From assembly GCA_015062685.1 (NCBI GenBank), contig SUUE01000002.1, forward strand, positions 1 to 64,000: a DNA stretch of 64,000 bases, read 5' to 3'. Below, piece by piece: positions 1 through 64,000 of the stretch. The position numbers were made by a program, and so were the translations under genes. Each line of letters opens with the position of its first letter. The first letter of the stretch is position 1. The notes under the pieces are model-generated. The model searched no databases. It was not told the origin of the DNA and saw nothing but the letters and a program-made list of their open reading frames with translations. This DNA is from Coriobacteriaceae bacterium (GTDB taxonomy: Bacteria > Actinomycetota > Coriobacteriia > Coriobacteriales > Eggerthellaceae).

Positions 1-157
1 TGGGGTGTGTTACGCCTGATGCAGGCTCATTTTAGTACGCAAATCGTCGCGCTGACAAGAAAAAACGCCTGATTAGTAGAACAAATTTGACGAATTTACC
101 CGTTAAACCATCTATTCTTCACTTGACCTGCGGTTGTGCAACTGGTATGCACGCGGG

Positions 158-886
158 CTAGAGTTCAGAGACGATTGCGTCGAACGCGGCTGCGGGATCT
201 TCGGCCTTGGTAATCGGCCGCCCGATCACGATATGCGACGCCCCGTTCTCGAATGCTTGGGCTGGCGTTGCCACGCGGCTCTGGTCCCCCTTGTCCGCAC
301 CCGCGGGTCGTACGCCAGGCGTGACGATGTACGCCCTGGGTCCGAGCAGCTCGCGCAGCATGGACGCCTCTTGAGGTGACGCAACGACGCCCGATATGCC
401 CGCGTCCTGGGCGACGCCCGCCAAGAGCTTCACCTGCTCGGCTGGCGCTCGGTCGATGCCAATCTGGTTAAGGGACGCCTGGTCCATACTCGTGAGCACC
501 GTAATGCCGAGCGTCACGGCCGCTTCCCCGCCGCGTTCCTGTGCGGCGCGCTCGACTCCGCGCTGGGCGCCCTTCAGCATCTCCGCGCCACCCAAGGTGT
601 GCATCGTGATCATGTCGGCGCCCGTCATGGCCGCGGAGTACGCGGCTCCTTCGATCTGGAACGGTATGTCATGCAGCTTGAGGTCGAGGAACACGTTGAA
701 GCCCCTCTGCTTGAAGGCGGCCACGATCGAGGGGCCGCAGGCGTAGTAGAGGGTCATGCCGACCTTAACCCATTTCGACTTGCCGCGGAGCGCCTCGGCG
801 AGCTCCATGGCCTCTTCCCTCCCGCAATCGAGGGCGACGATGATACGGTCGGCGGGGTTCGTGCTTGCGAAAGCGCTCTCTAGCAT
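158..886 (-). CDS. pyrF: orotidine 5'-phosphate decarboxylase
   Basis: ORF with DLKLHDIPFQIEGAA and IVTPGVRP motifs; in pyr operon. Confidence 0.96.
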   Translation of the reverse strand: MLESAFASTNPADRIIVALDCGREEAMELAEALRGKSKWVKVGMTLYYACGPSIVAAFKQRGFNVFLDLKLHDIPFQIEGAAYSAAMTGADMITMHTLGGAEMLKGAQRGVERAAQERGGEAAVTLGITVLTSMDQASLNQIGIDRAPAEQVKLLAGVAQDAGISGVVASPQEASMLRELLGPRAYIVTPGVRPAGADKGDQSRVATPAQAFENGASHIVIGRPITKAEDPAAAFDAIVSEL

Positions 887-1815
887 TCCAGTGCTCCTAT
901 CAGCTCGTTGACATCCTCGACGCCCTGCTGCTCGCAGTAGTCGATGATGCCGTCAATCACGTCTACGGTTGCCGTCGGGTTCCCGAAGTTCGCCGTGCCC
1001 ACCGCAACTGCGGTGGCGCCGGCGAGCATGAACTCGACCGCATCGGTTCCATTGTAGATGCCGCCCATGCCGAGCAGCGGCACCTTCACGGCCTTGCTCG
1101 TCTCCCACACGAGCCTCAGCGCCACGGGCTTGACCGCCGGGCCCGAGAGACCGCCGACCACGCGCGCGAGCTGGGGTCTGCGTGTACGCGCGTCAACCGC
1201 CATGCCCAACAGCGTGTTGATGAGCGAGAGCGCGTCGGCACCTGCCGCCTCGGCGGCCCTCGCGATTTCGGAAATGTCCGTCACGTTCGGCGTGAGCTTG
1301 ACGATGAGCGGCAGCTTGGTCGCCTGGCGGCACATGCCGACCACCTGCTCGACGCTCTTCGGGTCGGTGCCGATGGTCATGCCGCCCGCGTCGACGTTGG
1401 GGCACGAGATGTTCACCTCGTAGGCATCGACCATGCCCGTCCCGTCGAGCGCTTTGATCACGTCCACGTACTCGCCGAAGCTGTGCCCCGACACGTTCAC
1501 GATCGTCGTCGCGCCCACTTCGCGCAGCCAGGGCAGCTCATGCTCCCTCAGGTGCGCGACTCCCGGGTTCTGCAGCCCGATCGAATTGAGCATGCCGGAA
1601 GGAGTCTCCGCGATGCGGGGGCTCGCGTTGCCCTCCCACCCGTTGAGCGAGACGCCCTTCGTCGTGACCGCGCCCAAAGAAGCGACGTCGACGAAATCGG
1701 AATATTCGCGCCCTGCGGCGAACGTGCCAGACGCCACCGTCACGGGGTTCTTCATCTCGAGCCCGGCCAGGTTCACGGCCAGTTTGACCTTCGTCTCGCG
1801 AGGTTTAACCGCCAT
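880..1815 (-). CDS. pyrD: dihydroorotate dehydrogenase (class 1B catalytic subunit)
   Basis: Start chosen at MAVKPRETKVKLAVNLAGLEMKNPVTVASGTF; NISCPNVDAGG motif; adjacent pyrK. Confidence 0.95.
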   Translation of the reverse strand: MAVKPRETKVKLAVNLAGLEMKNPVTVASGTFAAGREYSDFVDVASLGAVTTKGVSLNGWEGNASPRIAETPSGMLNSIGLQNPGVAHLREHELPWLREVGATTIVNVSGHSFGEYVDVIKALDGTGMVDAYEVNISCPNVDAGGMTIGTDPKSVEQVVGMCRQATKLPLIVKLTPNVTDISEIARAAEAAGADALSLINTLLGMAVDARTRRPQLARVVGGLSGPAVKPVALRLVWETSKAVKVPLLGMGGIYNGTDAVEFMLAGATAVAVGTANFGNPTATVDVIDGIIDYCEQQGVEDVNELIGALEC

Positions 1816-2627
1816 TACCACACCACCTCGTTCGCATCGAAAATGGGGCCGTCTACGCACGAGCGCTTCTTCCCGCTCGTCGTGTCCACGACGCACGAGA
1901 GGCACGCGCCTACACCGCACGCCATGCGTTTCTCCATGGACACCTGGCACGGAACGCCGGCATCCGCCGCTATGCTCGCGACGATGCGCATGAGCGGCTC
2001 GGGGCCGCATACGGCGAGGTAATCGTAGGCCCCGCCATCCGCCAACGAGCCCTCGCGCAAACGCTCCTCGACGAGGGCCGTGCAGAACCCGGCATGGCCG
2101 TAAGAGCCGTCATCGGTCGCGACAGCCGGCTCCGAGCCGAGCAATTGCGTATAGCGGCCGAGCGTCACGAGCGCATCCTTCGTCTGCGCGCCGAGCACGA
2201 CGTCGGTCGCGCAGCCTGCCCCGATCAGCTGCTCCGTAAGCATGAAGAGCGGTGCGGCACCCACGCCGCCGCCCACTACGAGCGCACGTGTGCACGAGCC
2301 TTCCTTGAAACGCTCAGGGCCCGCCCAGGTGTTGCCGACGGGGCCGATCATCTCAACATCGCCTTCGGCGATGCTCGGCATGATGCGCGTCAGCGAGCCG
2401 ACTTCCTGGTAGAGGATCTCGACCGCGCCTCGGTCGACGTCGCTTGCATAGACTGAGAACGGGCGGCGCAGCACGTGCGATTCCGCAGCCGGAACCTTCA
2501 TGTGCACGAATTGCCCGGGCTTTACGCTCGAGGCGATCTGCGGCGACTCGAGCCTCATCAAATGCAGGCGCGGGCCAACCTTCTCATTAGCGACGATGCG
2601 CGCCTTTTCGTTGAGGAGTTGCGGCAT
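1815..2627 (-). CDS. pyrK: dihydroorotate dehydrogenase electron transfer subunit
   Basis: FAD/NAD reductase fold (RPFSVY, GGGVGAAPL) plus C-terminal 2Fe-2S cysteines (MACGVGACLSCVV). Confidence 0.95.
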   Translation of the reverse strand: MPQLLNEKARIVANEKVGPRLHLMRLESPQIASSVKPGQFVHMKVPAAESHVLRRPFSVYASDVDRGAVEILYQEVGSLTRIMPSIAEGDVEMIGPVGNTWAGPERFKEGSCTRALVVGGGVGAAPLFMLTEQLIGAGCATDVVLGAQTKDALVTLGRYTQLLGSEPAVATDDGSYGHAGFCTALVEERLREGSLADGGAYDYLAVCGPEPLMRIVASIAADAGVPCQVSMEKRMACGVGACLSCVVDTTSGKKRSCVDGPIFDANEVVW

Positions 2628-2772
2628 GGATCCCCTTCCACTTGGATTTCTCCAGAGATTGTAGCATGCGCCCCGCAGGCCCTCGGCGCATGCCAATTCT
2701 GCCCACAAAGAGTTAACCGCGTTGACACGGCGTGCTTTTCGAGCTGGCTTTAGGGTGCCGACTTGCTCCCCT

Positions 2773-4932
2773 TTACGATGCCTCTATGGGGTCCGTCTCG
2801 TAGACGAACTTGACGCTGCCCTTCACTCCCTCGCCCTTGCCGCTGAAGCTCTGGTACTCGCGGCCGGCCTTCGCCACGGCGTCGAAACGGCTCGCGGGTT
2901 TGGCGAGCTTGTCATCCAAGACGTTTGCAAATTGCACTATGCCCTCGTCGTTGAACTGCGCCAAACCGCCCGCGAGCTCCCCTGCCGCAGTCGCCAGCGC
3001 GCCGAGGGCGTTCGCGAGGTCGGCAGACCCCGAAGATACCTGCCCGATGCCGTTCACGAGCGCGGGCGCGCTCCCGCTCAACTGGGACGCCCCTTGCGCC
3101 AACTGGGCGGCGCCGTTTGCGAGCGCGGGGAGCTGCGTCTGCGCGAGGATTCCGCCCGACAGCCCCTTCTGCTCGATGTCGTTGAGCGCTTGCACGGCCT
3201 GCGTCAGACCGCCCTCGAGAGCCGAGAGCCCAAGGTAGAGCCTCTTCGCGGCTTCGATTTGCTCTTTCGTCACGGTAGCTCCCTCGCTTTGGGCGGACAG
3301 CGAGCCTCCCGCCGCGGCGTTCGCGAACGCCGCGACCGCCTCCGCTGCGGCTGACGCGTCAACCGAGCCAGACGCGGACTGGAGGGCCTGGGCCCCATCG
3401 CTCGCGGCCTGTGCGGACGCTCCGGCTGCCGCCAGTTCGGCGTTGGCCGCATCGAGCTGCGCTTGTATCTGCGCGCGAACGGCTGGGTCCTCTATCGCGT
3501 TCAGGTCGATCGATTGCAACGTCGATTGGGCAGCCGAGACATCCGCTTGGGATTGCGCCGCAGAAGAAGCCGCCTGCCCCGCGGCATCCTTGATCCCCTG
3601 CACGTTCCCCTGCAGATCGGACGCCTCGGCCGACACCTGCGCGGCGAGCTGCGAGAGATGCTCGGGCGACTCGGCCGATTGCCCCTGCAGGGCATCGTCC
3701 GCCGACTGCCCGCTCAACGATTCGTAGAGCTGCTTTGCCTGCTCCTTGAGCAGCGACACGTTTTCGACCGCACCCGTAAGACCTTCGGACTGGAGCGTCT
3801 GGGATCCCGAGCCGCTGATGACGGCGCGCAAGCTCGCGTCGACCTCCTTCACGGCACCTTGCAGCTGGGCGATCCCCGTCGAGAGCGCTTGAGCTCCCTG
3901 CGCTATCTGGCCGACGGACCCCGGAAGGCCCGAGGTTTGCACCGCAAGTTCCTTCGTCCCCGCGGACATCGCGCCGGCGGCTTCCGATATCTTTTCTACA
4001 GCGTCCGCGAACTCGCCTGACCCCGACACGATTTGGGACATGGCAGACTTCAACGACTCCGATGCGCTCGAGAGCTCGCTCGTATCGAAATCTAAATTGA
4101 CGTCGTCGAGCAGGTTCGGGCTCGCCATGGTGAGGCTCGACTTCAACGAGAAGTCCTTGACGTCGGCCTCAAGCTCGAAATAGCTCGGAATATCGGGGCC
4201 TCCGTCCGATAGGTCCAAGCTCTCCTCGAGGCCGGGCATCGCATAGCCGATGACGATCGTGCGCTTGCCGTCCTCGACGATCCTCGCGTTCGTGACCGAC
4301 ACGTTCGAGAACACGTCTTCGTCGAGCAGCATGGCCGTGACGGCGACGAAGGGCGTGAAGACCTCCTGGCTTACACCGTTGACATCAACCGTCGCCTTCG
4401 ACTTGTTCACGTAGTCGTAGCGGATCGACACGCGGCCGCTCTTTCCCGCCAGCTCCTCCGGCGTCACCGCCTTGCCGTCGAGCTTGTACGTGACGCGCAC
4501 GTCGATCGGCGCCTCGGCATCGGACGAGCCCTTGTACGTCACGTCCTGGCCGTTCGCGCTCCAGATCATATCGGAGCGGTCGCCGGAATAGACGCCGTCG
4601 CCGTCTTCCGCCTGTATGCCTTCCAGGTTCGAGGTGTCCGAGAGCGCGTCCGCGCTCCCAGGGTTCTTGAGCGTGACGCTCACTTCCTCGCTCTTGATCG
4701 AACCGTCAGCCGTCGTGTGCACGTACACGGTCTCGTCCTTGCTCGACGGCGCCTGCACCGACGTCGGCTGCCCTGTCGACTCCTTAGCCGTGGTGGAACC
4801 ATCGGATGGAAGCACGCTCTCGCCGCTCTCGACCGCGATCGCAACCGCGGGAACGAACGTTGCGGAAGCGAGCGCGACGCTCAGGAGTGAGTAACCGGCT
4901 GTTTTCGCGACATTGCGTTTGACCTGGTTCAT
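2773..4932 (-). CDS. YhgE/Pip-like exported protein with coiled-coil heptad repeats
   Basis: N-terminal hydrophobic signal, long Ala/Gln/Ser coiled coil with repeated L..G...L..G heptads (AQGAQALSTGIAQLQG). Confidence 0.75.
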   Translation of the reverse strand: MNQVKRNVAKTAGYSLLSVALASATFVPAVAIAVESGESVLPSDGSTTAKESTGQPTSVQAPSSKDETVYVHTTADGSIKSEEVSVTLKNPGSADALSDTSNLEGIQAEDGDGVYSGDRSDMIWSANGQDVTYKGSSDAEAPIDVRVTYKLDGKAVTPEELAGKSGRVSIRYDYVNKSKATVDVNGVSQEVFTPFVAVTAMLLDEDVFSNVSVTNARIVEDGKRTIVIGYAMPGLEESLDLSDGGPDIPSYFELEADVKDFSLKSSLTMASPNLLDDVNLDFDTSELSSASESLKSAMSQIVSGSGEFADAVEKISEAAGAMSAGTKELAVQTSGLPGSVGQIAQGAQALSTGIAQLQGAVKEVDASLRAVISGSGSQTLQSEGLTGAVENVSLLKEQAKQLYESLSGQSADDALQGQSAESPEHLSQLAAQVSAEASDLQGNVQGIKDAAGQAASSAAQSQADVSAAQSTLQSIDLNAIEDPAVRAQIQAQLDAANAELAAAGASAQAASDGAQALQSASGSVDASAAAEAVAAFANAAAGGSLSAQSEGATVTKEQIEAAKRLYLGLSALEGGLTQAVQALNDIEQKGLSGGILAQTQLPALANGAAQLAQGASQLSGSAPALVNGIGQVSSGSADLANALGALATAAGELAGGLAQFNDEGIVQFANVLDDKLAKPASRFDAVAKAGREYQSFSGKGEGVKGSVKFVYETDPIEAS

Positions 4933-5084
4933 TTGCGTCCCCATTTCAATCAGGTTAGCCCCCCGTTTATTTGGGAGCATGTTCTCCCCTAGAGTATGCC
5001 ATTGTTAACTCTAGTTGTGAACCTCCCGCGGTAATTGCCCAAACGGTCTCCCGCGCAGCGCCATGCGCTCATCGCGCCCATTCC

Positions 5085-6392
5085 TTAGAGGTGGATGGGC
5101 TCTTCGGTGATGGCGCCGTCCTCCATGGTCGCATAGCCGCCGACGTATACGTCCGTGGCACGGCCCGTGAGCTCCCACCCGAGGAAACCTGAGTTCGCCG
5201 ATTTCGACTCGAATTCATCGGCGGTTACGGTCCAGGTCACATCGGGGTCGATTACCGTGAGGTCTGCCCTGCAGCCCGGCTCGATGGCCACGCGCTCGAT
5301 TCCGAGTATGCGACGCGGGTTGACGCTCATGAGCTCGACCATGCGCTCCCAGGTGATCTTCCCTGTGTTCACGAGGTTGCCAACGACGCAGCCCACGCTC
5401 GTCTCGATGCCGGTCATGCCGAAGGGAGCCAGCTCGAATTCGCGCGCCTTCTCGTGCGCAGCATGCGGGGCGTGGTCGGTGACGATGCAGTCGACCGTGC
5501 CGTCCGCGACCGCATCGATGATCGCCTGCGCATCGGCTGCGGTGCGCAGCGGCGGGTTCACCTTGAGATTCGTGTTGTAGTCGTCGCCGATGTTCTCTTC
5601 GGTGAGGAACATGTGATGCGGCGTGACCTCGCACGTCACGTTCACGCCATCGGCCTTGCCTCGCTTGACGAGCTCGATGCCGTGTGCGGATGACAGATGT
5701 TGGATATGGATGGGGCAGCCCGTGAGCGACGAAATCTCGATGTCGCGGCCGATCTGGATCTCCTCGCCGGTCGCGGGCCAGCCGAGGAGCCCGAGCTTCG
5801 TGGATACCGCACCTTCGTTGATCTGGCCCTTGCCCACGAGGCTCTCGTCCTGGCAGTGGCTGCTCACGGCCTTTCCGAACTGGGCGGCGTAGTCCATGAC
5901 GCGTCGCATCATGCCCGCATCCTGCACGCCGCGGCCGTCGTCGGTGAACATGACGGCCCCATGCGCAACCATGTCGCCCATCTCCGAGAGGGCCTCGCCC
6001 TTCTCGCCCACGGTGCAGGCGCCTGAAACGTGCACGCGGCACTTCCCCACCTCGGCGGCCTTCGCGCGGATGTATTCGACGACTGCGCCGTTGTCGATGA
6101 CGGGGTTCGTGTTGGGCATGCAGCAAACGTCGGTGAAACCGCCGTGGGCCGCCGCCCTCGTGCCCGTCTCGATGTCCTCCTTGTATTCCTGGCCCGGATC
6201 GCGCAGGTGCACGTGCATGTCCACGAGCCCCGGCACGACCACCTTGCCGCCGAGGTCGCGCTCGACGCCCTTTGCCATTTCCAGGTCGTGGCCCACCTCG
6301 ACGATCACGCCGTCGCGGATGAGTATCTCGCACGTCTCGTTCAAGCCCACCTGCGGGTCGATCACGTGCGCGTTCTTGAGAAGCAATGCCAT
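5085..6392 (-). CDS. pyrC: dihydroorotase
   Basis: VDMHVHLRDPGQEYKEDIETGT and DHAPHAAHEK motifs. Confidence 0.97.
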   Translation of the reverse strand: MALLLKNAHVIDPQVGLNETCEILIRDGVIVEVGHDLEMAKGVERDLGGKVVVPGLVDMHVHLRDPGQEYKEDIETGTRAAAHGGFTDVCCMPNTNPVIDNGAVVEYIRAKAAEVGKCRVHVSGACTVGEKGEALSEMGDMVAHGAVMFTDDGRGVQDAGMMRRVMDYAAQFGKAVSSHCQDESLVGKGQINEGAVSTKLGLLGWPATGEEIQIGRDIEISSLTGCPIHIQHLSSAHGIELVKRGKADGVNVTCEVTPHHMFLTEENIGDDYNTNLKVNPPLRTAADAQAIIDAVADGTVDCIVTDHAPHAAHEKAREFELAPFGMTGIETSVGCVVGNLVNTGKITWERMVELMSVNPRRILGIERVAIEPGCRADLTVIDPDVTWTVTADEFESKSANSGFLGWELTGRATDVYVGGYATMEDGAITEEPIHL

Positions 6393-6411
6393 GGTATTCC
6401 CTTCGCTTTCT

Positions 6412-7353
6412 TTACGATACGGCGCCGTCATCGCCGCCGAGCAGCAGGTACAGGGCCGCCATGCGCACGAGCACGCCGGAGTACACCTGGTCTAGGATGA
6501 CCGAGCGCGTTGGGTGGTCGGCCATGAAGGCGTCGAGCTCGACCCCGCGGTTGATGGGCCCCGGGTGGCACACGATGGCCTCGGGGCGGAGGAGCTTGTC
6601 GCGACGCTCGTTCAACCCGAACAGCATGCTGTATTCGCGCAAGCTCGGGAACGGCGCCCCCTCGAGGCGCTCTTGCTGTATTCGGAGCATGTACACGACG
6701 TCGAGCTCCGGCAGGGCCGCGTCGAGGTCGCACGTGACAGCGTCGGCCCCGAGGGCTTCGGGCACGGGCGGCATGAGCGTCGGCGGCGCGATGAGCGTGA
6801 CGCGCGCGCCCATTGTCTTGAGCGCGGGCACGAGCGAGCCGCACACGCGCGAATGACCGATGTCTCCGACGATGCCGACGTGCAGACCCTCGAGCCTTCC
6901 GAGCTGCTCGCGGATGGTGTAGAGGTCAAGCAGCGCCTGAGTCGGGTGCTGGTGCTTGCCGTCGCCCGCGTCGATGACGCTGACGCCCGATTTCTTCGCG
7001 ACCTTGTAGGGGACGCCCGCATGCTTGTCGCGGACGACGATCATGTCAATCTTGTAGGCGCAAAGCGTCTCGACGGTGTCGTCGAGGCTCTCGCCCTTTA
7101 CCGTGCTCGTGGAGCTGCCGCCGAAGTTGAGCGTGTCGCAGCTCAGGCGCTTCTCGGCGATCTCGAACGAGGAGCGCGTGCGCGTCGAGGGCTCGTTGAA
7201 CATGTTGACGACCGTGTAGCCCTTTAGCACGGGCACCTTCTTGATGCGGCGCTCGTTGATGGCCTTGAAGCGCTCCGCCGTATCGAGCAGCAGCGTTATG
7301 TCCTCGCGCGAGTACTCGCGGATGTCGATGAGATGCTTGTGATCGAAGCCCAT
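6412..7353 (-). CDS. pyrB: aspartate carbamoyltransferase catalytic subunit
   Basis: EPSTRTRSSFE motif, HPTQALLDLYT. Confidence 0.97.
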   Translation of the reverse strand: MGFDHKHLIDIREYSREDITLLLDTAERFKAINERRIKKVPVLKGYTVVNMFNEPSTRTRSSFEIAEKRLSCDTLNFGGSSTSTVKGESLDDTVETLCAYKIDMIVVRDKHAGVPYKVAKKSGVSVIDAGDGKHQHPTQALLDLYTIREQLGRLEGLHVGIVGDIGHSRVCGSLVPALKTMGARVTLIAPPTLMPPVPEALGADAVTCDLDAALPELDVVYMLRIQQERLEGAPFPSLREYSMLFGLNERRDKLLRPEAIVCHPGPINRGVELDAFMADHPTRSVILDQVYSGVLVRMAALYLLLGGDDGAVS

Positions 7354-7356
7354 GGG

Positions 7357-7953
7357 CTACTCACCTCCCAACGGTGCGCTGCCGGCTCGCTTGCCGGGCT
7401 CCACCTCGAGGATCTCGACCTCCGACTTGCCGTCGGTCTCCTTGAGGAACAGCCGCACGTTCTCGTTTGCCGCCGAGGGGACGTTCTTCCCGACGAAGTC
7501 GGCGCGGATGGGAAGCTGCCTGTGGCCGCGGTCCACGAGCACGGCGAGCTGCACCGTCTCGGGGCGGCCAATATCCATGAGCGCGTCGAGCGCCGCGCGG
7601 ATGGTGCGGCCCGTGTAGAGCACGTCGTCGACGAGCACCACGTCGCGGCCGTCTATGTCGAACATGATGTCGGTGGAGAGCACTTCGGGCGACAGGTAGC
7701 TCGCGAAATCGTCGCGATAGAAGCTGATGTCGAGCCGGCCGAGCGGGACGCGCACGCCCTCGATCTCCTCGATCTTCTCGACGAGCCTTTTCGCGAGCAG
7801 GTCGCCACGCGTGACGATCCCGACGATCGCGATATTGCCCGCTCCCTTGTTCTTCTCCAGGATTTGATGCGCGATGCGAGTGAGCGAGCGCTCGATCTCG
7901 CTTTCGTCCATGACGATGGACTTGAGTGCAGAGTTAGCCAATGGGCACCTCAC
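7357..7953 (-). CDS. pyrR: bifunctional pyr operon transcriptional regulator/uracil phosphoribosyltransferase
   Basis: [22 protein letters not shown]-binding motif, first gene of pyr operon. Confidence 0.95.
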
Positions 7954-8071
7954 TTTCCTTACCGGTCTCTCTGTACCGCCTTAAAGGACTGCCATGCACT
8001 ATATCATTGTTGGGCCTGCGCAGTGCGACGGTCTCGCGGACGTAGCCCAAGCGAAACGAGTCCGCCATAAA

Positions 8072-8098
8072 GAACGGGCCGCTTTCACGGCCCGTCCA
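8072..8098 (-). terminator. Rho-independent-type terminator after kor operon
   Basis: Minus strand acgggccgtgaaagcggcccgt followed by T-rich tract, just downstream of the korC stop. Confidence 0.65.
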
Positions 8099-8106
8099 CT
8101 TTCCAC

Positions 8107-8640
8107 CTATGCCTCCATGCCCAACTTGAGCGCTTGGAGGTTCTTCTCGATGAGCGCCGCCTTGCGTGGCGGAACGGCCTTGCGTATCGCTGCTTCCAGC
8201 GTCTCGACGGAGCAGAAACCCGTCTCCTTGAGCATCTTGCCCACGAGCACGATGTTGGCCAGGCCCTTGAGCCCCGCCTCCTCGGCGAGGTTCGTCGCCT
8301 CGAGGGCGAACACCTGGACGTCGTCTCGTTCGGGAAGCTTGTTCACGAGCGAAGTGTCCACGAACACCTTGCCGCCCGCCGTCACGTCGGACTCGAACTT
8401 GAGCAGCGACGGCTGGTTCATGGCGATGAGCACGTTGGGGTTCATGATGAGCGGGCTGCCAATGGGCTCGTCAGAGAGCGTGACCGAACAGTTCGCCGTG
8501 CCGCCTCGCATCTCGGGCCCGTAGCTCGGGAGCCACGAGACCTCGTGCTCGTCGATGAGGCCCGCGTAAGCCACGACCTTGCCCGCGAACAGCAGGCCCT
8601 GGCCGCCGAAGCCCGCGAAAACGACTCGCATCTCCTCCAT
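8107..8640 (-). CDS. 2-oxoacid:ferredoxin oxidoreductase gamma subunit
   Basis: [42 protein letters not shown] motifs. Confidence 0.92.
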   Translation of the reverse strand: MEEMRVVFAGFGGQGLLFAGKVVAYAGLIDEHEVSWLPSYGPEMRGGTANCSVTLSDEPIGSPLIMNPNVLIAMNQPSLLKFESDVTAGGKVFVDTSLVNKLPERDDVQVFALEATNLAEEAGLKGLANIVLVGKMLKETGFCSVETLEAAIRKAVPPRKAALIEKNLQALKLGMEA

Positions 8641-9527
8641 TAGCGACCACCTTCCTTCGCAGGTGCCGAGGCGTGAATCTCGTTGAGCTGGGGGTTGTCC
8701 GCCATGGCAATCGGGCATGCCTCGGCGCGCGCCGCAGCGGCTTCCGCGGCATTCGCGTAGCCTTCGGCCACGACGTCGCGGTAGACGCCGAGCGGGTAGT
8801 ACGGCAGCATGTTCTCGCGCATCCAATCGAACGCGTCGGTGGGCGTCATGCCCCAGTTGGTCGGACACGTGGACACCACCTCGACGAGCGAGTAGCCGAT
8901 GCCGTCGATCTGGTTCTGGAACGCCTTCTTGATTGCCTTCTTGGCCTTGCGGATGTTCTTGGGCGAATCAACCGTGACGCGCTCCAGGTAGGCGACGCCG
9001 TCGAGCGAGCTCAGGAGCTCGCATACGCGCACGGGGTAGCCCGCCGTCGAGACGTCGCGACCGTAAGGCGATGTCTGCGTCACCTGGTTCGGGAGGCTCG
9101 TCGGGGCCATCTGGCCGCCGGTCATGCCGTAGATGGCGTTGTTGATGAAGATGACGGAGATCTTCTCGCCGCGCGTCGCCGCGTGCACCGTCTCGGCCAT
9201 GCCGATGGACGCGAGGTCGCCGTCGCCCTGGTAGGCGAACACGACCTTGTCCGGATGGACGCGCTTGACGCCCGTCGCGACCGCGGGAGCGCGGCCGTGC
9301 GCAGCCTCGAGGAAGTCGCACCCGAAGAAGTCGTACATCATGACGGAGCAGCCGACGGGCGACACGCCGATGGTCTCGCCCTCGATGCCGAGCTCGTCGA
9401 TGACTTCGGCCACGAGGCGGTTGACGATGCCGTGCGTGCAGCCCGGGCAGTAATTGGTTACGACCGGCAGCAGCGAATGCGGACGCTGGTAGACGATCTT
9501 CTCTTCAGTTTGGGCCATGTTACTCAC
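8640..9527 (-). CDS. 2-oxoacid:ferredoxin oxidoreductase beta subunit (TPP-binding)
   Basis: [32 protein letters not shown] motifs. Confidence 0.94.
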
Positions 9528-10593
9528 CCAACCCTTCGTTGATCTGGCGAATCTTCTCGAGCACCTCGACCGGCGTGGGGATGACGCCGCCGACGCGGCC
9601 GTAGAAGTCCACGGGCGCGCTGTCGCGCACGACGAGCTTAACGTCTTCCACCATCTGGCCCATGTTCATCTCGACCGACAGGTAGGCCTTCGCATGCGCC
9701 TTCGTGGCCTCGAGCGCGTCAACCGGGAACGGCCAGAGCGTGATCGGGCGGAAGAGGCCGGCCTTGATGCCCTCCTCGCGAGCGGCGCGGACGGCGGAGC
9801 GGACGATGCGCGAGGACGCGCCGAACGCGACGACGATGATGTCGGCGTCGTCGCAGTCCACCAGCTCGGCCCTCTGCTCGTTTGCCTTGATGACGTCATA
9901 GCGCTCGAAGCGCTCGAAGTTCGACTTCTCGAGCTCGTTCGCGTCGAGGTACAGCGAGTTCGCGACGTTTTTCTCGCGCTTGTTGCCGTGGCCCGTGGTG
10001 GCCCAGGGCTTCTCGGGGAACTCCGTCTTGGGCTCGGGGAGCTCGACCGGCTCCATCATCTGGCCCAGCATGCCGTCGCCGAGGATCATGACCGGCGTGC
10101 GGTACTTGTCGGCAACGTCGAACGCCTCGTATGCGACGTCTGCCATCTCCTGCACGGTCGCCGGAGCGTAGACGACCATCTGGAAGTCGCCGTGGCCAAG
10201 CGCGCGCGTGGCCTGCCAGTAGTCGGACTGAGACGGCTGGATGGAACCGAGGCCCGGGCCTCCGCGCTCGATGTTCACGACGAGGCACGGCAGATCGGCG
10301 CCCGCGATGTAGGACACGCCCTCGCTCTTCAGCGAAACTCCGGGCGAAGAGGACGACGTCATGACACGCGCGCCGGCGGCGGCGGCGCCGTAGACCATGT
10401 TGATGGCGGCCACCTCGCTCTCAGCCTGCAGGTACGTGCCGCCCTGCTTGGGCATGCGCTTTGCCATGTAGGCCGCGAGCTCGGTCTGCGGCGTGATCGG
10501 GTATCCGAAGAAGAACTTGCAACCTGCGCGGATCGCGCTCTCGGCGATAGCCTCGTTGCCCTTCATCAAAACTTTCTCCGACATGCTCACCAC
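9520..10593 (-). CDS. 2-oxoacid:ferredoxin oxidoreductase alpha subunit
   Basis: [28 protein letters not shown]; adjacent beta/gamma subunits. Confidence 0.94.
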
Positions 10594-10800
10594 CTACCTA
10601 TACACCGTGATCGCGACGTCGGGGCACATGACGGCACACGTCGCGCAACCCGTGCACTGGCTGTCGTCCGTGCAGTGCGCCGGGTGGTACCCCTTGTCGG
10701 TAATGACGTCCATGTTGAGTTCGACGATGTTGCGCGGGCACACGGTCGTACACAGGCCGCAGCCCTTGCAGAAGAACTCGTCAACAACGATTCTTGCCAT
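10594..10800 (-). CDS. 4Fe-4S ferredoxin (delta subunit of KOR/VOR complex)
   Basis: Two CxxCxxCxxxC motifs (CKGCGLCTTVCP, CTGCATCAVMCP). Confidence 0.92.
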   Translation of the reverse strand: MARIVVDEFFCKGCGLCTTVCPRNIVELNMDVITDKGYHPAHCTDDSQCTGCATCAVMCPDVAITVYR

Positions 10801-10961
10801 AGGCTCCCTCTCGTCTGATTGAAGTGTGAACTCGCACAAGAATATCCCTTGAGTGTGTCTAAATCGTAAACGTATCGAGCAGCGGTCGAACTCGGGCCTT
10901 CTTGGTCGCGCGACCCCCCACGCTCCATCGCGCCTGCACAAGCTGGCGATTTAACGCGGTA

Positions 10962-11570
10962 TTACCAGTGCTTTATACCGAGCGGCAAGAAGGTGTCCTT
11001 CACGGGAGCCCAGGCACCGAGCGACTGCAGCACGTTGTCGGCAACGAACAGCGCCGCGAGGGCGATGGCCACCAGAAGCGCCGGTCGCTCGTTGGCGCAT
11101 GCCCAACGGCTAATGAGCGGATAGAGCACGTAGAGCGCGATGAGGCCCAAAACGACGAAGCGCGCCGTATACATCGGGGCTATTCGGCCCTGGAAATTGA
11201 GCGGCGCAGTCGAGTAATCCCATGGCACGTAGCCCATGAGCGCCTCGCACGCATAGCTTCCCGCAAGCTCGACTGCAGTCGTGAGCAGGTAGATGCCCGC
11301 CACGACGATCACGACCTGCGCCACGAGGGGCACGCGATCGGCTAGGCGCCTTCGCAACGGTTCGAGCACCGCGACAATGACCAGGCCGCCGATGCCGTAG
11401 ATCGGACACCACGGCAGCATGAGCGAGGCGCGCAGGTAGACTGCCCCGAACGTGAACACATTCTCGACCGTTTCGTATATCCAACCCGCGCACGAGAACA
11501 GGGCGAACAAAATCATCGCGACGCTCGCCTTGACAGGCAAGCTCGCTCCTTCGAGCAAACTGGATTTCAT
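10962..11570 (-). CDS. multipass membrane protein, putative ABC-transporter-permease-like (COG4905 type)
   Basis: Hydrophobic segments; FALFSCAGWIYETVENVFTFG and MLPWCPIYGIGGL signatures. Confidence 0.7.
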   Translation of the reverse strand: MKSSLLEGASLPVKASVAMILFALFSCAGWIYETVENVFTFGAVYLRASLMLPWCPIYGIGGLVIVAVLEPLRRRLADRVPLVAQVVIVVAGIYLLTTAVELAGSYACEALMGYVPWDYSTAPLNFQGRIAPMYTARFVVLGLIALYVLYPLISRWACANERPALLVAIALAALFVADNVLQSLGAWAPVKDTFLPLGIKHW

Positions 11571-11616
11571 CTTTACCTTCCTGGGCCCAAGCGCCCAAAC
11601 AATGGAGCCAAAGCGA

Positions 11617-12309
11617 TTACTCCCAAGGAGTTCGCACGTAGGGCTCGATGGGATACGCGGAGATGTTGCCCGGCATGTTGAAGGCCCCTGGAACCGTGGT
11701 GCACACGAGCGGTAGGCCGAAGAGCCCTGACAGCTCCTCGGCGTATTCGATGCCCTGCAGCACCGTTTGTTCGGTTGTCGCGTCCTTCAGATGCGAGTTG
11801 TTCACGATGGCCGTTGCCTTCAGGCGCGAGGCGAACTCAATCTCGCGAAGGTTCTCGAGGGCGTCCTGGGGATCCTGCACGAGGTTGCGATAGCGGTTCG
11901 CCACGTAGAGCATCGCGTAGCCCCGCGCGGTGATCTCGCGGGCATAGCGGCCGAGCGCCGTTGACCCCGCATCGTCGCCGCCGGCGTCGATGATCACGTA
12001 CGACCCCTCGCCCGCTCCCTGAATCGACGGCGTGATACGGCCCGTGAGGCTCGGGACGTCGAGGCTCGTGCCGACCTCCGAGAAGACGGGGGCCACGAGC
12101 CCGATGCCGTGCTCTTCCAGCACCTTGCGCTGCTCGGTGGCGCGGAAATACGGGTTCACGATATCGAGGTCGATAAGCGTGATCTGCGACCCCTCGGCGG
12201 CAAGGTCGATGGCCAGGTTCACGGAGAAGCTCGTCTTTCCCGCGCCGTAGTGCCCCACCACGACCGTGACGGGGCGCAGCGCGTCTTTCAACGTTGAGGG
12301 GATCGCCAT
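11617..12309 (-). CDS. MinD/CooC-like P-loop ATPase
   Basis: VVGHYGAGKTSFSVNLAIDLAAEG Walker A, DLDIVNPYF. Confidence 0.75.
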   Translation of the reverse strand: MAIPSTLKDALRPVTVVVGHYGAGKTSFSVNLAIDLAAEGSQITLIDLDIVNPYFRATEQRKVLEEHGIGLVAPVFSEVGTSLDVPSLTGRITPSIQGAGEGSYVIIDAGGDDAGSTALGRYAREITARGYAMLYVANRYRNLVQDPQDALENLREIEFASRLKATAIVNNSHLKDATTEQTVLQGIEYAEELSGLFGLPLVCTTVPGAFNMPGNISAYPIEPYVRTPWE

Positions 12310-14088
12310 CTACACCAGCCCGTCGATGTTCTTCTTCTCGTCGTTCTGGCGGATGGCGACGCGGCGGATCTTGCCGTTGACCGTGCGCGGCAGCTCGTCG
12401 ACGTAATCGATGATGCGCGGGAACTTGTACGGCGCGGTCTTCTTCTTGACCCACTTCTGCAACTCGCGCGTAAGGTCGTCGCTGCCGACGAAGCCCTCGG
12501 ACAGCACGATCGTCGCCTTTACGGCCTTGCCGCGCACGGGGTCGGGCACGCCCGTCACCGCGCACTCGCGCACGGCTTCGTGCTCGAGCAGCACGCTCTC
12601 GATCTCGAAGGGGCCGATGCGGTAGCCGCTCGACTTGATCACGTCGTCGTTGCGGCCGACGTACCACAGGTAGCCGTCCTCGTCGCACCACGCCGTGTCG
12701 CCCGTGTGGTACCAGCCATCGTAGATTGCCTCGGCGGTTTTCTCGGGGTTGCGATAGTACTCCATCATGATCCCGGCGGGGTGGCCGTCCATCTTGATGC
12801 AGATCTCGCCCGTCTCGCCCGTGTTGCAGCGCGTACCATCGGGCCGCTGCACCTCGAGCGTGTAAAGCGGAACGGGGCGGCCCATTGAGCCGGGGCGCGG
12901 GATCGTGTTCGTGAGGTTCGCGATGGTCAGGGGCGTCTCGGTCTGCCCGAAGCCCTCGAATATCGTGAGCCCGGTCTGAGCCTTCCACCAATCGAAGATG
13001 TCAGGGTTGAGGGCCTCGCCCGCCGTCGTCGAGTACTCGAGCGAGCTCAAGTCGAACTGCTCGAAGTCCTCCTGCATCATGAGGCGGTACATCGTGGGCG
13101 GGCAGCAGAGCGTCGTGATCTGGTACTTGTTGATCAGGCTCAGGATCTCGGAAGCCTTGAAGCGGTCGAAGTCGTACGTGAATACGCACGCCTCCATCAT
13201 CCACTGGCCGTAGAACTTGCCCCACACGGCCTTGCCCCAGCCGGTGTCGGCGATGGTGAAGTGAATGCCGTCGGGGCGCACGTTATGCCAGTGCTTCGCG
13301 GTCATGAGGTGGCCCACCGCGTACGTGGAGTCGTGGAGCACCATCTTGGGGTTGCCCGACGTGCCGGAGCTGAAGTACATGAGCATGGGCTCGAACACGT
13401 TCGTCTCGACGCGCTCGAAGTCCTCGGCGGCCGCCCGCACCTCGGTGTTGAAGTCGATCCAGCCGTCGCGGTCGACGGCGGCGGCGCAGATGCCCTGCTC
13501 TCCCGAGAGGGCAGCGCCCAGCGTTTCATCGGACACGGGCAGCCCCTGCTCGTCGAGCGGGGTCATGCCGCCGCCCGCACCGTTCACGAGGAAGAACTTC
13601 TCGACGGTCGGGCATTCGCAGCTGGTCATCGTCGATTCGACGATTCCGGCGATGTCGCCGACAGACGTCGTGACGACCGCCTTGATCGAAGCGCCGTTCA
13701 AGCGGTACTCCAGGTCATGCTCCTTGAGCATGAAAGTTGCGGGCACCATGACGCACCCGAGCTTTGCGAGCGCGAGCGCCGTGAACCAGAACTGGTAGTG
13801 GCGGCGCAGGATAACCATGACGAAGTCGCCCTTGCCGAGGCCGTGCGCGGCAAACATGTTCGCGGTCTTGTCGGACCAGCGCTTCATGTCCGCAAACGTG
13901 AAAACATGCTCCTCGCCCTCGGGGTTGCACCACACCATGGCACGACGGTCCGGGTCGTTCTCGGCGATATCGTCCACGATGTCGTAGGCGAAGTTGAACG
14001 TTTCGGGGTAATGGACGGAGTACGTTTGCAGCACGCCGTTGGAATCGTACGTCTCGTCGACGTAGCGCTCGTTTATGTTTCGCATCAT
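12310..14088 (-). CDS. AMP-forming acyl-CoA synthetase (medium-chain/acetyl-CoA synthetase family)
   Basis: YFSSGTSGNPKMVLHD, GFGQTET, VNGKIRRVAIR motifs. Confidence 0.93.
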   Translation of the reverse strand: MMRNINERYVDETYDSNGVLQTYSVHYPETFNFAYDIVDDIAENDPDRRAMVWCNPEGEEHVFTFADMKRWSDKTANMFAAHGLGKGDFVMVILRRHYQFWFTALALAKLGCVMVPATFMLKEHDLEYRLNGASIKAVVTTSVGDIAGIVESTMTSCECPTVEKFFLVNGAGGGMTPLDEQGLPVSDETLGAALSGEQGICAAAVDRDGWIDFNTEVRAAAEDFERVETNVFEPMLMYFSSGTSGNPKMVLHDSTYAVGHLMTAKHWHNVRPDGIHFTIADTGWGKAVWGKFYGQWMMEACVFTYDFDRFKASEILSLINKYQITTLCCPPTMYRLMMQEDFEQFDLSSLEYSTTAGEALNPDIFDWWKAQTGLTIFEGFGQTETPLTIANLTNTIPRPGSMGRPVPLYTLEVQRPDGTRCNTGETGEICIKMDGHPAGIMMEYYRNPEKTAEAIYDGWYHTGDTAWCDEDGYLWYVGRNDDVIKSSGYRIGPFEIESVLLEHEAVRECAVTGVPDPVRGKAVKATIVLSEGFVGSDDLTRELQKWVKKKTAPYKFPRIIDYVDELPRTVNGKIRRVAIRQNDEKKNIDGLV

Positions 14089-14195
14089 GAAGTCCTTTTC
14101 GAAAACTCGTGAGATTACCTAGCGGGACGCGGATACGCCCGCGCCCTGCCCTATCGGGCTGCATGGCGTTGCGCGCGGTAGGAAAGGCGCAACGC

Positions 14196-14783
14196 CTAGA
14201 TAATCTCGTCGCCCTCGGCCTTCATGACAATGGCGAGGAACACGCACGGCTCGCCGCCGATGGCGATCATGCCATGGCCGCGGCCGGAATCGTACATGAG
14301 GGTGTCGCCCGGGCCCACCTCTTCGATGTGGTTCTCGTAGGCGAAGCGAAGGTGCCCGCTGATGATGAAGTCGAGCTCCATGCCCTTGTGGTACGAGAGG
14401 TGGATCGGCTTGTCCTGCTCCTCCTCGAGGTACGGCGCCGTCACCACGAAGGGCTCGGCGAGCTTGTTCTGGAGGTTCGGCGCCTTGTGCAGGTACTCGA
14501 AGCCGGCACGGCGCTTGATGGACAGGCCGTCGCCCTCGCGCACGAGCGAATAGCCCTTGAGGTGCGGGGTCTCGCCCGTGAGCAGCTCGATGACGTCGAC
14601 GCCGAGCACTTTCGCGCACTTGTACAAGAACGTGAAGGAAAGGTCCTGCTCGCCCGATTCCTGCGCGGCGTATTCCGCCACGGTGCGCCCGGTTGCCTCG
14701 GCCATCTCCTGCATCGTGAGGTCGCAGTCCTCGCGGAGCAGGCGGATGCGCTCGGCGACTTCCTTGATATTCGGATCAACCAT
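14196..14783 (-). CDS. XRE-family transcriptional regulator with C-terminal cupin domain
   Basis: N-terminal HTH (IRLLREDCDLTMQEMAEATG) and C-terminal cupin (VGPGDTLMYDSGRGHGMIAIG). Confidence 0.87.
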   Translation of the reverse strand: MVDPNIKEVAERIRLLREDCDLTMQEMAEATGRTVAEYAAQESGEQDLSFTFLYKCAKVLGVDVIELLTGETPHLKGYSLVREGDGLSIKRRAGFEYLHKAPNLQNKLAEPFVVTAPYLEEEQDKPIHLSYHKGMELDFIISGHLRFAYENHIEEVGPGDTLMYDSGRGHGMIAIGGEPCVFLAIVMKAEGDEII

Positions 14784-14908
14784 GGTTACCCCTCGGTGTC
14801 GATTTGCGATTTGATACAAATTACGACTACTCGCTCGCAAGGCGGGCCCTGAAACAACTCATTTAACATTCCCGCCATATTTTGCACGCACCTGCGCCTT
14901 TGCCCCAC

Positions 14909-16600
14909 CTACGCCTTGCGCACGAAACGTGCGGCGAAGTGCGCGTCGGGGCCGCCGGGCACCTGCTGCGTCGCAAGGCACGCCTTGCCGGCAATGGGCG
15001 CGAGCGCGAACGCCTGGCCCTCCTCGCTCTCGAGGAACGCCTTGACCACGCCGTTGTTCTCCTCGTAGGTGACGGTGCACGTTGCGTACACGATCGACCC
15101 GCCCGGCTTCACGTGGTTCGCCGCGGACTTGAGCAAGGCGAGGCCGGTTTCGGCGAGCTCGGTCACATGCTCGGGCGTCACGCGCCAGCGAATCTCGTGA
15201 TGGCGGCGCAATGTGCCCAAACCGGAGCACGGCGCGTCGATGAAGATGGTCTCGAACTCTTGACCGGGCATGACGGAATCGAGCCTGGTCGCATTGCCCG
15301 TCACTATCTGCTCGAGCCGCACGCCGTAGTCGCGCGCGCGGTCGCGGAGCAAGTCGGACTTGAACGCATGGCTGTCCATGGAGGTGAGGGTGACCTGGTC
15401 TCCGAAGCGACGCTGCGCGATCGACTGAAGCATGATGGTCTTGGTGCCGCGGCCCGCCCCCACTTCCAGGAGCGATTCCGGCGCCTCGCCCTCGAGCACG
15501 GCGGATGCCACCGCCTGCGCGGCCGCATCGGACACGAGGATCTTCCCCTGCTGGAACAGGTGGCGGACCCTGCCATCGGCGAGCGTGCGCGCGTTCGGCA
15601 CGAGAAAGCACCCGGGCACCTCGACGTCGTTCACGGTAACGGGCTCGAGCGGGGACTCCATCTCCTCGAAGAGCGCGATAACCTCCGAATCGGTGGCCTG
15701 CAGGGCGTTCACGTGGATAAACACCGGCGCCTGCTCGTTCGCGGAGCGCATGAGCTCGATCGCCGCTGCGGAGCCCATGTCCTCAATGAGGCGGCGTGCC
15801 AGCCACGTCGGGAACGCATACGTGAGCGCCAGCGCGTCGAGGCTCACGGTGGGGTCGCCGAAGGGGAACGACTCGGACGCGGTGAGGATGCGGTGGAGCA
15901 CGGCGTTCGCCAAGCCGGAAGCGCTCGGAGCAACGGCGCGCACGAGCTCGACGCCCTGGTCGAGCGCGGCATGCGGGGCTTTCCTCAGGTAGACGATCTC
16001 GTAGGTGGAGATCCTCAGCGCATCGCGGACATCGGGCTTGATGTCGCGCGGGCTCGCGATGCAGCGGTTGATCACCTCGTCGAGCGAGCCCGATGTGCTC
16101 ACGACGCCGAGCGTCAGCAGGGTCGCGAACGCGCGGTCCTGCTTGGAGATGGTGGAACGGTCGATCGTCGACTCGATCACCTCCTGCGCGAAGGCGTCGC
16201 GGCGGCGCACCTGGTTCGTCGCGTAGAGCGCGGCCAAGCGGCCGGGGCTCGCCTTGCAGCGCTCGAACTGGGCCCTGAAGTCGGTGATCTTCACCTCGCG
16301 CTGCGCGGCGAGGTTCGGGTCCTTCTCGGCCAGCTGCTCCGCCTTGCGGCGAAGCAGCTCCTCGGAACGCGAGATCGAGCGCGGCTTGCGGTTCGGGTCC
16401 TTGTCGCGCGGGTCGAGCTCGCCGCGGTACACGGGCTTGTCCTCGTCCACGAGGTGTTCCATCTTCTTCTGGTCGAAGGACTTCTTGCTCTTCACCTTGC
16501 GCACGCGGTTGGGCGTCCACTTCCTCCGAGCCTCGCGCGGCTTCTCCTTGCCCGCATCGTCCATCGGCTTGTTCATCTCTTCGCTCATGCTCTCCCCCAT
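14909..16600 (-). CDS. rsmB: 16S rRNA (cytosine-C5)-methyltransferase, NusB domain plus RsmB-type MTase
   Basis: NusB-like N-half, EVGAGRGTKTIMLQ, DAPCSGLGTLRRHHEIRW, TCTVTYEENNGVV; operon with fmt-def. Confidence 0.9.
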   Translation of the reverse strand: MGESMSEEMNKPMDDAGKEKPREARRKWTPNRVRKVKSKKSFDQKKMEHLVDEDKPVYRGELDPRDKDPNRKPRSISRSEELLRRKAEQLAEKDPNLAAQREVKITDFRAQFERCKASPGRLAALYATNQVRRRDAFAQEVIESTIDRSTISKQDRAFATLLTLGVVSTSGSLDEVINRCIASPRDIKPDVRDALRISTYEIVYLRKAPHAALDQGVELVRAVAPSASGLANAVLHRILTASESFPFGDPTVSLDALALTYAFPTWLARRLIEDMGSAAAIELMRSANEQAPVFIHVNALQATDSEVIALFEEMESPLEPVTVNDVEVPGCFLVPNARTLADGRVRHLFQQGKILVSDAAAQAVASAVLEGEAPESLLEVGAGRGTKTIMLQSIAQRRFGDQVTLTSMDSHAFKSDLLRDRARDYGVRLEQIVTGNATRLDSVMPGQEFETIFIDAPCSGLGTLRRHHEIRWRVTPEHVTELAETGLALLKSAANHVKPGGSIVYATCTVTYEENNGVVKAFLESEEGQAFALAPIAGKACLATQQVPGGPDAHFAARFVRKA

Positions 16601-17535
16601 GTAAGCGTCGTCTTCTTGGCGCCTTGAATACCTGCGGCAAACGAGCGGGCGTCCATGCTCTTCTTGCCCTGCGGTTTCAGCACCTCCACCTCTATCGCCC
16701 CGTCTGCAGCCATCAGCAGCAGACGCTTGGCCCGGAACAGCGCTTGCCCGGGGGCGAGATCTTTCACAATTTCGCGCGCAGCATCATCGCTAGCGGCGTG
16801 CGCGCGCTCTACGGTCACCGCGCGCCCTGCGATCATCGCATGCGCAGGGTGGGCATCGTCGGAAGCACGGACCTTTGCGCATGCATCGCCTGCGGCATCC
16901 GCGCTGTCCAAATCGAGTTCGCCTTTCACGACCTTGGCCGCATAGGTCACGCCCTCCTCGGGCTGAGGAGTCCAGGCCAACGTGCCGGCCAAGGCCTCGT
17001 CCAGCGCCTCGAGAAGCAGTTGCGAGCCCTTTTCCGCGAGCATCGCCTGCAGATCGTCGAAGTAGACGCCTTCGAGCGAGACCTCGGCCTGCTTGCAGTA
17101 CGCCCCGGTGTCGAGACCTTCCTCCATGCGCATGATGCTCACGCCCGTCACTTCGTCGCACGCGAGGATCGATCGCTGCATGGGAGCAGCGCCGCGCCAT
17201 CTCGGCAAGAGCGACGTGTGCACGTTGAAGCAACCGTAGGCAGGCAGCTCGAGCACGTCGTTCGGCAGGATGATCCCGCACGCCGCCACGCAGATGGCAT
17301 CGGGCTCGAACGCCCTCAGCGCAGCTTTCATCTCGTCGCTCCGGAGCGACGTCGTCTCGATGACGGGTGCGCCCAATGCCTCCGCGGCCTTCTTGACGGG
17401 CGAAGCCTCGAGCTTCTTCCCCCGCCCGCGCACCGCATCGGGGCGCGTGACCACGCCGACCACGTCGTGCTTCTCCGCTATGTTGGACATCACCGATGCG
17501 GCAAGCTCGGGCGTGCCCATGAACACGATGCGCAT
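16585..17535 (-). CDS. fmt: methionyl-tRNA formyltransferase
   Basis: MRIVFMGTPELA, NVHTSLLPRWRGAAPMQRSI. Confidence 0.96.
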   Translation of the reverse strand: MRIVFMGTPELAASVMSNIAEKHDVVGVVTRPDAVRGRGKKLEASPVKKAAEALGAPVIETTSLRSDEMKAALRAFEPDAICVAACGIILPNDVLELPAYGCFNVHTSLLPRWRGAAPMQRSILACDEVTGVSIMRMEEGLDTGAYCKQAEVSLEGVYFDDLQAMLAEKGSQLLLEALDEALAGTLAWTPQPEEGVTYAAKVVKGELDLDSADAAGDACAKVRASDDAHPAHAMIAGRAVTVERAHAASDDAAREIVKDLAPGQALFRAKRLLLMAADGAIEVEVLKPQGKKSMDARSFAAGIQGAKKTTLTWGRA

Positions 17536-18086
17536 TAGCGGACCTTCGGAGCCGCGTTCAGGCTCACTTCGCCCGGCTTCGCGCCGAGGCGCTTAGCCTC
17601 CTCGTATTGCTTGAGCGCCTTGATGCGGTCGAGCGGCTTCGCGCTCTCGAACAAGGTGATCCCGTTCAGATGGTCGATCTCGTGCTGCAGGCAGCGCCCG
17701 AGCAAGCCATCGCCCTCTATCTCCCACTCCTCGCCCTTCAGGTCGAAGTAGCGCACGCGCGCCCACTCCCGCCTCTCTATGGGCACCGAGACGCCGGGGC
17801 ACGAAAGGCAGCCCTCTTCTTCGGTGACGAGCTCGCCGTCGAGCTCGAGGATCTCGGGGTTGACGAGAACGAGGGGGTCGCGGACGTCATCCGGAGAGAC
17901 GTCAATGACGATCAGCCGCTTGAGCACGCCCACCTGCGGAGCCGCAATGCCAACGCCGTCGGTGGCGTACATGGCGCGCTCCATTTGCTTTGCCAGCTTC
18001 TTCAGGCTCTTGTCATTAGGGTCGCACGGCTCGCACACCTGGTTCAGGAGCGGGTCCGGCGATGTAATAATCTTCAACATGCGCAC
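17535..18086 (-). CDS. def: peptide deformylase
   Basis: GIAAPQVG, EEGCLSCPG, LQHEIDHLNG motifs. Confidence 0.97.
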   Translation of the reverse strand: MRMLKIITSPDPLLNQVCEPCDPNDKSLKKLAKQMERAMYATDGVGIAAPQVGVLKRLIVIDVSPDDVRDPLVLVNPEILELDGELVTEEEGCLSCPGVSVPIERREWARVRYFDLKGEEWEIEGDGLLGRCLQHEIDHLNGITLFESAKPLDRIKALKQYEEAKRLGAKPGEVSLNAAPKVR

Positions 18087-18247
18087 TTCCTTCTGCGGTT
18101 TTCAAGCGTTAAATTTGCTACAGTATAGCTTCTGACGTGCGCATTTTGAACGCCGCGCACGGTATCTGCTCATTTTCGCCGCAGGACGGAGACACGGGTG
18201 CGACTTTTCGCTTTCGTGCGGCGCAGGATCCCCGTTATCGGTACGCC

Positions 18248-20101
18248 CTACAGGACCGGCTTATGCGTCGCGCGCTTAGCGTTCACCGTCTTCTGGAGGT
18301 CAACGACCGCGGCGAACACGAGCTCCCTCTCATCCGGCGGCAGGGCATCGCCCTTCAGCTGCGCGTTCATGGAAACGAGCGTGGCTTCGAGGTCGCCGAT
18401 CTCGAGCTCTTCCACGAGGAAGCGAACGATTTCGGCTATGTCCTCCCCTTCTTTCACCGTAGCTGACGTGAGCGCGCCGGCAGCACGGGGCACCTCCGAG
18501 CTCGCATTTGCCACGATCTGGGCCGGGGTTGCGGCGGGGTTTGCCGAGAGCGTCGCGAGGAGCGACTGCGCGAGCTGGCCATTCGTCTGGTCGTGCCATT
18601 GCGTTTGGGCGAGCGAATCGGCGTGCTGGAGCGCGATCGAGGGGTTCTGCGCCAGGAGGCTCACGAACCTGCGCTCGAAACGGCGCCGGCTCCTCTCCGC
18701 AGGCGATATCGTCGGCTGCACCTGCACGGGGGCCTGGTTGCCCTCGTTGCGGTCGGGGGCTGCATCCCTGTCGTACACGCGCGGCGGCTTGAGGTTCGCC
18801 AGCGCGCTGAGAACGTCTTCCTCGCGCATCATCAGCTTGCCGGCGAGCTGCACGGCATAGTCCTTCGCAAGCACCGAACCCTTGATGGGCGCGAGCACCG
18901 ACAGCGCATCGGCCATGGCGCGCGTCCTTCCTTCCGCGCTCGACAGGTCATGCGCGGCGAGCCTTCGGTCGATGCCGTAGGCGATGAGCGGCTTCGCGTT
19001 CGCCACGAGCTCTCTCAGCTCATCGGCCCCGCGCTTCGCGACGAAATCTGCGGGGTCGAGGTCGTCGGGCAGCGTCACGGCGCACAGCTCTATGCGCGTC
19101 TTGCCCGCTTCGGGCGTCATGCTCTCGTCGATGAACCCGAGGGCCCTATCCGCCGCGCGCTGGCCGGCTGCGTCCCCGTCGAACAGGTAGACGATGCGCT
19201 TGGACGCATGGCGCGATATGAGGCGCACATGCTGGATGGTGAGCGCGGTGCCGAGGGTGGCGACGGCGTTCTCGATGCCGCCCTCGTGCAAGGCGATCAC
19301 GTCGGTGTAGCCTTCCACGATAATGGCGGTGCCGCTCGACGTCATGGCCGTTTTCGCCTTGTCGAGGCCGTAGAGCACGTTCGATTTATGGAACAGGGGC
19401 GTCTCCTGGGAGTTGAGGTACTTCGGCTCGCCCTCGCCGATGACGCGGCCGCCGAACGCGATGCAGTCGCCCTGGGGGTCGAAGATCGGGAACATCACCC
19501 GGTTGTAGAAACGGTCGTTCACGCGACCGCCGTCCCTTTGGACGGCCACGTTGGCCTCGATCATCTCGTCGGGCTTGAAGCCCTTTGACGTCAGGTGGCG
19601 CACGAGCGCGCCGCGGCCCGGCGCGAAGCCGAGCATCCACTTCCTCGGCACCTCTCCACCGAGGTCCCGGCCGCTCAGGTACGATCGCGCGCTGTCCGCT
19701 TCCGGGGACTTCCCGCGCATGAGCTGCTCATGGTAGAAGGAGCACGTCTCCTTGCACACATCGCGCAGCCTCGCCTTCCTGCTCGAGGACGTGCGGTTGC
19801 CCCCGCGCGTGTCGACGATGTCCACGTGCGCCCGCTCGGCGAGCATTCGCACGGCGTCGGGAAAGCTGACATCGTCCATCTTCATCACGAACCCGAAGAC
19901 GTCTCCCCCTTCGCCGCAGCCGAAGCAATGCCACAGCTGCGTTGACGGGTCGATCTTGCAGGAAGGGGTCTTCTCGTTGTGGAACGGGCAGCAGCACCAG
20001 AAGTCGCGGCCGCGCTGTCTCACGGGAACGCGCTCGCCGAACAGGGCAACCAAATCGGTTGCCTCGCGCACTTTCTGGATGTCCTCATCGCTGATAGCCA
20101 T
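18248..20101 (-). CDS. dnaG: DNA primase
   Basis: Start MAISDEDIQKVREATDLVALFGERVPV; zinc motif CPFHNEKTPSCKI; TOPRIM IVEGYTDVIALHEGG. Confidence 0.97.
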   Translation of the reverse strand: MAISDEDIQKVREATDLVALFGERVPVRQRGRDFWCCCPFHNEKTPSCKIDPSTQLWHCFGCGEGGDVFGFVMKMDDVSFPDAVRMLAERAHVDIVDTRGGNRTSSSRKARLRDVCKETCSFYHEQLMRGKSPEADSARSYLSGRDLGGEVPRKWMLGFAPGRGALVRHLTSKGFKPDEMIEANVAVQRDGGRVNDRFYNRVMFPIFDPQGDCIAFGGRVIGEGEPKYLNSQETPLFHKSNVLYGLDKAKTAMTSSGTAIIVEGYTDVIALHEGGIENAVATLGTALTIQHVRLISRHASKRIVYLFDGDAAGQRAADRALGFIDESMTPEAGKTRIELCAVTLPDDLDPADFVAKRGADELRELVANAKPLIAYGIDRRLAAHDLSSAEGRTRAMADALSVLAPIKGSVLAKDYAVQLAGKLMMREEDVLSALANLKPPRVYDRDAAPDRNEGNQAPVQVQPTISPAERSRRRFERRFVSLLAQNPSIALQHADSLAQTQWHDQTNGQLAQSLLATLSANPAATPAQIVANASSEVPRAAGALTSATVKEGEDIAEIVRFLVEELEIGDLEATLVSMNAQLKGDALPPDERELVFAAVVDLQKTVNAKRATHKPVL

Positions 20102-20142
20102 GCTGGTTATAATAACGCAAAAGAGACAGGAGACTTTTTCGT

Positions 20143-21369
20143 ATGGCCAACGCAGAAATTCCCTACTTGAAACTCGACCCCGAGGTGGAATCAGCCATCC
20201 GCGAGAACCGTTCGGCTGGCTGGAAGAACCCCCACGCATTCGCCGACGAAGACGTGCTCCGCAGGGAGCCCAAGGCCCATGACGAGGCCACGATCACGCG
20301 CCCCGCCTTCGCGCGCGATATCGAGAAGATCATCAACATTCCCGCGTACAACCGCTATGCGGACAAGACGCAGGTGTTCTCGTTCGTCGAGAACGACGAC
20401 ATCTGCCGCCGCGGGCTGCACGTGCAGCTCGTGAGCCGCATAGCGCGCGGCATAAGCGACCTGCTCGGCCTTAACACACAGCTCGTCGAGGCCATAGCGC
20501 TCGGGCACGACTTGGGACACACGCCGTTCGGACACGCAGGCGAGCGCTACCTGAGCAAGTGCTTCGAGCGCCACACGGGGCGCAGCTTCAGGCATAACGT
20601 GCACTCGGTGCGCGTTATGGACAAGCTCTACCGACGCAACATAAGCCTCCAGACGCTTGACGGCGCGCTCTGCCACAACGGCGAGTTCGCGCAGCAGGTG
20701 CTTCGCCTGGGCGACATGAAGACGTTCGAGCAGCTCGACGAGACCGTCGAACTCTGCGCGGCCGACGTGACGGCCATCAAGCGCCTGCGCCCCTCGACGC
20801 TCGAGGGATGCGTCGTGCGCGTGGCCGACATGATCGCCTACATCGGCAAGGACCGCATGGACGCCATCGACGTCGGCATCATCGACTCGCTCGACTGCTT
20901 CGACTCGAACTATATCGGGCAGGACAACTCGCGCATCATAAACAACATGACCGTGGACATCGTGAACAACAGCTACGGCAAGGATCACATTGCCATGAGC
21001 AACGAGGCCTTCGAGGACATTGTGCTCGCCAAGCGCCAGAACTACGAGCAGATCTACTTCATGGAGGGCACGGTCTCCCCCGTGGAAAACGTGGTCGAGG
21101 AGATGTTCACCGAGCTCTACGAGAGGCTCTACGAGCAGCTCGTCGCAGGTGACGAGAGCTCCCCCGTATTCAAGCACCACGCCTCGAAGCTCTGTGACAA
21201 GTCGTCCACGCTGACCGTGGAGGAATACCTGCGCGAGGAGCCCAACCAGATCATCGTGGACTACGTCTCCTCGATGACGGACAGCTATTTCATAGCGCTG
21301 TACCACCACCTCTTCCCCAACAGCGATAAGCGCCTCTTCAAGCGCGAATACTGCGACGACTTGATGTAG
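20143..21369 (+). CDS. HD-domain deoxyguanosinetriphosphate triphosphohydrolase-like protein
   Basis: HD motif LGHDLGHTPFGHAGE and RHTGRSFRHNVHSVRV. Confidence 0.88.
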   Translation: MANAEIPYLKLDPEVESAIRENRSAGWKNPHAFADEDVLRREPKAHDEATITRPAFARDIEKIINIPAYNRYADKTQVFSFVENDDICRRGLHVQLVSRIARGISDLLGLNTQLVEAIALGHDLGHTPFGHAGERYLSKCFERHTGRSFRHNVHSVRVMDKLYRRNISLQTLDGALCHNGEFAQQVLRLGDMKTFEQLDETVELCAADVTAIKRLRPSTLEGCVVRVADMIAYIGKDRMDAIDVGIIDSLDCFDSNYIGQDNSRIINNMTVDIVNNSYGKDHIAMSNEAFEDIVLAKRQNYEQIYFMEGTVSPVENVVEEMFTELYERLYEQLVAGDESSPVFKHHASKLCDKSSTLTVEEYLREEPNQIIVDYVSSMTDSYFIALYHHLFPNSDKRLFKREYCDDLM

Positions 21370-21427
21370 GGGCGCTCCCCGAGCGCCCAACAACCGCTGT
21401 AGACGGGCGCTCGGGGAGCGCCCCTAC
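21366..21427. repeat. 23-bp perfect inverted repeat (hairpin/REP-like or bidirectional terminator)
   Basis: gtaggggcgctccccgagcgccc (21366-21388) and its exact reverse complement at 21405-21427. Confidence 0.85.
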
Positions 21428-21495
21428 AGGCAACGGAAGCCTGGAACAGAGACCAGGTCCGCGTTCCAGGCCTAAAGCATTCCACGACATACGAA

Positions 21496-21519
21496 AAGGG
21501 CACCCGTTCGGGTGCCCTT
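21496..21519 (-). terminator. terminator of the truncated str/S10 operon
   Basis: aagggcaccc gttc gggtgccctt hairpin followed by T tract on minus strand, immediately after rplW. Confidence 0.75.
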
Positions 21520-21543
21520 CCCTGCAAGTCTTTCGAATTGCTC

Positions 21544-21828
21544 TTAGCTTGCGAAGATCTCGATGGTCTCGCCCTCGGCGATCGTGACCATGGCCTTCTT
21601 CCAGCTGCGAGTGTAGCCGGCGATGTAGCGCACGCGCTTCTTCTTCGGCTTCACGTTCATGGTGTTGACCTTCTTGACCGTCACGCCGAACAGTTCCTCG
21701 ACCGCCTTGGCGATCTCGATCTTGTTGGCATCGCGGGCCACCTCGAAGGTGTACTTGTTCATCTCGATCATGTCGTAGCTGTGCTCAGTGATGATCGGAC
21801 GGATGATGATTTCGCGGGCGTCCTTCAT
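21544..21828 (-). CDS. rplW: 50S ribosomal protein L23
   Basis: MKDAREIIIRPIITEHSY...KYTFEVARDANKIEIAKAVEELFGV. Confidence 0.96.
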   Translation of the reverse strand: MKDAREIIIRPIITEHSYDMIEMNKYTFEVARDANKIEIAKAVEELFGVTVKKVNTMNVKPKKKRVRYIAGYTRSWKKAMVTIAEGETIEIFAS

Positions 21829-22451
21829 TATGCCATCGCCTCCTCGAGCTTGCGCAGAGCCTCTTCCTCGAAGATGAGGAACTTGTTGTCGAGCAGCTCG
21901 TAGACGTTCTCGTCGCCGGACGGCACGATGTCGACCGTCGGGATGTTGCGGAACGAGAGGAACGCGTTCACGTTCTCGTCGGTCACGACGATCGTGCAGC
22001 GACCCTCAACGCCGAGCGCAGCGAGGACCTTGATTGCGTCCTTGGTGCAGGGCTTCTCGAACTCGAGCTTGTCGACGACGATCAGCTGCTCGTCGGCCAG
22101 CTTGGCGGAAAGCGCCGAGCGGATGGCCAGCTTGATCTCCTTCTTGTTCACCTTGAAGGAGTAGTTGCGCGGATGCGGCCCGAAGACCACACCGCCGCCA
22201 CGCCAATGCGGCGCGCGAATGGTGCCCTGACGAGCACGGCCGGTGCCTTTCTGGCGCCACGGCTTCTTGCCGCCGCCGCGAACCTGGCCGCGGGTCTTGG
22301 TGTCATGGGTGCCGGCACGCCAAGACGCACGCTGCATACGCACGACCTGGTGCATGACCGGAATGTTCGGCTCGATGCCGAACACGGAGTCGGCAAGCTC
22401 GGCCGTGCTGGCCTTCTTGCCTTCCGCGGTTTTGATCTCGATGGTTGCCAT
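21828..22451 (-). CDS. rplD: 50S ribosomal protein L4
   Basis: GGGKKPWRQKGTGRARQGTIRAPHWRGGGVVFGP. Confidence 0.97.
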   Translation of the reverse strand: MATIEIKTAEGKKASTAELADSVFGIEPNIPVMHQVVRMQRASWRAGTHDTKTRGQVRGGGKKPWRQKGTGRARQGTIRAPHWRGGGVVFGPHPRNYSFKVNKKEIKLAIRSALSAKLADEQLIVVDKLEFEKPCTKDAIKVLAALGVEGRCTIVVTDENVNAFLSFRNIPTVDIVPSGDENVYELLDNKFLIFEEEALRKLEEAMA

Positions 22452-22462
22452 GTATATGCTCC

Positions 22463-23101
22463 TTACCAGCTCTTGCCGTTACCGGCCATGCGGACGCGAA
22501 CGATGCCGTTCTTGCCACCGGGCACGGCACCCTTCACCAGGATGAGGTTCAGGTCCTCGTCGATGCTGACGACTTCCAGGTTCTTCACGGTCACGCGATC
22601 GCAGCCCATGTGACCCGGCATGCGAACGCCCTTGAGAACGCGCGAAGGGGTGGCGCACTGGCCGATGGAGCCCGGTGCGCGGTGGAAGTGCGAACCATGC
22701 CCGCCGGGGCCGCCACCGAAGCCGTGACGACGGATAACGCCCTGATAGCCCTTGCCCTTGGAGGTGCCGGTCACGTCGACCTTCTTCACCTCGTTGAACG
22801 CAGCAACGGTCTGGACGTCGCCGGGCTTGTACTCGGAAGCGTTCTCAACGCGAACCTCGCGCAGGTGACGGCACGGCTCGACGCCGAGCTTGTTGAAGTG
22901 ACCGCGCATGGGGTTGGTGAGCTTCTTCTCCTTGATGGTGCCGAAACCGAGCTGCACAGCTTCGTAGCCGTCGGTGTCGGCGGTCTTCACCTGGCACACC
23001 GTGTTCGGCTCAGCCTGGATGACCGTGATGGCCATGACCTGATCGTCCTCGTTGAACATCTGGGTCATGCCGATCTTCTTACCGTAGATAGCATTAATCA
23101 T
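22463..23101 (-). CDS. rplC: 50S ribosomal protein L3
   Basis: [44 protein letters not shown]. Confidence 0.97.
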
Positions 23102-23114
23102 TATTCGACACCCC

Positions 23115-23429
23115 TTACAGCTTGATCTCGATGTCGACGCCCGCCGGCAGGTCGAGGCGCATCAGCGAGTCCACGGTGTTGGGCGTGGGCTCGAGGATGT
23201 CGATGAGGCGCTTGTGGGTGCGCATCTCGAACTGCTCGCGAGAATCCTTGTCGACGTGCGGCCCGCGAACGACGCAGTACAGGTTGCGCTCGGTGGGCAG
23301 CGGGATAGGACCGGATACCTTTGCACCCGTCTTGAGGGCTGTGTCGACGATGAGCTTCGTGGACTGGTCCACGATCTCGTGGTCGTAGCCCTTCAGGCGA
23401 ATGCGAATCTTCTGATTAGCCACTTTCAT
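23115..23429 (-). CDS. rpsJ: 30S ribosomal protein S10
   Basis: [40 protein letters not shown]. Confidence 0.98.
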
Positions 23430-23453
23430 TCCTCCAATTTAGTCGGGCTACGC

Positions 23454-25571
23454 TTACGCGTTTCCGCCGGCCTTGCTGACGATTTCCTCTTGGATGCTCT
23501 TGGGAACCGGCTCGTACGAGTCGAACTGCATCGTGTACATTGCGCGGCCCTGCGTGCCCGAACGAAGGTCGGTAGCATAGCCGAACATGTTTCCGAGCGG
23601 CACCTTCGCGCTGATGACAGTCGTGTTGCCACGGCTCTCCTGGCCCTGGATCATGCCACGGCGGCTGGGGATATCGCCCATGACGAAGCCCATGTACTCC
23701 TCGGGAGTCTCGATCTCGACAGCCATGACCGGCTCCAGGATGACGGACTTGCCGCGCCTGAGAGCTTCCTTGATTGCCATGGAACCGGCAACCTTGAAGG
23801 CAGCCTCGGAGGAGTCGACCTCGTGGTAAGAACCATCGATGAGCTCGACCTTGACGTCCTCGACGGGGAAGCCCGCGAGCACGCCGGAGTTCAGAGCCTC
23901 CTGGATGCCCTTGTCGACCGAGGGGATGTACTCCTTCGGCACGACGCCGCCGACGATCTTGTTCTCGAAGCTGTAGCCCTCGCCGGGCTCGGCCGGGTAC
24001 ATGTTGATGACAACGTCGCCGTACTGGCCGCGACCGCCGGACTGGCGCACGAACTTGCCCTGGACGTTCAGAGCGGGCTCGGTGGCCTTCTCGCGGTAGG
24101 CGACCTGCGGCTTGCCGACGTTCGCCTCGACCTTGAACTCGCGGAGCAGACGGTCGATGATGATCTCGAGGTGAAGCTCGCCCATGCCGGCGATGATCGT
24201 CTGGCCGGTCTCCTCGTTCGTGGAAACGCGGAAGGTCGGGTCCTCCTCTGCCAGCTTGCGCAGCGCGTCCTCGAGCTTGGTGCGCTCGCCCTTCGACTTC
24301 GGCTCGACGGCGATGTCGATAACCGGGTCGGCGAACTCCATGGACTCCAGGATGACCGGGTGGCTCTCGTCGCAGAGCGTGTCGCCCGTGGAGACGTCCT
24401 TCAGGCCGACGACGGCGACGATGTCGCCCGCGGAGATCTGGTCGACGTCCTCACGCTGGTTGGAGTGCATCTGCAGAAGGCGGCCGAAGCGCTCCTTCTT
24501 GTCCTTGCTGGCGTTCAGCACGTAGCTGCCCTTGTCCAGCGAGCCGGAGTACACGCGGATGTAGGTGAGCTTGCCGACGAACGGGTCGGTCATGATCTTG
24601 AACGCGAGAGCGCTGAACGGCGCCTTCGGGTCGCTCGGACGCTCTTCCTCGGCATCGGTCTTGGGGTTGACGCCCTTGATGGCGGCAACGTCGACCGGGC
24701 TCGGCAGGTACTCGACGACGGCGTCGAGCATTTCCTGAACGCCCTTGTTCTTGTAGGAAGAACCGACGAACACCGGGTGAAGCTTGCAGGCGATGGTGCC
24801 CTTGCGGATAGCGGCCTTGAGCTCCTCGACGGTGACGGGCTCCTCCATGAGCACCTTCTCCATGAGCTCGTCGTCGCAATCGGCGGCTGCCTCCAGGAGC
24901 TCCTGGTAGCGCATCTCGACTTCCTCGACGTACTCGGCCGGGATCTCGTCCATCTTCTCGGGATAGGTCATGCCCTTGTCGTCGGCCTTGAAGTCCCAAG
25001 CGGTCTTGGTGACAAGGTCGATGACGCCCCAGAACTGATCCTCAGCGCCCATCGGGATCTGAGCGGCGATGGCCGGAGCATCCAGGCGGTCCTTCATGGT
25101 CTGGATCGCGTGGAAGTAGTCGGCGCCAACGCGGTCGTACTTGTTGATGTAGGCAATGCGGGGCACGCCGTACTTGCTGGCCTGACGCCAGACGGTCTCG
25201 GACTGGGGCTGCACGCCGGCAACCGCGTCGAAGACAGCCACGGCACCGTCGAGGACGCGCAGCGAGCGCTCGACCTCTGCGGTGAAGTCAACGTGGCCCG
25301 GGGTGTCGATGATCTGGAAGCGGTAGGGCTTGCCGTCCTCGGCACCTGCGGGGTAGTTCCAGTAGCACGTGGTGGCCGCGGAGGTGATGGTCACGCCGCG
25401 CTCCTGCTCCTGGACCATCCAGTCCATGGTAGCGGCGCCGTCGTGCACCTCGCCCACCTTGTGGGTCTTACCCGTGTAATAAAGGATACGCTCGGTCGTC
25501 GTGGTCTTGCCCGCATCGATGTGGGCCATGATCCCGATGTTTCGCGTATCGTGTAGATCGATTTTCGCCAT
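23454..25571 (-). CDS. fusA: elongation factor G
   Basis: [24 protein letters not shown], full-length EF-G. Confidence 0.98.
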
Positions 25572-25586
25572 GTGGTCTCGTCCTTC

Positions 25587-26057
25587 CTAGAAGCGGTAGT
25601 GCGAGAAGGCACGGTTCGACTCGGCCATCTTGTACAGGTCCTCGCGGCGCTTCACGGAAGCACCGGTGCCGTTGCAAGCGTCCATGATCTCGGCGGCGAG
25701 GCGCTCCTTCATGGTGTGCTCGCGACGCTTGCGCGAGAAGTCGACCATCCAGCGGATGGCGAGCTGGTTGGCGCGGCGGGAGTTGACCTCCATCGGCACC
25801 TGGTAGGTGGCGCCACCGACACGCTTCGGCTTGACCTCGAGCGTCGGACGAATGTTGTCCATGGCCTTCTTGAACATGGTCAGCGCATCCTCGCCGGTCT
25901 TCTCCTCGACCATCTCGAAGGCGCCGTAGACGATGTCCTCTGCGAGCGACTTCTTGCCATCGAGCAAGACCTTGTTGATGAGCTGGGTGACCAGCCTGTT
26001 GTTGTACTTTGCGTCCGGCGTAACTTCGCGGCGGACTGCTGCTGCACGACGCGGCAT
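25587..26057 (-). CDS. rpsG: 30S ribosomal protein S7
   Basis: [48 protein letters not shown]. Confidence 0.98.
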
Positions 26058-26141
26058 GTAGTTTCCTTTCTTCCTGCGCGCTTCGGGGCTTTCCTTCAGC
26101 CCATTAGACCGATTCTTTTCGGCCCGCGCGACTTACTGACG

Positions 26142-26513
26142 TTATTTCGGGCGCTTTGCGCCGTAGCGGCTGCGGGCCTGCATGCGGCCGTCGACAGCAG
26201 CGCAGTCGAGGGCGGCGCGGATGACCTTGTAGCGAACACCGGGGAGGTCCTTAACACGACCGCCGCGGATAAGCACCATGGAGTGCTCCTGCAGGTTGTG
26301 GCCGATGCCCGGGATGTAGGCCGTAACCTCCATGCCGTTCACCAGGCGCACGCGGCAAACCTTACGAAGAGCCGAGTTCGGCTTCTTCGGCGTGGTGGTG
26401 TACACGCGGGTGCACACGCCACGCTTCTGCGGGTTGCCCTTCAGAGCAGGCGTCTTGGACTTGTCGACCTGCTTCTTGCGGCCCTTGCGGACCAGCTGGT
26501 TAATTGTAGGCAT
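26142..26513 (-). CDS. rpsL: 30S ribosomal protein S12
   Basis: [13 protein letters not shown]...[18 protein letters not shown]. Confidence 0.98.
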
Positions 26514-26966
26514 TACCTATCTCCTTTAATCTTTCGAACGCGTTCCGTCGTCACGGCTGCATTCTTCCGACTCTTTGTTGACCTTGCAGACACGGCGCTC
26601 GTTTCAAGCCGATGCAGCACCAACTGCTTTCCACTTGCGACCTGCTGTTATAATCAACCGCAGTTCCGTGTGCGTTCAGCTGATACGCGCACGAGAACAC
26701 GCCTCCCTCTGGAGACGCAAGGCGATATACTACGGACGTACGCCGAGGTTGTCAAACGCCACGCACCCGGGTGTGTCTATCCCTCAACACATTTCGTTCA
26801 CAGCATTGCCATGATCCGGGACTCCTGCCCCATCGCTCAGCAAGACTTTCCGCAGGTTTCTCGGACTATTGCTGCTTTCATCAGGCAATACGCTGATTCA
26901 GAACGCCTATGTTCTCCAATTAATTTAAATGGAGCACATCGGTGGCTGCCGCACATTTTTCAGGAT

Positions 26967-27121
26967 TTCATGGCGCGATATGCCGTTAATGTACGAGCTA
27001 GAAGGCCTTTCTGGCACGATATGACGTACATGTACGCGATATCGTGCCATCAGGCCGTACATTAAGGCACTTTCGCGCCACAAACCGCAGCTTTTCTTGC
27101 ACGCTGGCACGATTTACGGCT
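26967..27121. repeat. hairpin-forming direct repeat, copy 1 (flanks nuclease gene)
   Basis: Near-identical to 28232-28386 (offset 1265); contains nested inverted repeats tggcgcga/tcgcgcca, ttaatgtac/gtacattaa, tggcacgatat/atatcgtgcca. Confidence 0.88.
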
Positions 27122-27131
27122 CCTGCGCGCC

Positions 27132-28085
27132 TCATATGGGCAGATGCAGTTCCGACCGTAGATATTCGAACTTCTCCTGCCAGTGCTTCGGAAAGCGAAC
27201 CCGCAGGCCGAGATACCGGGCAATCTGCAGGCCCGCCTTCTTCGTAGCCTCGGCGTTGTAGAGAACCGTCTTGTCGATCGGGAACACGTGCCAGCCGAGG
27301 GCTTCGAGGGCGTTGCGGCGACGCTTGTCCTTGCACTGATCCAAGTGGTACTCGAGCCCATCGTATTCCATCCCCTTCTTGAGGTCTGGATTGACGTAGT
27401 CGATGCAGAATTCGCTCTGCTCGCATAGGTGGGCGTTCCTCCCGGCCATCACGTCGTAGTTGAGATGAGTGAACGGCAAGCCCATGCCGCCCATCCAGAG
27501 CGGGGTTCCGAATTGAAGCGCCATCTTGCTCTCTGCTGGGGATCCGGAATTGGCTATCACCCAGCGAAGCGCTTTGCGGGCTTTCTTCACGCCCCTCATC
27601 TCCGAGACCTTGTCGAGGTACTTCGAGATCTTTTGCGGGGTGGTGAGCAGCTCTCTCCTATCGTCGATCTTGCCCGTGTCGAGGTTCATGTAGTACCTAC
27701 CGCATAAGTTGAGGCCTATTTCGGCCAAACGGATTTCCGAGACCTGGTTCGCCATTCTCGCGAAGAGCAGTTCGGGCGTGATCAGATATAGGCTCTCGCG
27801 CAGCTTGTTGAACGAGCCAGCGGGCAAGTTCGAAGTGCAGCTTCGAGCTGTGATGGCGAGTGAATGCCGCCTTGTCGATGGGTCGTTCACGAGTACTGAA
27901 ACAGGCGTCCCGCCATAAAGCGGATGGGCGGCATTGAACTGCCCCACACCTTCGCCGCCGCATGAGCATGAAGCGAAGGGGTTGCCCCGCGTCGGCTTCA
28001 CCCCAAATTGACTCAGCGATCCAACGTGCTCATAGAAGAAGAGCGCCGATTCGTCCGCGACGATGATATTTGAGCCATTTCCCAT
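27132..28085 (-). CDS. AbiEi-like/DUF559 (Vsr-fold) nuclease-like protein
   Basis: C-terminal MEYDGLEYHLDQCKDKRRRNALEALGWHVFPIDKT resembles Vsr/DUF559 endonuclease motif; SPAESKMALQF...GGMGLPFTHLNYDV linker. Confidence 0.65.
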   Translation of the reverse strand: MGNGSNIIVADESALFFYEHVGSLSQFGVKPTRGNPFASCSCGGEGVGQFNAAHPLYGGTPVSVLVNDPSTRRHSLAITARSCTSNLPAGSFNKLRESLYLITPELLFARMANQVSEIRLAEIGLNLCGRYYMNLDTGKIDDRRELLTTPQKISKYLDKVSEMRGVKKARKALRWVIANSGSPAESKMALQFGTPLWMGGMGLPFTHLNYDVMAGRNAHLCEQSEFCIDYVNPDLKKGMEYDGLEYHLDQCKDKRRRNALEALGWHVFPIDKTVLYNAEATKKAGLQIARYLGLRVRFPKHWQEKFEYLRSELHLPI

Positions 28086-28231
28086 GGTTCATTTATACGC
28101 GATTACTGCTGACAGTTCCACACATGAGCAGGGGCTTCATTCCATCGGAACCCTGACACGTTTTCCAATCGCGCTTGCCCTGCTCCGCGCAAAAGCAAGC
28201 GCGCCATGTGCTTGCGTAGAGATCTTGCCGC

Positions 28232-28386
28232 TTCATGGCATGATATTGCGTAAATGTACGAGCTAGAAGGCCTTTCTGGCACGATATGACGTACATGTAC
28301 GCGATATTGTGCCATCAGGCCGTACATTAAGGCACTTTCGCGCCACAAACCGCAGCTTTTCTTGCACGCTGGCATAATTTGCGGCT
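28232..28386. repeat. hairpin-forming direct repeat, copy 2
   Basis: Second copy of 26967-27121, same orientation; left arm partially decayed. Confidence 0.88.
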
Positions 28387-28452
28387 AATTCACCGCCGCG
28401 CCGTTAGCGCGATTGGATAGGCGCGATGCTATAGCTGCTGAATCGATAAGCC

Positions 28453-29823
28453 CTACGCCTCGAGCAAGCGGGCCGCTACCTGCTTCTTGCGGGAAAGGAC
28501 GCCCGGCATCCAGGTGCCGCCGACGCCGGTGCATTCGATGTCGAAGGCGCGGTTGACGATGCGGCGGTTGCCCTCGCAGAGGAACTGGGAGCCCTCGGCG
28601 ATGATGTCGGTGACCATGAGCAGAACGCACTCGTAGCCATGCGTCTCGATGAGGCCGCGCATGTACTCACGCATCTCCTGCTCACGGCTCATGACTGCCT
28701 CGAGGTTCGTGGTCTCGTGCTGGGCAATGAGCACCGTGCCGTCCCCGTAAGCGAACTCCTTAGAATCCGCGCTGACGAGCTTGTCGACGGGCATGTCGTC
28801 TTCCCCGCCGCGGAACGAGAACACTTCGAGGCCGAACTCGACGGGATCGTAGCCCACGATGCCCGCGAGGTAATCGACGATGCGCTGGTCCGTATGCGTG
28901 GCCGTGGGCGACTTGAGCACGACGGTGTCCGTCATGACTGCCGAGAGGAGCACGGCGGCGATGGGCTTCGGAATATCGATGCCCAGTCGCTGAGCCTCGA
29001 TCGTCACGATCGTGGCCGTTGAGCCCACGGGCATGTTCATGAACCTGATGGGGTTGACCGTCGTCACGTCCGCGATGCGATGGTGGTCGATGATCTCAAC
29101 AACTTCCGCCTGCTCGATGCCCGGAGCCGCCTGGCGAATCTCGTTATGGTCCACGAGCACGACCTTGCGCTTGGGGTGCATGGCGATGTCCGAACGCGTG
29201 ACGATTCCGATGGGCATGTTCCCCTCGTCGAGCACGACCGCCTCGCGGAACGGCTGGGCCATGAGGTCGGCCACGGCCTCATCGAGCTTGTCGTCCTTGT
29301 CCATGGTCAAGATACCCTGCTCCATGATGGCGTCGACGCTCTGGTCGAGCGATGCGATGAGGTCGGACGCCACCGACATCTGGCTCGCGCCCTCGTTCTC
29401 CAGGACGTCCGTCGCGGAAATGTAGCGGTTTGCGATCATGCGCGTCGACACGAGCCCGCGGTATGTCCCGTCCTCGTTCGTGACGACCACTGCCTGGATG
29501 TTGTGCTTGCGCAGCAACCTCCCTGCATCGATTATCTTCGCATCCGCGGGGACGCTGATCGGGTTCTCAGTCATGACGTCCGACACGCGCGCGAACACGT
29601 TGTTGATGAACACGGGGGGCTCGATGCCCCATTTCTCGAGCACGCCAGCGGTTTCGGGCGGGAGCGGGCCCAAACGGGCCGGCATGTACACCTCAGGCTT
29701 CTCGCCCGTGCGCTCTGCATCGCGCTTGGCAACCTCGTTCCTGAGCCAGGCGTACCCGATGGCCGAGCTGATGGCATCGTTATCGGGATTCCTATGGCCT
29801 ACGACGATAATCGGCTTAGACAT
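28453..29823 (-). CDS. manganese-dependent (family II) inorganic pyrophosphatase with CBS domains
   Basis: VVGHRNPDNDAISSAIGYAWL, LVDHNE, IIDHHRI; CBS pair inserted. Confidence 0.92.
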   Translation of the reverse strand: MSKPIIVVGHRNPDNDAISSAIGYAWLRNEVAKRDAERTGEKPEVYMPARLGPLPPETAGVLEKWGIEPPVFINNVFARVSDVMTENPISVPADAKIIDAGRLLRKHNIQAVVVTNEDGTYRGLVSTRMIANRYISATDVLENEGASQMSVASDLIASLDQSVDAIMEQGILTMDKDDKLDEAVADLMAQPFREAVVLDEGNMPIGIVTRSDIAMHPKRKVVLVDHNEIRQAAPGIEQAEVVEIIDHHRIADVTTVNPIRFMNMPVGSTATIVTIEAQRLGIDIPKPIAAVLLSAVMTDTVVLKSPTATHTDQRIVDYLAGIVGYDPVEFGLEVFSFRGGEDDMPVDKLVSADSKEFAYGDGTVLIAQHETTNLEAVMSREQEMREYMRGLIETHGYECVLLMVTDIIAEGSQFLCEGNRRIVNRAFDIECTGVGGTWMPGVLSRKKQVAARLLEA

Positions 29824-29861
29824 CGCTGCCCTCCAAACTGCGCCTCGATCGCTGCAACCAG

Positions 29862-32199
29862 CTATTTCTCTATTTTAACAATGGGCGCGTAATCCTTCAG
29901 CAGCTTCTTCGTCTGCGAGAGCTTGGAGAAGTACACGTGAAGGGTGTCGCCGTCCACTTTCTCGACGCGGCCGCGGCCGAACGTCTTGTGGTCCACGAGG
30001 TCGCCCCGCTTGAACGACGCTTTCGCGCCCTCCTTCTTCTGGGCGGCTGCGGAAAGGCCCGTTCGCGCGTTGCGCGAGCGCTCCCCCGCTCCGAAAGAGC
30101 TCGAGAGCCCGAACACGCGGCCCTCGCCCGCCTCGGTGCCGGAACCAGAGATGCCGCGCCTGCTGCCCCTCTTCTCCCAGCCCGTGCCAGAGAACCCCGC
30201 CGACCCGACGCCTGTCGTCTGGCGCAGCGATTCGGGGATCTCGTGCAGGAAGCGCGAAGCGGGGTTCGCGTGCGTGCTGCCGAAGATCTGGCGCTGAGCA
30301 GCGCATGTGAGGTAAAGGCTCTTTCGTGCGCGGGTGATCGCGACGTAGGCGAGGCGGCGCTCCTCCTCCACCCCGGCCGAATCGCCCATCGAGTTCATAT
30401 GCGGGAAGATGGACTCCTCCATGCCCGCCACGAACACGCAGTCGAACTCGAGGCCCTTCGAGGAGTGGATGGTCATAAGCGTCACTGCGCTGCCGTCGTC
30501 GCTCGCGGAATCGAGGTCGGTCCTCAACCTCACCCACTCCAGGAAGTCGGCGAGCGAATCGCCGCGCAGCACGCGCGTGGGCTCCTCCCCCTCCGCCTCG
30601 CTCGCGGTAGGCGCCGCGAACTCGGCATCGTCGTCCTCGTGCGTGTCCTTGAACTCGTCGACGACGCCCAGGAACTCCTTGATGTTCTCGATGCGGCCAC
30701 GGGCCTCGTCGGTGCCCTCGTTCTGCAGGGCCTCGATGAGCCCCGCCTTGTCGACCACCATCTCGACGACCTTCCTCAGGTCTCCGGAATAGGTTGACGC
30801 GTCCCTGATTATCTGGACAAACTCGCCCACCGCCTTGCGCGAGGCGGGCCTCAGCTCCTCGTCGACGACCGAGAGCTCTGCGGCGTTCATGAACGTCGTC
30901 TGGTTCTCGCGTGCCACCTGGGCGATGCGCTCGATGGTTGTCTTGCCCACGCCACGGCGCGGCACGTTTATCACGCGCTGCGCGGCCATGTCGTCGGCCG
31001 GGTTGACGATGAGCGTCAGATAGGCCATGACGTCCTGGATCTCCTGGCGCTCGAAGAACCTCGTGCCGCCGACGATGCGGTAGGGCACGCCCGCCCGCAG
31101 GAACATGTCCTCGAGCATGCGGCTCTGCGCGTTCGTGCGGTAGAACACCGCGATCTGGTTGTATCCGAGCCCAGCGCCATGGCGCTTCTCTATCTGGCCA
31201 GCGATCCAGCGACCCTCGTCGCGCTCGTCAGAAGCCATGAACACCTGGATCTTGTCTCCGGCATCGCTCGACGTGAACAGCTTCTTGGGCTTGCGCGTCA
31301 TGTTGTTCGCGATGACGGCGTTCGCAGCTTCGAGGATGTTCCCCACGCTGCGGTAGTTCTGTTCGAGCTTGATGGTCGTGCAGTTCGGATAGTCCTTCTC
31401 GAACTCGAGGATGTTGCGGATGTCCGCACCGCGCCAGGAGTAAATGGACTGGTCGTCGTCGCCCACGACCATGAGGTTTCCATGCCCCGCGGCCATGAGC
31501 CGGCAGATCTCGTACTGCGCATGGTTGGTGTCCTGATACTCGTCCACGAGGATGTAGCGGAAGCGCCTCTGGTAGGCCTGGAGCACTTCGGGATGGTGCT
31601 TGAGCAACAGGTAGGCGTAGAGCAGGAGGTCGTCGAAGTCGAACGCGTTCGCCGCCTTGAGCCTTTCCTGCAGCCGCGCGAAGACGCGTGCTGCCTGCTT
31701 CCCCACGGGGTCGATAGCCGACTCCGCGAAGCTAGCGGGAGTCATGAGCTCGTTTTTCGCGGTCGAAATGCGGTTGCGCAGGGCGTTCACTGGAAAGCGC
31801 TTCGGGTCGATGTCGAGCTCTGCCATGATGTCCTTGACGAGCCGCTTCGAATCGGACTCGTCGTAGATGGTGAAGCTCTGGGAAAAGCCGAGGCGCTCGG
31901 CGTCCGCCCGCAGAATGCGCACGCACATGCTATGGAAGGTGCTCACCCACATGCCCCTCGTGCGGGGGCCGATGATACCGCCCAAGCGCTCGCGCATCTC
32001 GGCTGCCGCCTTGTTGGTGAAGGTGATTGCAAGCACCTCCCAGGGTGCCGCCTTCTCGCTCTCGATGATATGCGCTATGCGGTATGTGAGCACGCGCGTT
32101 TTACCGGAACCCGCTCCCGCCAACACGAGAAGCGGCCCTTCGGTGCAAAGGACCGCCTCTCGTTGCGGATCGTTAAGGGTGCTTATGTCGATCGCCATA
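29862..32199 (-). CDS. pcrA: ATP-dependent DNA helicase (PcrA/UvrD)
   Basis: LAGAGSGKTRVLTYRI, VDEYQDTNHAQYEI, VTLMTIHSSKGLEFDCVFV; start at MAIDISTLNDPQREAV. Confidence 0.95.
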
Positions 32200-32202
32200 A
32201 AC

Positions 32203-33291
32203 CTACGCATTCTCCTTTTCGAACTTCTCCATGAAGTTCACGAGGTGCTGAACGCCCTCGACGGGCATTGCGTTGTAGATGCTCGCGCGCATGCCGCCGA
32301 CGGAGCGGTGGCCCTTGATGTTCGCGATGTTGCTCTCGCCGGCAGCGGCGATGAACTTCGCATCCAAGTCGGCGTCGCCCGTGACGAACGGCACGTTCAT
32401 GATGGAGCGGTCCTCCTTGCGGGCCGTGCCCTTGAAGAGCTTCGACTGGTCGAGGAAGTCGTAGAGCAGCGCCGCTTTCTCGCGGTTGCGCTTGCCGATG
32501 CCCTCGAGGCCGCCCTGCTCCTTGAGCCACTTGAACACGAGGCCGCAAATGTAGATGGTGTAGCACGCGGGCGTGTTGTACAGGCTGCCTGCGTCCGCCA
32601 TCGTCTTCCAGCGGAGCAGCGTGGGCGTGTAGGGCAGCACGTCCTCGCGAATGAGGTCCTCGCGCACGATGGCGATGGCGAGGCCTGCGGGGCCGACGTT
32701 CTTCTGGACGCCGCCGTAGATGACGCCGTACTTCGACACGTCCATGGGCTCGCTCAGGAACATCGAGGACACGTCGGACACCAGCGGCACGTCGCCCGTC
32801 TCGGGCAGCTTGTGGTAGGTCGTGCCGTAGATCGTCTCGTTCTGGCAGATGTAGAGGTAGTCGGCATCGGGGCTGACCTTGATGGCGTCCACGTCGGGAA
32901 CGTAGCTGAACGTCTCGTCCTCGCTGGATGCGAGGCAGTTGGCCGTGCCGTACATCTTCGCTTCCTTGAAGGCCTTCTTGGACCAGCTGCCGCTCACGAT
33001 GTAGTCGGCAACGCCGCCCTCGACCTTCATGAGGTTCATGGGAATGGCGGCGAACTGGGTGGTGGCGCCGCCCTGCAGGAAGAGCACCTTGTAGTTCTCG
33101 GGAATGCCGAGCAGGTCGCGCAGGTCGGCCTCGGCCGTGTCGATGATGTTCTGGAACGGCTTCGAGCGATGGCTCATCTCCATGACGGACATGCCCGTCC
33201 CCTGGTAGTCGAGCATCTCCTCGGCCGCCTGCTTGAGCACCGGCTCCGGCAGCACCGCCGGACCTGCGGAAAAGTTGTACACCCTGCTCAT
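32203..33291 (-). CDS. serC: phosphoserine aminotransferase
   Basis: MSRVYNFSAGPAVLPEPVLKQAAEE, GGVQKNVGPAGLAI. Confidence 0.96.
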   Translation of the reverse strand: MSRVYNFSAGPAVLPEPVLKQAAEEMLDYQGTGMSVMEMSHRSKPFQNIIDTAEADLRDLLGIPENYKVLFLQGGATTQFAAIPMNLMKVEGGVADYIVSGSWSKKAFKEAKMYGTANCLASSEDETFSYVPDVDAIKVSPDADYLYICQNETIYGTTYHKLPETGDVPLVSDVSSMFLSEPMDVSKYGVIYGGVQKNVGPAGLAIAIVREDLIREDVLPYTPTLLRWKTMADAGSLYNTPACYTIYICGLVFKWLKEQGGLEGIGKRNREKAALLYDFLDQSKLFKGTARKEDRSIMNVPFVTGDADLDAKFIAAAGESNIANIKGHRSVGGMRASIYNAMPVEGVQHLVNFMEKFEKENA

Positions 33292-33388
33292 TAAAACCTC
33301 CTCGGTTGCTTTTTTGGATTGCGTAACTATATCACTGTCCACCGAGGGCGAGGCAGCCTGACACAGATTTATTAGATAGCAATAAAGA

Positions 33389-33408
33389 AGGCCCGCCGAA
33401 GCGGGCCT
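33389..33408 (-). terminator. terminator after tsf
   Basis: aggcccgc cgaa gcgggcct hairpin followed by T-rich tract on minus strand. Confidence 0.7.
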
Positions 33409-33435
33409 CCCATGCGTTTCCAAGCGTTGTCGCTA

Positions 33436-34281
33436 TTACTCGCCGAGCGCGAAGCGTACGAAGTCGACGACCTTGATGGAGCCGCCGAGCTCCTTGGCAA
33501 CCTTGTCGGTGTAGGTCTGGATGGTCAGGTCGCCATCCTTGACGAACGCCTGCTCGGTCAGGCAGTTCTCGGCGTAGTACTTCTCCAAGCGGCCGGTGGC
33601 GATCTTCTCCTGGATGTTCTCGGGCTTGCCGGAAGCGGCGGCCTGAGCCTTGTAGATCTCCATCTCCTTGGCCACCACGTCGGCCGGAACGGCCTCGCGG
33701 TTCGGGGCGACGGGGCTCATGGCGGCAACCTGCATGGCGACGTCGCGGCCATAGGTCACGAAAGCGTCGGCCTTCGGGTCGATGCCGTCAACGTCGAACA
33801 CCATGAGGACGCCGATCTTGCCGCCCATGTGGATGTAGGAGCACACACCGGTGCTCTCGACGTACTGGGCGCGAGCGAGCTGCGTGTTCTCGCCCATGAC
33901 GTGCACGCAGTCGGTGATGAGAGCAGCAACCTCTTCGTCGGCCTTGAGAGCCTCGACGTCGTTGATCTTCTTCGCCAGGGCGATCTTGGCGATGCTCTCG
34001 GCATAACCCTTGAACTTCTCGTTCATGCCCACGAAGTCGGTCTCGCAGTTGAGCTCGATCACGACGCCAGACTTGCCGTCCTCGGCGACGAGGGCCATGA
34101 TGGTGCCCTCGTTCGTGGCGCGGCCGGCCTTCTTGGCGACCTTGGCAACGCCCCACTCGCGAAGCAGGTCGACGGCCTTGTCCATGTTGCAGTCAGCCTC
34201 GGTGAGGGCCTTCTTGCACTCCATCATGCCGGCGCCGGTCATCTCGCGGAGCTCTTTTACCTGGGAAGCGGTAATCGCCAT
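33436..34281 (-). CDS. tsf: elongation factor Ts
   Basis: MAITASQVKELREMTGAGMMECKKALTEA. Confidence 0.98.
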   Translation of the reverse strand: MAITASQVKELREMTGAGMMECKKALTEADCNMDKAVDLLREWGVAKVAKKAGRATNEGTIMALVAEDGKSGVVIELNCETDFVGMNEKFKGYAESIAKIALAKKINDVEALKADEEVAALITDCVHVMGENTQLARAQYVESTGVCSYIHMGGKIGVLMVFDVDGIDPKADAFVTYGRDVAMQVAAMSPVAPNREAVPADVVAKEMEIYKAQAAASGKPENIQEKIATGRLEKYYAENCLTEQAFVKDGDLTIQTYTDKVAKELGGSIKVVDFVRFALGE

Positions 34282-34361
34282 GTTCGTTTCCTCCCTATCG
34301 TTAGATTGGTATCTGCCGGCTTAGCCGGCGGGCGCGCGGAGCACGCCCTTCAGGTCGATGT

Positions 34362-35150
34362 CTATTCAGCCTCGGTGGCCTCGGCGGCCTCGGCAGGGGC
34401 CTCCTCGGCGGCGGGAGCTGCAGCTGCCTCGGTCTCGCCAGCCATCTCGGCGGCGGTCACGGGCACGCCGATGCCGGCCATCACCGCGTCGGCGATGAAG
34501 TCGGCGAGCAGGCGGACGGAACGAATCGCGTCGTCGTTTGCGGGGATGCCGTACTCGACGTCGTCCGGATCGCAGTTGGTGTCGAGCGTGCCGACCACGG
34601 GGATGCCGAGGCGCTTGGCCTCCTTGATGGCGATCTCCTCGCGGTTGGTGTCGATGACGAAGATGGCGTCGGGGGTGCGACGAAGGTTGCGGATGCCGTT
34701 CAGGTTGACCTGCAGCTTCGCGAGCTCCTTGCCCAGCAGGATCTGCTCCTTCTTCGGCAGCTTCTCCATGCGGCCGTCGGTCTGCATGGCCTCGAGCTCC
34801 TCCATGCGGTTGACGCGCGAGCGGATGGTGACGAAGTTCGTCATCATGCCGCCGAGCCAACGGGCGTTGACGTACGGCATGCCGCAGCGGTTAGCGGCGT
34901 CGGCGATGGGCTCCTGAGCCTGCTTCTTGGTGCCGACGAAGAGGATGGTGCCGCCATTCTTGGCAAGGTTCTTGACGAACGTGTAAGCGTTGTCCATGCC
35001 GATGAGCGACTGCTTGAGGTCGAGAATGTAGATGTCCCCGCGGTTGCCGAAGATATACGGCTTCATCTTGGGGTTCCAACGGCGGGTCTGATGCCCGAAG
35101 TGTGCTCCTGCGTCGAGCAGCGTCTGAATACTGACTTTCGTCATATCCAC
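34362..35150 (-). CDS. rpsB: 30S ribosomal protein S2
   Basis: LLDAGAHFGHQTRRWNPKMKPYIFG, adjacent tsf. Confidence 0.98.
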   Translation of the reverse strand: MDMTKVSIQTLLDAGAHFGHQTRRWNPKMKPYIFGNRGDIYILDLKQSLIGMDNAYTFVKNLAKNGGTILFVGTKKQAQEPIADAANRCGMPYVNARWLGGMMTNFVTIRSRVNRMEELEAMQTDGRMEKLPKKEQILLGKELAKLQVNLNGIRNLRRTPDAIFVIDTNREEIAIKEAKRLGIPVVGTLDTNCDPDDVEYGIPANDDAIRSVRLLADFIADAVMAGIGVPVTAAEMAGETEAAAAPAAEEAPAEAAEATEAE

Positions 35151-35407
35151 TCCTATTCGTTAGTCCTCTGCATGTGGTCATCCCCGGTGTCCGCAGCCTT
35201 TTTCCGGTGGCCACTAGCGGTCCGAGTCGCACATGCATGTGTGATTAGAAACCGTGATAGTGTACACCTCTTTGCAAATCTGCGCGAAAATTACACGTCC
35301 GAGCAGCCGGGGCATATTATGGCAAGATAGGCGATTTCTTCAGCCGAACCCAACCTGCCGCGCCTTGTGCGTTAGGATTATGCAACTCGATCAATCGGAG
35401 GATTCGC

Positions 35408-36373
35408 ATGGATATCAGTTTCTTGCTCGCGTTGCAGGGCATAAGGGAATCCGCGCCCAGCTTCATAGAGACGTTCCTCGTCCTGCTCTCCAAAATCGGA
35501 GACGGGCCGGGGCTCGTCGCGCTCGTGCTCCTTATATATTGGTGCGTCGACAAGCGCGCCGGGCAGTTCGCCTTCTTCGCGTTCGGGGCGGGCAATTTCG
35601 TTAACCAGCTACTCAAGAACATCGTGTGCGCGTACAGGCCGTGGATTCGCGACGCAGCCATCGCGCCCTCTGAAAAGGCCATTTCGGGCGCAACCGGCTA
35701 TTCGTTCCCGAGCGGCCATACGACGGGCACGACCTCTTCGCTCGGCAGCTTCGCATGGCTGGCGCGCAAGGGCCACAAGTGGATCACCGTCGTGTGCATC
35801 ATCGTCATCCTCCTCATGATGTTCTCCCGACTCTACCTTGGCGTGCACACTCCGCAAGACGTTATCGTCGGCCTGCTCATCGGAATCATCGCGATTGTGC
35901 TCACGCAAGCTTTCCTCAATTGGATCGACCGTTACGACGCGCTCATGCCCTACCACAACAAGGACATCATGGTCACGGTCATCGTGATAGTCGTGAGCAT
36001 TGCGTCCGTGATCTTCGTCATGCTGAAGCCCTACCCCATGGACTACGTTGACGGCAATCTGCTCGTCGACCCCGTCACCATGCAGAAGGGAAGCTTCGAG
36101 GCGGCGGGCATCATGATCGGCCTGTCCATTGCCTGGGTGCTCGAGCGCAGGGTCGTCGACTTCGACACCGATTACCTCGACCTCCGCATGCGCCTCGTTC
36201 GCGGCGGAGTGGGCATCGTGCTCGTGGGCATCGCCTACGTCGTGACCGACGTTGCTTTCAAGGCGATCCTCCCCTACAACTGGGCCAAGTTCTTCGCCCT
36301 GCTCATCGTCGTGATCGTGGGCATGTTCGTGGCGCCGCTCGTCTTTAACAAGCTGGAAAACAGAAACCGTTAA
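35408..36373 (+). CDS. PAP2-superfamily membrane phosphatase
   Basis: YSFPSGHTTGTTSSLG, SRLYLGVHTPQDVIVG motifs and multiple TM segments. Confidence 0.9.
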   Translation: MDISFLLALQGIRESAPSFIETFLVLLSKIGDGPGLVALVLLIYWCVDKRAGQFAFFAFGAGNFVNQLLKNIVCAYRPWIRDAAIAPSEKAISGATGYSFPSGHTTGTTSSLGSFAWLARKGHKWITVVCIIVILLMMFSRLYLGVHTPQDVIVGLLIGIIAIVLTQAFLNWIDRYDALMPYHNKDIMVTVIVIVVSIASVIFVMLKPYPMDYVDGNLLVDPVTMQKGSFEAAGIMIGLSIAWVLERRVVDFDTDYLDLRMRLVRGGVGIVLVGIAYVVTDVAFKAILPYNWAKFFALLIVVIVGMFVAPLVFNKLENRNR

Positions 36374-36420
36374 CCTGTCGCGCATCGTTTCGATGCTCGT
36401 TTCATTGAGGAGAGTTTTAC

Positions 36421-37992
36421 ATGCAAAAGGTTATCGTCCTTGACTTCGGAGCCCAGTACGGGCAGCTGATCGCGCGCCGCGTTCGCGACTTGCGCGTTTA
36501 CTCGGAGATCATGCCGTGCGACACGCCGGCTGCCGAGATCGCTGCCGCGGAGCCGAGCGCCATCATCCTGAGCGGAGGCCCCGCGAGCGTGTACGCAGAC
36601 GACGCGCCGGAGCTCGACCCCGCCATCTTCGACATGGGCCTGCCCATCCTCGGCTTCTGCTACGGCCAGCAGATCATGGCCAAGACGCTCGGCGGCGTCG
36701 TGGGCCACACCGAAGTCGGCGAGTACGGCCCCGCGACGATCGAGCGCGTGGCCCCCTCCCGCCTGCTCGACGGAACGCCCGAGGAACAGACGGTTTGGAT
36801 GAGCCACCGCGACGCCGTCGCGAAGGTGCCCGAGGGCTTCACGATCACGTCGAGCACCTCGGTGTGCCCCGTCGCCTCCATGGAGTGCGCAGAACGAAAT
36901 CTGTACGCAACGCAGTTCCACCCCGAAGTGCGCCACAGCACCTACGGCACCCAGATGCTGTCGAACTTCCTGTTCGGCATCTGCGGCCTCGAGCCCTCGT
37001 GGAGCATGGACAACCTCATCGACAACCTCGTGGACGAGGTGCGCGCCAAGGTGGGCGACAACCGCGTCATCCTGGGCCTTTCGGGCGGCGTGGACTCGTC
37101 GGTCGTCGGCGCCCTCCTCTCCCGCGCCATCGGTAAGCAGCTCACCTGCGTGTTCGTGAATCACGGGCTGCTGCGCAAGAACGAGCCCGAGGAAGTCGAG
37201 GAAGTGTTCACCAAGCAGTTCGATGTCGACTTCGTGCACGTGCACGCCGAGGAGCGCTACGCGAAGCTGCTCGCCGGCGTGACTGACCCCGAGCAGAAGC
37301 GCAAGATCATCGGCACCCAGTTCTGGGAGGAGTTCTTCACCGTCGCCCAAAAGCTCGACGGCGTGAAGTTCCTCGCGCAGGGCACCATCTACCCCGACAT
37401 CATCGAGAGCGGCGCGCGCAAGACGGGCGGCAAGGCGTCGACCATCAAGTCGCACCACAACCTGATCCCCTTCCCCGAGGGCGTGCATTTCGACCTCATC
37501 GAGCCGCTCGACCACTTCTTCAAGGACGAGGTGCGCGCACTGGGTACCGCGCTTGGCCTGCCCGACCACATCGTCTGGCGCCAGCCCTTCCCCGGCCCCG
37601 GCCTAGCCATCCGCATCATCGGCGACGTGACGCCCGAGAAGCTCGAAATCTTGAAGAACGCCGACGCCGTCGTACGCGAGGAGCTCGACGCGTACAACGC
37701 GCTCCTGTTCGAGGAGACCGGCGAGCGCAACTCGGAGCATTCCTGCTGGCAATACTTCGCCGTGCTGCCCGACATCCGCAGCGTGGGCGTCATGGGCGAC
37801 GAGCGCACCTATCAGCGCCCGGTCATCGTGCGCGCCGTGGAGAGCACAGACGCCATGACCGCAGACTGGGCGAAGCTCCCCTACGACGTGCTCGGCAAGA
37901 TAAGCAGCCGCATCGTGGCCGAGGTGCCCGGTGTGAACCGCGTGGTGTACGACTGCACCCCCAAGCCCCCTGGAACGGTTGAGTGGGAATAG
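36421..37992 (+). CDS. guaA: GMP synthase (glutamine-hydrolysing)
   Basis: ILSGGPASVY, GFCYGQQ, LSGGVDSSV, C-terminal KPPGTVEWE. Confidence 0.98.
   Translation: MQKVIVLDFGAQYGQLIARRVRDLRVYSEIMPCDTPAAEIAAAEPSAIILSGGPASVYADDAPELDPAIFDMGLPILGFCYGQQIMAKTLGGVVGHTEVGEYGPATIERVAPSRLLDGTPEEQTVWMSHRDAVAKVPEGFTITSSTSVCPVASMECAERNLYATQFHPEVRHSTYGTQMLSNFLFGICGLEPSWSMDNLIDNLVDEVRAKVGDNRVILGLSGGVDSSVVGALLSRAIGKQLTCVFVNHGLLRKNEPEEVEEVFTKQFDVDFVHVHAEERYAKLLAGVTDPEQKRKIIGTQFWEEFFTVAQKLDGVKFLAQGTIYPDIIESGARKTGGKASTIKSHHNLIPFPEGVHFDLIEPLDHFFKDEVRALGTALGLPDHIVWRQPFPGPGLAIRIIGDVTPEKLEILKNADAVVREELDAYNALLFEETGERNSEHSCWQYFAVLPDIRSVGVMGDERTYQRPVIVRAVESTDAMTADWAKLPYDVLGKISSRIVAEVPGVNRVVYDCTPKPPGTVEWE
37978..37992 (+). 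other. putative attL/attB core at guaA 3' end
   Basis: GTTGAGTGGGAATAG, exactly repeated at 50698-50712 and 52222-52236. Confidence 0.78.
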
Positions 37993-38022
37993 GTTTGAGG
38001 CACATTTCCCTAGCTGAAAACT

Positions 38023-38060
38023 ACAGCCCCTCGACATCAACCATGTTGCCGAGGGGCTGT
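38023..38060 (+). terminator. guaA-distal terminator hairpin
   Basis: acagcccctcg ... cgaggggctgt then ctttag. Confidence 0.65.
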
Positions 38061-38268
38061 CTTTAGAACCGTATAAGCCTTTCTAAGATGTTATTCAAAC
38101 ATTCTTCTAACCCTACAAAACGATTGGTCGATTCCATTCGTTTCCCTGCATTGTTCAGGATAGCCAATGGAGGGAAATCACTGGAGAATCATCCTCGTCA
38201 GGTTTATGAAACGAAACCTGCATGAGCAGACCGGATTGTCCTAAACGCAAAAGATGAAGGAGGCCACC

Positions 38269-38484
38269 ATGCCGTATTCCGTAGATGACAAGTGCAAGAA
38301 GCTTGCGAAGTGCCCCGAGGCCGCTGCAATTATCACCGAGTATTCCCCTGGATTCACGACCGACCCGCAGATGAAAATGGTCATGGGCCTGACGCTGCGC
38401 AAGCTCGCCAGTTTCCCGCAGGCCAAGGAGCTTGCTGAAGCTCTGGACGAGATCGACGCTCGCCTGAAAGCAATCGAGGACTAG
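38269..38484 (+). CDS. small hypothetical helical protein
   Basis: 71-aa ORF MPYSVDDKCKKLAKCPEAAAIITEYSPGF... preceded by gaaggaggccacc RBS. Confidence 0.7.
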   Translation: MPYSVDDKCKKLAKCPEAAAIITEYSPGFTTDPQMKMVMGLTLRKLASFPQAKELAEALDEIDARLKAIED

Positions 38485-38538
38485 TACCTATATAGTCTCA
38501 TACATGCAAGGGCGGAACGACAACGCTCCGCCCTTTTC

Positions 38539-40086
38539 CTATGCCTGCTTACGTTCTTGGGCTGATCTGAGCTCCGAACGTGATTGCATTGCCTTCAGGA
38601 GAATCCTGAGACGCAGCTGCACGTCAGGGTCGTCAAGATCGAGCCCGAGCTCCCGCTTTATACGCGCAAGCCTTTCCATGAGGGTCGAGCGATGGACGTA
38701 AAGGTCCGATGACGTCTTCGCGATGCTCTGGTTGTTCTCCAAGAACACCCGCAAGGTTTCCACATAGCTCGTAGTGGACGCATCGTCGTGCTCGACGAGC
38801 CTTCTGAGGCCTTCGGGATAGTGCAGTTCCAAACGCATATCGCTTACCGAACTCATCACAAGCGAGCGGAGCGCATAGTCCTCGAAGAAGTGCAGGCGCT
38901 TTGCAGGCTCGAAGAGCAGTCCTATGTCGAGCGCTTGATTGGCCTGGAAGAACAGCGATTTCGCCGCGAAGAGGTCGTTGTATGGGTTCGACACCCCGGC
39001 ATCCATCGCCATTGCGTTCACGAACGGGTCGAGACCCTTTTCAATCGTTGCGTGGAAGCCATCGCCGCCGTCCTTGCCTACATCGAGCATGGCGACGACC
39101 GAATTTCGGTGGTACTCGAATACGATGCTGCCCGGAAATGTCTCCTCTACCGCATTCCTCACGAAACCGAGCGGGAGCTGCTCGAGCTGGTTCGACAGCT
39201 TCAACCTGATGCAGACGAAGATTCTCCCATCGTTTGCTGTTGCGACGACATCGCGTTCGACGGAATCGAGGGGACGCTCCTCCACGAGTGCCTGGACCGC
39301 CTGTCTGAGAGATCCGAGGCCTTCGGGTGAACGGGCTGCGAGCTGCCGCTTTGCGATGAGAACGAACCTGCCGAGCTGCCCAATAAGCGGCTTGTCGCTC
39401 GGGCGGTACGGCCGGTTTTCGTAACGCACGGTCAGACATCCCCAGTAGACGTCGGATTCGAAGAGGTTGAGGTTCAGGGTCGTTTGGTCGAGAAGCGTCA
39501 GGACGAGCGGCTCACGCTCGTCCATCGATAGGTCATGCAGCTCGAGGAATTGGTCTAGTTCATCGATCCCGAGGGTCTTTCCTCCAGAAAGTCCCTTGCC
39601 AGTCGATGGCGTTGCGGTACCAATCGATGCGCCCAGAATCTTGAAATCCTCATCGATTGCGAATAGCGGATTCCCGAAAACGGGTTCGCTGCACATCAGG
39701 AGTTGGCTGACGCTTCCGCTTCTGTCTATTATTTTCCGCAGTTCGGTCTCCCACTTGTCATAGCTGTCGAAGATCCGCTGGAGAGTGTTGAATGCCTGAT
39801 AGAAGTCCGTATCCCGTTCTATGACGATTACGCTGCAGTTCTTGCGGTATCTTTCGAGCAAGGGCGAGTCTCCTATGCATACGATCACGCATCCGCGCTC
39901 GGCACGCGCGCGCTGCGGCACTCTGTCGGAGTTGACCAGGTAGAGCCGGTCGGCTTCGAAGATGGCGCCTCCGCCCTCGTAGAGCTCGGGCCTGCGCAAT
40001 GCCAGGTCGAGCACCTTGGAGCCCGCCATCCTCGCATTCATCTCCGATGGCAGGTTGTCGAACACGATGTCTGCATTCAGGTACAT
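38539..40086 (-). CDS. PucR/CdaR-type helix-turn-helix transcriptional regulator
   Basis: C-terminal LRVFLENNQSIAKTSSDLYVHRSTLMERLARIKRELGLDLDDPDVQLRLRILL, divergent from operon. Confidence 0.85.
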   Translation of the reverse strand: MYLNADIVFDNLPSEMNARMAGSKVLDLALRRPELYEGGGAIFEADRLYLVNSDRVPQRARAERGCVIVCIGDSPLLERYRKNCSVIVIERDTDFYQAFNTLQRIFDSYDKWETELRKIIDRSGSVSQLLMCSEPVFGNPLFAIDEDFKILGASIGTATPSTGKGLSGGKTLGIDELDQFLELHDLSMDEREPLVLTLLDQTTLNLNLFESDVYWGCLTVRYENRPYRPSDKPLIGQLGRFVLIAKRQLAARSPEGLGSLRQAVQALVEERPLDSVERDVVATANDGRIFVCIRLKLSNQLEQLPLGFVRNAVEETFPGSIVFEYHRNSVVAMLDVGKDGGDGFHATIEKGLDPFVNAMAMDAGVSNPYNDLFAAKSLFFQANQALDIGLLFEPAKRLHFFEDYALRSLVMSSVSDMRLELHYPEGLRRLVEHDDASTTSYVETLRVFLENNQSIAKTSSDLYVHRSTLMERLARIKRELGLDLDDPDVQLRLRILLKAMQSRSELRSAQERKQA

Positions 40087-40318
40087 GGGGCCTCCTGAAT
40101 GATGGTGCATCACGCAAGTGATTTCGCACACTACGTTGTTGACCGCATGAATCCCGCGATTGATGCACGTTTTCGTACCCTGCACATTGTAGGGCTTTCC
40201 TTTGCGATATGGCAACACAATGCGGTCTTGGATGCCGCTCCGAATGACGGCAGACTGACCATGTGCCTAAAGAGCGGGTGCTCTTCCGCCATGAAACGAC
40301 CAATAGAGAGGAGAGGTT

Positions 40319-41548
40319 ATGGCATTGCTCGAACACGTCGATACGCACCGCGGCGTCGAGACCGCATTCGGCAAAATCATCCCCGAGAAGGAGGCGTATA
40401 GTTACTGCCTCCGCACCATCGCGGCGTTCTCCGCGAACATCTTCCAGGTGATGCGCGTCCTGAACGATGACTGGGAGGACCGTACTTCGCAGATCTGCGA
40501 GATCGCGAACATGATGAACTGCGCTGCATGCTCGGGCAGCGAGGAGGAGCTTTTTGACTACCTGAACGCCTTCTACGAAGAATGGAACATCCCTGAGCTC
40601 GTTAAGCGCGCTGCTTGGATTGGCGCAATCTGGGGAGACTATGGCGACGAGGCCGAGGACATGGCCGGTCGCGTCATCCAGTTCACAGAGGACCGCGTGG
40701 AAAAGGAGCTCGACTCCTGCCCGTGGGACATTGTCGGTTCCGAAATGTGCAATATGACAACCGCCATGTTCACGGCAAACTTCGATATCGCCGCCGGTGC
40801 CGAGCATGGAGAGATCACCAACGATGTGGCGCTGAATATGTGCGAAGCGCGCGGCTGTGGCAATCCGCACTGCCGCGTGGTTGCTGAGCGCCGTGACACC
40901 TTTGATTTGGAAAAGCAGGATTGGCTCGACCATCGCGGTCAGGCGTTCCTGCCTGTCCACGACACGCCGCCGGAGCGCCGCGTGAAGCATGCCCAAGGCC
41001 TGCGCAATGGCCAATACACGAACGCCTTCGGCGAGGAGCAATCGCTGGAATGGCAGTACAACTGGGTAGCTCAGATGGGCTGGGTATGGTCCATCAGCTT
41101 CCCGCTCATCGCAATCCGCGACATGGCCGATGACGATGACGAGTTCGAACGCATTCTGAAGATCGTGTTCGCCACGGCAGGTAAGAACTCCTTCATCGAC
41201 CCGTTTGCCCGCGAGGGTTTGCGCAATTGGCTCGATATCCCCCGCGAGATCGGTGACAACGATCCACGAGTCATGGGCGCTTACATCCAGGCAATTCTTG
41301 GATGTCAGCTCGTGCCCTACGAGTTTGAAGCCTTCGACGCAGACGGCGTCGAGATTCGTGTCGACCAGGAAACATTCACGGGTCGTTTCGAGATGGCTCC
41401 GCTCGACGAGATCACGCTTGGATACGAGGCGCAGTGGAACGGTGCTTGCCATGCGCTCGTCTCGCCCGAATGGTCCGTGTGGATTGACGAAGACGACGAC
41501 GATTTCATTATCAACGTAGGCCGCAGGGTCGACGATCGAGCGCTGTAA
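40319..41548 (+). CDS. hypothetical protein (409 aa), V4R/ATC-hydrolase-like Cys motif
   Basis: Intact ORF with RBS (agaggagaggtt); motif CEARGCGNPHCRVVAERR; no recognised family. Confidence 0.75.
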   Translation: MALLEHVDTHRGVETAFGKIIPEKEAYSYCLRTIAAFSANIFQVMRVLNDDWEDRTSQICEIANMMNCAACSGSEEELFDYLNAFYEEWNIPELVKRAAWIGAIWGDYGDEAEDMAGRVIQFTEDRVEKELDSCPWDIVGSEMCNMTTAMFTANFDIAAGAEHGEITNDVALNMCEARGCGNPHCRVVAERRDTFDLEKQDWLDHRGQAFLPVHDTPPERRVKHAQGLRNGQYTNAFGEEQSLEWQYNWVAQMGWVWSISFPLIAIRDMADDDDEFERILKIVFATAGKNSFIDPFAREGLRNWLDIPREIGDNDPRVMGAYIQAILGCQLVPYEFEAFDADGVEIRVDQETFTGRFEMAPLDEITLGYEAQWNGACHALVSPEWSVWIDEDDDDFIINVGRRVDDRAL

Positions 41549-41560
41549 GGAGGTAGCGAG

Positions 41561-42556
41561 ATGCTGTTCAAAGAAGACGACTCCGCGCGTGCGGAAGCAG
41601 TTGCTGTACGTACGAATGCCGCATGGTACCGATGGACGCACGACCTCGTGAAGGTTACCGGCAAAGATGCTGAAAGATTCCTCAACTGGATTCTCGTCAA
41701 TACGATTGCCGGTCTGCCGGTCGGTAGGGGCAAGTATACGACGATGCTCGACGAGAACGGTGGGATAATCGACGACCTCGTGGTCTTCCATAAGGACGAG
41801 GGGCTGTGGTGGCTTTCCACGCTGTATGGCCCGCATGCGGTGAAGTGGTTCGACGCTCATGCGGAAGGTTTCGAAGTCGCATACGAGGACATCACCCAGG
41901 AAATCGACATGTACGCCGTCCAGGGTCCGAATTCCGCAAAGGTCATGAACGAGCTCGTTTCCGATTCTGTCGACGAGTTCAAGCGTTTCCAGGTCATCGA
42001 TACTACTATCGGCGGCGTAGCTGTAACGGTTGACCGTGGTGGGTTCACAGGCGAGCTCGGTTACGAAATATATTGCGCACGTGAGGATTCCGCTGCTGTC
42101 GCCGAGGCGATCGAAGAAGCGGCCGCCAAGCACGACGCGCCGCGCCTGAAAACGCTCGAGGTCTACGTCCGCTCCCTTCCCATGGAGAAGGGCATGGCGC
42201 TGCGCCAGGATTACAAGGGCCTCACCCCCTACGAGGCGAACCTCGGCTGGTCGGTACGCATGGACAAGGACTTCCTTGGCAAGGAGGCCCTCGAAGCGGC
42301 CCAGGCGGAAGACCCCAAGCACGCCTTCGTCGGCATCGAGATCGAACGCGAGAGCTACGAGGATATCGCGCAGAACGAGATCATTCGCAAGCGCGGCGTG
42401 CCCGTGGGCATCTGCCGCCAGATGATTTACGGCTACACGGTCGACAAGAACATCGGCTTCGGCATCGTGGACGCACGCAAGGTGCCGCTCGGCACGCGCG
42501 TGACCATCGGCCCAAACGATTCGCCGGCTGTCATCGTCGAGCCCAAGTGGTGCTAG
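41561..42556 (+). CDS. GcvT-like aminomethyltransferase / THF-dependent demethylase family protein
   Basis: GKDAERFLNWILVNTI, DLVVF, AVQGPNSAKVM, GGFTGELGYEIY motifs of the GcvT superfamily. Confidence 0.85.
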   Translation: MLFKEDDSARAEAVAVRTNAAWYRWTHDLVKVTGKDAERFLNWILVNTIAGLPVGRGKYTTMLDENGGIIDDLVVFHKDEGLWWLSTLYGPHAVKWFDAHAEGFEVAYEDITQEIDMYAVQGPNSAKVMNELVSDSVDEFKRFQVIDTTIGGVAVTVDRGGFTGELGYEIYCAREDSAAVAEAIEEAAAKHDAPRLKTLEVYVRSLPMEKGMALRQDYKGLTPYEANLGWSVRMDKDFLGKEALEAAQAEDPKHAFVGIEIERESYEDIAQNEIIRKRGVPVGICRQMIYGYTVDKNIGFGIVDARKVPLGTRVTIGPNDSPAVIVEPKWC

Positions 42557-42569
42557 AAGGGAGATAGCA

Positions 42570-58747: not shown

Positions 58748-59539
58748 TTACAACCTGCCCACCATATACTCTACGATTTTTGCGCAGTTCGCAGCCGCCG
58801 CAGCTTTGAACGTCTCGTACTCCATGCTCTGCGATCCGTCCGACTTATCCGAGATCGCGCGAATCACCACAAACGGGGTGTTGTTCAGATAGCATGCCTG
58901 CGCAATCGCCGCGCCTTCCATCTCGCAGCACATACCGCCGAAGTTCGATGTGATTGCCCGCTTCTGCTCCTCAGTCGCAACAAACTGGTCTCCGGAGCAC
59001 ACCCTGCCTTCGTACGCATGGATATCCGGTGCAGCTTTGCCCGCCGCCTCTATCGCCACGGCACGCAGTCCCTCATCTGCCGGAAAGGCGTAAAGCCCCG
59101 TGTAGGGAATCTCCCCTTTTCGGAAACCAATAGGTTCCACATCGAAGTCGTGTTGCACGGCATCGACCGATACAACGATATCCCCGATATCAAGCTTGTT
59201 GTCCAATGATCCCGCAACGCCCGTGTTAACAATCTTCGTGCACCCGAAGTCCTTGATCAGGGTATGCGCGCAAATCCCAGCGTTGACCTTGCCCATGCCA
59301 CACTGGACGATGACGACTCTATTATCCCCGAGCTTCCCTTCGCAAAATTCCATTTGCGCAATCGTCGTCGTCTTGGTGATCTTCGCCGCTTCTTTCAGCG
59401 TGGCCACTTCTTCATCCATCGCGCCGATGATGCCAATCGTCGTTCCCTGCGCCGTGGTCTGCCCCTGTGCGCATCCGACTAACAAACTGGCCATCAAGAT
59501 TATCAGAGTCGCGAATACTGCCAGTGTCTTCTTTTTCAT
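58748..59539 (-). CDS. lipoprotein 5'-methylthioadenosine/S-adenosylhomocysteine nucleosidase
   Basis: Lipobox MKKKTLAVFATLIILMASLLVGC; GIIGAMDEEV, GVAGSL, CEMEGAAIAQ, ISDKSD catalytic motifs. Confidence 0.9.
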   Translation of the reverse strand: MKKKTLAVFATLIILMASLLVGCAQGQTTAQGTTIGIIGAMDEEVATLKEAAKITKTTTIAQMEFCEGKLGDNRVVIVQCGMGKVNAGICAHTLIKDFGCTKIVNTGVAGSLDNKLDIGDIVVSVDAVQHDFDVEPIGFRKGEIPYTGLYAFPADEGLRAVAIEAAGKAAPDIHAYEGRVCSGDQFVATEEQKRAITSNFGGMCCEMEGAAIAQACYLNNTPFVVIRAISDKSDGSQSMEYETFKAAAAANCAKIVEYMVGRL

Positions 59540-59751
59540 GCTATGTCCTCCGCTGTCAGATACGGCTGGCTTGAGGCACATGTCCACCGCCTTTTGCTGC
59601 CTTAATCATAGCGGATGCCGCATGTTCCCGGATGAACGCGCGGGCATTGCATCGATGTTGGTCGCCCGCGAAAGCCGGCAGGGCGAAACCTGCCGCTTGC
59701 ATGTATAATCGGCAGGCAAACGAAGGTCCGTTACAGTTTGGAGGCCGCCGT

Positions 59752-60747
59752 ATGTCTCGTTATGGCAAGAAGCAAATCGGAGTGGTTTGGGCGCTCGCCT
59801 GCGCGCTCGTTCTCGCCCTCGGCTTGGCGGGGTGCGCTCAGGGGCAAGGGGGCTCGTCGAACACGAAATCGCAGGCCAGCACTACTTCATCGGCAAGCGT
59901 CGAGGCGCCTTCGCCCAATGCCGAGATCGCCGACGTGACAACCGTCGCCTACCTGGGGCCCGAAGGAACCTACACCGAGGAGGCGGCCAAGCTCTTCTTC
60001 GGGGACAACGACGAGATGATGCCGCAAGCCACTGTGTCCGATGCGCTGGCGCTTGTCGCCGAGGGGAAGGCCGCCTACGCCGTCATTCCGCAGGAGAACA
60101 CGCTCGGCGGCCCCGTGACGGACTACATCGACGCCTTCCTGGCCGCCGACAACGTGAGCGTGGTCGGCGAGGTCGTACTGCCCATCCGGCAGACGCTCAT
60201 GGGCCTTGAGGGAACCGACCTTTCGAAGGTGACGCGCGTGTTGTCCCACAAGCAGGGCCTGGCCCAGAGCGCGGCATGGCTCGACGAGAACCTGCCGAAC
60301 GCAGAGCGCGTTGAAGCCGCAAGCACCGCGGCCGCCGCCCGGGAAGTAGCCGAGGGAGGCGATAACACCGTGGTCGCAATCGCGGCGCCGGGTGCCGCCA
60401 ATCTGTACAAGCTCGACGTGCTGAAGGAGAACGTCTCGAAAACCGAGGCGAACAAGACGCGCTTCTACGTCGTGTCGAAACGGGCGAACGAGCTTACCGG
60501 CTATGAGTGCGCCGTATTCGCCGCGAGCATCACGGCCGGCGAGCTGCCGGGGGTCTTGGAAGCAGCTTGCTCGGAAGATACGAAGCTGGTATGCGTGCAC
60601 GACAGGCCCGAGAAGTCTGCGTTGGGCACGTACCGCTACGTCATCGAACTCGAGCGCGAGAACGGTTTCTCGGACGATGAGATCTCCCGCCTCAAGGACA
60701 TCAGCGCGCTCGAATACCTAGGCCGCTACAGCCGGATAGAGGGGTAG
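59752..60747 (+). CDS. lipoprotein prephenate dehydratase-like protein with ACT domain
   Basis: Lipobox LALGLAGCAQGQ; YLGPEGTYTEEAAKLFF, IPQENTLGG, KTRFYVVSK, ACT-like CVHDRPEKSALGTYRYVIELE. Confidence 0.87.
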   Translation: MSRYGKKQIGVVWALACALVLALGLAGCAQGQGGSSNTKSQASTTSSASVEAPSPNAEIADVTTVAYLGPEGTYTEEAAKLFFGDNDEMMPQATVSDALALVAEGKAAYAVIPQENTLGGPVTDYIDAFLAADNVSVVGEVVLPIRQTLMGLEGTDLSKVTRVLSHKQGLAQSAAWLDENLPNAERVEAASTAAAAREVAEGGDNTVVAIAAPGAANLYKLDVLKENVSKTEANKTRFYVVSKRANELTGYECAVFAASITAGELPGVLEAACSEDTKLVCVHDRPEKSALGTYRYVIELERENGFSDDEISRLKDISALEYLGRYSRIEG

Positions 60748-60789
60748 CCGCTTCCCACAAGACATAAGACCGCAGGCCGGCGCCCGCCG

Positions 60790-61623
60790 CTACTCGTCGT
60801 TAGCCTTCAGGAAAACGCTGTCGCCATCTCCCGTGTCGACGTATGAATAGCCGTCCTTTTGCTTGATTTCGCCGTTGGCCATTCCAACAAGCTTGACGTC
60901 AGCCGCCGAACTCACGCTCATAGATGCGCGGCCATCCGTTTTGGCCCAACCCTCGGGAGGACGCACGCTCACATCGGAGTTTTCGATGGTCAACAAACCC
61001 GTCGAGTAGATATAACCCACATAGCCGATACTATCGTTCCAGGCGGCGGTGCCGGTATCGACAACAGACCCGGAAATTTCCGTCTTGCCGTTAGCGAAGA
61101 CGTTAAGGGCCACGTCGGCAACGCGGACAACGCTGAGCGTGCTGTTCGCAATTGCAACGTCCTGACCCTCGACCGCATTGAGCCTGCTGCAGAATACAAC
61201 CGTCAGGCCTTTCACGACAATGCTGCCATAAGTGGAATCGACGATTTGGCCTTTTTCGTCGATCTCATGCTTGCTGGAGGCAATATAGCCCCAACTGTCA
61301 GAATCTTCGCTAGCCGCTTCTAAACCGATAGTTGCTTTCGGCCTCTGATCAGCAGGCGCGCATTCGTCCCCCACGAGGGTAAGGTTGCCACCATCTGAAT
61401 GGATCATTTGCTCGATGACGCTCTCACCTTGGAACCTGATCTCGGCGCTGCCCTCGACGTTGATTTCGCTCAGGGAGGCACCCCTAACCGTGATGGCGCA
61501 CTCGCCATCCCAAGCAATGCCGTTCTCGACATCGTCGAAAGCTGTGCTGTGGGTGGCGACGTTTTCACCGATTCTGTACGAAACCGATTTCGCGCCTGAG
61601 ATGGCCGAACCTTGCCTGTTCAT
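60790..61623 (-). CDS. hypothetical protein, beta-helix/carbohydrate-binding-like
   Basis: Repeating beta-strand pattern (ITVRGASLSEINVEGSAEIRFQGESVIEQ), no signal peptide. Confidence 0.65.
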   Translation of the reverse strand: MNRQGSAISGAKSVSYRIGENVATHSTAFDDVENGIAWDGECAITVRGASLSEINVEGSAEIRFQGESVIEQMIHSDGGNLTLVGDECAPADQRPKATIGLEAASEDSDSWGYIASSKHEIDEKGQIVDSTYGSIVVKGLTVVFCSRLNAVEGQDVAIANSTLSVVRVADVALNVFANGKTEISGSVVDTGTAAWNDSIGYVGYIYSTGLLTIENSDVSVRPPEGWAKTDGRASMSVSSAADVKLVGMANGEIKQKDGYSYVDTGDGDSVFLKANDE

Positions 61624-61851
61624 GTGCAACTCCTCTCTCATTTGCGGCACGCTCGTATCCGCATATAAACAGAATTACCAAAAACAGCACTTCGACTATA
61701 ACATAGGAGCGACCAAACGCCCGAACGCTCACCCGCATGAGCATTGGCGACAGGATGCCCTAACGGACTGCGAATCGGATGGGACGGTACGCCGAGCATC
61801 GCCTCAGTCCTCGCTGGCTGGTTTTTGATGGTCGAGATAGTTAAGAACCTC

Positions 61852-62541
61852 ATGGCAAAGGAGATGTTACTAATGCATATTCGAAACAAGACCGCGTCGG
61901 CGCTTTGGAAGTTCGCGTTGGTCGCGGTCGCCACGTACGGGCTTCTCGACGGCGCCGGAATCCTTGCCGGCACCTATCACACCGGGTTCCCCCACATGTT
62001 CACCAACGTTTCCAACATCTTCGCATGGGGGTATTTCCTCGTGGCTGCCATACGACTCGTCGCAAGCAAGAGCAACGAGGCCGGGGTCTTCGCGCCGCAA
62101 GCAAAGTACACGGCCATGGTTTCGCTCCTCATAACCGCACTGATAGCGCATTTCATGCTCTTCGACGCCATGTTCAAGGACGGCCAGCTCGTGTGGCACC
62201 TGGTCGCCCTGCACTACGTCGTGCCGGCCATGGCCCTTCTCGACTGGCTGCTGTTTGACGAGAAGGGCAAGATGGTCGTTTGGGGCCCCTTTGCGTGGCT
62301 GTCCCTGGCGGCCGTCTACCTCGTCGTCGTGATGGTCGGCGCGGGCCCCCTCGGCCTTGATCTGGGAGGGGGCACCACAGCCGGGGTGACCAGGTATCCC
62401 TACACCTTCCTCGACCCCGCCATCTCCGGCGCCGGCGGAGTCGCGCTCTTCATCGGCGCGATGGTCGTCGCCTTCGTCGTGCTCGGGTACCTGATCTTCG
62501 CAATCGACAAGCTTCTCGGCCGTATTGCCAATCGCAAATAA
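61852..62541 (+). CDS. Pr6Pr-like multipass membrane protein
   Basis: FTNVSNIFAWGYFLVAA, WHLVALHYVVPAMALLDWLLFDEKG, several TM segments. Confidence 0.75.
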   Translation: MAKEMLLMHIRNKTASALWKFALVAVATYGLLDGAGILAGTYHTGFPHMFTNVSNIFAWGYFLVAAIRLVASKSNEAGVFAPQAKYTAMVSLLITALIAHFMLFDAMFKDGQLVWHLVALHYVVPAMALLDWLLFDEKGKMVVWGPFAWLSLAAVYLVVVMVGAGPLGLDLGGGTTAGVTRYPYTFLDPAISGAGGVALFIGAMVVAFVVLGYLIFAIDKLLGRIANRK

Positions 62542-62557
62542 CCTGAAGTCCTCTCGT

Positions 62558-62690
62558 CTAGTCGTGCGTGCGCCTGCGGGCTGCGAACGCCAGTGCCGCA
62601 GCAGTCAGCGCCATGAGGGCTGTGGCTGCGGGAATCGCGTACGACATGACGTCGCCGCTCTTGGCGAGACCGTGCGGAGATCACCGGGTT
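62558..62690 (-). pseudogene. orphan C-terminal cell-wall sorting signal (surface protein remnant)
   Basis: Minus-strand ...GLAKSGDVMSYAIPAATALMALTAAALAFAARRRTHD* with no upstream coding region. Confidence 0.6.
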
Positions 62691-62859
62691 CGCCAATGGC
62701 GCGCATTCGGCAATACGTCATCAAACCGCTACCGAACCGGCCGCATGGTGAGATACAATCAAGACAGTTTTTATTGTTGCACCCAACGAATGATGACCCG
62801 CCCTGCAATTCAAAGTCATGCACGGTTTTGGAGGGCCGCGGCCATCAGGATGAGGCACT

Positions 62860-64000
62860 ATGGGGTCGACGCACAGGTTCGAGGGGGAGGCCATCTCCCC
62901 TGCCGATGAGTCCGGCAAAATGCAACTCCCCGACGCTTCTGTATCGCGCCGGTCTTTCATAGAGCTCTCGGTCGGCGCGCTGGCTGTGCTTCCCGCAGTT
63001 GCTGGCGGGTTTGCCCTTCCCTTTTCGCCTGTTCAGGCCTTCGCTGCCGACACGCGCGCGAACACCGCGAAGGTCGTCATCGCAAAAAGCTACGAGGCCG
63101 GCGTCGTAGTCGCCGACATGGTCAGCGGAAGGAAGGTCCCCGTTCCCGATGCCGCGGTCACGATAACGTCGCACTACAACAAGAAGAAGGTCTCGGGCAA
63201 GACAAACGGCTCCGGCGTCTACATGGCCGACATCCGCGACCTTGCCAAGAAGGAAAACGTCAACGGCGTGGACCGCTACTCGTTCGACGCGGAAATCGAG
63301 GTCTCGTGCACCGGATACCGCCGGTTCCACGCGCGCCGCATCTCGGTGGAGGGCGCCCGGGGCCTGCTCATCCCCACGCGCAAGCTGGGCGGCGAACCCC
63401 TCTATCCCTCCGGCGTCTCGTTCGACGACTGGGACGTGCTCTACACGAAAAACGAGTTTTGCGTCTCGCCCGCAAACGACGTCAAGCACACGCTGGTCGT
63501 GGAAATCACCTGCGACAAGCCCGACCCCGTCGACGTGAAGCTGGTGCATGTCGGCTGGGACGACGGGGTCCAGACGACCGTGCTGTCCAAGACCGGCGTC
63601 AGCGTAAGCAAGAACCTGGCGCTCATGGAGGTCAACGACTACCTCCTCCTGCAAAACCACGCCAGCGCGCTCCCCTTCGGGTCGCAATACCATCTGGAAA
63701 TCACCCAGAACAACACCACCTACAAGGTGCCGATCGGTTTGTCCGCATGCGCCAGCCCGCGCAACGCCACCCAACCGGGAAGCACGAAGCTGACGCTTGC
63801 GCCCTTCGACACGGCCAACATGAAGCCCCAGATAGAGGTGCCTAAGAGCGTGCCCCTCATAGGCGGCGACAAGCTGGCGGTGTGGACCCCCGACCTGCCC
63901 GTCGAGATCATGTTCAACCCCTTCGGCTACTTCAAGATCGCCTACAAGTCCGAAGACTGGGGCTACAAGTCCAAAGACGGCAAGCCCGACCCCAACGCAT
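62860..64000 (+). CDS. Tat-exported protein with carboxypeptidase-regulatory-like domain (runs off window end)
   Basis: MGSTHRFEGEAISPADESGKMQLPDASVSRRSFIELSVGALAVLPAV twin-arginine signal; open frame to 64000. Confidence 0.78.
   Translation, partial: MGSTHRFEGEAISPADESGKMQLPDASVSRRSFIELSVGALAVLPAVAGGFALPFSPVQAFAADTRANTAKVVIAKSYEAGVVVADMVSGRKVPVPDAAVTITSHYNKKKVSGKTNGSGVYMADIRDLAKKENVNGVDRYSFDAEIEVSCTGYRRFHARRISVEGARGLLIPTRKLGGEPLYPSGVSFDDWDVLYTKNEFCVSPANDVKHTLVVEITCDKPDPVDVKLVHVGWDDGVQTTVLSKTGVSVSKNLALMEVNDYLLLQNHASALPFGSQYHLEITQNNTTYKVPIGLSACASPRNATQPGSTKLTLAPFDTANMKPQIEVPKSVPLIGGDKLAVWTPDLPVEIMFNPFGYFKIAYKSEDWGYKSKDGKPDPNA

Follow-up and report, generated by a model that had tools for sequence, protein, structure and literature searches.

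RAYT enzymes are HUH Y1 proteins, and their substrates are single-stranded REPs carrying a GTAG motif (PMC8266576). The homing endonuclease I-Bth0305I binds DNA as a dimer, and its target spans nearly 60 bp (PMC3943268). The locus described here resembles the REP/RAYT systems in that an enzyme gene is flanked by cognate palindromic repeats and gene-less copies of these repeats lie in intergenic DNA, but it differs in having a predicted Vsr-fold enzyme, arrays of 25–30 bp sites, no covariation between the arms of the repeats and up to about 12 paralogues per genome. With the EDxHD homing endonucleases it shares a predicted catalytic domain, for which dimeric, long-target I-Bth0305I was the closest solved structure by both profile and fold. 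Unlike these, the gene is free-standing between arrays, with no intron or intein seen, and it does not split the target-like DNA, which instead lies on either side of it and at scattered places. Vsr and the Vsr-like repair nucleases of the DUF559 family appear to have the same fold (match to 1vsr), whereas the proteins considered here are about 320 aa long, have an extra N-terminal domain, are multi-copy and are linked to arrays. As with BIME, ERIC and MITE sequences, short palindromic repeats occur in many intergenic copies; here, however, they are tied to a nuclease family, and the order and spacing of their sites are conserved while the spacers are not. No description of such a nuclease-and-repeat system was found in the open-access literature searched, and the two papers matched there for DUF559 together with palindromic repeats were, judged by title and abstract, not relevant. 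The partnership looks like an undescribed one, its novelty lying in an enzyme unrelated to the RAYTs, in repeats built as arrays of sites and in the array type that is private to each paralogue.

The window, that is the whole stretch of 64,000 nucleotides analysed, belongs to a 2.5 Mb genome in 53 contigs (G000), and its nearest named records were MAGs labelled Eggerthellaceae or Coriobacteriaceae, several of them of ruminant gut origin. As the preliminary description had reported, two near-identical direct repeats lie at an offset of 1265 (26967–27121 and 28232–28386; 155 nt each, 94% identity), they contain nested inverted repeats (26971–26995/27056–27080, 80% complementary, and a near-palindrome at 27012–27049), and the only gene-size open reading frame between them (27132–28085, minus strand) is nuclease-like. 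A 38-bp core pattern occurred twice in the window and in none of 100 shuffles. The neighbours of the nuclease gene, named by sequence inspection, are rpsL (26142–26513, minus strand) and a manganese-pyrophosphatase-like gene (28453–29823, minus strand). The features of the locus are as follows.

26967–27121, plus strand: left array, with a four-site core at 26971–27080 and a decayed fifth half-site near 27105
26971–26995, plus strand: 25-bp site A(+), TGGCGCGATATGCCGTTAATGTACG, from the site scan
27012–27049, unstranded: 38-bp near-palindrome made up of two overlapping sites, A(+) and A(-), from repeat comparison, shuffles and site scan
27056–27080, minus strand: 25-bp site A(-), from the site scan
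27132–28085, minus strand: nuclease-like protein, 317 aa, with a predicted C-terminal Vsr-like/DUF559-like domain
28232–28386, plus strand: right array, with a four-site core at 28236–28345
28236–28260, plus strand: 25-bp site A(+), several bases unlike the left copy, from the site scan
28277–28314, unstranded: overlapping A(+)/A(-) near-palindrome, from repeat comparison, shuffles and site scan
28321–28345, minus strand: 25-bp site A(-), from the site scan

The C-terminus of the window protein gave sub-threshold matches to DUF559 (E=0.0027) and REase_MTES_1575 (E=0.0035), and the best plausible match in a profile search was the catalytic domain of I-Bth0305I (E=0.0019). The same domain was found by fold comparison with the structure model of the protein (pLDDT 87; TMt 0.61–0.69, prob 1.0, remote at a Foldseek E of 0.035), followed by a Neisseria endonuclease-like protein and Vsr. 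The catalytic domain is therefore predicted to be Vsr-like (EDxHD-type) and closest to I-Bth0305I, at remote similarity. Among 20 diverged homologues, S180, S182, P183, E185, D229, E240, D253 and R256 were invariant and H247 nearly so; these residues include the acidic residues and the histidine expected of an EDxHD enzyme and suggest a live active site, the roles of individual residues being putative. The N-terminal half of the tested homologues matched no Pfam family at E<=10. A PADLOC search with the window protein gave no match, and PADLOC-type defence matches among the 20 homologues were weak only, to two models.

The window-type repeat is made up of ∼25-bp sites (A = TGGCRYGATATNGCCTTAATGTACG) that are arrayed in a set order, with alternating orientation and fixed spacing. 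The fuller copies run A(-), A(+), A(+) overlapping A(-), A(-), A(+), their successive starts being offset by 49, 41, 13, 31 and 49, or are the mirror image of this. The repeat was present at at least 11 places in the genome, with at least nine arrays away from the nuclease gene, and the other arrays were longer, with up to six sites compared with the four-site core at the window. Allowing up to three mismatches, 43 sites were found in the genome, all within 11 arrays, and a reversed control pattern gave 0. The solo arrays adjoin unrelated genes in intergenic DNA. When all paralogue arrays were joined into one query, a further 20 or so dispersed copies, belonging to six array types, were obtained in the window genome, where 7 of 11 array types were dispersed. 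In G017, a single-contig genome from another genus, arrays of three of the nine tested nucleases occurred at 29 further places. These dispersed-copy counts are lower bounds. A tblastn search did not find the nuclease in 34 loci with dispersed arrays. Each array type had a single nuclease, and efficient homing of the gene was accordingly not seen. Two homologues looked split or truncated (G017 C1:365705–366606, at L218, and L026 1471–1971); their array types are dispersed, with 12 and 2 further copies, respectively.

The preliminary description had likened the locus to REP/RAYT or homing systems. This held for its logic, as the repeats flank the gene and are also dispersed without it, the pairing recurs at many homologues and the catalytic domain resembles that of a homing endonuclease. 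The enzyme itself is of another type than RAYT: the window protein matched DUF559/MTES_1575 only and not a Y1 HUH transposase, and because of this we did not file the system under REP/RAYT despite the similar logic. The same description had also suggested a 1265-bp unit able to excise by recombination, which found no support, since no other window-type array carries the gene and neither a circle nor a scar was seen.

Ten further nuclease homologues were present in the window genome, most with their own arrays of different sequence, several of which are dispersed. Homologues were found in 14 of the 15 Coriobacteriia genomes tested, at about 12 paralogues per genome at most, and most had their own sites. 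A flanking inverted or direct repeat (score >=18) accompanied 58 of 73 homologues and 10 of 55 control genes (p=2.7e-12), and sequence was shared between the left and right flanks of 21/73 homologues and 1/55 control genes. A matched flank control covered 50 loci in 14 further genomes, other genera contributing 46 of the loci. Spaced inverted pairs occurred in 44 of 100 immediate flanks and, at these same loci, in 1 of 100 flanks farther out (p about 7e-15), and in none of 244 window tiles used as a control. Same-genus loci, many of them on short contigs, were weaker by this measure (2/12). The arms of the spaced inverted pairs were about 20–50 nt long, mostly 25–35, and their start offsets were mostly 95–145. 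A Collinsella aerofaciens homologue with 24% identity had a downstream inverted pair with 42-nt arms that were 79% complementary. On plasmids, the nuclease gave one match, in a 900-kb Collinsella record labelled plasmid, and no second copy of the array of this record was found in the same plasmid collection. A search of phages for the nuclease gave none. The nucleases are thus paired with arrays, each paralogue has private site sequences, and solo copies are dispersed.

The simplest reading of this pairing is that the nuclease acts on its own arrays, by binding and cutting that we infer from sequence. We see an even chance that the locus belongs to a nuclease-plus-array system that is common among Coriobacteriia and in which the nuclease would recognise its own arrays and break repair would spread and homogenise them. 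Alternatively, the arrays could be operators. The protein, perhaps toxin-like, would then bind DNA as an autoregulator, repressing its own gene and, by way of the solo arrays, a small regulon. The conserved sites, fixed spacing and variable spacers do resemble regulator binding sites, and the arrays are intergenic. However, inverted pairs were as common downstream of the nuclease gene (34) as upstream (30), for which reason a simple operator model was rejected, and such a regulator would have no need of the conserved nuclease residues. We consider the operator role unlikely, and favour spread by cutting and repair because the arrays lie equally on both sides and solo arrays are found near unrelated genes.

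Several other repeats were observed in the window and the genome. A DUF4143/AAA_14 ATPase gene (50794–52110, plus strand) lies between 115-bp direct repeats (50599–50713 and 52123–52237, 89%) with GTGCGTGCACGTGAC-like palindromes, and is another repeat-flanked gene, of a family different from the nuclease. A 300-nt direct repeat (43799–44098/49051–49350, 87%) is partly within an open reading frame at 49016–49837, and 92-nt repeats (38000–38091/46084–46175, 75%) with a palindrome like AGCCCCTCG...CGAGGGGCT are perhaps terminators. GTAG-type REP-like palindromes (CCCGTAGGGGCGCTCCCCGAGCGCCC) were seen beside arrays at L033 and L036, among other loci in the genome, and Y1 transposase genes are located at C12:47673 and C22:181060.

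The presence of these two Y1 genes and of the GTAG-type sequences would be in keeping with an independent MITE or REP-like family moved by another enzyme, with the nuclease genes either carried along or serving as safe landing places. An association with Y1 transposases was rejected, as neither Y1 gene had a window-type site within 1.5 kb. A shared mover would moreover not predict arrays that are specific to each paralogue and in some loci alike on both sides, and we regard an independent repeat family as improbable.

All window-type copies contain inverted repeats, and the arrays might therefore work in the form of a folded RNA, such as an RNA antitoxin, or of single-stranded DNA, such as a hairpin transposition substrate. 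Between window-type copies the sites were 78–84% identical, while a 16-nt spacer was only 42% identical with its length kept. The match of the arms within a copy was no better than that of arms permuted across copies (outer arms 0.796 vs 0.811, inner arms 0.813 vs 0.807), and in a second array family the within-copy and between-copy matches gave p=0.12, so that no arm covariation was found in either. An Rfam search of the region gave no match. The absence of arm covariation and the near-random spacers favour protein-bound double-stranded sites over folded DNA or RNA. The repeats would accordingly not be mainly hairpins, double-stranded sites bound by protein fitting better, and hairpin formation as a functional feature, as initially proposed for the locus, was not borne out. 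A role as folded RNA or single-stranded DNA is, in our judgement, very improbable.

The commonest 7-mer in the loops between the arms was CCAGGTC, which was present in 16 of 64 loops and in 13 of 500 control stretches, and was most frequent in the window genome (10/12 loops). It was kept in the dispersed G017 arrays of one type, and the window-type arrays are without it. The loops of many array types, from more than one genus, carried CCAGGTC/GACCTGG as a conserved core (e.g. L024, L027, L215 and L216). An unbiased k-mer analysis over 500-bp flanks gave no clear common motif. The CCAGG core in many array loops resembles the Dcm/Vsr target.

At the window site, the gene was found in four species and was absent from at least three others; it is thus not fixed there, and the outcome that the preliminary description had named as refuting its proposal did not arise. 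An orthologue with 76% identity occupies the same place in G014, and the two arrays that flank it are more alike mutually than they are to the window arrays. The two window arrays beside the gene are likewise closer to each other than to their G014 counterparts, spacers included, so that the flanking pair shows concerted similarity. Such homogenised pairs could come from ordinary RecA gene conversion. In G004 and G008 (60%) the gene is at the window site with diverged, inverted flanking arrays, and G002, G011 and G013 have neither gene nor array there. The rpsL–pyrophosphatase gap of G012 (L284) holds a solo four-site array of another type, with the nuclease absent. Three dispersed arrays of the window genome were absent from the matching intergenic gaps in relatives, with junctions that could not be aligned. 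Precise empty-site junctions and target duplications were sought in relatives and none aligned, the exact empty site of the window included, as the intergenic DNA is too diverged. In contig C33, a 310-bp unit containing an array occurs twice with 97% identity at a distance of 9.9 kb, which shows a recent copy event within the contig; on inspection, neither a target duplication nor a terminal repeat was obvious in this copy. Passive assembly, with ordinary repeats gathering around horizontally acquired genes, would agree with the patchy distribution of the nuclease genes within the genus, but it was already unlikely given the matched flank control and is scarcely credible with a strong enrichment only in the immediate flanks, left–right shared sequence and a nuclease at the window site in four species.

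Under the cut-and-repair reading, the nuclease, Vsr-like (EDxHD-type) and equipped with an N-terminal domain of its own, would recognise the spaced inverted 25–30 bp sites that flank its gene, with different sites for different paralogues. It probably binds the inverted pair as a dimer and nicks or cuts within the array or next to it. With another array copy as the template, repair would then spread the array, homogenise the two arrays that flank the gene and at times carry the gene along, and the solo arrays would be non-autonomous or gene-less copies. Mobility in this sense, with arrays spreading by cutting and repair, is what we infer. More tentatively, and with the greater weight of our doubt against it, we propose a new class of mobile element in which a Vsr-fold nuclease would cut DNA and, through break repair, spread the double-stranded site arrays that belong to it across the genome. 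A single genome would contain many paralogues, each with a private array family, and the shared CCAGGTC core would be a possible point of cutting or exchange.

Since the paralogues differ from one another in protein as well as in sites, they offer a natural series in which to study the reading of a long DNA site by an extended N-terminal domain, and the occurrence of homologues in nearly all of the Coriobacteriia genomes tested and in C. aerofaciens makes the system testable in culturable strains. If the reading is true, the gut actinobacteria of the class Coriobacteriia would host a second, unrelated enzyme partner for dispersed bacterial palindromes, and a homing-type nuclease linked to scattered repeats rather than to introns.
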